Shown here: one piece after another, positions 1 to 64,000 of the stretch
How the letters are laid out: every line of letters begins with the position of its first letter
Position numbering within the stretch: the stretch's first letter is position 1
NCBI RefSeq assembly: GCF_006175995.1
Contig: NZ_VDMB01000011.1
Span: 697-64,696, forward strand
Origin: Desulfobotulus mexicanus
Lineage (GTDB): Bacteria > Desulfobacterota > Desulfobacteria > Desulfobacterales > ASO4-4
Reading direction: 5' to 3'
DNA length: 64,000 nt
Position numbers and translations under genes: made by a program
Notes under the pieces: model-generated
The model's input: the letters and a program-made list of their open reading frames with translations, nothing else
What the model was told of the DNA's origin: nothing
Database searches by the model: none

Positions 1-202
1 TTTGTGGCGGCTCAGACAGTTTGCCGCTTCTTTCGCACAGGCCTTCAAAGCTCTGATCCGAAACGATTGCAATGTCACTTGCAAATAGCCACGGAGCCTT
101 GTAACAGTACGATGCTGCTGTAATTACAGCATTGTCAGTTCAGAATAAACTGTGCTGAACAGTTACAAATAATCTGATTATTTTTTAACGAGGGAGGTAT
201 GT
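1..202. other. Window edge, no supported gene
   Basis: The first two hundred bases show no convincing gene. A plus-strand frame is open from base 1 to a TAA near 122, but its translation is rich in Cys, Arg and Gln and resembles no family I know, so it may be noncoding or the tail of a gene cut by the edge. The last part must hold the leader of the superoxide dismutase gene. A strong purine-rich ribosome binding site lies at 189-198. Confidence 0.4.
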
Positions 203-205
203 GTG

Positions 206-886
206 ATGAAAAAATGGATCTTATTGATGGTTTTGCCTGCTCTTCTGTCCCTTTCCTGCTCGCAGAGCGGAGGCGTATCTGATCTGCGCTTTGAGCCCCT
301 GCCCTATGCCTATGATGCCCTTGAGCCATATATTGATGCGGAAACCATGGAGCTGCATTACAGTCGTCACCACAAAGCCTATTTTGATAATCTGGTGGCA
401 GCTATAAAAGGTACATCTTTTGCCCGTCAGCCTCTGGAAGCTCTGCTGGCTCAGGCCAGCCGCCTGCCCGATGCCGTGCGCAACAATGCGGGAGGCCATT
501 ATAACCATGCCTTTTTCTGGAAGGTGATGTCTCCCGATGGTGGTGGTGTGCCAGAGGGAAAGCTTGGGGAAAAAATTGATGCTTCCTTTGGCTCCTTTGA
601 TGCGTTTAAAGAAGCCTTCACTCAGGCGGCGTTATCCCGTTTTGGCAGCGGATGGATCTGGCTCTGTGTTGCAAAGGACGGTTCCCTTTTCATCACATCC
701 ACACCCAATCAGGACAATCCCCTGATGGATACCGTTGAAAAACAGGGGAAACCCATTCTGGCACTGGATGTCTGGGAGCATGCCTATTACCTGAGTTACC
801 AGAACAAAAGGGGCAGCTACATTGATGCCTTCTGGAATGTGGTTAACTGGGATGCGGTGGTATCTTTTTTTGAAGCCACTCTGTAA
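206..886 (+). CDS. Fe/Mn-family superoxide dismutase, exported lipoprotein
   Basis: Converts superoxide to hydrogen peroxide and oxygen. The protein (226 residues from the ATG at 206) matches the whole Fe/Mn SOD fold. The four metal ligands are at expected places: His51 in the HYSRHH motif, His101 in NHAFFW, and Asp188 and His192 in DVWEHAYY. Unlike cytosolic SODs it begins with a lysine-hydrophobic signal ending in LSLSC, a lipobox with Cys18 as the probable lipidated residue, so it should be anchored on the periplasmic side of a membrane. An in-frame GTG at 203 lies only four bases from the AGGGAGGT box (191-198), so ATG 206 is preferred. Metal preference cannot be decided by eye. It appears monocistronic. 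Confidence 0.93.
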
Positions 887-925
887 AGCAGAAAAAGGGC
901 GGGTAATTATATTTTAAAATAAGGA

Positions 926-953
926 TTGACAAAAATATTTGTTTTATTATAGT
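926..953 (+). promoter_or_regulatory. Sigma70-type promoter
   Basis: A perfect TTGACA (926-931) is followed after 16 bases by TATAGT (948-953), inside an AT-rich stretch. It should start transcription near 960, ahead of the hairpin at 1010-1044 and the small ORF at 1128. It is one of the best promoter matches in the window. Confidence 0.65.
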
Positions 954-1009
954 TATTGTTGTTTTTTTGTAAGAATGATCCGTTTTTTGATCCTGTCTTA
1001 TTTTTACGT

Positions 1010-1044
1010 CCGCATTCAGCCTAAGGGCTGGTGCGGGTGTTTTT
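1010..1044 (+). terminator. Hairpin plus T-run: attenuator or sRNA terminator
   Basis: The stem is CCGCA (1010-1014) with TGCGG (1032-1036) and an inner AGCC/GGCT helix, followed by a T-run at 1040-1044. It lies about 80 bases after the promoter at 926-953 and before the ORF at 1128. A transcript from that promoter would therefore be a short RNA, or an attenuated leader of the downstream gene. It could also end sod transcription. Confidence 0.5.
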
Positions 1045-1127
1045 GTTTGTGCTTGGGTCTTTTTTTTGTTTTTTAGATTTAACTGTTTTGTTTTATTGTT
1101 TATTTTTTATTGAAAAAGGAGAAAAAA

Positions 1128-1367
1128 ATGAAAAGGGAAGAAGTTAAAGCCATTTTGATCCAGCTTGGAAGTGTCCATTTTACGGATTCTCCTGGCATAT
1201 TCCTCCAGAGACATGGAGAGTCGGATCAGGGAGCCAATGATCGGGATGCTCTGTCTGTCCTGCGGCGGGAGCGGGACAGACTTGCAGAGCAGTTGAGGAC
1301 CAGAACCCGTGAGTATGATGAGCTGCTCCGGTCCATGGGTGCCGGTAAAACTCTCAAAACAGTTTAA
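1128..1367 (+). CDS. Small coiled-coil hypothetical protein
   Basis: A 79-residue product with no family I recognise. The start at ATG 1128 is chosen because AAGGAG (1115-1120) lies at good spacing; the frame also extends upstream to a TTG at 1110, but that would put the binding site inside the gene. Residues about 43-70 are dense in Arg, Glu and Leu with heptad-like spacing and probably form a helix or coiled coil. There is no signal peptide or membrane segment. It sits alone between a promoter-hairpin element and a terminator, so it may be a single-gene transcript. Confidence 0.55.
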   Translation: MKREEVKAILIQLGSVHFTDSPGIFLQRHGESDQGANDRDALSVLRRERDRLAEQLRTRTREYDELLRSMGAGKTLKTV

Positions 1368-1395
1368 AAACAGATTGAAAAAGAGTTCGATGAAT

Positions 1396-1426
1396 CCTGC
1401 AGGCCTCTGTGTTGCAGGCTTTTTTT
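1396..1426 (+). terminator. Rho-independent terminator
   Basis: CCTGCA (1396-1401) pairs with TGCAGG (1413-1418), followed by seven T residues (1420-1426). It ends the small ORF and separates it from the convergent megasynthase gene. Confidence 0.7.
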
Positions 1427-1436
1427 GTCTCCTCAG

Positions 1437-4400
1437 TCACGTCAGGCTGACCTGAAAATTCTCTGCCGTATAGATGCAGAGACCGTCGCAGAATACGGCA
1501 GCCTGACAGCTCAGCCCTTCCTTTTTATCCTTAAAAATTTCCTTCACATTGATAACACAGTGCATGGCCGCACTGCCGGGCCGGATCTGCCCCCTGTAGG
1601 TCCAGCTGTGGCTCTGGGGGGTGACAAGAAAATCCTCCATGGGCCTTTTCAGTATCCGGGAGGCTGTCCAGCAAAGGGTGGTGAAAACTGCCTGAAGCCC
1701 GAGGGAGCCGGGGCATACGGGATCGTCCTTGAAATGGGCGTGGAAATACCAGTCCTGATCGGAAATATCCATGACGGCAAGGGTTTTACCAAGGCCTTCG
1801 CTTCCGCCCCTTTCGTCAAAGGAAAGGATGCGGTGGACCATGCTGAAGGCCTGTTCCGGATTGTTGTCCGGATGGGGCAGGGGGCTCTTTATCCCGAAAT
1901 CGTGGATGGCTTCCATTCCTTTCAGGTTTTCCGGAAGATCAAGGCCCAGAGGTGCGGTCATTCCCTTTTGATCTGACAGGGCTTCTTTTGTGAAAAAACC
2001 AAAGTGGGTTGTGCATTGTAAAACGGGCTTTTTCCCCTGAAAGCATGCAATCTCGAAAAAGAGAATTTGCAGATCGCCGTTTTTAACATAGCGGGTCAGG
2101 GTGGCTTGGGTTTCAATTTCTTCTCCATGGAAAACAGGGCCAAGGATTGTTGCATCTCCTCCGAGGTTTCTGAAGAAAAGATCCCTTTCGCTTTTCAGGG
2201 AACACCCCATCCAGGCTGCCATGAGACCGCAGGGCTGCAGGGCGGCCTCCAGAAGCAGGGCATAGGGGAGATGGCTTTTTTCATGCCCGAACTCAGGGTT
2301 TGCAGCTTTCGGATGCCAGATGGCGGTGATCTGGCTTTTTTCCGCAATGTGGCCCGGCGTGAGATGGGCATGGCTTACGGCGTCCACCGTGAGATAGGGA
2401 GGCCGTGGAAGTCGGGCGAGAAAGCGTCCCTGATCAAAGGGGGCGTAGGTCTTTCCTAGGGCTTCTTCGGCACGGCCATCGCAGAAGGCAAGGAGTCTTT
2501 TTTTGTCCCACAGGGGTTTTTCTTCTTTTGTTTCTGACCAGATGGCGGCAAGACCTTCCCTGTCAGTTCCCTCCAGCATGAGGCTCATGCCCTCAAAGCG
2601 GACAATGCATTTGCCATCGGCGTACATGAGGGCATCGGCCAGCACAAAGGGCTGGGGAGCAAAATCCATTTTGCGGATATGGATTTCATAGCGCACCTGT
2701 GATGTTTCCGGCGTTACCGGTCCCCGGCATTTGAGGCGGCTTTCGGCACCGGGCAGGGGCTCCCAGGAGCAGGCCCTGTCTTCAGGTATCCATCCTGCGG
2801 CCATGACGTACACCCTTAAGGTCTGCATGCAGCATTCATACATCAGGGTGCCGGGCATGACAGGATCATCGGAAAAGTGACAGGTGAGAAACCAGTCGTC
2901 CGGGTGGATATCCGCCTCGCCGATGGCAAGGCCGCAGCCATAATGACCGCCCTTGGGGTCCATTTCCCTCATGCGGTGAACCAGCGCCAGCATGCCGCCG
3001 GGCAGACGGATCTTTTCTCCTATGGTTTTTCCTTTGAAAAGGGGACCAAAGGCCTTTTCACCATCTCCTTTTCGCAGGGCTTCCATTTTTTCTTCGGAAA
3101 GGGTCGAGGCAGGAAAGCTGTGTATGGGAATGGCACCGGGGGCGATGCCCCTGTCCTTCATGATGGCCGGGAATCTCTCCTTTGGGATTACGCCTCCGGA
3201 ATCACGGATTTCTTCGGGTGTGAAGAATCCGGCACAGCCCTTTTCCATGGTGATGAGTTTTTCCTTTCCGATGAATCCCGTAAAGCGGAAGAAAAAGATG
3301 TGGGTTTCTCCCTGCTGCACAAAACGCTGGATTTCGATTTCATAGCGAACAGTTTCACCGGGCCTTGGCAGTCTTCTGTGGAAGGATGCCACCGCATCCA
3401 GAAGACGGTAGGCCCTTGTGCCTTTCACCTGAAGATCTATGCCCATGTAGGCGCAGAGGAAGAGATCGGCCTGACCGGATTCAATGGCAATGGAAAAGGG
3501 GGTACGGCCTCCGTCCAGATACCAGGCGTCTTCTTTTACCTCATGCTCCGTTACTATGGTTCCGGGTCCGGTGCGGCCCTTTACGGCATCAATGGAGAGG
3601 ATTTGGTCCACCAGCAGCAGGGGCGGGGCAGGAAGCCGTACCCGCACAGGATAGCTGTCCACCGCAGCAAAGTCTTTGCCCAGAACCTTTTCTGCCTTGC
3701 CGATGGCAAATTCAAGGCAGGCTTCATGGTCAAAGGCAGGGGTCGGTGGAGCCGCAGGTAAAGGGGGCAGAGGTACAGGTAAAGGGGGTGCAGGCCAGTC
3801 CATGCCGCTTTCCTTGTTTCCCAGCAGGGTATCCAGAGTATTTATGCGCTGGGCACAGCCATCAAGGTAGATTTGATGCAGGCGGCAGGTCTCCTTCTGT
3901 ATGGAGGAAAACTGGCTGAAGGCCATTTTATGCAAAGGGTTTTTTGCCATGCCACCTTTTTTGATCCAAGGCTCTGCCACATGCCAGATGGCTCTGGCTC
4001 TGGCAATGCTGATGACTTCCGCCTCGTCTTTTTTGGAAAGGCTGAAGGCCAGATGGGGGCGGTCTCCTAAGATACTGCGGATCATGCGGGTGCAGGAGTC
4101 CGATGGTCCCATCTCCACGAATATCCGCACTCCATCTTCCCATGCTTTGAGAACCAGTGATGGGAAATGAAAGCCCCGGAGATTTTGTTCCAGAATGGCA
4201 TTGCAGCAGCTCTTTGTATCCGGAGTAAAGGCTTTTTCGCTGGCACAGGAATAATAGCGGTAGGGTTGTGGATGAACTGGAAAGGTGTGCAGGGTTTCAT
4301 AGGCATTGCGTGCGGGTTTTAAAGCATCGCAGTGTACGGAAATGACCCCTTCAAGGAAGATGGGGCGAAGGCCCATATCCCCTGCCAGCTTTTCAATGTC

Positions 4401-7400
4401 CTTTTTTTCTCCTCCCACCACACATTCTTTGAAGGTGTTCACAATGAGGCGACGCAGTCTGGGATAGGCGGGCAGCTGGCTGTCCAGTGTCTCCATTTCC
4501 ACGGGAATGAGGGCGGCAGCCCAGCAAAAGGCTTCTTTATCTCCGATGCCCCATTGTTTCCTTAAAGCCCTGCATGGACCGGAAAGCTCTTTGGTGAAAA
4601 GATCGGAGCCTTTCAGGCGTTGCTGCATGATTTCAGGGTTTTCCCAGAGACCCGTGGCAAAAAAGCCTGCTGTTTCTCCCAGGGAATAGCCCATCACCGC
4701 CTGGGCCGCAAAGCCTTCTTCTTCGGCAATGCGGGTCATGATGCGGCCATAGCGTACCTGGGCGAAAATGGCAGGGCTGGGGTCATCATTATGGTCCGGG
4801 GAAAGGGGGGGGATGGTTTTTTTGTCGGAAAAGCTTTCTTCATCGGCCCTTATGATGTGGGGCCAGAACTGCTCAAGGCTTTCTCCCATGCCATGGAAAT
4901 GATTGCCCGAGCCCGGATAGACAAAGGCCGCTTCTCCCCGGAGGCCTTTTTGCAGGGAGGGCGCAAGGAAGGCGGCTCCTTCCCGGCCAGCAGGCAGGAG
5001 GGTCCGGTCTTCGGCGATGGCATCTTCAAGGATGGCACACCAGGAGCCAATCCGTTTTACATCACAGGCCAGAAGGGCCGCCCTGAACTCTCCTTCCGAT
5101 GACCGACAGGCTGCAAGACTTGAAGCCTCGGGCAGAAGGGGAAGGTTTTTCACTTCTTCACGGAGAAGGCGGCAGGCCCGGATCAGTTCTTCTTTTGAAT
5201 CTGCGCATAAAGGATAAACCTGTACGGGAGGGGATGGAGCTGCTGCTGGACTTTTCGGAGCATTGGGTGATGCCTGCTTTGTTTCCTGCCGGGGGATAGG
5301 GGAAGAAAGGCTTTCTTCTGCCATTCGGAGCAGGCCTTGGCCGGATGTTTCCCAAGGCTTTTTTCCCGTAGCCTTTTCCAACTCTTTTTCCCATTTTTCC
5401 GGAGAGATATCTCCAAGGATGGTTTCACCGCATTGAATGGCATCTTCTTTTCTGCGGAGAATGAGGCAGATGGCACCGGAGAAGGGCGCATCTGCCATGC
5501 CTTCAAGGCCCCGGCAAAGGGGAGACAGGTAATGGCTGCGCATATCCGAGGCGGCAAGGATAAAGGCCTTGCTTTCCCCTGTTTCAAGGCTTTGCTCCGC
5601 CATGTGCAGGGCTTCTATGGTGGCTTTTCCATCGCCGGAGAGGGTGATGCAGGGGCCGCCCAGCCCGAAAATCTTGGCCACCCGGCTGGCCGCCATGCTG
5701 GTGAGGGAGCCTGTAACGTGGTCCGCATCCAGAGGGGGAAGGGCAAGGGCTTGTTTATCTTTGGGAAAGGCCCATCTCAGGCTGAAGTCCGTTGCCGCAG
5801 GATCAAAATCAACCAGCACCCCAAGGCCCGTGGCTGCCCGTGTGCTTTTGTCCCAGTCCAGATCCCGCAGGGCTTTTTTTACGCAGAGGAGCAGGGCCCT
5901 GTGATCGGCCAGCATGGCTTCGCTTTCTTTAGGGGGGATGGGGAAGAGGCCGGGGGGAATGGGAGCTTCTTTTTTGTCGTAGCGTGCTGCACCCACGATG
6001 ACAAGGGAGCTTTTCCTGCGTGAGGAAGGGATAAAGGGTCCGGGTTCCGGTGCCGGTGGCATTTCTTCCACTATCATGTGGGCATTGATACCCCCAAATC
6101 CAAAGGCATTGACTCCGAAGGCTCTGGGCTTTACGCCTTTTTTCTCCCATGGCTCAGCCGAGTTGAGGATGCAAAAGGAGCTTTTTTCAAGGGGGCTTCC
6201 ATGGGCTGCCTTATTAAATGATGGGGTGATGGGAAGAGTGCCTTTTTCAAGGCAGATCAACATGCGGCTGAGCCCTGCGGCTCCGGCGGCCGTCAGCAGA
6301 TGCCCGGTCATGGACTTGACCGAGGCCAGGACTGGTCCCTGTTTTCTGTTCTTGCTGAAAATTTCTTTAAGGCTGAGAATTTCCACGGGATCACCCGTGG
6401 GTGTGCCGGTGCCGTGGCATTCCACGGCATCCAGATCCTGAGGCCCCATGCCCGCCATGGACAGGGCCTGTGTCATGGCCCGGATCTGTCCTTCGGATCT
6501 GGGGGCCAGCACATTGCCGCCGATGTCGTTGGACAGGCCAATACCCCGGATGACGCCTATGATGGGGTCCTGATGTTTTAGGGCATCTTCCAGTCGTTTT
6601 AAGGCAAAGAGTCCGCAGCCTTCCCCCACCACAAGGCCATCGGCCCTTTCATCAAAGGGGCGGCAGTATCCCGAAGGAGAAAGGGCTTTGAGCTGGGTGA
6701 AGCCGATCTGAAGAAAGGAAATGTCTGCTCTGGAAATGCCTCCGGCCAGCATGAGGTCCGCGCGTTTTTCCCCTAAGATATCACAGGCCAGACGGAGTGC
6801 CACAAGGGAAGAGGCGCAGGCCGCATCCAAAGTAAAGACAGGCCCGCCAAGATTTGCGGCACGGGCCGTAAGAAGGGCAGGGCTGCCCGTCACCCCGAAG
6901 CCTGCCTTTGTCCCATTGTCCCTAAATGATGGCTGTTGCCCAAAGGATGTGCGGGCAAGCCGGGTGATGCTGTCCGTGGGAAGTCCGAGAAGGCCCGTAA
7001 TCAGTCCCGTGCGTCTTTTAAGATCTTCTGTCACCCCGCAGTCCTGTAGAAGCCTTGCGGTGTTGTGGGCAAGAATCCATGGCAGGGGGTCGGAAAACCA
7101 TTCCTTGCCGATGGTGCTTTCAACAAAGGGGGGCAGGGTTTCGGGAAGGGGAGCCAGTGCCGCCATGGTGCTGATGGTTTTGTCGGCAAGATGGCTTTCC
7201 GAAAAAAAGCTGGCCTGATCCGGCCAGCGTTCTTCGGGAATTTTTCTGATGGCCACATGACCCTTAAGAATATTACGGCCGAAGGTGGCAATATCCGGTG
7301 AGTCGGGAAAGGTACAGCTCTGGGCGATTATGGCAATGGGCATAAAGGATGTCATGGCTTCCGGGCTTTTTTGTTTGTATGATTGGGAGCTAGTGCTGAA

Positions 7401-7439
7401 ACTTGAAAAAAACCCTGCCATACTGCCATGCTTTGCCAT
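1437..7439 (-). CDS. PfaC/Pfa3-like synthase: KS-CLF-AT-DH-DH
   Basis: A 2000-residue iterative fatty-acid/polyketide synthase subunit. Residues about 34-460 are a ketosynthase with its catalytic triad: Cys208 (DAACASS), His342 (CHGTGTPTGD) and His380. Residues about 478-665 are a second KS-like fold in which the active Cys region reads SGDGKATIEAL, so it is a chain-length-factor-like partner. Residues about 835-1130 are an acyltransferase with Ser919 in GYSLGE. The C-terminal half (about 1260-2000) holds paired hotdog dehydratase modules of FabA type, with HFSDDPVMPG (His1521) and a second HFKDDPVCPG motif. No acyl-carrier, ketoreductase or enoyl-reductase domain is seen. This order recalls PfaC and myxobacterial Pfa3 of PUFA synthases, minus the terminal acyltransferase of Pfa3. 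Partner genes are absent from the window. The start is uncertain, because ATG 7439 and internal ATGs all lack a clear binding site. Confidence 0.85.
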   Translation of the reverse strand: MAKHGSMAGFFSSFSTSSQSYKQKSPEAMTSFMPIAIIAQSCTFPDSPDIATFGRNILKGHVAIRKIPEERWPDQASFFSESHLADKTISTMAALAPLPETLPPFVESTIGKEWFSDPLPWILAHNTARLLQDCGVTEDLKRRTGLITGLLGLPTDSITRLARTSFGQQPSFRDNGTKAGFGVTGSPALLTARAANLGGPVFTLDAACASSLVALRLACDILGEKRADLMLAGGISRADISFLQIGFTQLKALSPSGYCRPFDERADGLVVGEGCGLFALKRLEDALKHQDPIIGVIRGIGLSNDIGGNVLAPRSEGQIRAMTQALSMAGMGPQDLDAVECHGTGTPTGDPVEILSLKEIFSKNRKQGPVLASVKSMTGHLLTAAGAAGLSRMLICLEKGTLPITPSFNKAAHGSPLEKSSFCILNSAEPWEKKGVKPRAFGVNAFGFGGINAHMIVEEMPPAPEPGPFIPSSRRKSSLVIVGAARYDKKEAPIPPGLFPIPPKESEAMLADHRALLLCVKKALRDLDWDKSTRAATGLGVLVDFDPAATDFSLRWAFPKDKQALALPPLDADHVTGSLTSMAASRVAKIFGLGGPCITLSGDGKATIEALHMAEQSLETGESKAFILAASDMRSHYLSPLCRGLEGMADAPFSGAICLILRRKEDAIQCGETILGDISPEKWEKELEKATGKKPWETSGQGLLRMAEESLSSPIPRQETKQASPNAPKSPAAAPSPPVQVYPLCADSKEELIRACRLLREEVKNLPLLPEASSLAACRSSEGEFRAALLACDVKRIGSWCAILEDAIAEDRTLLPAGREGAAFLAPSLQKGLRGEAAFVYPGSGNHFHGMGESLEQFWPHIIRADEESFSDKKTIPPLSPDHNDDPSPAIFAQVRYGRIMTRIAEEEGFAAQAVMGYSLGETAGFFATGLWENPEIMQQRLKGSDLFTKELSGPCRALRKQWGIGDKEAFCWAAALIPVEMETLDSQLPAYPRLRRLIVNTFKECVVGGEKKDIEKLAGDMGLRPIFLEGVISVHCDALKPARNAYETLHTFPVHPQPYRYYSCASEKAFTPDTKSCCNAILEQNLRGFHFPSLVLKAWEDGVRIFVEMGPSDSCTRMIRSILGDRPHLAFSLSKKDEAEVISIARARAIWHVAEPWIKKGGMAKNPLHKMAFSQFSSIQKETCRLHQIYLDGCAQRINTLDTLLGNKESGMDWPAPPLPVPLPPLPAAPPTPAFDHEACLEFAIGKAEKVLGKDFAAVDSYPVRVRLPAPPLLLVDQILSIDAVKGRTGPGTIVTEHEVKEDAWYLDGGRTPFSIAIESGQADLFLCAYMGIDLQVKGTRAYRLLDAVASFHRRLPRPGETVRYEIEIQRFVQQGETHIFFFRFTGFIGKEKLITMEKGCAGFFTPEEIRDSGGVIPKERFPAIMKDRGIAPGAIPIHSFPASTLSEEKMEALRKGDGEKAFGPLFKGKTIGEKIRLPGGMLALVHRMREMDPKGGHYGCGLAIGEADIHPDDWFLTCHFSDDPVMPGTLMYECCMQTLRVYVMAAGWIPEDRACSWEPLPGAESRLKCRGPVTPETSQVRYEIHIRKMDFAPQPFVLADALMYADGKCIVRFEGMSLMLEGTDREGLAAIWSETKEEKPLWDKKRLLAFCDGRAEEALGKTYAPFDQGRFLARLPRPPYLTVDAVSHAHLTPGHIAEKSQITAIWHPKAANPEFGHEKSHLPYALLLEAALQPCGLMAAWMGCSLKSERDLFFRNLGGDATILGPVFHGEEIETQATLTRYVKNGDLQILFFEIACFQGKKPVLQCTTHFGFFTKEALSDQKGMTAPLGLDLPENLKGMEAIHDFGIKSPLPHPDNNPEQAFSMVHRILSFDERGGSEGLGKTLAVMDISDQDWYFHAHFKDDPVCPGSLGLQAVFTTLCWTASRILKRPMEDFLVTPQSHSWTYRGQIRPGSAAMHCVINVKEIFKDKKEGLSCQAAVFCDGLCIYTAENFQVSLT

Positions 7440-7768
7440 TTGAAGGCAAGGCAGTCTTTTTGCTTGTCAGTCGGCTACCTCTAAAGGATGCTCTTGCAGC
7501 ACAGGGCCGTAAAAACTATTCTGATTATCACTATCTTTCAGCCATAGAAACTTTAAACCGTAGAAATTAAAAGACCAGATTTTACACTTGTCGTCGGGCA
7601 CCCGTAAAGGTGCCCTTACAAAGCAGGGGGCGCAGAATACATTCGCAGGAGCAGGCCTTAAGGGCTTTCAGCATATGATTCTTTCATTCCGCTGCATCCT
7701 GATTTATGATATCCTTTCATCTCTTTTATATATAATGGTGCAACTTCAAAATTTACGGGGCAGGGGCC
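7440..7768. other. Divergent intergenic region with dispersed repeat
   Basis: The region between the divergent megasynthase and kinase genes. It contains one copy of the two-hairpin repeat (7596-7660) and, nearer the kinase gene, a TATAAT at 7731-7736 that may be its -10 element; no good -35 is visible. No small ORF is convincing. Confidence 0.5.
7596..7660 (-). repeat. Dispersed two-hairpin repeat, copy 1
   Basis: GGGCACC (7596-7602) and GGTGCCC (7609-7615) form a perfect stem with a six-base loop. Read on the minus strand, the following sequence continues into a segment (to 7660) that closely matches the plus strand at about 45678-45743: the words AAGGCCTGC, CCTGCGAATG, TTTGT and TTTACGGGT occur in the same order. 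The two copies are therefore inverted relative to each other about 38 kb apart. Confidence 0.7.
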
Positions 7769-10700
7769 ATGATGTTTTCCATATTCAGACAGCATTTCAC
7801 CAGAGGGCTTACCCGGCGGATTGTACTGATTACAACGGGCTGTCTTTTTATAAGTATTCTTCTTCTTACCCTTCTCATTTCAAGGCTGCTTTTTGTGGAG
7901 GCAGAAAGAACGGTGGTGGGTCATCAGCAGGAGCTGGTGGATATGCTGGTGAAACGTATGGAAAACGAGCTGGAGGCCCGGAGTCAGACCCTTCAGGGCT
8001 TTGCCAGTTTCATCCATGACGGGGAAAAGCTTTTGGAAGTTGAAAAAATTGAAAAGCTTCTTTCCACAAGGGTTCGGCTGCTGGAATATTTCAACGGTGG
8101 CATTCTGGTGGCCGATGAAGGGGCCGTAGCCATAGCAGAAACCATCTTTGTGCAGGGACGTATTGGCACCGCCTACCCGGACAGGCCCCATGTGATCACT
8201 GCAACGAAAACAAAAGAAGTTGTTTTTACAAGGCCCTATATGGGAAGGGCCACAGGGGTTCCCTTAAGTACCATTACCGTTCCCGTCCTGTCCGATTCAG
8301 GCCGTGTCATCGGCTTTCTTTTCGGTAATACCCTTCTGGCAGAGGATAATCTTTTTAAGGAAATCAGTGAAGAAACCCTTGGGCATCAGGGACGGATATT
8401 TGTACTTGATCCTCTGCTGGGTATGCTTGTGACGGCTTCGGATTTCAGTCTTGCCATGCAGCCTGTGCCAGAAAAGAATTTTCCTACTGTGCTGGATGCC
8501 GTGCTGTCCGGCAAGCCTTCGGGAAGGTCAAGGGATCTTCAGGGAAAAGAGGTGGTATACAGCTCCGCTGTCCTTGAAAAAATGGGCTGGGAGGTAATCC
8601 ATGTGCTTCCCGCTGCCATGGTAAGGGGGGCAGGAGCGTCTTTAATCATAAATATTTCTTTTTTCATTATCTGTCTCATGGCAGCCACTTCCCTTGTCAT
8701 TGTTTTTCTGCTGCGCCGGGAGCTTTTTCCTTTGCAGGAGCTGGCGGAAACCATCAATGCCATGGCCACGGGAAAAATCCCTGTCCAACCCTTAGAATCT
8801 GTTTCCGTCAATGAAATTGAAAAAATCTGCCGTGCTTTCAACCGTCTCCATGAAATGCGGGAAGATCAGGAAAAGGTTCTGCGGGAAGAAAGGGATTTTC
8901 TAAAAAGTCAGTTTCTCCAGTCTTCCGATGGTATTGTGCTTTTGGACAGGGACAATCTCACCATCATGGAAGCCAATCCGAGGCTTTCGGAAATATTGGG
9001 CTTCGGTCTTCAGGATCTTGAAGGCCAGTCCCTTTTGGCTCTTTTGGAGACAGACGGAGAAGATCTGAAAAAAGCCTTTTCCGGTATCACGGAAAATCCC
9101 GACCGCAGGGCAAGGGAGTATACTCTGCTCCATGCCGAAGGCCACAGCATTCATACCATGGTCAGTGCAACGCTGGTGCATAAGGGGCCGGATACCTGCA
9201 TCATGGCCAATGTCAGGGATATTACGGAGCTTAAGCAGAATATAAGGATAAAAAATGAATTTGTTTCTACGGTGAGCCATGAGCTGAGAACACCCCTTAC
9301 GGCCATCAGTGGTGCCCTTGGGTTAATTATGGGGGGTGCCATGGGAGAGATGCCGGAAAAATCAATGCCCATGCTGGAAATTGCCAGCAATAACTGCCGC
9401 AGGCTTTCCATGCTCATAAATGATCTGCTGGATATGGAAAAGCTCAGCACGGATAAAATGCGTTTTGACTTTCAGATTCAGGATATTACAAGCCTTGTGA
9501 AGAGGGCCGTACAGGAAAATCAGGTGTATGCGGAAAAATATAAGGTTTCTTATGTTCTGGAGAAACCTTTGCCTTCGGTCAGGGTAAATGTGGACGCCCA
9601 GCGTTTCATACAGGTTCTGGCCAATCTTTTATCCAATGCAGCCAAGTTTTCCCCGGAAGGTGGAATGGTCTGTGTGCGTATGCATTTTCCCGATGATAAA
9701 AGGGTGCGCATAGGTGTGCAGGATCAGGGGCCGGGGATCTCCGATGATTTCAGGCTTCGTATCTTTGAAAAATTCACCCAGTCAGAGGCAACGGATAACC
9801 GCAGCAAGGACGGAACAGGCCTTGGCCTTGCCATCACTAAAGCCCTTGTGGAAAAAATGGGTGGTTGCATTGATTTTGTTTCTGAAGAAGGAAGGGGAAG
9901 CTTTTTCTATCTTGACCTGCCCCTTGCCCATGGTGAAATCAATACCATGGATTGCATGCTGTCAGACTTACCGGATTTTTTATCCCCTCAGGCCGTTTTT
10001 ACTGCTTCAGAGGGGGCTGTGGCTGGAGCAGGTCCATTGGCGCAGCAGGTTCTTGTGGTGGAAGATGACCCGGATACTGCCCTGATGCTGCAGGCTCTTT
10101 TGACCTGCGGCGGTTTTGGAGCGGATGTTGCTGTGGATATTGGCGAGGCCCTGGAAAAAATAGACAGAGTAAAATATACGGCCATTTGCCTTGACTTAAT
10201 ACTGCCCGATGGCAACGGTGTGGATCTCATAAAAAATCTCAGGTCCCGTGCTGAAACAAAGGATCTGCCCATAATTGTAGTTTCTGCCTTAGTTGAGGAA
10301 GGGCGCCTTGCTGTTAAGGGGGCTTTCAATGCAATAGACTGGCTGGAAAAACCCATTGAACCGCATAATTTGCTGGATACCATCAGAAAAATGCTTAAAA
10401 AATCAAAGGGTGAAAAACCTTACATACTCCATGTGGAGGACGATGAGGATCTTGGAGAAATTCTGGCGGCCATTGGTGGGGATCTGGCCCGTTTTGATCT
10501 TGCCGGAAGTCTCGGGGAGGCTTTCTTAAAACTGGATCAGTACCACTATGACCTTGTGATTCTGGATATCGGTCTTCCCGATGGCTCTGGCTGGGAGCTT
10601 TTGCCTGCCATACATGCCCTGATGCCTCCTCCGCCCGTTCTTGTGCTTTCCTCTTCGGAGCTTAGTCATGCTGATATGGCAAGGGTTCATGGGGCCCTTA

Positions 10701-10777
10701 CCAAGGGAAAAGTTCCCAATGACATTATTCTTGAAACCCTGAAAAATATTCTGGCTCAGGGGGAGGCAACCCCATGA
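7769..10777 (+). CDS. Hybrid sensor histidine kinase (sensor-HAMP-PAS-HisKA-HATPase-REC-REC)
   Basis: An inner-membrane sensor of 1002 residues. A first membrane helix (about 18-42) and a second (about 288-315) bracket a periplasmic domain of roughly 245 residues, probably Cache-like. HAMP (about 313-365) and PAS (about 380-490) follow. The kinase core has the phospho-acceptor His504 in the HELRTPL motif, and an ATPase domain with N, G1 (DQGPGIS) and G2 (GTGLGLA) boxes. Two receivers end the protein, with phospho-Asp809 and Asp933. Two ATGs are tandem at 7769 and 7772; the purine-rich GGGGCAGGGG is upstream. Its stop overlaps the next gene by four bases (ATGA), so translation is coupled. Its kinase core is strongly similar to that of its neighbour, which suggests tandem duplication. 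The ligand is unknown. Confidence 0.9.
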   Translation: MMFSIFRQHFTRGLTRRIVLITTGCLFISILLLTLLISRLLFVEAERTVVGHQQELVDMLVKRMENELEARSQTLQGFASFIHDGEKLLEVEKIEKLLSTRVRLLEYFNGGILVADEGAVAIAETIFVQGRIGTAYPDRPHVITATKTKEVVFTRPYMGRATGVPLSTITVPVLSDSGRVIGFLFGNTLLAEDNLFKEISEETLGHQGRIFVLDPLLGMLVTASDFSLAMQPVPEKNFPTVLDAVLSGKPSGRSRDLQGKEVVYSSAVLEKMGWEVIHVLPAAMVRGAGASLIINISFFIICLMAATSLVIVFLLRRELFPLQELAETINAMATGKIPVQPLESVSVNEIEKICRAFNRLHEMREDQEKVLREERDFLKSQFLQSSDGIVLLDRDNLTIMEANPRLSEILGFGLQDLEGQSLLALLETDGEDLKKAFSGITENPDRRAREYTLLHAEGHSIHTMVSATLVHKGPDTCIMANVRDITELKQNIRIKNEFVSTVSHELRTPLTAISGALGLIMGGAMGEMPEKSMPMLEIASNNCRRLSMLINDLLDMEKLSTDKMRFDFQIQDITSLVKRAVQENQVYAEKYKVSYVLEKPLPSVRVNVDAQRFIQVLANLLSNAAKFSPEGGMVCVRMHFPDDKRVRIGVQDQGPGISDDFRLRIFEKFTQSEATDNRSKDGTGLGLAITKALVEKMGGCIDFVSEEGRGSFFYLDLPLAHGEINTMDCMLSDLPDFLSPQAVFTASEGAVAGAGPLAQQVLVVEDDPDTALMLQALLTCGGFGADVAVDIGEALEKIDRVKYTAICLDLILPDGNGVDLIKNLRSRAETKDLPIIVVSALVEEGRLAVKGAFNAIDWLEKPIEPHNLLDTIRKMLKKSKGEKPYILHVEDDEDLGEILAAIGGDLARFDLAGSLGEAFLKLDQYHYDLVILDIGLPDGSGWELLPAIHALMPPPPVLVLSSSELSHADMARVHGALTKGKVPNDIILETLKNILAQGEATP

Positions 10778-13155
10778 AAAGTGAGGGCTTTTCCCTTAGG
10801 GCAACCTTTATGGTTCCCATTCTTTTTCTGACCTTCCTTGCCGTGGCTGGCTCATGGCCCCTTTATCATTTTACGGCATCAAAAGTTATCCATGGGGCTG
10901 TGGACAGTCTGCAGGCAGAAATATCCTCAAGGATTGCAGATCATCTGGAGCACCTTCTGGATCATCCCCAGAGGATCAATGCCGCCAATGCCCGTTTCAT
11001 GACAAAGGGGATTCTGAATCCGGAGGATCAGGAAGCACTGGAGAATCATTTTCTGGGGCAGATCCGGGAAAATCCCGAGATCAGCAGCATTTATTTTGGT
11101 AACACCAGAGGAGGCCTTGCCAATTCTGGCAGGGAGCATGCAAGTGATTCTCTTTATTTTATTGGAACGGATAATTTTGAGGCAGGATTTTTTTCTAAGG
11201 TGGCCGTTACAAAAGCGAATCAACGGGGGGAAGTGCTTTTGCACCTTCCCGGATTCGACAGCAGGGTGCGGCCCTGGTACACAAAGGCTTTGGAAAAGCA
11301 AAGACCCGTGTGGAGTGATATCTATTTTCTTTTTAACACGGATAAAATGGCCATTTCCGCCAGCAGACCCGTTTGGGATGAAAAAGGAGAGCTGCTGGGT
11401 GTGACTTCTGTGGATATTTTTCTTTTCCATATCCATGTATTTCTCAAAAATTTAAAAATTGCTGAAAACGGCCATGCCTTTATCATGGAGCGAAGCGGTT
11501 TTATGGTGGCAAGCTCCCACCATGAAAGAGATTGCACGCTGGAAGAAAGCTGTTTGGCTGTGAGGGTTTCTGCCTTTAAGAGTTCCTGCGCCATTACCCG
11601 CAGTGTGGCAGAAGTTTTTCTGTCAAAAAAAGAAGACGGTTTTGTAAACTATGATCTTAAAAAAGCTGAAGTAAGGGTTGGGAACGAAAAGTATCTGGTT
11701 TCGCTGACCCCCCTTCAGGATGAATGGGGTATAGACTGGCTGATCTTTGTGGTTATTCCCGAAAGGGATTTCATGGGGGAAATCCGGGAAGCCAGAAAGA
11801 AAACCCTTCTTTTCCTTTGTCTGATCCTTTTTGCCGCTTTTATATCGGCCCTTGCCATTATAGAAAGGGTGGCCAGCCCCATTCTTCAGCTCCATACCGC
11901 AGCCCAGCGCCTTGCCGTTGGGCTGGATCCCAAAGCCATATCATTCAAGAGGACACCAAAGGAAATCCGGGAACTCATGGTGACTTTTCTCCATATGGAC
12001 ACCTCCCTTCGCCGCTCCATGAAGGATCTTGCCCGTGAAGTGCGTGAGCGTAAAGAAGCGGAAACTGTCCAGAAGCAAAATTCCCGTCATTTGCAGGCCA
12101 TTCTGGACAATGTGCTGGATGGCATCATCACCATAGATCCCGTTGGAACCGTGGCTTCCTTTAATCATGCGGCCAGCAGAATATTTGGCTATGAAAGCTT
12201 TGAGGTGGTGGGAAAAAATATCCGTATGCTCATGCCGGAACCCTACCACAGTGAACATGATGGTTATCTTGCCCGTTACAGGGAAACGGGAATTCCACGG
12301 GTGATTGGCATTGGCCGGGAGGTTTCAGGAAGACGGAAAAACGGAGATGTTTTTCCCTTGGAGCTTGCCGTATCCCGGCTGGAAAGGGAGAATCATACCC
12401 TTTTTATAGGCATTGTGCGGGATATCACCGAAAGAAAGCGTGTGGAAAACATGAAGGATGCCTTTGTGTCCACGGTCAGCCATGAGCTGCGTACCCCTCT
12501 GACTTCCATAAGGGGAGGCCTTGGCCTTGTGACCGGAGGAGCGCTGGGACCTGTATCTGAAAAAATACAGCACCTCTTAATGATTGCCTACAGAAATACG
12601 GATCGTTTGACAATTATCATCAATGATCTTCTGGATATGGAAAAGCTCATTGCCGGAGAAATGCATTTTAATATGAAGAAGCAGCCCCTTCTTCCCCTTG
12701 TCTTAAGGTCCATGGAAGAGAATCAGGCTTATGCTGACAATTATGGGGTAGACTTTGTTCTGGACTTTCAGGTGGATGAGGGTTTACTTGTGCTGGCAGA
12801 TACCCTTCGCTTCCAGCAGGTGCTGGCCAATCTCCTTTCCAATGCAGCCAAATTTTCTCCGGCAGAGTCTTCTGTAAAGGTGGGGGTTTCTGTGGAAGGG
12901 GCACGGGTAAGGATTTATGTACAGGATGAGGGTCCCGGTATATCTGAAGATTTTAAGGACAGGGTTTTTGAAAAATTCTCCCAGGCCGATGGAACGGACC
13001 AGAGGCAAAAAGGTGGAACTGGCCTTGGTCTTGCCATCAGCCGTGAAATCATGTCACATATGGGGGGCGAAATCGGTTTTCTCTCCGAAGAGGGAAAGGG
13101 AGCCACCTTTTATTTTTATCTGCCGGTGGCAAAGGAATCAGGGGAGGATCTGTGA
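10774..13155 (+). CDS. Sensor histidine kinase (dCache-HAMP-PAS-HisKA-HATPase)
   Basis: A 793-residue membrane kinase. Membrane helices at about 10-30 and 345-365 enclose a periplasmic domain of about 310 residues with the look of a double-Cache ligand sensor (the RPWYTKA motif is typical). HAMP (about 365-420), a PAS domain (about 445-555) and the kinase core follow, with His570 in HELRTPL and G boxes DEGPGIS and GTGLGLA. There is no receiver of its own, so it must pass phosphate to the neighbouring receivers. It starts with an ATG overlapping the previous stop and ends with a GTGA overlap into the next gene. The signal sensed is unknown. Confidence 0.9.
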   Translation: MKSEGFSLRATFMVPILFLTFLAVAGSWPLYHFTASKVIHGAVDSLQAEISSRIADHLEHLLDHPQRINAANARFMTKGILNPEDQEALENHFLGQIRENPEISSIYFGNTRGGLANSGREHASDSLYFIGTDNFEAGFFSKVAVTKANQRGEVLLHLPGFDSRVRPWYTKALEKQRPVWSDIYFLFNTDKMAISASRPVWDEKGELLGVTSVDIFLFHIHVFLKNLKIAENGHAFIMERSGFMVASSHHERDCTLEESCLAVRVSAFKSSCAITRSVAEVFLSKKEDGFVNYDLKKAEVRVGNEKYLVSLTPLQDEWGIDWLIFVVIPERDFMGEIREARKKTLLFLCLILFAAFISALAIIERVASPILQLHTAAQRLAVGLDPKAISFKRTPKEIRELMVTFLHMDTSLRRSMKDLAREVRERKEAETVQKQNSRHLQAILDNVLDGIITIDPVGTVASFNHAASRIFGYESFEVVGKNIRMLMPEPYHSEHDGYLARYRETGIPRVIGIGREVSGRRKNGDVFPLELAVSRLERENHTLFIGIVRDITERKRVENMKDAFVSTVSHELRTPLTSIRGGLGLVTGGALGPVSEKIQHLLMIAYRNTDRLTIIINDLLDMEKLIAGEMHFNMKKQPLLPLVLRSMEENQAYADNYGVDFVLDFQVDEGLLVLADTLRFQQVLANLLSNAAKFSPAESSVKVGVSVEGARVRIYVQDEGPGISEDFKDRVFEKFSQADGTDQRQKGGTGLGLAISREIMSHMGGEIGFLSEEGKGATFYFYLPVAKESGEDL

Positions 13156-13535
13156 GTACACTGAAACGCATTGCCTATGTTGAAGATGAAACGGATATTC
13201 AGGAAGTTGCAAAAATGGCCCTGGAGCTGGTGGGCGGGTTTTCCGTGGCTGTTTTTTCCTCAGGGCATGAGGCTGTGGACAAGATGGCCGCCTTTTCACC
13301 CCAGCTGATTCTTCTGGATGTCATGATGCCCGGCCTTGACGGGCCTGCAACCCTGATCCGGCTGCGGGAGCAGGAGAGTCTTAAGGATGTTCCAGCCGTT
13401 TTTATGACGGCCAAGGTGCAGACCCATGAGGTGGCCCGGTATAAAGAACTGGGGGCTGTCAGTGTTATTGCCAAGCCCTTTGACCCCATGACCCTTGCGG
13501 ACCAATTGAAAGGAATCTGGGAGAATCTGCCATGA
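13152..13535 (+). CDS. Single-domain response regulator (CheY-like)
   Basis: A 127-residue stand-alone receiver. The acidic pair (VEDE, residues 9-12), phospho-acceptor Asp56 in LLDVMMPG, the Thr of MTA and the Lys of AKPF are all present, so it should be phosphorylatable. It lacks an output domain and is probably a phosphate shuttle between the two kinases and the Hpt protein encoded next. The start is GTG, set by GGGGAGG at 13141-13147. It overlaps both neighbours by four bases. Confidence 0.9.
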   Translation: MSTLKRIAYVEDETDIQEVAKMALELVGGFSVAVFSSGHEAVDKMAAFSPQLILLDVMMPGLDGPATLIRLREQESLKDVPAVFMTAKVQTHEVARYKELGAVSVIAKPFDPMTLADQLKGIWENLP

Positions 13536-15193
13536 CAGCTAAAGAAGATCAAAAGCTTTTTGAAAGCCAGATGGAGCTTCTGCGGGAGGGTTACAGGGAA
13601 AAGCTTGAGCATCAGCTGAGTGAAATGGTAAAGCTGCTTAAAAATCTTGAAAAAAGTCTGGACCCCCTTCCTGCTCTGGAAACCCTGCGTCAAGAGCTGC
13701 ATAAGATTGCAGGCGGAGCCGGTATTTTTGGTATGCCGGAGCTGGGTAAAAAGGCCAGAACCCTTGAAATTCAGATGAAGGGTATAAGGGAACGCGCGGC
13801 TTTGGGAAAAGAGGTGCCTGTTTCCGAAATACTGGCGGCCATTATGGCGCTGCATGTTCCGGAATCTTTACCAGACAAAGGGGAATCTGCATCTTCTATG
13901 GTACCGGAGAAGTCTTTTGGGAGTGCCGGAGATTTGGATGTTGAAGAGCCGAGGCTTCTCATTATTGACCCTGATGACAAAAGGGGCCGGGAGCTTGTGC
14001 TTGCCCTTCGTTATTTCGGCTATATCCCAAGGCATTGCAGCAGGCTTTCCTCCGCAGCATCCCTTTTTCCCCATAAGGCTCCCCAGGCCATACTTCTTTC
14101 CCTTTCGTCCAGTGAGAATCCTTTTTCAGTCACTACGCTGGCAGAAGAAATAAAGGATCTTTTTCCGGAGCTGCCTCCACTCCTTGTACTTTCGGACAGC
14201 CTGGATTTTTCCACCCGCCTTGCCGTGGCCAGAGCCGGAGGGCAGGGTTTTTTCATTCGGCCTTTAGATGTACCAAAGGTTGTGGACCGGCTGGAACAGC
14301 TCATAGGCAGAAGGGAAATGGCACCCTACCGTGTGCTGATTGTGGATGACGAACCCATGGTGGCGGAGCATTTCTGCCTTGTGCTGCGGGCGGCGGGCAT
14401 GGAGGTTCACAGAGAAGAAGATGCGGCCAGGGCACTGGATATGCTTTCCACCTTCAGGCCGGAGCTGATACTGATGGATGTTCATATGGAGGATTGCTCG
14501 GGAACGGAGCTTGCCGGAATCATCCGTATGGAGGAGGAGTGGGTGGGTATTCCCATTCTCTACCTTTCCGCAGAAAGCAAGATGGAGGAGCAGATACGGG
14601 CCTTGAACAGCGGCGGAGATGATTTTATCACCAAACCTGTGGATGATGCCTATCTTGTGGCCTCGGTTTCCGCCCATGTGTCCCGTGCCCGCCGCCTTTC
14701 GGAGCTGATGGCAAAGGACAGCCTGACGGGGCTTTTAAAGCATATTCGCATCAAGGAAGCTCTGGAAGTGGAAATGAGTCGCAGCAACCGGGACGGTTCC
14801 ACCCTCTGTGTGGTCATGCTGGATCTGGATCATTTTAAAAGGGTGAATGACACCTGGGGGCACGCTACCGGAGACAGGGTCATCAAAGCCCTTGCCCATC
14901 TGCTTACACGGCGGCTGAGGCGCAGTGACAGCATAGGACGTTATGGTGGCGAAGAGTTCATGGCCGTTCTTCCCGGATGCACCCCGGAAAAGGCCGAAAT
15001 ACTAATGGAAGAAATACGCAAGAATTTAAAAACCATTGAATTCCATGCAAAGGAAGAAGTTTTTAATGTTACCTGCAGCATCGGCATTGCCTGCTCTTCT
15101 TTAGGCAGCTCTCCGGAAGAGGTTCTGCAGGCTGCGGATCAGGCCCTTTACAGGGCCAAGGAAGAGGGCAGGGACAGGATCTGTATTAGTTGA
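13532..15193 (+). CDS. Hpt-pseudoREC-REC-GGDEF diguanylate cyclase
   Basis: A 553-residue output protein of the signalling operon. Residues about 25-105 form an Hpt domain with the probable phospho-His57 (LHKIAGGAG). A first receiver (about 140-255) has lost its phospho-Asp: the strand end reads LLSLSSS. A second receiver (about 265-385) is intact with Asp316. The C-terminal GGDEF domain has an active GGEEF signature (472-476) and an RxxD product-inhibition site (Arg463 to Asp466) exactly five residues before it. It should make cyclic di-GMP when the relay phosphorylates it. The Hpt makes a multistep relay plausible: hybrid kinase receivers to Hpt57 to Asp316. It overlaps the upstream gene by four bases and ends the operon. 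Confidence 0.9.
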   Translation: MTAKEDQKLFESQMELLREGYREKLEHQLSEMVKLLKNLEKSLDPLPALETLRQELHKIAGGAGIFGMPELGKKARTLEIQMKGIRERAALGKEVPVSEILAAIMALHVPESLPDKGESASSMVPEKSFGSAGDLDVEEPRLLIIDPDDKRGRELVLALRYFGYIPRHCSRLSSAASLFPHKAPQAILLSLSSSENPFSVTTLAEEIKDLFPELPPLLVLSDSLDFSTRLAVARAGGQGFFIRPLDVPKVVDRLEQLIGRREMAPYRVLIVDDEPMVAEHFCLVLRAAGMEVHREEDAARALDMLSTFRPELILMDVHMEDCSGTELAGIIRMEEEWVGIPILYLSAESKMEEQIRALNSGGDDFITKPVDDAYLVASVSAHVSRARRLSELMAKDSLTGLLKHIRIKEALEVEMSRSNRDGSTLCVVMLDLDHFKRVNDTWGHATGDRVIKALAHLLTRRLRRSDSIGRYGGEEFMAVLPGCTPEKAEILMEEIRKNLKTIEFHAKEEVFNVTCSIGIACSSLGSSPEEVLQAADQALYRAKEEGRDRICIS

Positions 15194-15210
15194 AGGAGGC
15201 TTTGTTTTCC

Positions 15211-15807
15211 TCAGGGGGAAAGGGCCTCAAGTTCCCTTGCCACATCATCCATTTCATCATCTTCAAAGGCCCTGTCCAGGGCCTCAAAGCCCTTCCTTGC
15301 CCTCTCCTTTGAAATACTCTGCTGCAAGCGGTTCACCCTTTCTGTCTGGTATTCCAGCAGGGCTTTTTTGGGCAGAATGGCGGCTCCGAAAACCCTTGCC
15401 TTTCTGGCCTGACGTATGAATCCCGCATCCCTTTCGTCTTCCTGGGTGATGCGGTCTATGCGTATATGGCTTTTGACAAAAAGATTCAGGTCCCTGTCAT
15501 GGCGGAACTGACGGACCAGTTCTTTTTCCGCAGGATCACTTAAGTGCCTGAAGTTTTTATAAACAACATTGTCAACAATTTCCTGAATCCTTTCTTCCAT
15601 CTTTACGCAAAGATCCCCTTGCAGCGGCTCCAGCATTTCAAGACCTCCATCTCTGTAGGTAAAGACATAGAGGTAACCGGGATTTTTTTCTTCATAATAC
15701 CAGGCAGGGGCACCTTCAATCTGTATTTTGTCCCCTGCCATAAGGGCCTGCTCAAAGAGAAAACCTGCAAATACGGAAACAAGTTTGATGGCTATGGCTT
15801 CAAGCAT
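15211..15807 (-). CDS. Conserved-looking hypothetical protein
   Basis: A 198-residue protein I do not recognise. The N terminus is mildly hydrophobic (residues 1-25) without a clean signal peptide. A short segment around residues 25-55 (AGDKIQIEGAPAWYYEEK) is followed by a charged, helical C-terminal two thirds rich in Arg, Glu and Asp. AAGGAA lies at good spacing before the ATG at 15807. It converges with the GGDEF gene, leaving 17 bases between stops. It could be a cytoplasmic or weakly membrane-associated protein; no function is proposed. Confidence 0.6.
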   Translation of the reverse strand: MLEAIAIKLVSVFAGFLFEQALMAGDKIQIEGAPAWYYEEKNPGYLYVFTYRDGGLEMLEPLQGDLCVKMEERIQEIVDNVVYKNFRHLSDPAEKELVRQFRHDRDLNLFVKSHIRIDRITQEDERDAGFIRQARKARVFGAAILPKKALLEYQTERVNRLQQSISKERARKGFEALDRAFEDDEMDDVARELEALSP

Positions 15808-15904
15808 GGGGTTTTCCTTTCATCGGGGAAAAATTGCTTAATGGAGGTGCATTCAGTGGGATTTTCATGGTTATATTTTCATAAGATAAAGGAATTTTCT
15901 TTTA

Positions 15905-15944
15905 TTGACAACCCGGATGTATGTAATAATAATGTTGCTACATA
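15905..15944 (+). promoter_or_regulatory. Promoter and possible autoregulatory operator of mazEF
   Basis: TTGACA (15905-15910) and TAATAA (15927-15932) are spaced by 16 bases. The inverted pair TATGTA (15920-15925) and TACATA (15939-15944) surrounds the -10 element. Antitoxins of the MazE type usually repress their own operon from such sites, so this is a plausible operator; the assignment is inference. Confidence 0.5.
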
Positions 15945-15976
15945 TTGATACATTTATTGATGAAGGAAGGTGATTT

Positions 15977-16231
15977 ATGCGCACTCAGGTAAGAAAAATC
16001 GGGAACAGCTTAGGCAGCATCATCCCTGCTTCTTTAATCCGTCAACTGAACCTCAGGGAGGGATCAGAAATTGACATGAAAGAAGATGGAGGCAGAATTA
16101 TTCTTGAGCCTGTCAAAGGGTCCCAAAAACCTTTTCCATTCAGCGAGAAGGTTCTTTTGAAGGGACTGGATGCCCACACAGCACATGCAGATGAACTGGC
16201 AGCAGTATCAGAAAAGGAGATGGGTTGCTAA
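15977..16231 (+). CDS. mazE: MazE/PemI-type antitoxin (AbrB fold)
   Basis: An 84-residue antitoxin. Residues 1-48 form an AbrB-like swapped-hairpin DNA-binding domain (RKIGNSLGSIIP motif), and the C-terminal tail should wrap around and neutralise the toxin. GAAGGAAGGTG precedes the ATG. The stop TAA at 16229-16231 is immediately followed by the toxin ATG, a usual arrangement that keeps antitoxin and toxin production coupled. The pair sits just upstream of the dnaA region. Confidence 0.88.
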   Translation: MRTQVRKIGNSLGSIIPASLIRQLNLREGSEIDMKEDGGRIILEPVKGSQKPFPFSEKVLLKGLDAHTAHADELAAVSEKEMGC

Positions 16232-16585
16232 ATGGTACAATATATTCCCCAGCGAGGTGATATTGTCTGGCTGGATTTTGATCCGGTTAAAGGACGTGAA
16301 ATTGGAAAATACAGACCTGCTCTGGTCTTATCAGACAAAGACTACAATCAGCAGACAGGCCTTTTGATATGCTGCCCTGTAAGCACCAGTATCCGTGGTG
16401 GTCTTACGGAAGTTTTTGTAAAAAATCTGGAAAAGCCTTCCGTTGTGGCTTGCAGTCTGATTCAGACATTGTCCTGGAAAGACCGGAGCGTAAAGAAAAT
16501 TACAAGGGCTGAGGATGGCCTTATGAAAGAAGTTTTAACTCGCCTGCTTCCTTTGATGGGTGCAGAAATATTGTTTGAAGATTGA
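16232..16585 (+). CDS. mazF: MazF/PemK-family mRNA interferase toxin
   Basis: A 117-residue toxin of the MazF/PemK fold. The N-terminal RGDIVWLDFDP and KYRPALVLS motifs are those of the family; members cut single-stranded RNA at short sequences and stall growth. Length is normal for the family and no truncation is seen. It begins at the base right after the mazE stop. The sequence specificity cannot be read from the protein. Confidence 0.9.
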   Translation: MVQYIPQRGDIVWLDFDPVKGREIGKYRPALVLSDKDYNQQTGLLICCPVSTSIRGGLTEVFVKNLEKPSVVACSLIQTLSWKDRSVKKITRAEDGLMKEVLTRLLPLMGAEILFED

Positions 16586-17435
16586 TGTTGTGGCCATACC
16601 TTCCCCTCTGCAGGCAGGTTTTCTTTTAAGGGTCTGACAGCTATGTAAAAAATGAATTTTCTGCCCTGAATCCTAAAAACTGGAAATAATCAGATATGAA
16701 AAGCTGGTATATTATTAAAAAAGTTTAGGCATGCCTAACGGGTGTCTCCTCCCGGCATCCCAAAACGATTTTCTGTATTCTGCCGGTGTCGATGTGGTTT
16801 TTTACTTTATTTTTAGCGTTTTATTTAGGTTGTAGACAGTTTTTTATATGTTTTTATACAGGGACAGTCCATCATTTTTTTCAGATCGTGGTCTCCTTAC
16901 CGTTATTGGTTTTATGATAAAAAGGGGCGCATAAACAAGGATTTGACTGTTCATAAAAAAACAAATAAGAGAAAATCGAAGTAAAAGCGTGAAAATCAGA
17001 GAAAAGGTATTTTGTATTTTTTTCCGGACATAAGGAATCCTCTTAAAATTCTTATAAAAAGAAGCCGATTTTTGAAAAGGCTGTGATTTTGAGGAGATTG
17101 GCTTATTGTACGGGAAAAACCCTTTAAATTAAAGGCCTTGTATTTTAGTCTCTGATCCGCCCAAAAAGCCTGCAGTACTCCTGAGCCGGGTTTGACGGAA
17201 AAGGGCAGGTGCTTTATCTACAGTCTGACTTTTCAAGGACCACAGTCCAAAATTTTCGAATTAAGGTTTTTTGAGGCTGTCGGCTGTTGTTTTCATATTT
17301 TACATTCAGGCTTTTTTGAATTTCCTGTGTTTGTGACTCTGTCGCTGAAAAAATACCAGTGACGGATAAGGAAATCTTTGTTCAAAAAAATATATATTTT
17401 AAGTTTAAAAAACGGGAAAGCAGGAATAGCTTTTT
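16586..17435. other. 850-bp AT-rich gap upstream of dnaA; possible origin region
   Basis: No ORF is convincing here. The middle (about 16790-17110) is rich in A and T runs. One near-consensus DnaA box, TTATCTACA, is at 17214-17222; no cluster of classical boxes is seen. A perfect 14-base palindrome lies at 16725-16738. The size, base composition and place before dnaA make it a candidate for the replication origin, but the dnaA partners dnaN, recF and gyrB are not nearby, so this is only a suggestion. Confidence 0.35.
16725..16738. promoter_or_regulatory. Perfect palindrome resembling a DtxR/MntR-type operator
   Basis: TTAGGCATGCCTAA is a perfect 14-base inverted repeat. Its half-site TTAGGC matches the general look of operators bound by DtxR-family metal regulators. 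No iron or manganese transport gene follows; the next gene is dnaA, 700 bases downstream. It may be a stray site or may control an unrecognised transcript. Confidence 0.35.
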
Positions 17436-18809
17436 ATGGATGCGAATCTCTGGGATACGATCAAATCAGGTATTAAAAACCATGTGCCGGCACACAGTTA
17501 CCGCATGTGGATAGAGCCCATCGGCCTTGGTGGCTGTCAGGACAACCAGGTGGAGCTGACCTGCGCCAATGCCTTTTCCCAGAAACGGATACAGGAACAC
17601 TACGGCAGCCTTATCCGCAGTGAAATAGAAAAGCAGACGGGTCATCCCCTTGATATCCGTTTTGCTGTTTCAGAAAAACAATCCACTGTAACGCCAGTTG
17701 CCCGTACCAGAACGCCGAAACCTTCGGTGTTTGCTAGGGAAAGACAGATGGAGCTGCCCCAGGTAGCTACCCGCCTGCTCAGTGGACGGATGCTCAGGAA
17801 GGATTACACCTTTGACCGTTTTGTGGTGGGCCAGAACAGTGATTTTGCCTATTCGGCGGCCCTCTCCCTGGCGGCCAAAAAAGGCGGCTCCCTTAAAACA
17901 CTTTTTCTTTCTTCCCATACGGGCATGGGTAAAAGCCATCTTTCCCAGGCTGTGGGGCATCATATTCTGCATAAATCACCGGGAGAACGCATCTATTATG
18001 TGACTGCCGAGGATTTTACCAATGAGATGGTGGGGGCCCTTCGTTCAGGTGGTATGGATACCTTCAAGGAAAAGTACAGAACTCAGTGTGATGTTCTTCT
18101 GATGGAGGATGTTCATTTTCTTACGGGTAAGGACAGAACCCAGCAGGAACTGGCCATGACCCTGGATTATCTTTTTGAGGCGGATAAAAAAATTATTTTT
18201 TCAGGAGCTGCCCTTCCTGCAGATATTCCCAAGCTCAATGATCAGCTCCGCTCAAGGCTTTCATCGGGCCTTGTATCCCCCATTGAAAAGCCGGATTTTC
18301 AGACAAGGCTTCGGATTTTAAAGTCAAGGTGCCGTGAGAATTCTGTGGACATGCCCATGCGGGTTATGGAGTTTCTGGCAGGGGAGCTGGAAGACAATGT
18401 CCGTCAGCTGGAATCCGGACTGATAGGTGTCACAGCAAAACACTCCCTTCTGGGAACGCCCATGGACATTGAGCTGGCAGAGAGTGTTGTAAAAAATATT
18501 GTCTGCCGCAAGCGCCAGATAACCGTTGAGGGTATCAAACTTATGGTATGCAAAGAGTTCGGTGTTTCTCCCGAAGATATTGTATCCAAATCCCGTAAAC
18601 AGAATTTTGTTCGTAGCCGTCAGATGGGTATTTACCTTTCCCGCAAGTATACGGATCAGTCCATACAGGCCATAGGCCGCAGCTTTAACCGTTATCATGC
18701 CACTGCCATCCATGCCATCAATGCCGTTGAAAAGGGAATTCGGGAAAAAACAGCTGTGGGAAGGCAGTGCGAGGTTCTGCAGAAAAAAATTGAATCCGGG
18801 GATTTGTAG
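17436..18809 (+). CDS. dnaA: Chromosomal replication initiator DnaA
   Basis: 457 residues with the four-domain plan of DnaA. The N-terminal domain (about 1-75) loads helicase, and a short linker follows. The AAA+ ATPase domain has Walker A around Lys166 (TGMGKSHL) and a Walker B at MEDVHFL. The C-terminal helix-turn-helix (about 360-457) binds origin boxes. Its signature is unusual: the common GGRDHTTV motif reads NRYHATA (418-424), one residue shorter, with Tyr and Ala replacing two residues that contact bases in E. coli DnaA. The gene is monocistronic, with a strong terminator after it; dnaN is not adjacent. No clear binding site precedes the ATG, although AGCAGGAA lies at 17419-17426. Confidence 0.93.
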   Translation: MDANLWDTIKSGIKNHVPAHSYRMWIEPIGLGGCQDNQVELTCANAFSQKRIQEHYGSLIRSEIEKQTGHPLDIRFAVSEKQSTVTPVARTRTPKPSVFARERQMELPQVATRLLSGRMLRKDYTFDRFVVGQNSDFAYSAALSLAAKKGGSLKTLFLSSHTGMGKSHLSQAVGHHILHKSPGERIYYVTAEDFTNEMVGALRSGGMDTFKEKYRTQCDVLLMEDVHFLTGKDRTQQELAMTLDYLFEADKKIIFSGAALPADIPKLNDQLRSRLSSGLVSPIEKPDFQTRLRILKSRCRENSVDMPMRVMEFLAGELEDNVRQLESGLIGVTAKHSLLGTPMDIELAESVVKNIVCRKRQITVEGIKLMVCKEFGVSPEDIVSKSRKQNFVRSRQMGIYLSRKYTDQSIQAIGRSFNRYHATAIHAINAVEKGIREKTAVGRQCEVLQKKIESGDL

Positions 18810-18842
18810 GGTTTAGTTTTTTTTCATAAAGCAGGTAGATAA

Positions 18843-18887
18843 ACGGAATGATACCTTATATAGAAGGTAGTGTTCCGTTTTTTTTGT
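18843..18887 (+). terminator. Terminator of dnaA
   Basis: Two stacked helices, ACGGAA/TTCCGT (18843-18848, 18873-18878) and TACCTT/AAGGTA (18852-18857, 18864-18869), are followed by a long T-run to 18887. Confidence 0.8.
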
Positions 18888-18913
18888 TATGATTAATCGG
18901 GAAGGAGTCTTTT

Positions 18914-20299
18914 GTGGGTGAAAGGAAACTGGGGCGGCAGGTGCGGGAAAGTCTTCGCAGGGCTGTGGGTGAAAAAGCTTTTTTTGATTCCGAAGCGGAT
19001 CGCTTTCTCTACAGTTATGATACCAGCTCCCGCAAAGTGCTGCCCGATGCTGTGGTGCGGGCAGAAAATGCTGAGCAGATTGCAGCTCTGATGGCTGTGG
19101 CAACCCGCCATGGCATTCCCGTAACACCAAGGGGTGGCGGTTCCGGCACAACGGGCGGGTCTGTGCCTGTAGATGGCGGTGTGGTGCTTGTTATGTCCGG
19201 TATGAACCGTATCTTATCTGTCGATATGGATAATCTTGTGGCCAGGGCAGAGCCGGGGGTGATCACAGGAGATTTTCACAGGGCTGTGGAGGCAAAGGGT
19301 CTTTTTTATCCTCCCGATCCAGCCAGTTCAGCATTTTGTACCTTAGGCGGGAATCTCGCAGAATGCGCCGGAGGTCCCAGGGCAGTTAAGTATGGTGTAA
19401 CCCGTGACTATGTGCTGGGCCTTGAGGCGGTGCTGCCCACAGGGGAGCTTATCCGTACCGGCGTGCAGACTGCCAAGGGGGTTGTGGGCTATGATCTCAC
19501 CCGACTGATTGTTGGTTCCGAAGGCACCCTTGCCGTTATTACCTCCATGAACCTTAAGCTGCTTCCACTGCCGGAGTCCGTTAAAACCCTTACTGTGGTT
19601 TTTGACGAGATGGCCCGAGCGGCAGAAACCGTCTCTGAAATTATCCGTCGGGGTCTGATACCCAGAACCATTGAATATATGGATCAGGCGGCCATAGTCT
19701 GTGCCGAAACCCGTATGCCCGGAGAGCTGCCCGTGGATGCAGGGGCCATGCTGATTATAGAGGTGGATGGGAGAAAGGCGGAAGCCATTGCCATGGCAGA
19801 GGATGTGGCTCTGCTCTGTCAGTCTATGGGGGCCAGAGAGGTGAAGGTGGCGGCTTCCGAAGACGAGGCTGCACGCCTGTGGGCAGCGAGAAAGGCCATT
19901 TCTCCTGCCCTTTTTCGCTATGGTCCCCATAAGATCAATGAAGACATTGTGGTGCCCCGTTCCAAAATACCCGATGTTGTGGAAAAAATCCGGGAGCTAA
20001 AAGAAAAAACCCGGCTGATGATGGTCAGTTTCGGACATGCCGGAGACGGGAATATTCATTTTAATATCATGCTGGATAAAAAGGATGCATCGGCCCTGCG
20101 CCGTGCCCACTGGGCGGTGGAGGAGCTGTTCCGCTTTACCCTGGCCTTGGGAGGGACCCTTTCCGGAGAACATGGTGTAGGGCTTTCCAAGCAGGCTTAT
20201 TTTGATATGGAGATCGGTCCTGAGGAAAAGGCATTGATGCTGCGTCTTAAAAAAGCCTTTGATCCCGCAGGGATTTTAAATCCCCATAAAATATTTTGA
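18914..20299 (+). CDS. glcD: FAD-linked 2-hydroxyacid oxidase (GlcD/D-lactate dehydrogenase family)
   Basis: 461 residues of the FAD-binding type 4 plus FAD-oxidase C-terminal plan. The PRGGGSGTTGG loop and the downstream SGMN segment (about residues 70-105) bind FAD. The C-terminal half has GHAGDGNIHFN and the SGEHGVG motif of glycolate and D-lactate oxidases. It should oxidise glycolate, D-lactate or a similar acid, passing electrons to a quinone or an iron-sulfur partner; GlcE/GlcF-like subunits are not in the window. The start is GTG with AAGGAG (18902-18907) upstream. Substrate cannot be told from sequence alone. Confidence 0.88.
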   Translation: MGERKLGRQVRESLRRAVGEKAFFDSEADRFLYSYDTSSRKVLPDAVVRAENAEQIAALMAVATRHGIPVTPRGGGSGTTGGSVPVDGGVVLVMSGMNRILSVDMDNLVARAEPGVITGDFHRAVEAKGLFYPPDPASSAFCTLGGNLAECAGGPRAVKYGVTRDYVLGLEAVLPTGELIRTGVQTAKGVVGYDLTRLIVGSEGTLAVITSMNLKLLPLPESVKTLTVVFDEMARAAETVSEIIRRGLIPRTIEYMDQAAIVCAETRMPGELPVDAGAMLIIEVDGRKAEAIAMAEDVALLCQSMGAREVKVAASEDEAARLWAARKAISPALFRYGPHKINEDIVVPRSKIPDVVEKIRELKEKTRLMMVSFGHAGDGNIHFNIMLDKKDASALRRAHWAVEELFRFTLALGGTLSGEHGVGLSKQAYFDMEIGPEEKALMLRLKKAFDPAGILNPHKIF

Positions 20300-20327
20300 A
20301 TTTTTTCATAAACTGACGTAAGAACAG

Positions 20328-20354
20328 GCAGAATACTCATTCTGCTTTTAATTT
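20328..20354 (+). terminator. Terminator after glcD
   Basis: GCAGAAT (20328-20334) pairs perfectly with ATTCTGC (20339-20345) over a four-base loop, followed by a T-rich tail. Confidence 0.7.
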
Positions 20355-20416
20355 GTCTGGCCTTGTTGCGAAACAGCGTTTTTTTATTTCATGCATATTA
20401 CCCAAAGGAGAATCCT

Positions 20417-21166
20417 ATGAAAAAAATCTTTTTAATGTTGATCTTTATGGGGATCACTTCCATTGTTTTTGCGGATCTGACCATGACCCATGTGTATGAA
20501 GACCATGAATCAGGGGAAAAGCAGAGATTTGTTACTTATCTTTCAAAGGATAAGGTTCGTTCTGAAAACAAGGTGGAAGGCATAGGCTTTGCCAGTATAG
20601 GACGTATGGATAAGGATGTTATGTGGATTATACGTCCGGATAAAAAAGTTTATGCTGAAATGTCCATGGCTGAAATGCGGCGTATGGAAGAGCAGGCCAT
20701 GGAATATGAAGCTTCTGCCCGGTCCATGATGGAAGAACAGCTTAAAAATATGAGTGAAGAGGAAAAGGCACAGTACCGTGAATTCATGGGGCTTGACGGG
20801 GAAGATGATACTCCTTTGAAATATGTTAAAAAAGGACAGGACAAGGTGGGGAAATGGAATTGCACCATATATCACGGGATGCGTAATGGAGAAAAAGTTG
20901 AGGAAATCTGTACGGTCCCCCTTGCCACCCTTGGTGTGACAAAAAAAGATTTTGAAGCCTTGGATAAAATGTCTAAAGACGAAGAAAAGGACTGGAAGGA
21001 AATGGAGAAAAGGGGTTTTCCAGTTCGAAGCATTGAGTTTGAAGACGGAGAAGCCATTGCCACGAACCTTATTCTCTCCATTGAAAAAAAGTCAATCCCC
21101 GCAAGTGTTTTTGAAATTCCTGCCGGTTATAATAAGGTATCCATGATGGGGCTTTACGGCGAGTAA
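20417..21166 (+). CDS. Exported DUF4412-like protein
   Basis: A 249-residue protein with a Sec signal peptide (Lys-rich start, hydrophobic core, VFA cleavage site before Asp at about residue 20). The mature part is acidic and Lys/Glu/Met-rich, with a helical stretch near residues 95-125. The overall look, including the tail built around an extended hydrophobic segment, recalls the DUF4412 family of periplasmic or outer-membrane proteins of unknown function. The start at 20417 is set by AAAGGAG (20404-20410); longer upstream frames lack such a site. It is monocistronic. Confidence 0.65.
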   Translation: MKKIFLMLIFMGITSIVFADLTMTHVYEDHESGEKQRFVTYLSKDKVRSENKVEGIGFASIGRMDKDVMWIIRPDKKVYAEMSMAEMRRMEEQAMEYEASARSMMEEQLKNMSEEEKAQYREFMGLDGEDDTPLKYVKKGQDKVGKWNCTIYHGMRNGEKVEEICTVPLATLGVTKKDFEALDKMSKDEEKDWKEMEKRGFPVRSIEFEDGEAIATNLILSIEKKSIPASVFEIPAGYNKVSMMGLYGE

Positions 21167-21197
21167 ATCAGGGGTTGAAGATAAAAAAAGCTTTTGT

Positions 21198-21232
21198 AAA
21201 AAGGCCCGCAGCTTATGCCTGCAGGCCTTTTT
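21198..21232. terminator. Bidirectional terminator
   Basis: AAAAAGGCC (21198-21206) and GGCCTTTTT (21224-21232) with an inner GCAG/CTGC helix form a symmetric hairpin with A and T tails on both sides. It serves the converging DUF4412-like and topA genes. Confidence 0.8.
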
Positions 21233-21250
21233 GTCTGGTTAGAAGCTATT

Positions 21251-23548
21251 TTATTGGGCCTCGTCCAGACTGCGGGTGAAGCTGCAGCCTTCAGCGGGGC
21301 ATCGCAGATGGGTTCCCTGTTTCTTGGTGGTTTTTTCCACAAGATAAGGGTGACCGCAGTCCGGGCATTTTTCGGCTACTGGTTTATCCCATATGGCAAA
21401 GGTGCAGTCAGGATATTTTTTGCATCCGTAGAAGACTTTGCCCCTTCGGGATTTTCTTTCCACCAGCTCACCACCGCAGCCATCTTCGGGGCATGAAACT
21501 CCGGTTCCTTCTCCGCCGCCCTGGGGCTGGCCTGCATTGATGCTGCTGGTATTCTTACATTCGGGGTAGCCGCTGCAGGCCAGAAAGGTTCCGAAACGGC
21601 CCTGTTTCACCACCATGGGGCGCTGGCATTTGTCACAGACCTGTCCTTCGGCTATATCCGCCTCAAATTCAACCAGCTGGATTTCGCCCTTATCATTGCG
21701 CTCATAATTTCTGGAAAAATGACAGTCAGGATAGGCACTGCAGGCAATGAAAGGACCGTTTTTTCCTACCTTGACATGGAGCTTGCCCTTTTTGCATTCA
21801 GGACATTCCATATCCGTGGGAATCCCAACACCCTTTATGCTCTGCATGCCGTTTTTGGCAGCTTCCAGTTTTTCGCTGAAGGGGATGTAAAAGTCCTGCA
21901 GCAGTTGAAGTGTTGCCACTTCTGCACCTTCGATGCGGTCGAGGTCATTTTCCAGTTTTGCTGTGAAATCCACATCCAGAACTTCCGGGAAATTCTCCAC
22001 CAGCAGATCGTTGACGATAAAGCCCAGTTCACTGGGTTTAAAGTAGCGGTTTACCATTTCCACATAGCCTTTGTTGCGGATGGTGGAAAGGATGGTGGCA
22101 TAGGTACTGGGGCGGCCGATTCCGTTTTCTTCCAGTTCCTTCACAAGGGAAGCTTCTGAAAAGCGGGGCGGCGGCTGGGTGAAATGCTGCTTGGGGATCA
22201 GTGACCTGCAGTCAAGTTTTTCCCCCTCCTTGAGGTCCGGGAGGTTCTGTTTTTTTTCTTCCTTTTCCCCTGCTTCCTCAGACGCTGTGTATAATTGCAT
22301 AAAGCCGGGAAAGGCTATGGTGGAGCCGGATACGGAAAAAGTGTAGATGTCTGCACCAATGCTGACACTGACCTGGTTGATAAGGGCTTCACTCATCTGT
22401 GAGGCCACAAAGCGTTTCCAGATCAGCTCATAGAGGGTAAACTGATCCTTATCCAGAAAACGGCGTATACTTTCAGGGGTGTGAGCAACGGAGGTGGGTC
22501 GGATGGCTTCATGGGCATCCTGCACCTTTTTCCGGTTTTCAAAGGCCCTTGGTCCTTTGGCTGCAAATTTTTCTCCCAGGGTAGAACGGACATAATCCAA
22601 GGCCTCATGGGCGGCTTCATTGGCTATGCGGGTGGAGTCCGTACGCATGTAGGTGATAAGGCCCACGGGTTCGCCGGGGCCGAGATCCAGACCTTCATAA
22701 AGCTGCTGGGCCACAATCATGGTTTTTTGGGCAGAAAAGCGCAGTTTACGGATGGCTTCCTGCTGAAGCTTTGATGTGGTGAAGGGAGGCAGTGGATTGC
22801 GTTTTGTGGTTTTTTTCACCACCTTTTCCACGGTAAAGGTGGCCTTTTCCAGATCCTTTAATATGGCTTGCGATGCTGATTCATCTGGTATGGTGTGTTT
22901 TTCATCGTTTTTACGGCTTAGTTTCGCCTCAAAGGGCGGGGGATTTCCCGTGCTCTCAAGGCCTGCTGTGATACTCCAGTATTCTTTGGGTTCAAAGATC
23001 TGAATCTGGCGTTCACGGTCGCAGATGATGCGTACGGCAACGGACTGGACCCGGCCTGCGGAAAGTCCGCCCTGGACTTTTTTCCATAAGAGAGGTGATA
23101 TCTGATATCCCACAAGCCGATCCAGAATACGGCGGGCCTGCTGGGCATCATAGCGGCTTACATTCAGTTCACTGGTATTTTTTAATGCTTCTTCAATGCC
23201 GTTTTTCGTCAGCTCATGGAAGAGAACCCGATGAAAACGCCGTCCCTTTTTTTTCAGGATATCTGCCGTATGAAAGGCAATGGCTTCCCCTTCACGGTCC
23301 GGGTCAGGGGCCAGATAGATGTCACTGGCGTTTTCTGCGGCCGCCTTCAGGGATTTAATGATGTTCTGTTTTCCCTTGATGTTCTGGTACTGAGGCGTAA
23401 AGCCGTTTTCAATGTCAATACCTATTTCTTTTGGAGGCAGATCCCGGATATGGCCTGAAGTGGCTGTGACATTGAAGGTATCTCCGATATATTTTTTAAG
23501 GGTTCTGACTTTTGTGGGTGATTCGACAATGACAAGAGGTTTACTCAC
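21251..23548 (-). CDS. topA: DNA topoisomerase I
   Basis: 765 residues. It relaxes negative supercoils by cutting one strand through a tyrosine. The TOPRIM domain carries Glu9 and the DPDRE acidic cluster (Asp82, Asp84, Glu86), and the catalytic Tyr300 sits in the conserved GLITYMRTDS motif. The C-terminal 170 residues hold four zinc-ribbon repeats, with Cys pairs near CPEC, CDKC, the CPEDGC region and CPDC. The start is GTG at 23548 with a GAAGGA box before it. It is the last gene of the long minus-strand run and lies 10 bases after dprA. Confidence 0.96.
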   Translation of the reverse strand: MSKPLVIVESPTKVRTLKKYIGDTFNVTATSGHIRDLPPKEIGIDIENGFTPQYQNIKGKQNIIKSLKAAAENASDIYLAPDPDREGEAIAFHTADILKKKGRRFHRVLFHELTKNGIEEALKNTSELNVSRYDAQQARRILDRLVGYQISPLLWKKVQGGLSAGRVQSVAVRIICDRERQIQIFEPKEYWSITAGLESTGNPPPFEAKLSRKNDEKHTIPDESASQAILKDLEKATFTVEKVVKKTTKRNPLPPFTTSKLQQEAIRKLRFSAQKTMIVAQQLYEGLDLGPGEPVGLITYMRTDSTRIANEAAHEALDYVRSTLGEKFAAKGPRAFENRKKVQDAHEAIRPTSVAHTPESIRRFLDKDQFTLYELIWKRFVASQMSEALINQVSVSIGADIYTFSVSGSTIAFPGFMQLYTASEEAGEKEEKKQNLPDLKEGEKLDCRSLIPKQHFTQPPPRFSEASLVKELEENGIGRPSTYATILSTIRNKGYVEMVNRYFKPSELGFIVNDLLVENFPEVLDVDFTAKLENDLDRIEGAEVATLQLLQDFYIPFSEKLEAAKNGMQSIKGVGIPTDMECPECKKGKLHVKVGKNGPFIACSAYPDCHFSRNYERNDKGEIQLVEFEADIAEGQVCDKCQRPMVVKQGRFGTFLACSGYPECKNTSSINAGQPQGGGEGTGVSCPEDGCGGELVERKSRRGKVFYGCKKYPDCTFAIWDKPVAEKCPDCGHPYLVEKTTKKQGTHLRCPAEGCSFTRSLDEAQ

Positions 23549-23558
23549 GGTGCATCCT

Positions 23559-24686
23559 TCATGATTTTGCGAAATATTTTCCAGGATACTGCAGAATTTT
23601 CCCCTGGAGTTCTAGGGTAAAAAGAAGGGCGGAAAGGGGCCCTGCTGCCATCCCGGTTCTCTGTGCCAGTTCATCGATGTGAATGGGATCGGCTTCCAAC
23701 ACTTTAAGCACGCCTGATTGATCCATTGCAAGAAGATTTTCTTTTTTTTCACAGGCCCTGGCGGGAATATGGACCTTTTTAATACCCAGCTCATCCATAA
23801 TATCCCTTGCATTTTCAATAAGACAGGCTCCTTCCCGCAGGAGTCTGTGGGTGCCGGCGCTTTTCATGGAGCGGACATTGCCGGGAAGGGCAAAAACCTC
23901 CCGGCCCTGTTCCCCTGCCAGTCGGGCAGTGATGAGGGAGCCGCTCCGGTCTGCTGCCTCCATGACGGCGGTACCAAGGCAAAGCCCTGAGATGATACGG
24001 TTGCGCGCAGGAAAATTTGGTGCATCGGGAAGAGTGTTCATGGTAAAGGAGGATATTACGGCCCCGGAGGATGCAATGCTTTGGGCCAGCCTCTGATGTT
24101 CTCTGGGATAGATCTGATTGAGTCCTGAGCCCAGAACGGCAATGGTGATACCACCTGAGGCCAGCGCACCTTCATGGGCTGCCGCATCAATGCCCCTTGC
24201 AAGTCCGCTTACAACAACAATCCCCGATGCTGCCAGCTCCGAGGCAATTTTAAAGGCATGATCCCGTCCGTAGCGAGTCGCATTCCGCGAACCTACGATG
24301 GCTACAGCCACGGCATCTGCCGGAAGCTGTCCGCGGATATAAAGAACAGGCGGTGGATCAGGGATTTTTGAGAGCAGCTCCGGATAACCCTCCATGCCAA
24401 GACCCAGTATTCGGACTCCCGTTTCTTCCGCCATGCGGATTTCCCGGAGAAAGGGTTCATCGGACATCCGGGCTGTATTTTTTATGGCTGCAGCCATGCG
24501 GGAAGAAATGCCGGATACGGCGGAAAGGGTTTCTTCGGATGTATTCAGCACCTTTGCCGGATGTTTGAATTTTTCCATGAGACGGGCAAAGCGCAGGGCA
24601 CCGATGCCGGGTGTGGCCTGAAGTTTCAGCCATGGAAGAAGGGATGACATTCCATGGTTTGTCTCTGGCAGTACTTGATTTCTCAT
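23559..24686 (-). CDS. dprA: DNA-processing protein DprA
   Basis: 375 residues. DprA binds incoming single-stranded DNA and loads RecA in natural transformation. The N-terminal helical SAM-like part (about 1-95) is followed by a Rossmann domain with GSRNATRYG and GLARGID motifs, the conserved NFPARNRIISGL stretch, and a winged-helix C-terminal domain (about 310-375). Its start overlaps the stop of the preceding gene by one base, so the two are coupled. In non-competent bacteria the gene is often kept for other repair roles; no competence genes are visible here. Confidence 0.93.
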   Translation of the reverse strand: MRNQVLPETNHGMSSLLPWLKLQATPGIGALRFARLMEKFKHPAKVLNTSEETLSAVSGISSRMAAAIKNTARMSDEPFLREIRMAEETGVRILGLGMEGYPELLSKIPDPPPVLYIRGQLPADAVAVAIVGSRNATRYGRDHAFKIASELAASGIVVVSGLARGIDAAAHEGALASGGITIAVLGSGLNQIYPREHQRLAQSIASSGAVISSFTMNTLPDAPNFPARNRIISGLCLGTAVMEAADRSGSLITARLAGEQGREVFALPGNVRSMKSAGTHRLLREGACLIENARDIMDELGIKKVHIPARACEKKENLLAMDQSGVLKVLEADPIHIDELAQRTGMAAGPLSALLFTLELQGKILQYPGKYFAKS

Positions 24687-25411
24687 CAGAAAAGATTTTT
24701 CAGCCGGGTTTCAGCCTTGGCAGCGGCATCGGTAAAGGGGTACTCCCGTATCAGCTGGCGGAGAATTTCACGGGCATTTTCTTTGTCTCCGATCTGAATC
24801 CTTGAAAAAGCATTTTTCAGCATGGCATCGGGAACTTTACCGCCCTGAGGATAGCGTTTGGGAACTTCTTCAAAGGCAGTTATGGCTTGCCTGTAATCCC
24901 TGCGGGCATAATGGCATTCCGCAAGCCAGTAAAGGGCATTGTCTGCAAGGCTGTGATCCGGAAAGCGGGTGGCAAGCTGCTGGAAAAGATCAGCAGCTTT
25001 TTCATATTCACGGTTCTGCATGGTGGCAAAGGCTTTTTCGTAAAGCCGGTTAGGATCCTGTATCTGTTCAGCAGGAGATGACACATGAGACGCAGGAGCC
25101 GGAGAAGATGCTCCTGTTTTAGTTTTTTCCGGCTGCTGTATTGCAGAGCTCGCAGGAGTTGTAGCAGCAGAAGGGCCGGAAGGATTTCTCAGCATCCTTT
25201 CATGGCTGTCCACCATGAACTGCATAACAGAAAGTCTCTGGGAAAGATCCGATATCACTTCTTCATTGCGGGAGATCTGCTGTTCCATGGTGCTGATGCG
25301 TGTCTGTGTTGCATCCGGTTGTCTGGTGGAGGCACAGGCACAGAGAAATGCTGCAGGCAGAATCAGTGTACACAGCGTTCTGAAACTTATGGACTCTGGC
25401 CGGGTACGCAT
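24686..25411 (-). CDS. cpoB: CpoB/YbgF-like TPR lipoprotein
   Basis: A 241-residue protein when started at the ATG at 25411, which is preceded by a perfect AGGAGG. Longer frames add a tail that reads through that site. It has a lipobox ending LCAC (Cys near residue 25), a coiled-coil segment (about 35-75), a low-complexity Ser/Pro/Ala linker, and a C-terminal set of TPR-like helices (about 125-241). This is the plan of CpoB/YbgF, which links peptidoglycan synthesis to the Tol-Pal system in envelope constriction. tolQRAB and pal are not nearby; the gene instead follows secF, so the precise role is inferred from fold. Confidence 0.8.
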   Translation of the reverse strand: MRTRPESISFRTLCTLILPAAFLCACASTRQPDATQTRISTMEQQISRNEEVISDLSQRLSVMQFMVDSHERMLRNPSGPSAATTPASSAIQQPEKTKTGASSPAPASHVSSPAEQIQDPNRLYEKAFATMQNREYEKAADLFQQLATRFPDHSLADNALYWLAECHYARRDYRQAITAFEEVPKRYPQGGKVPDAMLKNAFSRIQIGDKENAREILRQLIREYPFTDAAAKAETRLKNLF

Positions 25412-25472
25412 GGAAAACCTCCTGAAAATGGAGTCGCCGGGGAAATTCCCGACGACTTTTATGCAAGGATCA

Positions 25473-26531
25473 TCAGATCCCCTGTTTTTTGTGCAGAAAC
25501 AAGAGGATGGGGCAGGCAACAAAGATGGATGAGTAGGTACCCACAACCACCCCTACCAGCAGTGCTCTGGAAAAGTCGTGGATGATGCCTCCACCAAGAA
25601 TAAAGAGGGTTATCAGCACAAGGAGTGTTGTACCTGAGGTGATGATGGTACGGCTCAGGGTTTCATTGATGCTCTGGTTTAAAATGGCAGCAAAGGTTTT
25701 TTTTCCTCTGGAAGCAAGGTTCTCCCGGACTCTGTCAAAGATGATGATGGTATCGTTGAGGGAGTAGCCCATGATGGTCAGAATGGCTGCGATAATGGGC
25801 AGGTTGAACTCAATATCCAGAACGGAAAAAAGACCTATGGTGATGATGACATCATGCAGCAGGGCAATACCGGCTCCCAGAGCATAGGCCAGTCCCAGCT
25901 TCCAGAATACAAGGAAGCTGAGGATGAGGGCCGTGAGAATCAGAAGGGGAATGGGCAGGGATATTCTGAATAGATTTTCCATGATCTGGGGAAAAAGATA
26001 GACAACGGAAACAAAAACACCTGCCACTGCCGCACTGAGCATCCACTTCATTTCAAAGCGCCCGGATATATATACCGTGATGAAAAGAAGGGCGTAAAAA
26101 AGGGCATACAGTGCCTGGGACCTGAGGTCTTTGCTGATCTGGGGACCGACCATATCAATACTCAGGATTTCTGCACCCAGTCCCGTTGTTTCATGGAGTC
26201 TTCGGGGCAGCTCCATGAGTATGCCGGAATCGGCATCAAAGGTCTGGATGGTACGGATCTGGAGAAGATAGCTCCTGCCTTCTCTGGATTCCTGAACCGT
26301 TGCATTGCCAAGTCCCATCTGATCCAGCGTGCTGTGTACCTGGCCCATATCCACGGCTTCCTGAAAGGAAACAAGTATCTGTGTACCACCGGCAAAGTCC
26401 ACGCCGTATCTGGGGCCTTTGTGTAATATAAGGGAAAATATGCTGAAAAGGATCATGGCTGCGGAAAGAATCATGGCCGCTTTCCGTTTGCCAATAAAAT
26501 CGATATTGGTTCCGGGTTTGATGATCTGCAT
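25473..26531 (-). CDS. secF: Protein-export membrane protein SecF
   Basis: 352 residues. A partner of SecD in the proton-driven completion of protein export. An N-terminal helix is followed by a periplasmic P1 domain with the FAGGTQI motif (about 45-160) and then five membrane helices with the typical SLNDTIIIFDRVRE conserved segment near the end. It follows secD by 110 bases and precedes the CpoB-like gene. Its start at ATG 26531 has a GGAGA box upstream. Confidence 0.95.
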   Translation of the reverse strand: MQIIKPGTNIDFIGKRKAAMILSAAMILFSIFSLILHKGPRYGVDFAGGTQILVSFQEAVDMGQVHSTLDQMGLGNATVQESREGRSYLLQIRTIQTFDADSGILMELPRRLHETTGLGAEILSIDMVGPQISKDLRSQALYALFYALLFITVYISGRFEMKWMLSAAVAGVFVSVVYLFPQIMENLFRISLPIPLLILTALILSFLVFWKLGLAYALGAGIALLHDVIITIGLFSVLDIEFNLPIIAAILTIMGYSLNDTIIIFDRVRENLASRGKKTFAAILNQSINETLSRTIITSGTTLLVLITLFILGGGIIHDFSRALLVGVVVGTYSSIFVACPILLFLHKKQGI

Positions 26532-26641
26532 GGAAATGCCGTCTCCTGTCTTGGGTAAATTAAACGGAAAGTCTTTTTTTCCAGCGCAGGAGGCATGTTC
26601 CTGTTCCGGATCTTAAAATCTTTAAGACTTTCCGCCAGGCG

Positions 26642-28222
26642 CTAGATGCTGAGTTGGGCCACCTTTTTATTCTGACCATCATAAATTATGTCAAATACAA
26701 GGCGCACCATAACAAGGGCTGTGAACATACTGGAAAGCACCCCGAGGCAGAGGGTGACGGCAAAGCCCTTTACCGGCCCTGATCCGAACTGGAAAAGAAC
26801 CAGTGCGGCAATGAGGGTGGTGACATTGGCGTCCAGAATTGTGAGGGTGGCCCTGTCAAAACCCGCATGAATGGCAGCGATGGGTGATCTTCCCAAACGC
26901 AGTTCTTCCCGTATGCGCTCAAAGATCAGTACATTGGCATCCACGGCCATGCCAAGGGTGAGCACCATGCCCGCAATACCCGGCAGGGTCAGGGTGGCAC
27001 CGAAGGCCGCAAGGGCGGCTCCTATGAAAAGGATGTTCAGCACCAGGGCGCAGTTGGCTACGAGACCGGCTCCTTTGTAATATACAGCCATGAAGAGCAG
27101 GACAAAACCACCGCCCACCAGCATGGATATGAGCCCTTTTCGTATGGATTCAGCACCTAAGGTGGGTCCTACCGTACGTTCTTCAATGATTTTAACGGGA
27201 GCAGGCAGGGCACCGGCCCTGAGGACAATGGCCAGATCCCTGGCACCTTCCATGGTGAAGTTGCCTGTAATGCGGGCATTTCCGCCGGATATGCGATCCT
27301 GAATCACGGGTGCGGAATAGATATTGTTGTCCAGAACAATGGCCATGCGTTTGTGGATGTTTTCTCCGGTAATACGCTCAAACTGACGGGCACCCTGTCT
27401 GTCAAAACTGATGGAAACATAGGGTTCATTAAACTGGGAGTCCACCTGTACCCTGGCATCCGTCAGGGAAGCGCCGGTAAGAACGGCCCTTCTGCTTACA
27501 AGGTAGGGTACACGACCCGTTTCCTGTCCTGAAGCATCTCTCCTGATTTCATAGAGAATTTCAGTTCCCGGCGGCATGGACCCTGTGAGGGCATCCTGTA
27601 CATCATGGGAATCTTCGACAATTTTAAATTCCAGAAGGGCGGTTTTACCTATGAGTTGTTTGGCCCGTTCCGGTTCTTCTATACCGGGAAGCTGGATGAT
27701 GATTCTTCTTTCTCCCTGAATCCGTATATCCGGTTCATTGACACCGAATTCGTCAATGCGGTTACGGATGGTTTCCAGAGCCTGTTCCGTCGCCATTTTT
27801 GTGATATGGTTTTTTTCTTCGATTGGAATTGAAAAACGGAACTCCAGACCTTCGTCCACGGTATGTCTGCGGACATCCATATCCGGGAATTCTTTTTGAT
27901 GAAAAGCGGAAAAGATATCTGCATCGGATGCATCTGCAAGGCGGACACCAATATTGCCATCGGGGAGTCTGCGTACGGAAGTATATCGTATCCGCTCCCT
28001 GCGCATCTGATCCCGCAGCTCATAGGTCCGGCGTTCCATGGTGCTTTCCAGGGCTTTTTCAACTTCCACATCCAGTACAAGGTGCATACCACCCTGCAGG
28101 TCCAGTCCTAGATTGATGGTTTTATTTGGCCACAGGCCGGGATTGAAGGTCGGCAGTATGTAGATGATGGCCAGGATCAGTGCCACGCAGACGGCATAGA
28201 ATCTCCAGGAACGTATTTTCAA
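26642..28222 (-). CDS. secD: Protein-export membrane protein SecD
   Basis: 526 residues. It has an N-terminal helix, the GLDLQGGMHL motif at the start of the large periplasmic domain (about 40-350), and a six-helix membrane domain with the conserved VDANVLIFERIREEL segment. With SecF it pulls translocated chains out of the SecYEG channel. The start is TTG at 28222, since AAGGAT lies before it and no ATG fits the conserved N terminus. It is 111 bases downstream of yajC. Confidence 0.95.
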   Translation of the reverse strand: MKIRSWRFYAVCVALILAIIYILPTFNPGLWPNKTINLGLDLQGGMHLVLDVEVEKALESTMERRTYELRDQMRRERIRYTSVRRLPDGNIGVRLADASDADIFSAFHQKEFPDMDVRRHTVDEGLEFRFSIPIEEKNHITKMATEQALETIRNRIDEFGVNEPDIRIQGERRIIIQLPGIEEPERAKQLIGKTALLEFKIVEDSHDVQDALTGSMPPGTEILYEIRRDASGQETGRVPYLVSRRAVLTGASLTDARVQVDSQFNEPYVSISFDRQGARQFERITGENIHKRMAIVLDNNIYSAPVIQDRISGGNARITGNFTMEGARDLAIVLRAGALPAPVKIIEERTVGPTLGAESIRKGLISMLVGGGFVLLFMAVYYKGAGLVANCALVLNILFIGAALAAFGATLTLPGIAGMVLTLGMAVDANVLIFERIREELRLGRSPIAAIHAGFDRATLTILDANVTTLIAALVLFQFGSGPVKGFAVTLCLGVLSSMFTALVMVRLVFDIIYDGQNKKVAQLSI

Positions 28223-28333
28223 GGCCCAAATCCTTTCCAGTGGCAGGAAAAATCAGGGTGGCACCAACACTTTTCCATGTGGTGCCACCATTGGATTTCT
28301 GTCAGGTTTTTGATGGGGATGGCGGAAGGAAAT

Positions 28334-28663
28334 TTATTCTTTTTCTCCGCCGCTTTTTCCGGAAAGACCGGCAACATTGGCTCGAACCATTTTCACGCGG
28401 ACTTTGTCAGCAATTTCAATGGTCAGGGTATTGTCATCCAGAGAGGTGACCGTACCATAGATACCTCCGGATGTGATGACGCGGTCTCCTTTTTTAAGAT
28501 TACCGATCAGTTCCCGGTGCTCTTTGGCTTTTTTCTGCTGGGGCCGGATGAGAAGAAAATAAAAAATGACAAACATCAGGATCAGGGGAACAAGCTGGAT
28601 AAAACCGCCTCCTCCTCCACCCTGCGCTCCGGCATCTCCCATGGCGTAAGCAACTCCGATCAA
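28334..28663 (-). CDS. yajC: Preprotein translocase subunit YajC
   Basis: 109 residues with a Gly-rich N terminus, one membrane helix (about 21-40) and the YajC segment YFLLIRPQQKKAKEH, followed by the small cytoplasmic domain. It accompanies SecDF in the holotranslocon. The start is TTG at 28663, with AAGGAGG placed properly before it; the only nearby ATG would cut into the conserved N terminus. First gene of the sec trio. Confidence 0.93.
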   Translation of the reverse strand: MIGVAYAMGDAGAQGGGGGGFIQLVPLILMFVIFYFLLIRPQQKKAKEHRELIGNLKKGDRVITSGGIYGTVTSLDDNTLTIEIADKVRVKMVRANVAGLSGKSGGEKE

Positions 28664-28862
28664 GGCTTCCTCCTTAGCATAAAGCGTTATTTTTCATATA
28701 AAAATATTTAGCTGCGTGGATGGTTTCCCTGCACCGTTAAGATGGTTTTGGAAACAGTATGCACCCTTACAGCAAACGGATCAACAAAAAGCATATAAAA
28801 GAAATCAAGGGCTGCGTCAAATCATTCCGGGCTTTTATCTTAAAGTGCTGGCCTGTGTGTTT

Positions 28863-29618
28863 TCAGGGTGCCATGATCCAGAGGTGTTCCCCGTCAAAAC
28901 GGATACGGTTCACATTCTCCTCGTTCAGGGAATTAAGAAGTCCGCTGATTTCCTGCATATTATAAACGATGATTTTTTCAAAGGGCTGAATGATGTGAAT
29001 GTTTTCAGCAAACTGTTTTTCTTTCATATTGTATACCCGGACCATGCGTTCAGAAAATTTCAATACTCTGCCCACGCCGGTACTGTAACCTTGGGCATCG
29101 GGTCTGTCCGCTTCAGGGGGGAGGGTTATGCCCCTTGATGCCAGAGATTCTTCCAGAAGCCGGAAATGGATTTTCCAGATATTGTCGCCGGGCCGGACCA
29201 CATGGATACCATAATCCTGTACAGGGCTTTTTTCTTCACCGCCATCCAGGGGGCGGGTGATGATTTCTCCTCTGCTTATGGCATCTTTTTCCTCATATTC
29301 CCGCATATCAAGGGTTTCATCACCAACACGGATGCTTTCTTCCGATGTAACCATCATATCCATGCTGTCATGGATACCGTATCTTTCCTTCCGCTGGCTT
29401 ATGGTATACCTGTTGCCTTCATCCAGATCTGAAAAGTCGATGACCTTTCCAGTATCTATGGTTTCCCTCATGCTTATGCTTTCATCTGTCTCTGGTTCTT
29501 CAAGTACCGCAGGCTGGCGTGTTGCCACATAAACCACGATAAGGGTCAGGGTCATAAAAAGCATGAGCAGGGAAAGACGCATGCGCTGGGATAATGCGGG
29601 GAATCGGTTACGGAACAT
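28863..29618 (-). CDS. Membrane-anchored protein, possible LysM-like C-terminal half
   Basis: 251 residues, family not recognised. A single N-terminal helix (about 13-32) anchors it, and the rest would be periplasmic. Residues about 35-130 are acidic, Glu-, Asp- and Met-rich, and probably unstructured. Residues about 137-165 include a VVRPGDNIWKI stretch that looks like the start of a LysM peptidoglycan-binding repeat, but the rest of the repeat is not clear. The start at 29618 has AAGGAA nearby. It sits between rng and yajC in the same direction, so an envelope role is plausible but unproven. Confidence 0.6.
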   Translation of the reverse strand: MFRNRFPALSQRMRLSLLMLFMTLTLIVVYVATRQPAVLEEPETDESISMRETIDTGKVIDFSDLDEGNRYTISQRKERYGIHDSMDMMVTSEESIRVGDETLDMREYEEKDAISRGEIITRPLDGGEEKSPVQDYGIHVVRPGDNIWKIHFRLLEESLASRGITLPPEADRPDAQGYSTGVGRVLKFSERMVRVYNMKEKQFAENIHIIQPFEKIIVYNMQEISGLLNSLNEENVNRIRFDGEHLWIMAP

Positions 29619-29733
29619 CTGGTTTTCCTTACCTATTTAGGAGATGTCAGAGTTCAGGGTCTTTTCTGCGCTTTTAAATATCCCTTATCATAAACAGGAG
29701 CCGGGTTAAAAGTCCAGCCTGAGATGCTGTTTA

Positions 29734-31197
29734 TTACGGCTGGCAGAGAATTTCCGATTTTCCGGGAATCATTCCCGCATCTGCCTCAATCTGGATGCTT
29801 AAGCATCTTTTTTGTTCAATTTCAAGCAGTTCAGAGCGTTTGCGGTTTAATACATAGAGTGCTACTTCCGGTGGCAGCAGGGCACGTACGGTTTTGATGT
29901 CCGGCTTTAAGGTTTCAAGTCTGAGTTTGCGTAAAAAGGTCAGAACCAGACTTTCCGTTGAAAAGGTAAGGCCACGGCCAGAGCAGTGGGGGCAGGGGAC
30001 AAGGCTGCCAAAGCTTATGGCCGGGCGCAGGCGCTGACGGCTCATTTCCATAAGGCCGAACTGGGAAATTTTACCCACCTTGGTTCTGGCTTTGTCTTTT
30101 TTCAGTTCTTCTTTGAGCTTTTTTTCCACCGCTGCCCGGTGTTTGGCGTCCCGCATGTCTATGAAATCAATGACCAGAAGTCCGCCCATGTCCCGGATTC
30201 GGAGCTGTCTTGCCACTTCCTCGGCTGCCTCAAGGTTGCTCTGGAAGGCTGTTTCCTCTATGGAGCCCTTCTGGGTGGCTTTGCCGGAGTTTACGTCAAT
30301 GGAGACCAGGGCTTCGGTCTGATCTATAATTATGGAGCCTCCGGACTTAAGGGGAACCCTGGACTCGAATATGGTATTGATCTGTTCTTCCAGCTGGTAT
30401 TTTGTGAAAATGGGTTTTTCACCCTTGTAATGCTTGATGCAGCTGCTTTGTTTGGGGGCGATGAGTTCAACAAATTTTTTTATTTCTTTGTAGGCTTCGG
30501 CATTATCAATGAGAACCTCACTGACCTCAGGGGTCAGGGAATCCCGGATGGCGCGCATGGCAAGGTTCTGTTCCCGGTATAAAGGCGCAGGCGTTTCCGC
30601 TTCCATGGCCTTCTGGTTGATGTTTTTCCACAGACGCAAAAGGTAATTGAGATCTTTGGTCAGCATGGCCTTGGTGCAGCTTTTTCCGGCTGTGCGGATG
30701 ATGGCGCCAAAACCTTCGGGCAGTGTGAGTTTGTCCAGAAGATCTTTGAGGCGTTTTCTTTCTTCTTCTTCCTCTATTTTCCGGGAGATACCCTTGTTGG
30801 TGGAGCCGGGCATGAGAACGAGGTGGCGTCCGGGAAGGGAGAGAAAGGTTGTGAGCATGGCTCCTTTTTTCATCACAGGATCTTTGGTAACCTGAACAAT
30901 AATTTCCTGACCTTTTTTTATCAGATTTTTGATGTGGTGTTTACCGGAGGGGCACTCCTGGAAGTAGTCGGTGTGGATTTCCTGAAACTGCAGAAAGCCG
31001 TTGCGCTCAGCCCCATAATCAATAAACGCAGCCTGAAGACTGGGTTCTACGTGGCTGACGGTGGCTTTGTAAATATTTCCCTGTGTGATTTCACGGGCTG
31101 CCGTTTCAAGGACAAAATCTTCGAGTCTGTTGTCGATGATGGTGGCAATGCGACACTCTTCGGCATCGACGGCATTGATCAGAATTTTTGTGCTCAT
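29734..31197 (-). CDS. rng: Ribonuclease G (RNase E/G family)
   Basis: 487 residues, the RNase G length. It has an N-terminal S1 domain (about 35-120) and the catalytic core with the SIDVNSG motif and the acidic IDFIDM stretch. A CPHCSGRG zinc-link cysteine motif follows the core at about residue 403. The long scaffold tail of RNase E is absent. It cuts 5'-monophosphorylated RNAs and matures 16S rRNA in relatives. First gene of the long minus-strand run. Confidence 0.93.
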   Translation of the reverse strand: MSTKILINAVDAEECRIATIIDNRLEDFVLETAAREITQGNIYKATVSHVEPSLQAAFIDYGAERNGFLQFQEIHTDYFQECPSGKHHIKNLIKKGQEIIVQVTKDPVMKKGAMLTTFLSLPGRHLVLMPGSTNKGISRKIEEEEERKRLKDLLDKLTLPEGFGAIIRTAGKSCTKAMLTKDLNYLLRLWKNINQKAMEAETPAPLYREQNLAMRAIRDSLTPEVSEVLIDNAEAYKEIKKFVELIAPKQSSCIKHYKGEKPIFTKYQLEEQINTIFESRVPLKSGGSIIIDQTEALVSIDVNSGKATQKGSIEETAFQSNLEAAEEVARQLRIRDMGGLLVIDFIDMRDAKHRAAVEKKLKEELKKDKARTKVGKISQFGLMEMSRQRLRPAISFGSLVPCPHCSGRGLTFSTESLVLTFLRKLRLETLKPDIKTVRALLPPEVALYVLNRKRSELLEIEQKRCLSIQIEADAGMIPGKSEILCQP

Positions 31198-31719
31198 AAG
31201 TTTGATGGTGGTTCGTCCCGCAGATAACTTGCCGGGAGAAACAAAAACCTTTCTACTGAGGTTGTGGTTTGAAAAGTGCGCCGAGAGCCTTATGGATATT
31301 CTGGCGAGATTTCCCGGGTTTCAGATGGATGGCAGAGAAATTCGGATTCAGGGGGGTAGGATTTGACCTGCATCCGGATAATTTTTTAAGAATCCCTGCA
31401 CATTCCATAGCATCAGGCTCAATCTTGTCAGAGAATGGAAAAATCGGCGGGTGTATCCATTGTAAATGGATTTACAGGCTGGATCAGAACACTTTTCTCT
31501 GCTTTTATGCAATTGTTTTTTATGCGTCAATCTTTTTTTATATTCCATCTCTCTGGTGCAAGTGCTTTTTCATGGACTTTCTTGCCATTTTCATTCCGTT
31601 GTGGCATTCACAAAAACTGTTGTTCAAGATCCGTAAGCTTTATAAAAGAGTCAGATCGTTTGTCAGATCCTTCAAAGCGGTCATGCCGCCCAATCATATT
31701 GAATCAGAGGAGATAGTGC
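31198..31719. other. 522-bp divergent intergenic region
   Basis: Between the divergent rng and leuS genes. The plus-strand frame spanning most of it, ending inside leuS, has no family features, no suitable binding site and an AT-biased composition, so it is not called. Promoters for both genes must be here, but no hexamer pair is convincing. A GAGGAG binding site serves leuS just before 31720. Confidence 0.4.
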
Positions 31720-34311
31720 ATGTTGCCAGATAGTTATAATCCCCTTGAAATTGAAAATAAATGGCAGAAAAGCTGGGACAGTGACGGGGTCTTTCAGGTT
31801 CATGAAGACCGGGAAAAACCCAAATATTATCTCCTTGAAATGTTTCCCTACCCTTCTGGAAAAATCCATATGGGTCATGTCCGTAATTATACCATCGGGG
31901 ATGTGGTGGCCCGTTATAAGCGCATGCGTGGTTTTAATGTTCTGCACCCCATGGGTTGGGATGCCTTTGGCATGCCTGCGGAAAATGCCGCCATACAGAA
32001 CAATACCCATCCTGCGGCCTGGACCTATGAAAATATTGATTCCATGAGAAAACAGCTCAAGCGTCTGGGTTTCAGTTATGATTGGGACCGGGAACTGGCA
32101 ACCTGTACGCCGGAATATTACCGTTGGGAGCAGTGGCTTTTTATCCGTATGTTTGAAAAGGGGATGGTTTACAGAAAAGAATCCTTTGTCAATTTCTGTG
32201 ATCCCTGCCAGACGGTGCTTGCCAATGAACAGGTGGAGGATGGTGCCTGCTGGCGATGCGGCAGGGAAGTCCGCCAGAAAAAACTCTGGCAGTGGTATTT
32301 CCGCATTACGGATTATGCTCAGGATCTGCTGGACTATTGTGATAAACTTCCCGGTTGGCCTGAAAAGGTCACCACCATGCAGAAAAACTGGATAGGTAAA
32401 TCCACAGGAGCCCGTATTCGTTTCGGTATTGAAGGCAGGGAAGAGGGCATTGATGTTTTTACCACAAGGCCGGATACCATATGTGGTGCTAGTTTTGTCT
32501 GTCTGGCTCCGGAACACCCTCTGGTGACCGGTCTTGCCAAAGGCAGCTCCCAGACCTCGGAAGTGGAAGTTTTTCTTGCTAAGATGGCCCGGCAGGAGCG
32601 TACGGCCAAAGCCATAGAAACGGCGGAAAAGGAAGGGGTTTTTACTGGCGCTTATGCCATCAACCCTGTGAGCGGAGGGCGTGTGCCCATCTATGCTGGA
32701 AACTTTGTTCTCATGGAATATGGCACAGGGGCTGTGATGGGGGTGCCGGCCCATGATCAAAGGGATTTTGATTTTGCGGCCCGCTATTGTCTTCCACGTC
32801 CTGTGGTGGTGCAGCCTGCAGGTGAAAAGCTGGATGAGGCCACCATGCAGGAGGCATGGACCGGGCCTGGCACCCTTGTGAACTCTGAAGAATTCAGCGG
32901 TATGGATAATGTTGTAGCCCAGACAGCCATTGCAGACTGGCTGCAGGCCAAAAATGCAGGAGAAAAGGCCGAGCGTTTCCGCCTGCGGGACTGGGGAATT
33001 TCAAGGCAGCGTTACTGGGGTACGCCCATACCCATGATCCATTGTGATACCTGCGGTATTGTATCCGTACCGGAAAAGGATCTTCCCGTACGCCTTCCCG
33101 AGGATGCAGGTCTGCTTGAAAACGGTGGGTCTCCTCTGGGAAGTCTGGCTTCTTTTTATGAGGTCATCTGTCCTAAATGCGGGGAAAATGCCCGCAGAGA
33201 TACGGACACCATGGATACCTTTGTGGAGTCCAGCTGGTATTTTTTGAGGTATTGCAGCCCTAAGGAAGAAGCTGCAATTTTTGACAGGGAGGCCGTTGCC
33301 TACTGGATGCCTGTGGATCAGTACATCGGAGGTGTGGAACATGCGGTGATGCATCTCTTGTACTCAAGGTATTTTACCCGTGTGCTGGAAGCTGAAGGTC
33401 TGGTGGATTTCAAGGAGCCTTTCACCAATCTTCTCACCCAGGGCATGGTGTGCAAGGAAACCACCACCTGTAAAGAGCATGGTTTCCTTTATCCCGAGGA
33501 AGTTGATTTTTCAAAGGATACGCCCACCTGTACAAAGTGCGGCAATCCTGTGGCCATTGGCCGTGTGGAAAAAATGAGCAAGTCCAAGCGTAATGTGGTG
33601 GATCCGACCATTCTTCTGGACCGTTACGGGGCGGATACCACAAGGCTGTTCTGTCTTTTTGCAGCACCGCCGGAAAGGGATCTGGAATGGAGTGACACGG
33701 GCGTGGAGGGATCTTTCCGCTTTCTCAACCGTGTATGGCGGCTGGCTCTGCGCTATCAGGACGCAGCCCGGAATGTCCTTGCCTATAATGGCGAGCTTGC
33801 CGCTCTGTCCGAAGGGGACAGGGATGTGTTCAGAAAAACCCATCAGACCATTAAAAAGGTTGCTGAAGATGTGGACCGCTTTCACTTCAACACGGCCATC
33901 AGTGCCGTCATGGAGCTTGTAAATGCCGTCTTTGCCGCAGGAGAAAAGGGGGAGGATATTCAGAATGCAGGCGTGGCCCGTCATCTGATTGAATCCATCT
34001 GTCTTATGCTCTCCCCTGTGGTGCCCCATTTTACTCAGGAAATCTGGACTTCCCTTGGCGGTGAAGGGGCTTTGCCGGAGAAGGCCTGGCCCCAGTGGCG
34101 TGAAGATGCCCTTCAGGAAGACAGTATTCTTGTGGTGGTACAGGTGAATGGTAAGCTCAGGGATCGTGTTACCCTTCCTGCGGATGCCGATGAAGAAAGC
34201 ATTAAGGCGGCGGCCCTTGCCACCGAAGGTGCTGTGCGCTTTATGGAAGGCAAGGAAGTGAAAAAGGTCATTGTGGTGAAGGGTAAGCTTGTGAATATTG
34301 TTGTGGGATAA
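31720..34311 (+). CDS. leuS: Leucyl-tRNA synthetase
   Basis: 863 residues, the usual bacterial length. The class I signature pair is present: the HMGH motif after PYPSG (near residue 50) and KMSKS at 618-622. The CP1 editing domain (about 220-420) carries the [12 protein letters not shown] motif that marks hydrolysis of mischarged tRNA. The ATG is preceded by GAGGAG. lptE follows 80 bases later on the same strand; a hairpin of the dispersed repeat family lies in between. Confidence 0.97.
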
Positions 34312-34328
34312 TTTGCCGGGAGATGTAA

Positions 34329-34351
34329 GGGGCAGGCCTTCAAGCCTGCCC
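34329..34351 (+). repeat. Hairpin of the dispersed repeat family (first-hairpin type)
   Basis: GGGCAGGC (34330-34337) and GCCTGCCC (34344-34351) form a perfect eight-base stem. The words GGCCTT and CCTGCCC tie it to the first hairpin of the copy at 45669-45750. It lies between leuS and lptE and lacks a T-run, so it is more likely a repeat or mRNA-stabilising stem than a terminator. Confidence 0.55.
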
Positions 34352-34391
34352 TGCTCCAGATTTTAACGGAAGCCAGAGTCGGAGCCAGTGG

Positions 34392-34913
34392 ATGAAACAA
34401 ATGCTATTTTTAAGATCTTTGCCTGTATTCTTGTTTTCATGCCTTGCTCTCGGGGCCTGCGGTTATGGCTTTTCAGGCTCTGGAACCTTTGCCGGTAATG
34501 TGCAGCGTATTTTTGTTTTGCAGGTTACGGACCGTGTGGGCGAGGCAGGCCTTGCTACCCGCATGACCGATGATCTCGTTTATGTGATTACCCGCAGTCC
34601 CCAGGGAATGGCTGTGGATGATCCCCTTGGGGCGGATGCCTTTCTGGAAAGTGAGGTGCGTTCCATTACTCAAGCCACCCTTTCCCGGACCGTTGCGGAT
34701 ACTGATATAGAAAGACGTCTTTATATGACGGCTTTTTTTGTGCTCAAGGATGGTGAGGGACGTGTTATCTGGCAGAGGGAATTGCGGGAGGATGAGGTGT
34801 ATGCCGTTGGTGCAGACAATGCTGCAACGGAAAGCAGGCGGCGGGAGGCATTGGAAGCCCTTTCCCTGCGTATGGCAGAACAGCTTGTGAACCGCCTGGG
34901 TGATGATTTTTAA
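34392..34913 (+). CDS. lptE: LPS-assembly lipoprotein LptE
   Basis: 173 residues. A signal peptide ends in LGAC (Cys near residue 23), a lipobox for outer-membrane anchoring. The mature protein opens with GYGFSGSG, the conserved start of LptE, and has the alternating strand and helix pattern of the family. LptE plugs the LptD barrel that inserts lipopolysaccharide into the outer membrane, so the cell should have an LPS outer membrane. leuS-lptE order is common in Gram-negative bacteria. Confidence 0.88.
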   Translation: MKQMLFLRSLPVFLFSCLALGACGYGFSGSGTFAGNVQRIFVLQVTDRVGEAGLATRMTDDLVYVITRSPQGMAVDDPLGADAFLESEVRSITQATLSRTVADTDIERRLYMTAFFVLKDGEGRVIWQRELREDEVYAVGADNAATESRRREALEALSLRMAEQLVNRLGDDF

Positions 34914-34943
34914 GTTTTGCTCTTTTTTCCCGCTGATGAATAT

Positions 34944-34992
34944 AAAAAAAAGGGAAGTTCCACCCGAATACCGGGGGGAGATTCCCTTTTTA
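34944..34992. terminator. Bidirectional terminator between lptE and rpsT
   Basis: An A-run with GGGAA (34944-34956) pairs with TTCCC and a T-run (34982-34991). The symmetric tails suit both converging genes. Confidence 0.75.
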
Positions 34993-35024
34993 AATACATG
35001 ACCGGCCTGGGCCGGATGCTTTTT

Positions 35025-35288
35025 TCAGGCGGATACTTTGTTTATCATCTGGGCCAGACGGGATACTTTGCGGCTGGCGGTATTCCGGTGGAGAACACCT
35101 TTTTTGGCTGCTTTATCAATAACCGCTGTGGTTTCCTGGAGAGCCTTGCCAGCTGCTTCGGGCTCTTTTTCCACAATGGAACGGAGGCGGGTGATTGCTG
35201 TTTTTATCTGGCTTTTTATGCTGCGGTTTCTCATTCTGCGGACTTCATTCTGTTTGGCCCGTTTTTTTGCAGATTTATGGTTTGCCAA
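35025..35288 (-). CDS. rpsT: 30S ribosomal protein S20
   Basis: 87 residues, nearly all Lys, Arg and Ala helices, with the conserved ANHKSAKKR start. It binds 16S rRNA in the small subunit. The start is a TTG (35286-35288) with AAAGGAG upstream, the same non-ATG start used by E. coli rpsT, where it takes part in autoregulation. The gene is monocistronic and runs against its neighbours. Confidence 0.95.
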   Translation of the reverse strand: MANHKSAKKRAKQNEVRRMRNRSIKSQIKTAITRLRSIVEKEPEAAGKALQETTAVIDKAAKKGVLHRNTASRKVSRLAQMINKVSA

Positions 35289-35569
35289 CGCGATACTCCT
35301 TTTTACATTTTTTAAGATTATTTAAGGTGATCAAAAACCACAAGGTTTTACATTATCTAAAAAACAAAAATTAAACTGAATTTGGAAAAGTGTCAATTCT
35401 TTTTTCCCTCATTAGGGATGAAAAGCTCTGTTCTTTAAAAAAAAAATCAGGTGATGGAAATCTTGTCCTTTTTTTTTGGGTTTGCATAAGGCTGAAATCT
35501 GATTATTGTGCAGACCAAAAGCGGAGAAGAAAGCAGGGGCTTGCACAGGCAGGGGGAACAGGAAAAAGT

Positions 35570-37138
35570 ATGAGAAGATCGGAAAACCGGCAGGTGGCAA
35601 GGGCTGTGGGCGTGGTGGGTGTTGCAACCCTTTTCAGTCGCATACTGGGCTTTGTCCGGGATATGGTGATAGCCGCATTTTTCGGTGCATCAACGGCTGC
35701 AGATGCCTTTTTTGTAGCATTCCGCATTCCCAATCTCATGCGTCGGCTGCTGGCCGAGGGTTCCCTGTCCATGGCCTTTGTTCCAGTTTTCAATTCGGTC
35801 ATGGAAAAGGAGGGGCGTGCCGGGGCTTTTGCCTTTGCAAGATCGGCACTCAGAATTCTGGCCCTTCTGCTTTTGTTCATTACAGTGCTGGGGGTACTGA
35901 CGGCTCCCTTTATTGTTCAGGTTATTGCTCCGGGCTTTGCCGATACACCTGAAAAAATGGGGCTGACGGTTTTTCTGACACGCATTACCTTTCCCTATGT
36001 GTTTTTTATATGTCTTGTGGCTTTGGCCATGGGCATGCTTAACAGTCTGGGGCACTTTGCGGTGCCGGCCCTTTCCCCCGTTGTTTTGAGCCTCTCCATG
36101 ATTTTAAGTGTGTGGCTGCTTGCCGCCCATATGGACCCTGCGGTAACGGCATTAGCCATCGGTGTGCTGGGGGGAGGAGTTTTTCAGCTTTTCATGCAGC
36201 TTCCCGTGCTGTGGAAAAAGGGCTTCCGGTTCAGGGGAAAGACGCCCTGGCTGCATCCGGGGGTCCGTCGAGTGGGGCGTCTCATGCTTCCCACGATTTT
36301 TGGTGCCGCTGTGTATCAGCTGAGCATTGTTATCGGTACCATTCTGGCTTCTTTTCTGGAGGCGGGCAGTGTTTCCTATCTGTATTATGCCGATCGCCTG
36401 GTGCAGTTTCCTCTGGCAATATTCGGTATTTCCGCAGCTACAGCGGTCCTGCCTACACTTTCCAGACAGGTGAGCAGCGGTCGCATGGGTGATCTGGGGG
36501 ATACCTTTGGGGAAGCTCTGCGCTGGATGCTTTTTATCAATCTTCCTGCCATGGCAGGTCTGATTGCCCTGGCCCATCCCCTTGTGGCTCTGCTTTTTCA
36601 GCGGGGGGCCTTTGATGCGGTGAGTGTGGCAGGTACGGCAACGGCACTTGTGTATTATAGCGCAGGATTGTGGGCCTTTGCCTGTGTTCGTATTGTGGTC
36701 TCTGTATTTTATGCCATGGAGGATACAAGAACACCGGTGATCATGGGCAGCATTTCCTTAGGCTCGGCTGTTGTGTTTTCCCTGATACTTATGCATCCCA
36801 TGTCCTATGGAGGGCTTGCCCTTGCCACAAGCCTTGGTTCCATGGTGAACTTTGTACTTCTGGCCTGGGTTCTTAACAGAAAAATACCGGGTCTTTTTTC
36901 ATTAAATATTTTAAAAAGTGCCCTGCTTTCCCTTTCCAGTGCCCTCATCATGGGCGTATGTGTTTACGGGGCGGATTTTTTTCTGGCATCCCGACTTACA
37001 GAGGGTAGCCTTGGGATGGGAGTGCGTGTGCTGGCGGGCATTGCTCTGGGAGTAGGAATCTACGGCGGGCTGGCTTTATTGATGAAAAGTCCTGAGCTGG
37101 GCATGGCCCTTAACTGGCTCCGGAGGCGGAAAAAATGA
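35570..37138 (+). CDS. murJ: Lipid II flippase MurJ
   Basis: 522 residues from the ATG at 35570 (MRRSENRQV). The frame is open farther upstream, but that part is poor in coding character and the conserved protein begins here. About 14 membrane helices are seen; the first carries the SRILGFVRDMVIA motif typical of MurJ/MviN, and the flippase family Arg residues (for example in YADRLVQFP) are kept. It moves the lipid-linked peptidoglycan precursor across the inner membrane. It overlaps ftsB by four bases. Confidence 0.95.
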   Translation: MRRSENRQVARAVGVVGVATLFSRILGFVRDMVIAAFFGASTAADAFFVAFRIPNLMRRLLAEGSLSMAFVPVFNSVMEKEGRAGAFAFARSALRILALLLLFITVLGVLTAPFIVQVIAPGFADTPEKMGLTVFLTRITFPYVFFICLVALAMGMLNSLGHFAVPALSPVVLSLSMILSVWLLAAHMDPAVTALAIGVLGGGVFQLFMQLPVLWKKGFRFRGKTPWLHPGVRRVGRLMLPTIFGAAVYQLSIVIGTILASFLEAGSVSYLYYADRLVQFPLAIFGISAATAVLPTLSRQVSSGRMGDLGDTFGEALRWMLFINLPAMAGLIALAHPLVALLFQRGAFDAVSVAGTATALVYYSAGLWAFACVRIVVSVFYAMEDTRTPVIMGSISLGSAVVFSLILMHPMSYGGLALATSLGSMVNFVLLAWVLNRKIPGLFSLNILKSALLSLSSALIMGVCVYGADFFLASRLTEGSLGMGVRVLAGIALGVGIYGGLALLMKSPELGMALNWLRRRKK

Positions 37139-37443
37139 AATTGATGATATTCTATGGTCTCTGGCTTTTTATTTGTGTGTTTGGAGCCTATGCCCTGTTG
37201 GGGACCGACGGCTATTTTGACTACAGGCAGCTTATGAGCCAGCATGCTGGTATTAAAGAAGATAAAAGAGTACTGGAAGCAGAACGGGCGGATCTTCTGC
37301 GCAGGGTGCACCGTCTTCAGAATGACTGGAAATATATAGAAGCTGTGGCTCGGGAGCAGTTACTGATGGTTCCTGAACATGCCATGGTGTACCATTTCAG
37401 GGAAACAGGAAGCATTGAGGAGGAAGCTTCTTTTTTTCCATGA
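37135..37443 (+). CDS. ftsB: FtsB/DivIC septum-formation initiator
   Basis: 102 residues with the DivIC/FtsB plan: a short cytoplasmic tail, one membrane helix (about 5-22), a coiled coil (about 38-70) and a C-terminal region with the conserved EAVARE segment around residue 72. FtsB joins FtsL and FtsQ in the divisome. It starts inside the murJ stop (ATGA), so peptidoglycan-precursor export and division genes are co-translated. Confidence 0.85.
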   Translation: MKLMIFYGLWLFICVFGAYALLGTDGYFDYRQLMSQHAGIKEDKRVLEAERADLLRRVHRLQNDWKYIEAVAREQLLMVPEHAMVYHFRETGSIEEEASFFP

Positions 37444-37487
37444 GCTGATCATTTTGTAATGATTCATAATAGTTTTTTAAAGGTGAT

Positions 37488-37700
37488 ATGAATATGTTTC
37501 CGGATGAAAAAAGGGGTCGCTGCACCCTTGAAAAACTGAGACTGGAGCAGGGGTTGCCGCCGTTGCCGGAGCCGGATGATCCTGTGGTAGGCCGTCTGGA
37601 TGGCTGGCTTGAGGAGATGCTATCACCTCTGCCAGCAAAGAAAATCCGGTGTATCCGTGATAAATATAAAAAGAAAAAAAATGTTCTGGATCAGCCCTGA
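37488..37700 (+). CDS. Small hypothetical protein
   Basis: 70 residues, basic tail (KYKKKK), a Pro-rich middle, no signal or membrane segment. AAAGGTG before the ATG at 37488 looks like a binding site. It lies 44 bases after ftsB and overlaps nothing certain. The family is not recognised. It is kept because of its site and place in an operon, with modest confidence. Confidence 0.5.
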   Translation: MNMFPDEKRGRCTLEKLRLEQGLPPLPEPDDPVVGRLDGWLEEMLSPLPAKKIRCIRDKYKKKKNVLDQP

Positions 37701-37848
37701 AGGGCATAATGGGATGCTCAGCAGATTTTATCCCGGTATTCAGAAACGCTGGATTTGCGTTGTGATACAGATGCTTGCCTGTCTGCCCGGGAAGATAAAA
37801 GAACCGGGAAACGAGGAAGATTTTTTTATTTTAAACCTGGGGAAAAAT

Positions 37849-38574
37849 ATGAGGGATTCCATAGAGAAGGGAATCTGGGTTAGGGGTGCAAAGGCCATAT
37901 GGCCCATATGTGTGGGATATTTTCCACTGGGGCTTGCTTTTGGTGTACTGGCGGAAAAGGCTGGTCTTTCCGGAATGCATATTTTTTTTATGTCTTCCCT
38001 TGTTTTTGCAGGATCAGGCCAGTTCATAGCCGTATCCATGATTGATGCTGGAGCGTCAGTGCTTGCTGTTATGATGACCACCTTTATGGTTAATCTGCGG
38101 CATCTGCTCATGTCCTCATCCCTTGCCGTCTGGTACAGGGGGCAGTCCCGGAGGCGGCTTAGTCTTCTGGCCTGTTTTATAGTGGATGAAACCTTTGCGG
38201 TGAATACCAGCCGTCTGAAGTCAGGTGACTGGCCTCTGGGTGCAGCCATTGTGGCCAGCTTTCTGGCCTATGCCGCATGGGTGGGCAGTACGGTACTGGG
38301 GGGGATTTTCGGGCGGTTCATTGCACCGTCGGCCTTTGGCATTGATTATGCCATGATTGCCATGTTCATCTGTCTTCTGGTTTTTCAGTTGAATGGCCTG
38401 ATTTATATAATTTCAGGTCTTGCTGCAGCGGTGGCTGGTACAATTGCAGCCCTCTGGATTCCGGGGAATGCCTTTATTGTCGTGGGTGCCGTTGCGGGGG
38501 CAAGTGTGGGGCTTTTGCTTAAACGAATGGCCCGGATGCAGGGGGAATGGGTGAAGGGTAAAGATGAGTTCTGA
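37849..38574 (+). CDS. azlC: Branched-chain amino-acid exporter large subunit AzlC
   Basis: 241 residues from the ATG at 37849, where the conserved N terminus begins. The frame extends upstream over the small ORF at 37488, but that part lacks family features. It has several membrane helices with the family motifs GYFPLGLAFG and FAGSGQF. AzlC with AzlD exports branched-chain amino acids and analogues. Its end overlaps azlD by 11 bases. Confidence 0.9.
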   Translation: MRDSIEKGIWVRGAKAIWPICVGYFPLGLAFGVLAEKAGLSGMHIFFMSSLVFAGSGQFIAVSMIDAGASVLAVMMTTFMVNLRHLLMSSSLAVWYRGQSRRRLSLLACFIVDETFAVNTSRLKSGDWPLGAAIVASFLAYAAWVGSTVLGGIFGRFIAPSAFGIDYAMIAMFICLLVFQLNGLIYIISGLAAAVAGTIAALWIPGNAFIVVGAVAGASVGLLLKRMARMQGEWVKGKDEF

Positions 38575-38890
38575 ATACATGATTCTGGTTATGGGGATGG
38601 GGCTGGTGAGTTTTATCCCCAGATGGATTCCCCTTTTTTTTCTGAGTCGGAAAAAAATGCCACCCTTGCTGGAAGAATGGCTGGATCTGATTCCCGTATC
38701 CATCCTTGCAGCCCTTCTGGTTCCTTATCTTATCACTGCAGGGGAGCCAAGGGTGCTCAGCTTCACACAACCAGAGCTGGCCGTTGCTTTTCCTACGCTG
38801 CTGGTGGCTCTGTGGACCAGGTCTCTGGGGCTGACCCTGTTGGCGGGTATGGGCATGTTCTGGCTGGCGGGAAAGACGGGATGGTTTTAG
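38564..38890 (+). CDS. azlD: Branched-chain amino-acid exporter small subunit AzlD
   Basis: 108 residues, four hydrophobic helices, with the RWIPLFFL and ARG/KK turns seen in AzlD proteins. It pairs with AzlC. It overlaps azlC by 11 bases and has a plausible GAAGGG-like region upstream inside that gene. Confidence 0.85.
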   Translation: MSSEYMILVMGMGLVSFIPRWIPLFFLSRKKMPPLLEEWLDLIPVSILAALLVPYLITAGEPRVLSFTQPELAVAFPTLLVALWTRSLGLTLLAGMGMFWLAGKTGWF

Positions 38891-38920
38891 GCAATCCGGC
38901 AGAATGAAAGCAGGCAAGGT

Positions 38921-39583
38921 ATGGCTGAGAAAGCTTTTTGTATTCATCGTTTCATGGAGATTCTATCAAAGGCATATAAGGAATGGAATGCTCCGGTGAT
39001 AAGCCTCATGGCGGCAACGGGTGCAACTCCCTTTGCTGTTCTTGTGGCCACCCTGCTTAGCTTGAGAACAAAGGATGAGGTTACGGAAGCCGCAGCTCTT
39101 CGGCTTCTTCATGAAGCGGATACGCCGGAGGCTGTCTTGTCTCTGGGGGAAGAGCGTATTCGGGAGCTTATTTTTCCAGTGGGTTTTTATCCCACCAAGG
39201 CCATGCGGCTTGTGGAAATATGTTCAATTCTGATCCGTCAGTATGCCGGAAAAGTGCCCCGGACCATGGAAGAACTTCTGGCACTTCCGGGGGTGGGTCG
39301 TAAAACCGCTAATCTTGTGCTGATTGAAGGTTTCGGTCTTCCGGGTATCTGTGTGGATACCCATGTGCATCGCATTTCAAACCGCCTTGCTTATGTTTCA
39401 ACAAAAACACCGGAGCAGACGGAGATGGTACTGCGCAGAATTCTTCCATCTGAGTACTGGATTTCATACAATGAAATTCTAGTGGCCTTTGGCCAGACTC
39501 TCTGCCGCCCCCTTTCTCCATGGTGCAGCCGCTGTCCCGTTGCAGCTCTCTGTCCCCGCAAAGGCGTTGAACGTTCCCGCTGA
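38921..39583 (+). CDS. nth: Endonuclease III
   Basis: 220 residues. A DNA glycosylase with AP-lyase activity for oxidised pyrimidines. The helix-hairpin-helix LPGVGRKTANLVL holds the catalytic Lys, and Asp follows in VDTHV. The four iron-sulfur cysteines have the exact endonuclease III spacing: Cys195-X6-Cys202-X2-Cys205-X5-Cys211. It converges with moaA with 6 bases between the stops. Confidence 0.95.
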   Translation: MAEKAFCIHRFMEILSKAYKEWNAPVISLMAATGATPFAVLVATLLSLRTKDEVTEAAALRLLHEADTPEAVLSLGEERIRELIFPVGFYPTKAMRLVEICSILIRQYAGKVPRTMEELLALPGVGRKTANLVLIEGFGLPGICVDTHVHRISNRLAYVSTKTPEQTEMVLRRILPSEYWISYNEILVAFGQTLCRPLSPWCSRCPVAALCPRKGVERSR

Positions 39584-39589
39584 AGTTTT

Positions 39590-40579
39590 TTATCCTCCTA
39601 TCCTTGCCATGGCCGTATCCACCTGACCTTCACTGTCCGGATGAAAGATGTGTTCGGCACCTTTGTGGCGCAGGCATGAAATGAATATGTTCTGAATTTC
39701 TTTTTTGCCTGCTCCGTGACGCAGGGGGCCTTTAATGTCATGGCTGATGTCCGAAAGCAGACATGGTCTGAGGCGGCCATCAGCCGTGAGCCGAAGGCGG
39801 TTGCATGTATGGCAGAAGTGACGGCTCAAGGCCGGTATGAAGCCGATTTCTCCCTTGGCACCCGGAAAAGTGAACTTTCTTGCCGGTCCGTCCAGCTGAT
39901 CGCTAGGCAGAGGAGTCAGCGAACCTAAGGCTCCGATAGAATCCTGAATTTCCTGTACCAGGACAGGTCTGTGATCTGCGTGGTGATGATGTCCTATGGG
40001 CATTTCTTCAATGAAACGGACGGATATATTGTTATTTAAGGCAAGGGAAGCAAGGGCTGAAAAATCTTTTTCATTTACATTTCTTAATGCCACTGCATTT
40101 AGTTTGATGATAAAGCTTTTTCTTGCCAGAGCCTCTTCTATCCCTGTCCATACTTCATGGAAGGCATCTTTTCCGGTTATTCTGAAAAAGGTTTCAGGAT
40201 CAAGGGTGTCAAGGCTGATGTTGATCTGATGAACACCGGCATCCTGTAAGCGGTCAAGGGAGGAGGGGAGCAGGATGCCATTGGTGGTTATGGCCAGCCT
40301 TTCAAGACCTGGCAGGCTGCCAAGCTTCTTTAAAAAGGGGAAAATACCTTTGCGGACAAGAGGTTCTCCACCGGTGATACGAATTTTTCTGATACCGATT
40401 TCAAGGGCTGCACGGGCAATGACAAGTATTTCTTCAAAACGGAGTATGTCTTCATGGCGAAGTCTGGGACTGGGGCTGATGGGGTTGCAGTAGATGCAGG
40501 CAAGGTTGCAGCGGTCCGTCACGGAAATACGGAGATAATTAACGGGTCTGGCGCATGCATCCTGCAGTGGGGCCTTCAC
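39590..40579 (-). CDS. moaA: GTP 3',8-cyclase MoaA
   Basis: 329 residues. A radical-SAM enzyme starting molybdopterin synthesis. The N-terminal cluster is Cys24-X3-Cys28-X2-Cys31, and the C-terminal [4Fe-4S] site includes CHTC with a second Cys in RPCLLSD. The final two residues are Gly-Gly, the conserved tail that inserts in the active site. It overlaps moaC by four bases. Confidence 0.97.
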
Positions 40580-41058
40580 AGGGATCTCCGGATAAAGGTG
40601 CCGGATTTGCCGCCCTCTTTTTCTTCAAGGCGTATACTGGATATTTCCATGCTTTTGTCCACGGCTTTGGCCATGTCGTAAAGGGTGAGGGCCGCTGCGG
40701 ACACCGCCGTGAGGGCTTCCATTTCAACGCCTGTGGGGCTTAAGGTCCGGACTTCGGCTTCAAGGTGAATACAGCTGTTCTTTGTGTCCGGCTGGAAGTC
40801 AACACGGATGCCCGTAAGCATGAGGGGGTGGCAGAGGGGAATTATATCGGCAGTTCGTTTGGCAGCCATGATGCCTGCAATTCTTGCGGTTTCAAGGACA
40901 TTGCCCTTTTTTCCCTGCCCGGAAAGAATATGCTGCAGGGTTTCGGGCTGCATGTATATGCAGCCTGTGGCCAGTGCCCTTCGCAGGGTTGATTCTTTAT
41001 CCGATACATCAACCATGCGGACCCGGCCTTCGGGGTCCAGGTGTGTAAGTTCTGCCAT
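40576..41058 (-). CDS. moaC: Cyclic pyranopterin monophosphate synthase MoaC
   Basis: 160 residues from the ATG at 41058, which has AAGGAA before it; the open frame upstream has no family features. The MAELTHLD start, the PLCHPL motif and the [11 protein letters not shown] segment identify MoaC, which closes the second step of molybdopterin synthesis. It lies between moaE and moaA on the minus strand and is coupled to moaA. Confidence 0.95.
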
Positions 41059-41119
41059 CTGTGTTCCTTCGTATACCGCAGAACGGTATCTGATTATTTT
41101 TGTTTTGAATAAAAGTCGG

Positions 41120-41485
41120 TCAGGCAAAAAACTCCGTCTTATTTGTTGCCTGTCCCTTGATTGCTTCAAGGGTTTCCGTGAGGGCGCTGATCACATGCTC
41201 CCTTATATCCCCTGCCACAACGATATACATGACATCATCCCCGGTTTTGAGATCCTGATCCCCGAATATGTGTACCTGCACATCCACGATCCCCGGCATT
41301 CTTCTGGTTTTTTCAAGAATGGCTGCAAGCACAGGCTGGTTTACGGAGACCCGGAGGCCTCTAACCTTTCTTCCGTCACGGCTGGTTTCACGGACAACAC
41401 CATTGTGGCAGAGAAGCATTCCTGCACCGGGAAATTCCGGGTGATTTTTTACTCTTAGAATCAGATCCTGAAGGGATATGGTCAT
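41120..41485 (-). CDS. moaE: MoaE-like molybdopterin synthase protein
   Basis: 121 residues with the [17 protein letters not shown] stretch that marks MoaE, plus conserved Arg and Lys around RKVRG. MoaE with the sulfur carrier MoaD adds the dithiolene sulfurs. This protein is shorter than E. coli MoaE (about 150 residues), and the C-terminal half is not a close match, so it may be a variant or MoaE-related protein. It precedes moaC on the same strand. Confidence 0.7.
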
Positions 41486-41523
41486 TTTTATTCTTCTTTC
41501 GTGTTCATCATATACTTGTGTTG

Positions 41524-41550
41524 CAGGGGCACCCTTTGTGGGTGCCCCTG
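41524..41550 (+). repeat. Perfect 11-base inverted repeat (second-hairpin type)
   Basis: CAGGGGCACCC (41524-41534) and GGGTGCCCCTG (41540-41550) are exact reverse complements around TTTGT. The core GGGGCACCC...GGGTGCCCC is shared with the repeats at 7596 and 45721. It lies in the 135 bases between moaE and the SLOG-like gene, so it is not in a coding region. Confidence 0.65.
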
Positions 41551-41620
41551 GACAGGCTCAAGGCCCGTTGCATTTTTTCTGGCTCAGGCTTTCCATAGTT
41601 GAAAGATCCTGATTAACAGT

Positions 41621-42172
41621 TTATTTTTTAAAGGATCGTGCAAAAAGATCGCCTATGGCAGTTTTGCCTTCTTCTGTCAGGTGACGGGTGCCTGTGGCGG
41701 CAAAGGTGCTGTGGGTAATGACAGGGGTGTCTTTAACCCACTGGTTTTGCTGCCAGGTAAACCATTCCATGGCTTTTTGATCATAAACGGAAAGGGGGCG
41801 GTTAAAGAATTTTGCCAGTTCAACGCCCCAGCCCGTACCGCCTTTCACGGTGCCGTCTTCCTGAATCCAGCCCACGGCAAAGATCTGGTGTCCGTGGTTG
41901 ATGGTGTGGAAAAGCAGTTGCATGACCTTGCGGATGGTATCTACTTTGGAATAGCTTCTGCCCATACGTTTGGAAACAATTTCCATGCTTACATCCCCCT
42001 TTGAAAGGGTTGCAGCATCAAGAACTTCCATGGCGTGGCTGCGCTCAATATCCCGGCCTGTCCAGGAATAATGAACTTCTTTAATGCCGCAGCTTTCGGC
42101 AAGTCGGCCAAATTCGCTTTCGGTGCCCTGGTGGCCGCTGGTGTAAAGGGTACTTTGGGATTGTGTCTGCAT
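41621..42172 (-). CDS. Possible SLOG-family (YpsA-like) nucleotide-binding protein
   Basis: 183 residues. The N terminus (TLYTSGHQGTESEFGRLAE) and the middle (VKGGTGWGVELAKFF) have the Gly-rich, Rossmann-like look of SLOG/YpsA-related proteins, in which a nucleotide or its derivative is bound. A conserved-looking ATGTRHLTEEG motif lies near the C terminus. GGAGG lies just before the ATG at 42172. I do not know the exact family, so treat the call as tentative. SLOG proteins often occur in nucleotide-signalling or defence contexts, which the neighbours here do not show. Confidence 0.45.
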   Translation of the reverse strand: MQTQSQSTLYTSGHQGTESEFGRLAESCGIKEVHYSWTGRDIERSHAMEVLDAATLSKGDVSMEIVSKRMGRSYSKVDTIRKVMQLLFHTINHGHQIFAVGWIQEDGTVKGGTGWGVELAKFFNRPLSVYDQKAMEWFTWQQNQWVKDTPVITHSTFAATGTRHLTEEGKTAIGDLFARSFKK

Positions 42173-42540
42173 TGAGCCTCCAATAATGTAAAAAGGAAGG
42201 TTGTCTGGGCTGTCTGGCCCTGGTGGTGTATGTCCTCCTGTGGGCCGGGATCAGACATTTCACTTGAAAGTGTACGGGCAGGGGAGAAAAAATCAAGAAT
42301 CAAATGATATGAAAGAAAAAATAAGGGAAAAATTTTAGACAAAGGAACTGGATTTTTCTGTTTAAAGGGTCGGACCTTTTTGGTCAACCCATCGGATACC
42401 AAGAAGAAAGTTGCTTGACAAGATGGAGACTGACGCTTAGTAAAAACCCTTTACACGATGATTGAAAGGGGCTTATTTAACATCTGTTTTTTTATACCTG
42501 TGGCAGCTTTTTTTAATTTTGAAAATGGATGGAGGTAGAA
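42173..42540. other. 368-bp intergenic region with promoter
   Basis: Between the divergent SLOG-like gene and the transporter genes. TTGACA (42415-42420) and TAGTAA (42438-42443), 17 bases apart, form a probable promoter for the transporter operon. No small ORF or RNA is evident. Confidence 0.5.
42415..42443 (+). promoter_or_regulatory. Promoter of the amino-acid transporter operon
   Basis: TTGACA followed after 17 bases by TAGTAA, about 100 bases before the substrate-binding protein gene. The -10 match is moderate (four of six). Confidence 0.5.
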
Positions 42541-43296
42541 ATGATAAGGCAAACCTGTAAAGTTTTTGTTCTGGCCCTGCTGGCCCTGGCATGGACATCC
42601 ATGGCCATGGCTGAATGCCGTTTATGGCAGCAGATTCAATCTTCCGGTTTTTTTACCGTTGGAACCAGCCCGGATTATCCTCCCTTTGAAAGCATTGATG
42701 ATAATGGCAATATTGTTGGTTTTGATATTGATCTGATCCGGGCCGTTGCGGCTGAGATGGGTCTGGAGGTGAGGCTTCGGGGAATGGGTTTTGATTCCAT
42801 CCTCATTGCCGTACGCAGTGGACAGGTGCATTTGGGCATGTCCAGTTTTTCCGTTACTGAAGAACGCAAGCGAAGTGTGGATTTCACCATTCCTTACTAT
42901 AGCAGCGGACAGGTGGTTCTGGTTAATGCTGATTCTGATATCCGTACCGTTGAAGATCTCAAGGGAAAGGTGGTTTCCGCCCAGATTGGTTCCACCAGCG
43001 CAGATGCTGCTCAGGCCATTGAGGGGGCCACTGCCCGTATTGTGGATGATGCCAGCACCGCTGTCATGATGCTCAGGAATAAGGCTGCCGATGGTGTGGT
43101 TCTGGATGTGGCCATTGCAGAAAATTATGTGCAGAGATTTGGTTTCGTTCAGATGGATGAGCCTTTAAATTACGAGGAAGTGGCTGCGGTTATCCGCAAA
43201 GGTTGTCCTGAGTTTCTTGATGCCCTGAATGAGGCTTTCAAGAAAGTTAAGACTTCCGGCAAGCTGGATGAACTCCGTCAGAAGTGGGACGTATAG
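42541..43296 (+). CDS. Amino-acid ABC transporter substrate-binding protein
   Basis: 251 residues from the ATG at 42541; GGAGG at 42531-42535 rules out the earlier ATG at 42529, which overlaps it. A signal peptide ends AMA before Glu-Cys. The mature protein is the SBP_bac_3 type: the GTSPDYPPFE start, the GFDIDLIRA motif and the RSVDFTIPYY stretch are all present. Members bind polar amino acids in the periplasm. It is followed by a 14-base-pair stem-loop and then the permease gene. Confidence 0.93.
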   Translation: MIRQTCKVFVLALLALAWTSMAMAECRLWQQIQSSGFFTVGTSPDYPPFESIDDNGNIVGFDIDLIRAVAAEMGLEVRLRGMGFDSILIAVRSGQVHLGMSSFSVTEERKRSVDFTIPYYSSGQVVLVNADSDIRTVEDLKGKVVSAQIGSTSADAAQAIEGATARIVDDASTAVMMLRNKAADGVVLDVAIAENYVQRFGFVQMDEPLNYEEVAAVIRKGCPEFLDALNEAFKKVKTSGKLDELRQKWDV

Positions 43297-43303
43297 ATTG
43301 AAT

Positions 43304-43336
43304 AATACCGGAAAAAGATTTGCTTTTTCCGGTATT
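43304..43336 (+). promoter_or_regulatory. Intercistronic stem-loop between binding protein and permease
   Basis: AATACCGGAAAAAG (43304-43317) pairs perfectly with CTTTTTCCGGTATT (43323-43336) over a five-base loop. There is no long T-run after it. Such stems often protect the binding-protein mRNA from 3' decay, giving more binding protein than permease; that function here is inference. Confidence 0.65.
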
Positions 43337-43356
43337 AAAAAGGGGCAGGACAGGGT

Positions 43357-44031
43357 ATGGAGCTGGATTTTTCGCTGCTCTGGCAGCATCGCATGTTTAT
43401 GGTTAAAGGGGCAGTGGTAACCATTCAGCTGACCTTCGGAGCCATTATTCTCGGGTTTATTCTGGGTTGTGTTGCCGGTATAGGCAGGGTTTCCAGAAAT
43501 ACTATTTTTCGCAGTATCAGCGGGATTTATGTCTACGTTCTTCGGGGCACTCCCATGCTGTTGCAGATTTTTTTCGTGTACTTTGGGATCCCCCAGATTT
43601 ACATGGCGCTGACGGGTAACAGCATGACCCCTGATCCCCTCACGGCCGGGGTAATTGCCCTTGGATTCAATTCAGGTGCCTATGTGGCGGAGATTGTGCG
43701 TTCCGGTATTGAAGGGGTTGCCAAAGGGCAGATGGAAGCGGCACGGTCTCTGGGTATGACCCATGGACAGGCCATGAGGCATATTATTCTGCCTCAGGCT
43801 TTCCGGAGAGTGATTCCTCCCCTTGGCAATGAGATTATTATTCTTCTGAAGGATTCTTCTCTGGTGTCTGTTATTGGTGCCGGTGAGCTTATGTATTCCG
43901 CAAGGGTTATGGGTGCCCGTTATTATGACTATGTTCAGTTTCTTGCGGGAGCGGCGCTGATTTATCTTTTCCTGACCTTTGTGATTTCCCAGCTCCTTGC
44001 CATGCTGGAGCGAAGACTTAAGGTATCCTGA
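43357..44031 (+). CDS. Amino-acid ABC transporter permease
   Basis: 224 residues with about five membrane helices of the HisM/GlnP type. The EAA loop (EAARSLGMTHGQA) for the ATPase contact is present at about residue 127. AGGGGCAGG lies upstream of the ATG. It partners the binding protein. The ATPase gene that should complete the transporter is not next to it, unlike most such operons. Confidence 0.93.
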   Translation: MELDFSLLWQHRMFMVKGAVVTIQLTFGAIILGFILGCVAGIGRVSRNTIFRSISGIYVYVLRGTPMLLQIFFVYFGIPQIYMALTGNSMTPDPLTAGVIALGFNSGAYVAEIVRSGIEGVAKGQMEAARSLGMTHGQAMRHIILPQAFRRVIPPLGNEIIILLKDSSLVSVIGAGELMYSARVMGARYYDYVQFLAGAALIYLFLTFVISQLLAMLERRLKVS

Positions 44032-44049
44032 CATGGAAGGGGTTTTTAG

Positions 44050-45621
44050 ATGGAAATGATAGCCTATGATACCTCGGCATGGTCTCTCTTGCCACCTGCC
44101 ATTGCCATTGTTCTGGCAATTCTGACCCGTAAGGTTCTGATTTCTCTGGGTGTTGGTATCCTTGTGGGAGCTATGATGCTCTGGGGATTCTCCCCTGTAG
44201 CTACCCTTGTCTATCTGTCTGAGATTATTCTTTCTCTGGTCTGGGAAGATGGCGGTGTTAACACCTGGAATGTTTTTATTATTCTCTTTCTGATTCTTTT
44301 GGGTATCATGACCCGTGCCATTGCCCTTTCCGGAGGCAGCCGTGCCTTTGGTGAGTGGGCCATGAAGCGGGTGGCTTCCCGCAGGGGCGCTCGTCTGCTG
44401 ACTGCTTTTCTGGGCGTTTTTATTTTTATTGACGATTATTTCAACAGTCTGGCCGTTGGTTCCATCAGTCGGCCGGTTACGGACAGGCACAGGGTATCCA
44501 GAGCCAAGCTGGCTTACATCTTGGATTCAACGGCAGCACCTGTTTGCGTGATTTCTCCGGTTTCCAGTTGGGGTGCTTATATTATAGCCCTGATCGGTGG
44601 GGTGCTGACGGCCCATGCCTTTGTGGTGCCCCATACTCCCCTTGGAACATTTATGGCTATGATTCCCATGAATTATTACGCCATTTTTGCCATTGGACTG
44701 GTTTTTTTTACTGCATGGACGGGCCGGGCCTTCGGTCCCATGAAGGTGCATGAGGAAAGGGCTTTGGCCGGGATGCTGTATGACCCTGAACGGCTTCCCA
44801 TTGCAGGAAATATTGAAGCCGTGGAAGATCATGGCAAGGGCTCGGTTCAGGATCTTATTCAGCCAATTCTTGTGCTGATTGTTGCTACTACGGCAGCCAT
44901 GATCTGGACAGGAGCGCAGGAGCTGGGGGAGGAACCCTTCAGTCTGCTGGGAGCTTTTGAGAATACCGATGTGGCCAAAGCCCTGGTTTACGGGGGGCTT
45001 GCCGGTCTTGCTGTAACCTTTGGCCGCATGGTCCTGGCAGGACATTCTGCAAAAACCTATGTTTCTTCCATTCTGGACGGCACCAGAGCCATGCTGCCAG
45101 CCATCTGGATTCTTCTTTTTGCCTGGACAATTATTATTGTGATCAAGGCAATTCAGACGGGAACTTACCTTGCGGGTATGATAGACGGAACCATCCCACT
45201 TGCCCTTATTCCCGTACTGATTTTTCTGATCTCAGGGCTCATGGCCTTTGCCACTGGAACCAGTTGGGGCACCTTTGGGATCATGCTTCCCATTGCCGGT
45301 GACATTGCCGCAAGGGTAGCCCCTGAGCTGCTGCTGCCAGTACTGGCTGCGGTTCTGGCTGGTGCTGTGCTGGGGGATCATTGTTCGCCCATTTCCGATA
45401 CCACCATTTTAAGCTCAACCGGGGCTTCCTGCCACCACATGGATCATGTGCTGACCCAGTTGCCCTATGCCCTTTTTACCGCTGGTCTTGCGGCCATTGC
45501 CTATCTTGTTCTCGGTTTTACGGGCAGTGTATGGGCGGGTTTTGCTGCCGGAGGGGTGCTTTTTGTTTTCAGTGCCTTTGTGGTGCTTAAAAAGAATCTG
45601 GGAGCAGTTAGCGAGTATTGA
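44050..45621 (+). CDS. nhaC: NhaC-family Na+/H+ antiporter
   Basis: 523 residues, about 11 to 13 membrane helices. The NSLAVGSISRPVTDRH segment and the DSTAAPVCVISPVS stretch are typical of the NhaC/MleN branch, which exchanges Na+ (or a malate/lactate pair) for protons. A GGAAGGGG site lies before the ATG at 44050. It directly follows the transporter genes (18-base gap), so uptake and sodium handling may be linked. Confidence 0.88.
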   Translation: MEMIAYDTSAWSLLPPAIAIVLAILTRKVLISLGVGILVGAMMLWGFSPVATLVYLSEIILSLVWEDGGVNTWNVFIILFLILLGIMTRAIALSGGSRAFGEWAMKRVASRRGARLLTAFLGVFIFIDDYFNSLAVGSISRPVTDRHRVSRAKLAYILDSTAAPVCVISPVSSWGAYIIALIGGVLTAHAFVVPHTPLGTFMAMIPMNYYAIFAIGLVFFTAWTGRAFGPMKVHEERALAGMLYDPERLPIAGNIEAVEDHGKGSVQDLIQPILVLIVATTAAMIWTGAQELGEEPFSLLGAFENTDVAKALVYGGLAGLAVTFGRMVLAGHSAKTYVSSILDGTRAMLPAIWILLFAWTIIIVIKAIQTGTYLAGMIDGTIPLALIPVLIFLISGLMAFATGTSWGTFGIMLPIAGDIAARVAPELLLPVLAAVLAGAVLGDHCSPISDTTILSSTGASCHHMDHVLTQLPYALFTAGLAAIAYLVLGFTGSVWAGFAAGGVLFVFSAFVVLKKNLGAVSEY

Positions 45622-45668
45622 GTTTTCCTGACATGAGGTGTCAGGTCCATGGTGCGGCTTTAATATGT

Positions 45669-45750
45669 GCAGGTGCAAGGCCTGCCCCTGCGAATGGTTT
45701 TTACGGCTCTGTTTTGTGCAGGGGCACCCTTTACGGGTTCCCGCTGCAGG
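45669..45750 (+). repeat. Dispersed two-hairpin repeat, copy 2
   Basis: A first hairpin (GCAGGTGCA 45669-45677 with TGCCCCTGC 45683-45691, one mismatch) and a second (GGGGCACCC 45721-45729 with CGGGTTCCC 45734-45742, one mismatch) are linked by a segment with GAATG and TTTTGT. The order and many words match the minus strand at 7596-7660. The copy lies after nhaC in non-coding DNA. Confidence 0.7.
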
Positions 45751-45853
45751 TCTGAGATCTGGCTTTGCACTTTCCATGACTCAGCTTAAGTTTGGTTGAA
45801 AGGTTTTGGAAATCAGAATTGTTTAGGGTCTTAGTTTCTATATCTGATGAACA

Positions 45854-45881
45854 GGGGGCTGGCATATGCTGCCCCCTTTTT
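45854..45881 (+). terminator. Rho-independent terminator
   Basis: GGGGGC (45854-45859) pairs with GCCCCC (45871-45876), with an inner GCATATGC palindrome, followed by five T residues. It probably ends the transporter operon, 230 bases past nhaC. Confidence 0.75.
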
Positions 45882-46091
45882 GCGTATGGCGGCTTTATAC
45901 TGGGTTTTGCACAAACCTTGCCTGCAAATTAAAAGCATGATAGTTAAAAAAGAGTGCCGGGCTGTGTCTTTTCTGCTGCAAGGCCGCATTTTGAAACGCT
46001 GTTAATGACTTCATTCCGGGAAACCTCCTCCTGAAGGTTTATTCTTATTATTCTGAAAGCCAATAATTTCATATGTCTGGATATCTGTTTT

Positions 46092-46424
46092 ATGAGACAG
46101 TATGTTGTTGATACCCTGCAGCCCGAGGACTACCGGAGGCTCAAAGAGGTACTGGATGCCCGTTTTGGTCTTCCCCTTGTGGGAGGAGTTTACTGGGTAG
46201 AGCTGCCGGAAACACTGTGTACGCCAATGCAGGCGGAGCATAAGGCCTGCAGCCCCCATGTAATGGCCCTGGATCTTGAAGAAACCCGCTTAAGCTGTGA
46301 GTTTCTGGTGCGTACCAGGAAGGCCATGCATTGTATCTGTATGGGATATGCAGGCAGGGAACAGCGCGGGTGGATTATGGATATGGTGGATACGCTTCTG
46401 GAAGATGCGGGCGTGACTGCCTGA
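46092..46424 (+). CDS. Hypothetical protein
   Basis: 110 residues with a plausible mixed alpha/beta composition and several Cys residues (four in the middle part). No motif I know. The ATG at 46092 lacks a good binding site, so the start may be wrong. It lies between a terminator and rnj, on the same strand, and may be its own transcript. No function is proposed. Confidence 0.55.
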   Translation: MRQYVVDTLQPEDYRRLKEVLDARFGLPLVGGVYWVELPETLCTPMQAEHKACSPHVMALDLEETRLSCEFLVRTRKAMHCICMGYAGREQRGWIMDMVDTLLEDAGVTA

Positions 46425-46564
46425 TGATTCTTTCTTGAACGGATAATCTTTGTCTCTGCCATCCATGCATCTCCTCAAGGTGATTTCCTGCAAATAGAAA
46501 TACCTTTTGATCCCCTCTCTTTATGGAAGAGGGCCGGTTCTGCCCGGCATGAAGATTTTTTCTT

Positions 46565-46587
46565 CCGGTTATTGTGGTAATAACCGG
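46565..46587. promoter_or_regulatory. Perfect inverted repeat in the rnj leader
   Basis: CCGGTTATT (46565-46573) and AATAACCGG (46579-46587) are exact reverse complements around GTGGT, about 80 bases before rnj. There is no T-run, so it could be an operator or an RNA stem. RNases commonly control their own leader; that role is inference. Confidence 0.4.
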
Positions 46588-46670
46588 CTCATTGAATTCT
46601 AGTCCCTGATTTTTCAAAAACTCACAGACGCCGGGATCTGAACGCTCACAACTGCTGGAGATGTATCGCT

Positions 46671-48320
46671 ATGCTTAAAATCATACCTCTGGGTGGACTT
46701 GGAGAAATTGGCCTGAACATGATGGTCTTTGAATACGGAGACGATGTGTTTGTGGTGGATGCTGGCCTGATGTTTCCGGAAGATTACATGCTGGGGGTAG
46801 ATATTGTCATCCCGGACATGGAGTACCTAAGGGGTAATGCCCACAGGATAAAGGCCGTTGTGATTACCCATTCCCACGAAGATCACATTGGTGCACTCCC
46901 TTATCTTTTGAGGGAGATTTCCGTGCCGGTGTATGGAACGGCTTTCAGTGCTGGAATGATCCGTCATAAGCTCAGTGATTTTGATTATCCCATAGATGCG
47001 GATCTGAGAATCATATGTCCCGGAGATATGCTGGACATTGGTGTTTTTTCCATCCAGTTCATTCGTGTCAGTCACAGTACCGTTGATGGTGTTGGGCTTG
47101 CAATCCGCACACCCTTAGGCCTTGTGGTACACACTGGGGATTTCCGTATTAACCATAATTCCATTGATGGTATGGTCACGGATGTCAATGCCTTTGCCCT
47201 TTGTGGTAAAGAAGGGGTGCTGGCCCTGCTTTCGGATTCTACCAATGTTGAGAGTAAAGGTTATACTATTTCCGATGAATCGGTGGGGCAGACCCTGGAG
47301 AAGCTTATCAATGATGCACCGGGGCGTGTAATTGTAGCCCTTTTTGCCTCCAATGTGGCTAGAATTCAGCAAATTGTTAATATAGCAAGGAAAATAAATG
47401 CCCGTGTGGTGATCAATGGCCGTAGCATGGAGCTAAGTGTGAGGGTGGCCAGGGAACTTGGATACCTTTCTTTTCCTGAAGGGATGGAAATGGGGCTTGG
47501 GGAGATGGGCCAGGCCTCTGATGAAAAGATCATCATGATTACAACGGGCAGTCAGGGAGAACCCATGAGTGCCCTTTCCCGCATGGCAGAAGGTTCCCAT
47601 AAACAGATACGTATCCGTGAAGGGGATACGGTGATTCTTTCTTCCAAATCCATTCCGGGTAATGAAAAGGCCATTACAGCTATTATAAACAGCCTGTACC
47701 GGCGCGGGGCCAATGTTATTTATAATAAAATGGCCGATGTCCATGTGTCAGGCCATGCCTTTCAGGAAGAACTCAAGCTCATGATGAACCTGACAAAGCC
47801 AAGGTATTTTATTCCCATTCATGGAGAATACCGGCATCTTGTGCATCATGCCCGTCTGGCCGTGGAAACGGGTATCCCTAAAGAAAGGGTGCTGCTGGCG
47901 GAGAACGGGCAGACCGTTATTTTTGATGAAGAAGGCGGTCGCATGGGAGGTGTGGTGCAGTCGGGCAGGATACTTATTGATGGCAAGGGTATCGGCGATG
48001 TGGGTCGCAGTGTCCTGAGGGAACGGCGGATTCTTTCCGAAGACGGTATTGCCGTTGTCACCATGGTGATTGATCAGGAGACAGGTGTTATTCTTTATGG
48101 TCCTGAGCTGATTTCAAGGGGTTTTGTTTTCTGGACGGAAACCGGCCATGTACTGGATGATGCCCAGTGCGTGATTCTTGAAATTGTGGAGGATGTGGGT
48201 CCTGAAGTATCGAACAGGGTGGAGATTATCAGGGCAAGGTTGCAAAAAGCCCTGAGGCAGTACTTTTATTTCACCATCCGGAGACGGCCCATTATTCTTG
48301 CCCAGATTTTTGAAGTATAG
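46671..48320 (+). CDS. rnj: Ribonuclease J
   Basis: 549 residues of the metallo-beta-lactamase/beta-CASP RNase J plan. The zinc motif HSHEDH is at residues 67-72 (His67, His69, Asp71, His72), and the C-terminal extension is present. It acts as 5'-to-3' exonuclease and endonuclease on RNA. The organism thus has both RNase G and RNase J. Its stop is 12 bases before ftsK, so the two may be co-transcribed. Confidence 0.95.
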   Translation: MLKIIPLGGLGEIGLNMMVFEYGDDVFVVDAGLMFPEDYMLGVDIVIPDMEYLRGNAHRIKAVVITHSHEDHIGALPYLLREISVPVYGTAFSAGMIRHKLSDFDYPIDADLRIICPGDMLDIGVFSIQFIRVSHSTVDGVGLAIRTPLGLVVHTGDFRINHNSIDGMVTDVNAFALCGKEGVLALLSDSTNVESKGYTISDESVGQTLEKLINDAPGRVIVALFASNVARIQQIVNIARKINARVVINGRSMELSVRVARELGYLSFPEGMEMGLGEMGQASDEKIIMITTGSQGEPMSALSRMAEGSHKQIRIREGDTVILSSKSIPGNEKAITAIINSLYRRGANVIYNKMADVHVSGHAFQEELKLMMNLTKPRYFIPIHGEYRHLVHHARLAVETGIPKERVLLAENGQTVIFDEEGGRMGGVVQSGRILIDGKGIGDVGRSVLRERRILSEDGIAVVTMVIDQETGVILYGPELISRGFVFWTETGHVLDDAQCVILEIVEDVGPEVSNRVEIIRARLQKALRQYFYFTIRRRPIILAQIFEV

Positions 48321-48332
48321 GGGGATAGCCCC

Positions 48333-50582
48333 ATGCGGCGGGAGTTTACGGCACTTTTTCTGATTTTTATGGCAGTTCTGCTTTTTGGCAGTCTCATCAG
48401 CTTTCACCCAGATGATCCTTCCATTGTGCGTTCCGTAGGGGATGCTTCCGTACATAACCGATTTGGTATTGTGGGTGCATGGATTGCAGGTTTTTTCATT
48501 GGCTGTTTTGGGATAGGTGCATTCTGGCTGCCCGTTCTCATGGGAGAAAGCACCTTGAGGGTGTTGAGAAAAAAAGCACACCCTTTTACTCCGGGAGTCC
48601 GGGCCATGGGAGGACTGCTTCTTGTTCTGGCAACGGGTGCCATGGCATCGGGAACAGGTATGTCCGATGGCCGTTTTGATTTAAACAGTCTGGTGGCAGG
48701 ACTCTTCAGGGATTTTCTGGAACACTATGTAAAGCTTCAGGGAGCCCTTCTGGTCCTTTCCTTTCTTGTGGTTTCAGGTTTTATGCTGGCAACGGGCCTT
48801 TCTCTGGGTCGTGTGCTGCGGATTTTTGTTGATTTCTGGAAAAGACTGCTTCCTGCTATTATATCCGCTATATGGAAGGGCATTCAGGTCTTTTTTTCCG
48901 GTCTTCGTTTTCTTTTTTCATTTTTTTATAAGATCAGGCTGGTTGGAAAAAAAGAAATATATCAGGAGCCTGAGTCTCAGGTGGAATTACCCTTTAGTGA
49001 GGAAAAAACAGAGAATATAAATAAAAGTACACCTCTGATTGCCTCACGAATGCCCGTCAGGCTGAAAAGCAGGCCCTGTCCTGTACAGGAAGAGTTGCCC
49101 GTTACAAGGCCCGAAGGCGGGTTTCAGCTTCCGTCACTGGATCTTCTGGAAAAGGTTCCTGAAAATATTCAGGCTGTGGATGAAGGATTTTTAAGGGATC
49201 AATCTGAGATACTGGAAAAGAAACTCGCTGATTTTGGTGTGAACGGAAGGGTGGTGACGGTAACACCGGGGCCTGTCATTACAACCTTTGAATATCAGCC
49301 GGCACCCGGAGTAAAAATCAGTAAGGTAACCAACCTCGCCGATGATCTTGCCCTTGCCCTCAAGGCTTTAAGTATACGTATCATAGCTCCCATACCCGGT
49401 AAGGCAGCCATTGGCATAGAAGTCCCCAATGCCGTCCGGGAAATGGTGCACTTCCGGGAGATTGTGGCTTCGGAATCCTTCCGGAAAAGCAAATCTGCCC
49501 TCACGGTCTGTCTTGGAAAGGATATTGTTGGTCTTCCTGTGGCTGTTGAAATGGACCGTATGCCCCATCTTCTCATTGCGGGTGCTACGGGTGCGGGTAA
49601 GAGTGTGGGGCTGAATGTCATGATCACAAGCCTTTTATTCAAGGCTTCTCCTGAGGAGGTCAAGCTGATCATGATTGATCCCAAGCGCATTGAACTTTCC
49701 GTTTATGATGGTATTCCTCACCTTATCACTCCGGTGGTGACGGATATGAAGAAGGCTACCGCAGCCCTGTTCTGGGCCGTAAAGGAAATGGAAAGGCGCT
49801 ATGAGCTTTTGGCGGGTTTAAGATGTCGCAATATCACCCAGTACAATGAAAAATGTGCTCTTTTTCAGGAAAAGGAAGGGGCATCGGTTGAAGATGAGGA
49901 TGAAGGGGCTGAAGCCCCGGAAAAACTTCCATATATTGTTGTTATCATTGATGAGCTTGCGGATCTGATGATGGTGGCATCCAAGGACGTGGAAGTGGCT
50001 CTGGCCCGCCTTGCCCAGATGGCCAGAGCTGCAGGGATTCATATTATTCTGGCCACCCAGCGGCCTTCGGTGGATGTACTGACCGGTGTCATTAAGGCAA
50101 ACTTTCCCACACGCATGGCTTTTCAGGTTTCTTCACGCATTGATTCCAGAACTATCCTTGATTCTTCGGGTGCCGAGGCCCTGCTTGGAAACGGGGATAT
50201 GCTTTTTGTACCACCCGGAACGGCAAGGCTGCAGCGTATACATGGTGCCTATATTGGTGAAGATGCCCTGATGCGGGTGATTTCCTTTTTGAAGGAACAG
50301 GGAACTCCGGATTATGTGGCGGAAGTGACAGAAGCAGTTGCGGGTAATGAAGACGATTCAGGCGGTGATGCCGAGGATTTTGATCCCCGTTATGACGAGG
50401 CTGTAGCCTTGGTGGCACGAAACCGGCAGGCTTCCATTTCCATGGTACAGCGGCATCTGCGCATAGGATACAACCGGGCCGCAAGGATTATTGAGTCCAT
50501 GGAACAGGAAGGGGTTATCGGTCCTGCGGACGGGGCAAAGCCAAGGGAGGTACTTGTATCTGATACGGGGAATGTTGCTTGA
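48333..50582 (+). CDS. ftsK: DNA translocase FtsK/SpoIIIE
   Basis: 749 residues. Four predicted membrane helices at the N terminus (about 5-165) are followed by a charged linker, an alpha/beta RecA-like motor with Walker A around Lys423 (GATGAGKSVG) and Walker B at IIDELADL, and a C-terminal winged-helix gamma domain (about 680-745) that reads polar DNA motifs. It pumps DNA at the closing septum. The linker is shorter than in E. coli, as in many relatives. It follows rnj closely. Confidence 0.95.
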   Translation: MRREFTALFLIFMAVLLFGSLISFHPDDPSIVRSVGDASVHNRFGIVGAWIAGFFIGCFGIGAFWLPVLMGESTLRVLRKKAHPFTPGVRAMGGLLLVLATGAMASGTGMSDGRFDLNSLVAGLFRDFLEHYVKLQGALLVLSFLVVSGFMLATGLSLGRVLRIFVDFWKRLLPAIISAIWKGIQVFFSGLRFLFSFFYKIRLVGKKEIYQEPESQVELPFSEEKTENINKSTPLIASRMPVRLKSRPCPVQEELPVTRPEGGFQLPSLDLLEKVPENIQAVDEGFLRDQSEILEKKLADFGVNGRVVTVTPGPVITTFEYQPAPGVKISKVTNLADDLALALKALSIRIIAPIPGKAAIGIEVPNAVREMVHFREIVASESFRKSKSALTVCLGKDIVGLPVAVEMDRMPHLLIAGATGAGKSVGLNVMITSLLFKASPEEVKLIMIDPKRIELSVYDGIPHLITPVVTDMKKATAALFWAVKEMERRYELLAGLRCRNITQYNEKCALFQEKEGASVEDEDEGAEAPEKLPYIVVIIDELADLMMVASKDVEVALARLAQMARAAGIHIILATQRPSVDVLTGVIKANFPTRMAFQVSSRIDSRTILDSSGAEALLGNGDMLFVPPGTARLQRIHGAYIGEDALMRVISFLKEQGTPDYVAEVTEAVAGNEDDSGGDAEDFDPRYDEAVALVARNRQASISMVQRHLRIGYNRAARIIESMEQEGVIGPADGAKPREVLVSDTGNVA

Positions 50583-50679
50583 CTTGTAATTGTGCGGAAC
50601 GGTTACACTGATCTTTAAGAGGGAAAGTATTGTATGGCCTGCTTGCGGCCTTGACGGGTAAAAATTGAAGGGGGAATTT

Positions 50680-51324
50680 GTGTATAACAGAGAACTGATT
50701 GAAAAAACCAAAGGTTTCATGGATCCCGAAGAAGGGGAGCGTCTCTTTCAGCTGGCCCTTGAAGCCAGCAGCAGAGGGGCTTGCCTTGAAATTGGGAGTT
50801 ACTGCGGAAAATCTGCCCTGTATATGGGACCTGCCTGCAGGGCCAAGGCTGGAATTCTTTACTCCATTGACCACCACAGGGGCAATGAAGAGCAGCAGCC
50901 GGGTGAGTTTTACCATGATCCGGATCTTGTGGATCCAAGAACAGGTTTTATGGATACCCTCTTTTTCTTTAGAACGGCCCTTGCAGACGCAGGGCTTGAG
51001 GATACCGTAGTGCCGCTGGTGGGTGGTTCGGCGCATATAGCGCGTTTCTGGACCACACCTTTGTCCCTTGTTTTTATTGACGGAGGACATACCTTTATAG
51101 CTGCTTATACGGATTACGTGAGCTGGTTTTCCCATGTTCAGCCCGGAGGCTTTCTTGTGGTTCATGATATTTTTGAAAAACCCGAAGATGGAGGGCAGGC
51201 ACCCTGGTATGTCTATGAAACGGCAAAAAAATCCGGGCTTTTCGAAGAACTGCCCCGTACAAAAACATTAGGCGTACTGCGTCGCTATCATCCGGGGGAG
51301 TTGCCTCAGGATCTGCCGTCCTGA
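50680..51324 (+). CDS. Class I SAM-dependent methyltransferase
   Basis: 214 residues, started at GTG 50680, since AAGGGGG lies at 50669-50674; an upstream TTG overlaps that site. It has the SAM-binding CLEIGSYCGKSAL motif (residues about 31-43), an acidic YSIDHH motif, and a FIDGGHTF motif near residue 130, the plan of the methyltransferase 24 group. The substrate is unknown; members often act on sugars or natural products. It lies between ftsK and a terminator. Confidence 0.8.
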   Translation: MYNRELIEKTKGFMDPEEGERLFQLALEASSRGACLEIGSYCGKSALYMGPACRAKAGILYSIDHHRGNEEQQPGEFYHDPDLVDPRTGFMDTLFFFRTALADAGLEDTVVPLVGGSAHIARFWTTPLSLVFIDGGHTFIAAYTDYVSWFSHVQPGGFLVVHDIFEKPEDGGQAPWYVYETAKKSGLFEELPRTKTLGVLRRYHPGELPQDLPS

Positions 51325-51342
51325 GAGTGCAGGTGTATATAT

Positions 51343-51369
51343 AAGCATTGGGCTGAGCATGCTTTTTTT
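51343..51369 (+). terminator. Terminator after the methyltransferase gene
   Basis: AAGCAT (51343-51348) pairs with ATGCTT (51359-51364), running into a T-run to about 51368. Confidence 0.65.
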
Positions 51370-51418
51370 AAGTAAGTGGTTTTCAGAACTGTATACTCAG
51401 GCTTGAATATACACATTA

Positions 51419-51447
51419 TTGACAATAGAAATGTTTTTTGGTATTCA
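51419..51447 (+). promoter_or_regulatory. Possible promoter of psd-pssA
   Basis: TTGACA (51419-51424) with TATTCA (51442-51447) at 17-base spacing, about 165 bases upstream of psd. The -10 match is moderate. Confidence 0.45.
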
Positions 51448-51613
51448 TAAAAGTCTAATGAGAAAGAATCATGACGGCTTTTTGGTCTCAATTATTGAAC
51501 TTTTCCTTAAACATGACGTTTCCTGAAAATATCTGGATTGGAATCATATACTCTTATGGAATATGGAATTCTTTTCAGGATTTGTCCTCCAAAATGGATA
51601 GTAAACATATATT

Positions 51614-52285
51614 ATGAATGCTTTTTCAAGACCTGATCTTCCTTCAGAAAGCGGTTTTCCCATTGCAAGGGCAGGCTACCCTTTTATTTTTATTTCGGTT
51701 TTTGTGACTGCCATTGCTGCCATTCTGGGATGGAGCTGGCTGACTGGTTTAGGGCTTTGCTTCAGCCTTTTCTGTTTCTGGTTTTTTCGTGATCCGGACA
51801 GGGTAATTCCTTCAGATCCTTCTGCCCTTGTTTCTCCTGCAGATGGTAAAGTGATTGTTGCAAAAAGGGTGGAAACCCATCCCTATGGCGAAGGCCCGGC
51901 ATTTCAGATCAGTATTTTCATGTCGGTTTTCAATGTGCATGTAAACCGTATTCCCTTTGATGGCGTGGTGCGGGAAATCCGTTATCAGCCGGGGCGCTTT
52001 CTGAATGCCAGCCTGGATAAGGCGTCAAAGGACAATGAGCGCAATGCCCTTCTGATAGAAACTCCTTCTTCTGTAAAATTCTGGACTGTACAGGTTGCAG
52101 GCCTTGTGGCCCGCAGGATTATCTGTCGTGTCCGTGAAGGAGACAGTGTATCAAGGGGGGTGCGTTTTGGTGTAATCTGTTTTGGTTCACGTCTTGATCT
52201 TTATCTGCCTGCGGATTTTGAGTGTGCCGTTAAGGTGGGGGAAAAGACTCAGGCCGGAACAACAACACTGGGGAGCATGAAATGA
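51614..52285 (+). CDS. psd: Phosphatidylserine decarboxylase proenzyme
   Basis: 223 residues of the short PSD-A type. Autocleavage occurs at a Gly-Ser pair in FGSR: Ser192 should become the pyruvoyl cofactor. The HVNRIPFDG motif carries the conserved His. It makes phosphatidylethanolamine from phosphatidylserine at the inner membrane. It overlaps pssA by four bases (ATGA), so the last two steps of this lipid pathway are coupled. Confidence 0.93.
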   Translation: MNAFSRPDLPSESGFPIARAGYPFIFISVFVTAIAAILGWSWLTGLGLCFSLFCFWFFRDPDRVIPSDPSALVSPADGKVIVAKRVETHPYGEGPAFQISIFMSVFNVHVNRIPFDGVVREIRYQPGRFLNASLDKASKDNERNALLIETPSSVKFWTVQVAGLVARRIICRVREGDSVSRGVRFGVICFGSRLDLYLPADFECAVKVGEKTQAGTTTLGSMK

Positions 52286-53046
52286 AAAAAGTAAAAGGCA
52301 TGTCCAGGCCCCGCAGGGGAGTCTATGTACTTCCCAATCTTTTGACCTCCATGAATCTTTTTTGTGGATTTTATGCGATTATTTCGGCCATAAATGGTCA
52401 GTTTGAGACGGCAGCCATTTCAATTTTTGTGGCCATTGTCTTTGATGTTCTCGATGGAAAAGTGGCCCGGGCTACCAATACTACCAGCCGATTTGGTGTG
52501 GAGTATGACTCTCTGGCTGATCTGATTTCTTTTGGTCTGGCACCGGGACTTCTTATCTATATGTGGGCATTGCAGCCCATGGGTCGGCTGGGATGGCTGG
52601 CAGCTTTTCTTTTTACCGTATGCGGAGCCCTTCGTCTGGCACGTTTCAATTCCGTTGCGGATTCGGTACCGGGCAGTGATTTCACAGGACTCCCCATTCC
52701 GGGTGCTGCTGCCATGGTTGCCACAACCCTGCTTCTGTGTGAACGTACCATGGTCAGCCTGGAGCAGTGGCCGGTGATTCCCATGGTCATGCTTTACGTG
52801 CTTTCTTTTCTGATGGTCAGTAATGTCAGATACAGCAGCTTCAAAAAGCACAGCCTGTTCCGTCGTTTCAACTTTCATATGCTGGTAGCCTGTATATTGA
52901 TTTTTGTCTTTATTGCAGCAGAGCCTCCTGCAGCCCTCTTTCTGATTTCTCTTGTTTACGTGATTTCCGGCCCTCTTGGAATTTTTAGAAAAAATAAAGA
53001 AGAGGTTCTGAAAACGCCCATGGAGGAAGAAAAACTGGACGCATGA
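52282..53046 (+). CDS. pssA: CDP-diacylglycerol-serine O-phosphatidyltransferase
   Basis: 254 residues. The CDP-alcohol phosphatidyltransferase motif is DG-x2-AR-x8-G-x3-D-x3-D, visible from DGKVARATN to EYDSLADL. About eight membrane helices follow the usual layout. It makes phosphatidylserine, the substrate of the upstream decarboxylase. A perfect stem terminator follows. Confidence 0.94.
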   Translation: MKKVKGMSRPRRGVYVLPNLLTSMNLFCGFYAIISAINGQFETAAISIFVAIVFDVLDGKVARATNTTSRFGVEYDSLADLISFGLAPGLLIYMWALQPMGRLGWLAAFLFTVCGALRLARFNSVADSVPGSDFTGLPIPGAAAMVATTLLLCERTMVSLEQWPVIPMVMLYVLSFLMVSNVRYSSFKKHSLFRRFNFHMLVACILIFVFIAAEPPAALFLISLVYVISGPLGIFRKNKEEVLKTPMEEEKLDA

Positions 53047-53075
53047 TTATATAAAAACCATTAGAGATATTTTTG

Positions 53076-53122
53076 GATCCATTCTTCAATACGGAAGGCA
53101 TTGGGAATGGATCTTTATTTTT
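53076..53122 (+). terminator. Terminator after pssA
   Basis: GATCCATTC (53076-53084) pairs perfectly with GAATGGATC (53105-53113), followed by a T-rich stretch. Confidence 0.75.
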
Positions 53123-53256
53123 ATCTGATCGTGTGGCAGGAAAATTTATCTTTACTCGATATCCGTGCAGCTGTGTGCATGCTTATCGATAAGATCTAAA
53201 AAATGATTGTTTTTGCATTTGCAGCTTATTCAATGTTTTAAAGGAGTTTGAAACAC

Positions 53257-54279
53257 ATGGCCCGAAAACTGTTTAGCGTTGCCGTTGCCGGTGCAACCGG
53301 TGCCGTTGGAAACGAAATGATACGGGGCTTGGAATCCCGAAATTTTCCCGTTAAAAGCCTGAAGCTTCTGGCATCTAAGCGCTCTGTGGGGCGTACTCTG
53401 AAATTCAGGGGGGAAGATATAGCTGTGGAGGAGCTGACAGGAGATGCTTTTAAAGGGGTGGACATTGCCCTTTTTTCCGCAGGTGGTGGACCAAGCCTTG
53501 AGTTTGCCCCTCAGGCTGCAGCTGCCGGATGTGTTGTGGTGGATAATTCCAGTGCCTGGCGTATGGATCCGGATGTTCCTCTGGTGGTTCCGGAAGCCAA
53601 CTTCCATGCCGTTGCAGGATATGTCAAAAAAGGTATTATTGCCAATCCTAACTGTTCTACCATACAGATGCTGGTGGCCTTAAATCCCATATACCGTAAA
53701 TACGGATTGCGCCGCATTGTTGTTTCCACCTATCAGGCGGTATCCGGTTCAGGGAAAAAAGCCATAGATGAGCTGTCTGATCAGACAAGGGCCATCATGC
53801 ATGATGAGCCTGTTGCCGCCAATGTTTATCCCCATCGCATTGCTTTTAACTGCCTGCCCCATATTGATGTTTTTCTTGAAAATGGTTATACTAAAGAAGA
53901 AATGAAAATGGTGAATGAGACAAGGAAAATTCTTGAGGATTCCACCATCGGAGTTACGGCAACAACGGTGCGTGTTCCCGTTTTTTACGGGCATTCCGAA
54001 GCAGTGAATATTGAAACAAAAATACCCTTTGATATTCAGGACGTCCGGTCTTTGCTGGCATCTTCACCCGGTATCCGGGTAGTGGATGATCCTGTAGGAA
54101 ATGGGTATCCCCTTGCCATTGATGCCGCGGGGCAGGATGATACACTGGTGGGGCGTATCCGAAGAGATGAGTCCATAGAAAACGGATTGAATCTCTGGAT
54201 TGTTGCGGACAATATCCGTAAAGGTGCTGCCACTAACACCATTCAGATTGCAGAAATACTTGCGGAAAAATATCTCTGA
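53257..54279 (+). CDS. asd: Aspartate-semialdehyde dehydrogenase
   Basis: 340 residues, started at ATG 53257 because AAGGAG (53241-53246) would be too close for the TTG at 53248. It has the nucleotide-binding GATGAVG motif and the catalytic Cys133 in NPNCSTIQM. It feeds lysine, threonine, methionine and diaminopimelate synthesis. It stands between pssA and greA, with terminators on both sides. Confidence 0.96.
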   Translation: MARKLFSVAVAGATGAVGNEMIRGLESRNFPVKSLKLLASKRSVGRTLKFRGEDIAVEELTGDAFKGVDIALFSAGGGPSLEFAPQAAAAGCVVVDNSSAWRMDPDVPLVVPEANFHAVAGYVKKGIIANPNCSTIQMLVALNPIYRKYGLRRIVVSTYQAVSGSGKKAIDELSDQTRAIMHDEPVAANVYPHRIAFNCLPHIDVFLENGYTKEEMKMVNETRKILEDSTIGVTATTVRVPVFYGHSEAVNIETKIPFDIQDVRSLLASSPGIRVVDDPVGNGYPLAIDAAGQDDTLVGRIRRDESIENGLNLWIVADNIRKGAATNTIQIAEILAEKYL

Positions 54280-54371
54280 TTGAATACTGTCCTGTAGTTA
54301 TTCTAAATATTCAACAGGATGGCCCTTACATTACATGGATGCCTATTTTAAGGCTTGTGTAAAATATACAG

Positions 54372-54418
54372 GAAGATGAGACTTCTTCTCTTTATGGTTG
54401 GAAGTTTCATCTTCTTTT
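54372..54418 (+). terminator. Terminator after asd
   Basis: GAAGATGAGACTTC (54372-54385) pairs with GAAGTTTCATCTTC (54401-54414), one G-T pair, followed by T residues. Confidence 0.75.
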
Positions 54419-54456
54419 ACTTATGTCATTGAACAAAGAAAACAGGAGTTTTTTCA

Positions 54457-54924
54457 TTGGAACGCATTCCCATCACCAAGGAAGGTTACGAGCACCTGAA
54501 AAAGGAGCTTGAGCATCTGAAAAGCGTGGAAAGGCCCAGAAATATTGAGGCCATAGAGGTGGCCCGTGCCCATGGCGATCTTTCTGAAAATGCTGAGTAT
54601 GATGCCGCAAAGGAACGGCAGTCTTTTTTGGAGGGTAGAATCTCTGAACTCTCCTATAAACTTGCCAATGCTGATGTGATTGATACATCCAAGGTTGCCA
54701 GCGACAAAGTGGTGTTCGGGTGCCGTATTCTCCTTGAGAATGTGGATTCCGGTGATGAGGTCACCTATCAGCTGGTGGGTCCGGACGAATCTGACATCAG
54801 CAAGGGGAAAATTTCCGTCTCATCCCCCCTGGGGCGGGCTATTCTTGGAAAAGTTCCCGGTGATGAAGTCGTAGTTGATGCACCGGGTGGCAAACGTTGC
54901 TATGAACTGGTTGATATCCTATAA
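54457..54924 (+). CDS. greA: Transcription elongation factor GreA
   Basis: 155 residues with the usual N-terminal coiled coil (about 5-75), carrying the acidic tip GDLSENAEYDAAKE, and the C-terminal globular domain. It rescues backtracked RNA polymerase. The start is TTG at 54457 with CAGGAG at 54444-54449; no ATG fits the conserved ITKEGYE region. It leads the greA-rpoZ-ttcA-folE2 cluster. Confidence 0.95.
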   Translation: MERIPITKEGYEHLKKELEHLKSVERPRNIEAIEVARAHGDLSENAEYDAAKERQSFLEGRISELSYKLANADVIDTSKVASDKVVFGCRILLENVDSGDEVTYQLVGPDESDISKGKISVSSPLGRAILGKVPGDEVVVDAPGGKRCYELVDIL

Positions 54925-54949
54925 ATTTTTTAAATAAAGGGGTCGTGTT

Positions 54950-55165
54950 ATGGCACGTGTTACCGTTGAGGACTGTCTGAGCAAGGTACCCAATCGTTTT
55001 CAGCTTGTACATATGGCAGCCAAAAGGGTGCGTCAGCTTCGGGAAGGTTCCGAGTATCTTGTACAGCGTGCAAAGAACGAAGATGTGGTGATGGCTTTGC
55101 GTGAAATTGCTGCCGGTCGTGTGGTTACTGTAAAGGATGCAGGCAGTAAAAAAGGTGATAAATAA
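54950..55165 (+). CDS. rpoZ: RNA polymerase omega subunit
   Basis: 71 residues with the family opening ARVTVEDCL and the [12 protein letters not shown] segment. Omega helps assemble the beta-prime subunit. AAAGGGG precedes the ATG. It ends two bases before the next gene. Confidence 0.93.
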
Positions 55166-55167
55166 GT

Positions 55168-55959
55168 TTGCTTGAAAAGAACAAAAACTATAATAAAATT
55201 TTTAAGTCAGTAGGCAAAGCTGCTTTCCGGTATCAGATGTTTGAATCCGGAGAGCGGATTGCTGTAGGTCTTTCCGGCGGCAAGGACAGCCTGACACTCC
55301 TTCGGATTCTAAAAGATCGCCAGCGTATTTCAGCCATTCCTTACACCCTGCATCCCATCTATGTGGATCCCGGTTTTGACGGAGGATTCAGTGAAGAGCT
55401 GTTCCACTGGTGCGGGGAGCTGGGGTTGCATCTGACTGTTGAAAAAACAGATCATGGACCCATGGCCCATGGCCCAGAGAACCGGAAAAAAAGTCCCTGC
55501 TTTCTATGTGCCATGCTCCGGCGCAAACGTCTTTTTTCCATATCCAGGGATCTGGGGTGCAAAACTCTGGCTCTGGGGCATACCAAAGATGACATTATAG
55601 AAACGCTTTTCATGAATATGTGTTATGCCGGAAAAATAGGCACTATGGTGCCCCGCCAGGGTCTTTTTAAGGATACCTTTCACATCATCCGGCCTTTAAG
55701 CCTTGTGGATGAGCAGCGTATTATAAAGTTAACAGGGAATTTCCCGGAATATTTCCCGGTTTTTACCAATCCCTGCCCCTCTGCCGGGCAGACCAAACGC
55801 AGGGAAATAAAAGAACTTCTTCAGACCCTCTACCGTCAGGACAGGAAAATAAAAAGCAATATTTTCAGATCTATGGGAAATGTTCGGCTGGAATATATGC
55901 TTTATCCGCCCGTGAGGGAAGCAGGCAATGATTCAGACACGGGCGAGGATTTTGAATGA
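55168..55959 (+). CDS. ttcA: TtcA-type tRNA 2-thiocytidine synthetase (PP-loop)
   Basis: 263 residues. The PP-loop SGGKDS is at 36-41. Cys111 and Cys114 form the CFLC pair, and a third conserved Cys lies in NPCPSAGQ, the cluster set seen in TtcA-like proteins that thiolate cytidine 32 of tRNA. The start is TTG at 55168. It overlaps folE2 by four bases (ATGA). Confidence 0.85.
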   Translation: MLEKNKNYNKIFKSVGKAAFRYQMFESGERIAVGLSGGKDSLTLLRILKDRQRISAIPYTLHPIYVDPGFDGGFSEELFHWCGELGLHLTVEKTDHGPMAHGPENRKKSPCFLCAMLRRKRLFSISRDLGCKTLALGHTKDDIIETLFMNMCYAGKIGTMVPRQGLFKDTFHIIRPLSLVDEQRIIKLTGNFPEYFPVFTNPCPSAGQTKRREIKELLQTLYRQDRKIKSNIFRSMGNVRLEYMLYPPVREAGNDSDTGEDFE

Positions 55960-56741
55960 AAGACGTGCAAAGCCAGCGTGATGAGCGCAATCTGCCCATA
56001 GACAAGGTGGGTATAAAAAATCTGAGGTATCCCATCACGGTTCTGGACCGGGAGCAGGGTCGCCAGCAGACTGTTGCAGATATTTCCATGTATGTGGATC
56101 TTCCCCACGATGCCAAGGGAACCCACATGAGTCGTTTTGTGGAAATGCTGCATCTTTTCAGACAGGAAGTTTCCTTAAGGTCATTTTCAACCATATTACA
56201 GGAAATGCGCACCCTGCTGGAAGCGGAAAGGGCACACATTGATGTGACTTTTCCCTATTTTGTGGAAAAAAAAGCACCCGTCAGTGCAGAACCGGGGCTT
56301 ATGGATTATACCTGTACCATTTCAGGCTCCATCTCTCCGGAGGGCAGGACAGACCTTCTTTCCACGGTGCGTGTTCCAGTCATGTCTGTTTGCCCCTGTT
56401 CCCTTGAGATCAGTGAGATCGGAGCCCATACCCAGAGGGGAATGGTGACAGTATCTGTCCGTTTCAGGAAATTTTTCTGGATAGAAGCCCTGATTCAGCG
56501 CATTGAAAAATGTGCTTCCAGCGATGTTTTTTCGGTTTTAAAGCGGGTGGATGAAAAGGCTGTTACGGAGCAGGCCTTCAGGAATCCCAAGTTTGTGGAG
56601 GACATTGTAAGGGATGTGGCCTTGTCCCTTAAAGAAGACGGCAACATCACATGGTTTTCCGTGAGTGCGGAAAATTATGAGTCCATTCACAATCACAGTG
56701 CCTTTGCCCAGATATCCAGTGAATCTCTGGATGGGATGTAA
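55956..56741 (+). CDS. folE2: GTP cyclohydrolase FolE2
   Basis: 261 residues of the type IB enzyme, not the common FolE. The MSRF motif near residue 53 and the CPCS motif around residue 149 are conserved. It makes dihydroneopterin triphosphate for folate (or queuosine) synthesis and can work with metals other than zinc. It converges with the cyclase gene 6 bases away. Confidence 0.93.
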   Translation: MKDVQSQRDERNLPIDKVGIKNLRYPITVLDREQGRQQTVADISMYVDLPHDAKGTHMSRFVEMLHLFRQEVSLRSFSTILQEMRTLLEAERAHIDVTFPYFVEKKAPVSAEPGLMDYTCTISGSISPEGRTDLLSTVRVPVMSVCPCSLEISEIGAHTQRGMVTVSVRFRKFFWIEALIQRIEKCASSDVFSVLKRVDEKAVTEQAFRNPKFVEDIVRDVALSLKEDGNITWFSVSAENYESIHNHSAFAQISSESLDGM

Positions 56742-56747
56742 GCCTGT

Positions 56748-58856
56748 TTATTTCTGATCCATCACCCATATACCCTGCCACTCTGCGGGGGGATGGTCTA
56801 TGAGTTCCCGGCACTTTTTTGTATAGGATAGTGAGGGGGCATCCTTTTCTGCCAGAGCCTGAAATTTTTCCGCAGCTTCCCTGAATTTTCCCCTGGCAAA
56901 GGCTTCCCTTGCTTCGTTAAATAGGGGAATCAGTTCATTATCTGCCTCAGCCCATCCGGGTTCATAAATCCGGATGGGTTTTTCCTTTCCCACAACCCTT
57001 ACCCTTGCAATTTCCCTCAGTAGAACAGATGGTCCCATGGCTGATGCCGTACTTTCGGATATCAGGGTATAGGTACCGAATATTTTGTTCACTCCTTCCA
57101 GCCGGGCCGCAAGGTTCACCGAATCCCCCAGCATGGTGTAGTCAAAGCGTTTGCTGGAACCAAGGTTGCCCACCACAGCATCCCCTGTATTGATGCCGAT
57201 GCGCATGCGAACTTTTTTGTGTGTCCATTTCCTTAACTCGTCAGCCATATCTCTCAAGGCATCCTGACAGCGCAGGGCTGCCTGCACAGCTCTGTCCGCA
57301 TGGTCTTTAAGGGCCAGAGGGGCATTCCAGAAGGCAATGATGGCATCCCCTTCATATTTGTCCACGGTTCCGCCACTTTCCAGGATGATGTCCGTCATGG
57401 CAGAGAGATAGTGGTTGAGAAAGGAGGTGAGATGTTCGGGGTCCATGCCTTCGGATATGCTGGTGAAACCTTCAAGATCGGAGAAAAAGATTGTGATTTC
57501 CCTTTTTTCTCCCCCGAGTTTAAGTTTCTCCGGATTGATAAGCAGTTCGTCAATGACAGCAGGGCTGAGGTATTGTGAAAAGGCATTTTTGATGAAGCGC
57601 TTCTGTTTTCCTTCTGTGGTGTAATTGATGAAAATAACCGTGACGGATGCCAGGATAGTCCCTGCCATCAGGGTAAGCAGGGGAAGCACCACGCCTGCTC
57701 CATACAGGCTGAAACTTAAGGTTACTGGCAGAAGCAGGGCCAGTGAAAGGGCTGCAAGGGCTGCGGTCATGGCTGGAAGGGCTGCAGGTATAAAGGCACA
57801 GAATCCAGTGAGCAGTATGGTAATGCTATAAAAAGCGCTATGGGAAATGTCCCTTAAGAAATCCCCTTCCAGAAAATTATCCAGCAGGGTGGCGTGGACT
57901 TCCACACCGGGATAGGCACCGCCTACGGGAACGGGGGTAAGATCATGGAGACCGGGGGCGGAGTAGCCCACAAGAACATAGGCATTTTTTAATAAATCAG
58001 CTTCAGGCAGTTCAGGATCTTTGCCCTGCATTTCCAGAATGGCAGCCCGGAGAATGGCAGCAGCGGGTATGGAAGGATGGCTGCGTGATGGACCCCGGAA
58101 GCGCAGCCTTGCTTCATGGTCGCTGTTCAGGGGAATGGTGCGGTGGTCAAGATAAATTGTGTTTTCGTCCTGCAGGGGACGGATATGGGGATGGGCTGCC
58201 ATCCATGTGGCCAGTCCCAGACTGGGGAAGACTTTTCCATCAAAGGTGGTAAAAAGCCGTACATTTCTGTAAATACCGTCGGGATCTGGATTTAGCCCCA
58301 CATTGCCGGGCATCCCCCAGCTTGCAGCTATATCTCCATGGGCCAGACTGGCCCGTTTGCGCTCCGGTGGTTGTGTACCAAGAAATGGAGGGGGCTGGGG
58401 ATGCGTTTCAGGATAGACTGTGGCCGCACCCGTGCTGTCGCCCAGAAATATGGCACCTGCAACGGAACCAAAGCGGCGGGAAGCGGCAGCAAGGGCCGCA
58501 TCATCGTATTCCCCGTAGATGGATGGTTCAGTAAAAAGAATATCAAGACCTACGGCCTTTGCCCCCCGGGACTGGCAGAAATCCAGGATGTAGGCCCAGA
58601 TTTCTCTGGGCCAGGGCCAGGAAAGATGGTTTGTTTCCCGTGCCCAGTCCAGGCTGTTCTGGTCCACAAGAATTAAGACCACATTTTTTGTACTGGCTGA
58701 TGGTTTTGCCATCATTTGTGCACGGATATCAAAGGTCTTCCATTCCATCCTGTCCAGCAGACCGGTGAAAGACAGTATCATGACAAAGATCATGGCAAGG
58801 CTTGTTGCCAGACCCGTACGATACAGGATTCGAATCAGGGGGCTGCCGGATGTCAT
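56748..58856 (-). CDS. CHASE2-domain class III adenylate cyclase
   Basis: 702 residues. An N-terminal helix leads into a periplasmic CHASE2 sensor (about 45-340), followed by three membrane helices (about 345-420). The cytoplasmic class III cyclase domain (about 450-620) has both metal aspartates: Asp460 in FFSDLEGF and Asp504 in YEGDA. A Lys near YEGD favours ATP as substrate. A short helical, TPR-like tail follows. It makes cAMP in response to an unknown periplasmic signal. It is the last gene of the minus-strand run, 9 bases after the M48 protease. Confidence 0.9.
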   Translation of the reverse strand: MTSGSPLIRILYRTGLATSLAMIFVMILSFTGLLDRMEWKTFDIRAQMMAKPSASTKNVVLILVDQNSLDWARETNHLSWPWPREIWAYILDFCQSRGAKAVGLDILFTEPSIYGEYDDAALAAASRRFGSVAGAIFLGDSTGAATVYPETHPQPPPFLGTQPPERKRASLAHGDIAASWGMPGNVGLNPDPDGIYRNVRLFTTFDGKVFPSLGLATWMAAHPHIRPLQDENTIYLDHRTIPLNSDHEARLRFRGPSRSHPSIPAAAILRAAILEMQGKDPELPEADLLKNAYVLVGYSAPGLHDLTPVPVGGAYPGVEVHATLLDNFLEGDFLRDISHSAFYSITILLTGFCAFIPAALPAMTAALAALSLALLLPVTLSFSLYGAGVVLPLLTLMAGTILASVTVIFINYTTEGKQKRFIKNAFSQYLSPAVIDELLINPEKLKLGGEKREITIFFSDLEGFTSISEGMDPEHLTSFLNHYLSAMTDIILESGGTVDKYEGDAIIAFWNAPLALKDHADRAVQAALRCQDALRDMADELRKWTHKKVRMRIGINTGDAVVGNLGSSKRFDYTMLGDSVNLAARLEGVNKIFGTYTLISESTASAMGPSVLLREIARVRVVGKEKPIRIYEPGWAEADNELIPLFNEAREAFARGKFREAAEKFQALAEKDAPSLSYTKKCRELIDHPPAEWQGIWVMDQK

Positions 58857-58865
58857 TATTATCTC

Positions 58866-59774
58866 CTACACATTACCAAAGGCATTTCTGAACCGGGCAT
58901 CACGGATATGGTGGGCCTGTATGGTTCTGCCCTGAACACCCATCTGACGGAGTTCTGCTATTCTGCTGCGGGGTGCTGGATGGGTGCTGGCAAAGTCCGG
59001 AGCTCCGGGTTTCAGGTGTTTTTCCATAATAGACAGCATATTGGGAAGTCCTGCAGGGTCATAGCCCGTAGCCCTCAGTATGGCTATGGCCTGGGCGTCG
59101 GCTTCCCGCTCAAAGGCTCTGGAATAGCCGTTGGTCATGAGGGTGCCGGTGATATCCGCAACGGAACCGCCAAAGGCTTCGGTGAGCTCTGCCAGATGGC
59201 CTCCGGCAAAGGCTCCGGCTCCTTCCACGGCAATGGTGGTGAGGGCTGTGGTAAGGCGGGATCTTTTGATGGCTTTCAGGCCGTGTTTTTCTGAGACATG
59301 GGCGATTTCATGGGCCAGTACGGCGGCAAGCTCTGTCTCATTGGTGCAGAGGCGCAGCATTCCCCTTGTGATGAAAATAAAACCGCTGGGTGCTGCAAAT
59401 GCGTTTATTTCATCGGAATCGAGAATGAGAAAAGCGTAGCCTTTGTAGGTTTCAGGGGCCCGGGAGTAGAGGGCAAGGGTTTGCCCCAGAATGTTTAGGT
59501 AATCCGTTGCTTTTTCATTATCCCATATTTTGTAGGAAGAAAGTATGGTCGCACCCACACTGCGGCCGATATAGTATTCCTGTTCTGGTGTTATATCCTC
59601 AAAGCTTTTGGCCAGTGCCGCACTGCTTCTTTTGATGGCTTCCGCCTGGGATTCACTGATGGCTCCGGAAGCAACACCCACGGTGGTTCCTACTTCAGAA
59701 ACCACCCCCATGGTTTTACAAGCTGTCAGAATTACCATGGAAAGGCAGAGAAGGAGAAAAGCTGTGTTTTTCAT
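58866..59774 (-). CDS. M48-family metalloprotease lipoprotein
   Basis: 302 residues. A lipobox ends LTAC (Cys19). The zinc site HEIAH (His155, Glu156, His159) and the third ligand in EREADAQA are present, so this is an active-looking M48 peptidase of the BepA/LoiP type, thought to act in outer-membrane quality control. It overlaps the SH3 protein gene by four bases. Confidence 0.88.
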   Translation of the reverse strand: MKNTAFLLLCLSMVILTACKTMGVVSEVGTTVGVASGAISESQAEAIKRSSAALAKSFEDITPEQEYYIGRSVGATILSSYKIWDNEKATDYLNILGQTLALYSRAPETYKGYAFLILDSDEINAFAAPSGFIFITRGMLRLCTNETELAAVLAHEIAHVSEKHGLKAIKRSRLTTALTTIAVEGAGAFAGGHLAELTEAFGGSVADITGTLMTNGYSRAFEREADAQAIAILRATGYDPAGLPNMLSIMEKHLKPGAPDFASTHPAPRSRIAELRQMGVQGRTIQAHHIRDARFRNAFGNV

Positions 59775-60250
59775 TGAAGACCTCCTTCGGGCCTCAGGCC
59801 ACCTTCCCGGAGAAAGCGTATGGATGTTTCAGGAGAAATACGGAAGGTTTCCATGCGGTTGATATCTGCATAATTAAGCGTGCTGTTTTCTGCACGGAAG
59901 GCTGCCTCAACCTCAGGGCTGAAACCTTTGCCCGCCAGAGCCAGCTCATCGGAACTCACTCCGCCGGAGAGGGCATCGCCGGAAGCAAGCTCAATTTTCC
60001 GGTCCGTAAGGGCCGAGGTATGTACCCATCCCATGGTTTTTGATCCTGCAATTTTGACCCTGCGCCAGTCTCCCTGCTTCGAAAGGATTTCGACGGTCTG
60101 TCCGTAGGAAAGATTTGTGATGGTGCCTGCAAGAAAAGAGGGCATTTCCCGTAGCGGAGTACTGCCTGTCTGTACCTGCAGGGTGCCTGCCATGGCCGTT
60201 GTTCCGGCCAGCAGCAGACACAAAAAAAGAACAGTAATGTAAGTGCGCAT
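59771..60250 (-). CDS. Exported SH3-domain protein
   Basis: 159 residues. A signal peptide ends AMA before Gly. A bacterial SH3-like domain (about 25-85), with the LREMPS and GWVHTS segments, probably binds cell-wall or protein ligands. The tail (about 90-159) contains helices with no known motif. The start has GGAGGA before it, lying in the rluB end; its A overlaps the rluB stop by one base. Confidence 0.75.
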   Translation of the reverse strand: MRTYITVLFLCLLLAGTTAMAGTLQVQTGSTPLREMPSFLAGTITNLSYGQTVEILSKQGDWRRVKIAGSKTMGWVHTSALTDRKIELASGDALSGGVSSDELALAGKGFSPEVEAAFRAENSTLNYADINRMETFRISPETSIRFLREGGLRPEGGLQ

Positions 60251-61026
60251 TATTTCCTCCCTTTAAACTGTTTTTTGTATGCGGGGTGGTTTTCTTTTAA
60301 GGCTTTGAGTTTTGTCACCTCCTCAGGGGTGAGATGCCTCCATTCTCCGGATGGGAGCCTGCCAAGATTAAGGAAGGTCATGCGGATACGATGCAGCTTC
60401 ACAACTTCTGCGCTGCAGGCGGCAACCATTTTACGGATCTGACGATTACGGCCCTCCAGCAGAACAATCCGGAAGGTTTCCCGGTTCTGGCGGTATACCT
60501 TTGCGGGTCTGGTTTTTCTGCCTTCAATGACAATGCCGCCGGCCATCTGTGCAAGGGCATTATCATCAAGGGCAGGTTGCGTCTGCACCAGATACTCCTT
60601 TTCATGGTCAAAGGATGGATGGGACAGTCTGTGGTGCAGGGGCCCGTCATTGGTTAAAAGGAGAAGGCCGGTGGAGTCCTTATCCAGTCTGCCCACGGGG
60701 AAAATCCGGAAAGGAAGATTCACAAGGTCTGTTACCACCCTTTCTCCCCTGTGCTTGCAGGAAGTGACCACATCTGCGGGTTTGTGCAGCATCACATAGA
60801 TGAGAGGCTCATTAGCCTCGGCTTTTTTACCGTCCATTTCAACAAGGTCTCCGGGTTTTACCCGGACGCCCATTTCCAGCACGGTTTTTCCATTGATGCG
60901 CACCCGGCCCTTTTCTATGCGTCGTTCTGCTTCCCTGCGGGAGCACAGGCCCGCATCTGCCAGATACTTCTGCAGACGGACTCCTTCGGATACCGAAGGC
61001 AGGTGTTCAGGATCTGTAGTCTGCAT
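60250..61026 (-). CDS. rluB: RluB/RsuA-family pseudouridine synthase
   Basis: 258 residues from ATG 61026; a GTG at 61056 would lengthen it by 10 residues and overlap argJ further, and neither start has a clear binding site. The S4 RNA-binding domain opens with RLQKYLADAGLCSRREAE. The catalytic Asp is in GRLDKDSTGLLLLTNDG. It pseudouridylates 23S or 16S rRNA. The upstream neighbour is argJ. Confidence 0.9.
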   Translation of the reverse strand: MQTTDPEHLPSVSEGVRLQKYLADAGLCSRREAERRIEKGRVRINGKTVLEMGVRVKPGDLVEMDGKKAEANEPLIYVMLHKPADVVTSCKHRGERVVTDLVNLPFRIFPVGRLDKDSTGLLLLTNDGPLHHRLSHPSFDHEKEYLVQTQPALDDNALAQMAGGIVIEGRKTRPAKVYRQNRETFRIVLLEGRNRQIRKMVAACSAEVVKLHRIRMTFLNLGRLPSGEWRHLTPEEVTKLKALKENHPAYKKQFKGRK

Positions 61027-62188
61027 TGATGCGCACATAATCATAGGAGAAGTCACAGGTCAGCATGAAATCCTTTCCATCACCTATACCCAGATCAATG
61101 AGGATGGTGAAGGTTTTCTGCTTCATGACGGCAGAAGCACGGCTTTCCGCATCTTGCCCTAACCATACGCCGTCTTTAACCAGCAGGGCGTCATCAAAGG
61201 AAAGGGTGATGCGGTCCGGATCAAGATCCGCACCGGAGCGTCCCACAGCCATGGCCAGCCGTCCCCAGTTGGCATCTTCTCCGAAGATGGCGGTTTTTAC
61301 CAAAGGTGAGTTGGCCACCGTATCTGCGGCCTTCAGGGCATCTTCCCTGTTTTTTGCTCCTTCAACCACAATTTTTACAAGTTTTGTGGCTCCTTCTCCG
61401 TCCTGAACCACCTGGGTTGCAAGGTCCAGACAGATGTCTTTCAGTACGGCAGCAAAGATTTCTTCTTCCTCTCCTGAGGGCTGTATGCCGGAAGCACCGG
61501 AAGCCATAAGCAGTACGGTATCGTTGGTGCTGGTGTCTCCGTCCACGGAAATGCGGTTGAAGCTTTTATTTACGGCTTCTTTTAAAAGGGCAGACAGCCT
61601 TTCCGGGAGAATATCAGCATCCGTGACAAGGAAGGCCAGCATGGTGGCCATGTCCGGCTGGATCATACCGGAACCTTTGGCAACACCGCAGAGGGTGATT
61701 TCCTTTCCCCGGATCTTCAGGGTGCGGGAGGCGGTTTTTTTCACAAGATCCGTGGTCATGATGGCAGAGGCGAGATCATCAAGGCCTTGGGGGTGAAGGG
61801 ATGCGGCCAGTTCCGGTATTTTGGGGAGGATACGGTCCATGGGAAGCTGCTGGCCGATAACACCCGTGGAGGCCACCTGCACCAGTTCCGGTGCAATTTG
61901 CAGGGCGCTGGCTGCGGCCTCTGCCATGGCCTTTGCATTCTCCATCCCCTTTTCTCCGGTGGCGCAGTTGGCATTTCCGGAATTGACGATCAGGGCCTGA
62001 CAGCGGCCGGAGATTATGTTATCCCTGCTTAGCCTCACCGGTGCGGCAGTGACCCTGTTTTTGGTGAAAACGGCTGCTGCAGCTGCGGGATGATCGCAGA
62101 TCAGCATGGCCAGATCCGGCCTGTCTTTGTATTTAATTCCGGCACAAATGGATCCGGCGGAAAAACCTCTGCATTGCATGGCGCTCAT
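61007..62188 (-). CDS. argJ: Bifunctional ornithine acetyltransferase/N-acetylglutamate synthase
   Basis: 393 residues. The self-cleavage site is Ala181-Thr182 in DMATMLAF, with KGSGMIQP before it; Thr182 becomes the nucleophile of the beta chain. It recycles acetyl groups in arginine synthesis. Its end overlaps the start of rluB by about 20 bases. It heads the minus-strand run of five genes. Confidence 0.95.
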   Translation of the reverse strand: MSAMQCRGFSAGSICAGIKYKDRPDLAMLICDHPAAAAAVFTKNRVTAAPVRLSRDNIISGRCQALIVNSGNANCATGEKGMENAKAMAEAAASALQIAPELVQVASTGVIGQQLPMDRILPKIPELAASLHPQGLDDLASAIMTTDLVKKTASRTLKIRGKEITLCGVAKGSGMIQPDMATMLAFLVTDADILPERLSALLKEAVNKSFNRISVDGDTSTNDTVLLMASGASGIQPSGEEEEIFAAVLKDICLDLATQVVQDGEGATKLVKIVVEGAKNREDALKAADTVANSPLVKTAIFGEDANWGRLAMAVGRSGADLDPDRITLSFDDALLVKDGVWLGQDAESRASAVMKQKTFTILIDLGIGDGKDFMLTCDFSYDYVRINADYRS

Positions 62189-62326
62189 GGTGTATTCCTG
62201 AAAAGAAGTTTTTTTAAGAGTAAGGGTGTCTTTTCTCCCTTAAGACCTTTTTCCATTGTACTTTATCTTTTCATAGGATCAAGGCATATTATACAGATTT
62301 TTATTAACCTGGGTAAAGAGGGTGTC

Positions 62327-62512
62327 ATGGTGGAAACAAGTTTACTTTGTCCCGTATGCAGTAAGGGCAGAATTCTGGTAAGACGCAGCTGACGCAGGGT
62401 TACTTTCCGCTGCACGGTGTGCGGTCATGAATGCCCGGAATCCAGGGTACAGGAGCTTATGGATGAGGCCATGGAAGAGCGGCTTGCCTGGATTCCCGTA
62501 GATCGTCTTTGA
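62327..62512 (+). CDS. Small dual-CxxC protein with in-frame UGA (candidate selenoprotein)
   Basis: A 61-residue zinc-ribbon-like protein if the UGA at 62390-62392 is read as selenocysteine (residue 22). CxxC pairs are at Cys8/Cys11 and Cys29/Cys32, with another Cys at 36. The start at ATG 62327 has AAAGAGGG before it. Two facts support readthrough: the same frame after the UGA carries the second CxxC pair and reaches a normal stop that overlaps the truA start (TTGA), and a hairpin with stem GCAC/GTGC and loop GGT lies 23 bases after the UGA, within the usual bacterial SECIS range. NCBI annotations use the name dual CXXC motif small (seleno)protein for such products, as I recall. The alternative is a nonsense-interrupted pseudogene. 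Confidence 0.75.
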
Positions 62513-63354
62513 AAAGGATTGAGAAAAAGGTGCGTCGATTCAGAATTGTCATGGAATATGATGGCTCATGTTTCCATGGCTGGCAGTGTCAGCCAAAAAT
62601 TAAAACCGTTCAGGGAGAGCTGGAAAAGGCCCTTTCCACGATTGCCAACACACCTGTCACGGTGCATGGATCCGGCAGGACCGATGCCGGTGTTCATGCC
62701 CTTGCCCAGGTGGCCCACTTTGATATGAATACCCGCATGAACGGCCCTGCCATGAAAAAGGCCCTGAACTGTCTTCTGCCGGCAGGTCTTGTGATTCATC
62801 ATTGTATGGAGACAGGGCCCGCCTTTCATGCCCGTTTTGCTGCAAGGGCAAAAACCTATAGATACCGTATCCTTAACCGGCCTCTGCGTCCTGTTCTGGG
62901 CAGGGACTATCTCTGGCATGTATGGCAGCCCCTGGACAGAAAAGCCATGGATGATGCAGCAGCATATCTGGTGGGAACCCATGATTTTAAAAGTTTTGAG
63001 GCGGCAGGCAGTCCGAGAAGCCATACGGTGCGGACCCTGTACAGTGCATTTTTTGCCGATGAACCGGGAATCCCGGATGTTTTTGCCTTTGAGGTTACGG
63101 GGAATGGTTTTCTGCGATATATGGTAAGAAATCTTGCAGGAACCCTTATTCTGGTGGGGCGGGGTAAAATAAAGTCTGAGGCAATACCTCAGATACTTGA
63201 AGGGAAAAAACGGGAACTGGCAGGTGTTACGGCACCGCCACAGGGTCTTTTTCTGAAGGCGGTTCATTATGATTTATGCAATGATTTCAGGAAACCAGCC
63301 ATGGAAATCAAGCCGCCTCCGGGTATTGGTCTGGGAGGAGATGGGGCAGGCTGA
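62509..63354 (+). CDS. truA: tRNA pseudouridine synthase A
   Basis: 281 residues when started at TTG 62509, which overlaps the stop of the dual-CxxC gene. A GTG at 62530 with AAGGA upstream would give a start of typical length before EYDG, so the start is uncertain. The catalytic Asp is in GRTDAGVHA. It makes pseudouridine at positions 38-40 of tRNAs. It lies next to argJ, divergently. Confidence 0.93.
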   Translation: MKRIEKKVRRFRIVMEYDGSCFHGWQCQPKIKTVQGELEKALSTIANTPVTVHGSGRTDAGVHALAQVAHFDMNTRMNGPAMKKALNCLLPAGLVIHHCMETGPAFHARFAARAKTYRYRILNRPLRPVLGRDYLWHVWQPLDRKAMDDAAAYLVGTHDFKSFEAAGSPRSHTVRTLYSAFFADEPGIPDVFAFEVTGNGFLRYMVRNLAGTLILVGRGKIKSEAIPQILEGKKRELAGVTAPPQGLFLKAVHYDLCNDFRKPAMEIKPPPGIGLGGDGAG

Positions 63355-63359
63355 AGGTA

Positions 63360-64000
63360 ATGAAATTTAAAAGCATTATGTACAGCTGGATTTTGAACCA
63401 TGACGAACGATGGTCCTTTATCCTCATATATCTGGGGCTTGCCGTGGTCTTAAGCATTTGGATCAGTCTTTTCTGGCTGGTTGCCGTGGTGGCTGTCCAT
63501 GGGCTTTTTGAAGGAATCCGCCAGAAAGCCGAAGATGGTGAAGCTTCATTCTCTCTGATTTTTGCAAGATCCTGCTGGTCCATCAAACTGGATTTAAGTC
63601 TTGTGATTTTTGCTTTGGTCCTTGGCGTTTACATGGAAATAATAATGGGTGTAGCGGGTCTTGGATCTGCTGCAAGGGCAGGGGCGCAGGGTGTGAAAAC
63701 CGGGGCAAGGTTTGTGGCCTGGGAAAAAGCACTCCGGGCGGTTTTGCTTTCCCTGGATGATCTCGCTCAGGTGCTGCGGGCTTTGCTGCGCAGGGGGCCT
63801 GAACTGAAGTCAGGTAGAGACAGCCGGATGCTTGAAGAAAAGCCCTGTGAAGTTTCAGAAGGCAGGGGAAGTTTTTCTGAAAGAAATGCTGATGGAGCTG
63901 AACCATGGACTTTTGGTGATCGTGCCTGTCTGTTTTTTGGTGGTATCTGCATCTTTTTACTTTTGCTAAGCCCATGGATAACAGATCATGGCTTCCGGGG
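63360..64000 (+). CDS. Membrane protein, cut by window end
   Basis: 213 codons are visible from ATG 63360, with no stop before the edge. Residues about 18-50 and 75-100 hold hydrophobic helices, and another begins near residue 192. A Gly/Arg-rich stretch (about 100-115) and a charged soluble part (about 120-185) lie between them. AAGG lies three bases before the ATG. The family is not recognised. It follows truA with a gap of 5 bases, so it should be in the same operon. Confidence 0.6.
   Translation, partial: MKFKSIMYSWILNHDERWSFILIYLGLAVVLSIWISLFWLVAVVAVHGLFEGIRQKAEDGEASFSLIFARSCWSIKLDLSLVIFALVLGVYMEIIMGVAGLGSAARAGAQGVKTGARFVAWEKALRAVLLSLDDLAQVLRALLRRGPELKSGRDSRMLEEKPCEVSEGRGSFSERNADGAEPWTFGDRACLFFGGICIFLLLLSPWITDHGFR

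Follow-up and report, generated by a model that had tools for sequence, protein, structure and literature searches.

A predicted NF041197 (OS_HP3) selenoprotein gene beside truA in Desulfobotulus mexicanus

In the available parts of three papers, a family of small proteins with two CxxC motifs was already catalogued among the bacterial selenoproteins. Table 1 of a 2026 review (PMC13188914) lists NF041197 as "Dual CXXC motif small protein (hypothetical protein OS_HP3)" with an RxU motif and credits OS_HP3 to its reference 60 (Zhang and Gladyshev 2007); the same review enters NF041197 a second time as "Hypothetical protein DW", with a GxU motif. Accession SMF39960.1 is named OS_HP3 in PMC9312934 but DW in PMC13188914, one family thus carrying two names. 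A deep-learning method (PMC12013277) missed a sole known selenoprotein gene in its test genomes, and this gene was OS_HP3 of Desulfosarcina widdelii. The available parts of PMC13188914, PMC12013277, and PMC9312934 contained no function for NF041197/OS_HP3, and a literature search joining truA, selenoprotein, and zinc ribbon returned nothing. Since the family is already catalogued, the locus described here was regarded as an ordinary member of it.

The gene and its family

The window, that is, the whole 64,000-nt stretch of D. mexicanus contig NZ_VDMB01000011.1 that was analysed, contained the following features of the gene.

62327-62512, plus strand: predicted selenoprotein gene of the NF041197 family, 61 codons and a stop, with Sec as codon 22
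62315-62322, plus strand: AAAGAGGG, a likely ribosome-binding site by its sequence, 4 nt upstream of the ATG
62348-62359, plus strand: first CxxC, codons 8-11 (C8, C11), from the translation
62390-62392, plus strand: in-frame UGA, codon 22, taken to be read as selenocysteine from the UGA/Cys column of the relatives
62411-62422, plus strand: second CxxC, codons 29-32 (C29, C32), from the translation and the 51-member alignment; it overlaps the SECIS
62409-62425, plus strand: putative SECIS hairpin, from fold and covariation, with the loop GGU at 62416-62418 and the core stem GCAC/GUGC within 62412-62422

Reading of the frame in the window sequence gave an ATG start at 62327 and a natural stop TGA at 62510-62512. 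The product of 62327-62512 (+) would be MVETSLLCPVCSKGRILVRRS-U-RRVTFRCTVCGHECPESRVQELMDEAMEERLAWIPVDRL, a dual-CxxC protein of 61 residues with a single in-frame UGA. An earlier note on this DNA had placed the UGA at codon 22 (62390-62392) and a second CxxC pair behind it, and both were found there. Plain ORF calling cut the gene in two, at 62090-62392 and 62417-62512.

With Cys written for Sec, the protein matched NF041197, "dual CXXC motif small (seleno)protein", at 58.8 bits (E 4.3e-16; curated cut-off, 40 bits), and the match spanned all 53 profile positions. In the six-frame search of the D. mexicanus genome the score was 49.8 bits, above the cut-off, and this was the single NF041197 match of the genome. 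The piece after the UGA alone scored 29.7 bits, below the cut-off of 40. The fixed layout of two CxxC motifs with Sec between them was present (C8, C11, U22, C29, and C32), and both Cys of the first CxxC were invariant in the 51-member alignment. The NF041197 search of 14 control genomes gave no matches, and the Pfam search of the read-through protein gave no family at its cut-off. On the evidence of sequence, a 61-residue selenoprotein of NF041197 (OS_HP3) is very probably encoded at 62327-62512.

The UGA codon in relatives and the selenocysteine machinery

The gene was searched for in a first set of 116 genomes, which consisted of D. mexicanus, two genomes of the same genus, and the rest from the same order. 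It was matched in 79 genomes, 74 of them above the cut-off. Among the 84 matched places, 80 had one internal TGA and 4 had no internal stop. In a phylum set, 112 of 395 genomes matched (88 above the cut-off); the 144 rows listed comprised 114 with one TGA, 1 with two TGA, and 29 with no stop; of these, 13 UGA rows and a single stop-free row had already been counted in the 116-genome set. Random read-through of stops would be expected to yield TAA and TAG as well, and neither was seen in the 84 places or the 144 rows.

Close examination covered 124 places, namely all 84 of the first set and 40 phylum rows; the stop-free phylum rows of G299, G420, G249, G362, G281, and G477 were left out. The earlier note had proposed to look for Cys or UGA at this position in homologues, and this expectation was borne out, with UGA found in 98 places and Cys at exactly the UGA column in 23. 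Three places had neither: G115 had UGG, G016 had Ile in a weak match (L100, 22.9 bits, below the cut-off), and L135 ended before the column. In each of the 98 UGA members, the UGA was located seven codons before the second CxxC. All three same-genus genomes searched kept the UGA. Over the 39 codons that follow the UGA, the window had 7 synonymous differences and 1 amino-acid difference from G001, and 13 synonymous and 12 amino-acid differences from the more distant G002.

Changes at this column were also seen within the family. In G115 (L019, match 1501-1653, minus strand), UGG (Trp) stood in place of the UGA and the SECIS core TTGCAGGTCATGCA was kept, which may reflect either a recent loss of Sec or a sequencing error. 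Two species of one genus differed jointly in the UGA/Cys state and in the SECIS core: G031 (L023) had UGA with the core TGCAGGGCATGC, while G090 (L011) had Cys and no core (TGCGGAGCCTGC). These two formed a natural Sec/Cys switch pair.

A whole-genome check for selA, selB, selC, and selD had likewise been proposed, and all four were found in the D. mexicanus genome (3.83 Mb, 98.14% complete). SelA (631.2 bits), SelB (379.4 bits), SelD (380.8 bits), and tRNA-Sec (75.4 bits) were all above their cut-offs. The selD gene (L045, G000:C12, match 1501-2418) had one in-frame TGA, a UGA at codon 11 of the match with a hairpin predicted downstream, and SelD of D. mexicanus is likely a selenoprotein itself.

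SelB was above the cut-off in 99 of the 116 genomes and in 73 of the 79 with the selenoprotein gene. The remaining six of the 79 were G009, G013, G033, G043, G076, and G101. SelA was above the cut-off in all six, and tRNA-Sec was above the gathering score in four, the exceptions being G009 and G076; G009 contained a partial SelB (219.9 bits). The missing SelB in these six genomes was taken to be due to assembly gaps.

The SECIS hairpin and the reading of the UGA

According to the available parts of PMC13188914 (Fig. 2 legend), a bacterial SECIS has a loop of 3-9 nt and a stem of 4-16 bp, with a G in the first two loop positions, a distance of 16-37 nt from the UGA, and an energy of -7.5 kcal/mol or lower. 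The window hairpin was within all of these limits, with a GGU loop of 3 nt, a stem of 7 bp, and a spacing of 23 nt; its energy was -8.4 kcal/mol for the 27-nt piece and -7.8 for the 17-nt hairpin. The proposal of the earlier note that the hairpin fits a bacterial SECIS thus agreed with these published limits, with two corrections to the geometry it had described. The distance of 23 nt from the UGA holds for the loop GGU (62416-62418), while the 4-bp arm begins at 19 nt. In the minimum-energy fold the U described as bulged (U62411) forms a U.G pair, which gives the 7-bp stem of 62409-62425.

The Rfam scan of 62200-62700 found no SECIS family and gave two weak snoRNA matches far below their gathering scores. 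The fold energy was ordinary for the composition, with a z of -0.86 for the 41-nt piece (32 of 200 shuffles as low) and of -1.38 for the 27-nt piece (14 of 200 as low). Because the energy against shuffles was uninformative, selection was tested through covariation at sites that the protein leaves free.

The eighth codon after the UGA ended in G in 96 of the 98 UGA members versus 9 of the 23 Cys members. Where this codon encoded Arg it was AGG in 53 of 63 cases, whereas elsewhere in these genes AGG accounted for 84 of 511 Arg codons (Fisher p 2.4e-27, a value inflated, like the covariation statistics below, by kinship among the sequences). The Arg-codon test was inapplicable in the 23 Cys members, as none of them has Arg at that codon. 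The second base of codon eight and the third base of the next codon formed a Watson-Crick pair in 63 of the 98 UGA members (permutation mean 38.2; 0 of 20000 permutations reached 63), while the same pair was formed in 4 of the 23 Cys members (permutation mean 5.8).

Covariation was then run with five measures on a gapless 98-row alignment of the UGA members. Changes on both sides of a pair were seen in 35 cells versus 13.2 in shuffles (0 of 500 as high), and 85.3% of the cells were paired versus at most 59.6% when the partner was slid. Two of the five measures carried little or no signal: further pair types were slightly raised (11 versus 8.8 in shuffles; 17 of 500), and the number of pairs changed on both sides was not raised (2 versus 2.0 in shuffles). 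All four core pairs formed in 64 of the 98 UGA members; 31 rows lacked the outer pair, 12 the third, and 29 the innermost. The window core GCAC/GUGC was one of five forms with C-G at the innermost pair, where G-C was the commonest pair (41 of 98). A cruder hairpin descriptor was matched in 69 of 80 places, versus 25.5 expected from synonymous shuffles in which codon usage was modelled roughly; it failed in 11, and the loop was elsewhere in 14 of the 69. Covariation of the hairpin stem is present among the 98 UGA members but absent from the 23 Cys members. Although kinship inflates the statistics, G031 and G090 of one genus changed the UGA/Cys state and the SECIS core jointly.

The UGA at 62390-62392 is very likely read as Sec, judging from the sequence comparisons. 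In the proposed mechanism, the ribosome would stand at the UGA 62390-62392 while SelB with Sec-tRNA binds the hairpin at 62409-62425; Sec would be inserted as residue 22, and translation would continue to the natural stop by truA. Two other explanations of the codon were weighed. The standard code reads UGA as stop, and the two separate frames from plain ORF calling agree with a true stop that would leave a pseudogene or a 21-residue peptide, with the downstream CxxC frame as a relic. This is highly improbable in view of the UGA at one column in 98 of the 124 places, the lack of UAA and UAG among the matches, the mostly synonymous changes from G001 behind the codon (7 to 1; 13 to 12 for G002), and the Sec machinery in the genome. 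The earlier note had held a chance nonsense mutation to be unlikely, and the NF041197 match (E 4.3e-16), the UGA-only stops, the Cys column, and the covariation of the hairpin were in line with it. Of the contrary outcomes that it had named beforehand, a genome devoid of Sec machinery and relatives stopping at codon 22 with no continuation, neither was found.

The codon could also be decoded with no selenium involved, an ordinary tRNA inserting Trp, for instance, and the UGG of G115 would suit this explanation. However, Cys, the usual counterpart of Sec, occupied 23 of the 26 non-UGA places, and the hairpin covaried in the UGA members and not in the Cys members, which makes decoding by an ordinary tRNA scarcely credible. 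Insertion of Sec therefore remained the preferred reading of the UGA.

Predicted fold, neighbouring genes, and known systems

The predicted model, in which Sec22 was modelled as Cys, had a mean pLDDT of 80.8 and a pTM of 0.59, and its last residues were poor. It was built on two sequences, and the five models ranged from 59.0 to 80.8 in mean pLDDT. Along the chain, the model showed a strand (2-7), the first CxxC, a hairpin (strands 15-21 and 24-29) and, after the second CxxC, a helix (38-53). Residue 22 lay in the turn of the hairpin, some seven residues from the knuckles by way of either strand. Zinc ribbons bind their metal at the knuckles, and four Cys are enough for one zinc. The two CxxC motifs of the modelled protein quite likely form a zinc ribbon around one zinc. 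With the metal at the knuckles, Sec22 is expected from the model to be exposed and far from the zinc, and the Arg neighbours should favour the selenolate at Sec22.

Searches against known families and structures gave weak matches. The family profile matched 2jrp (E 1.1e-4), in which Cys occupies the Sec column, as well as 5fj8, a Pol III subunit (E 0.0045); the region of the second CxxC matched 3a43 (E 4e-4), the hydrogenase nickel incorporation protein HypA. In Pfam at E up to 0.05, 24, 22, and 18 of the 51 members matched PF07191 (Zn_ribbon_6), PF14354, and PF02150, respectively; the window protein had no match to PF07191 at E up to 0.05. The PDB fold searches were also weak (best Foldseek E 0.029; Z at most 4.1), and many of the matches were zinc ribbons.

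For the role of Sec22, the odds are about even that it is redox or nucleophilic; the residue would then be a reactive selenol at the hairpin tip for thiol/selenol redox or nucleophilic chemistry, not a metal ligand. Sec22 could instead be a metal ligand or a metal-site switch, the protein being a metal sensor, carrier, or regulator and not a redox catalyst. The zinc-ribbon-like protein, the Cys of 2jrp at the Sec column, and the match to HypA point in this direction, but the four Cys are already enough for one zinc and residue 22 is at the hairpin turn of the predicted model, away from the knuckles, so a metal-binding Sec22 is considered unlikely.

A C-terminal Cys was present in 67 of the 84 members, while 7 of the 84, including the window protein, had Val there. 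Such a Cys was considered as a necessary resolving partner of Sec and dropped, since with Val in the window protein it cannot be obligatory. This Val occurred together with Cys36 (62432-62434 in the window) in all three same-genus genomes, D. mexicanus included. Among the 84 members, Cys36 was confined to these three genomes, and the other four Val members lacked it. Cys36 might substitute for the C-terminal Cys.

The genes next to the selenoprotein gene in the window were as follows.

62509-63354, plus strand: truA, tRNA pseudouridine 38-40 synthase (TIGR00071, 194.2 bits, cut-off 142.85), with a possible TTG start overlapping the selenoprotein stop
61007-62188, minus strand: argJ, the divergent upstream neighbour (PF01960, 506.1 bits)
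60250-61056: S4/pseudouridine synthase, a recurring neighbour

The TruA protein was 92% identical to that of Desulfobotulus alkaliphilus. The earlier note had described the gene as lying beside truA with its stop overlapping the truA start. The adjacency was present in the window and partly conserved elsewhere: in 31 of the 84 places truA came no more than 300 nt behind the gene, and by extrapolation from alignments the gap was about 50 nt or less in the majority of them. The overlap of TTG 62509 with TGA 62510-62512 is plausible but not certain, because GTG 62530 is another candidate start of truA. In 18 of the 84 places one further gene preceded truA and the locus contained an AEC-type permease, and in one place truA was elsewhere. 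No truA was seen in 34 of the 84 places, 21 of which had less than 1800 bases of room. The divergent argJ was upstream in 38 of the 84 places. Near the 40 phylum places, a blast search of at most about 1.5 kb per side found neither truA nor argJ.

The AEC-type permease (PF03547, 55.8 bits in one representative; cut-off 25.7) was beside the selenoprotein gene in 19 loci (e.g., L061, L062, L064, and L080), mostly starting less than 80 nt after it; in these loci truA, where in reach, mostly came after the permease. The neighbourhood looks like an old arrangement of genes in which a single insertion or loss has occurred; it offers little indication of function, and no common pathway was seen among the recurring neighbours argJ, S4/pseudouridine synthase, truA, and AEC-type permease. 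The close spacing to truA (at most 300 nt in 31 of 84) makes it possible that the UGA is a selenium gate, in which only Sec-decoding ribosomes would get as far as the stop-start junction and begin again at truA, or at the AEC-type permease gene in other genomes. Such a gate is very unlikely; if it existed, translation of the tRNA-modifying enzyme or of the transporter would depend on how much selenium is available.

The analysis confirmed, from raw sequence, one member of a selenoprotein family that is widespread and whose gene ordinary ORF calling splits. The natural Sec/Cys pairs of the family, including the two species of one genus, offer material on the gain from selenium in a zinc ribbon, and the SECIS laid over a CxxC coding motif is likewise good material on what selenium adds to it.

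Compared with NF041197/OS_HP3, the window protein had the same CxxC-Sec-CxxC layout and a C-terminal DRL, but it had an additional residue behind the first CxxC, Val for the usual Cys before the C-terminal DRL, and the extra Cys36. A GxU subgroup (CIFCGG...GRU) with UGA was seen in L093, L095, L096, L099, L134, and L136, which scored below the NF041197 cut-off except for L134, just over it; this subgroup is probably the "hypothetical protein DW" in the part of PMC13188914 that was available. It shared the dual CxxC and the UGA in between with the window gene; however, L093, L095, and L096 had GRU and scores below the cut-off, whereas the window gene had RSU and a score above it.

The likeness to the YfgJ-type double zinc ribbon was in the second CxxC stretch of 2jrp, where a Cys falls on the Sec column at the corresponding spacing, although this likeness was weak (E 1.1e-4). 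We take 2jrp to be a protein of this type (PF07191; 2jne). The window hairpin shared GGU in the loop with the SECIS of E. coli fdhF. E. coli K-12 fdhF has TGCAGGTC after the UGA, and an identical core was present in 38 of the 98 UGA members, while the window core was TGCACGGT. By counting, the core was 4 nt farther from the UGA in the NF041197 family than in fdhF.
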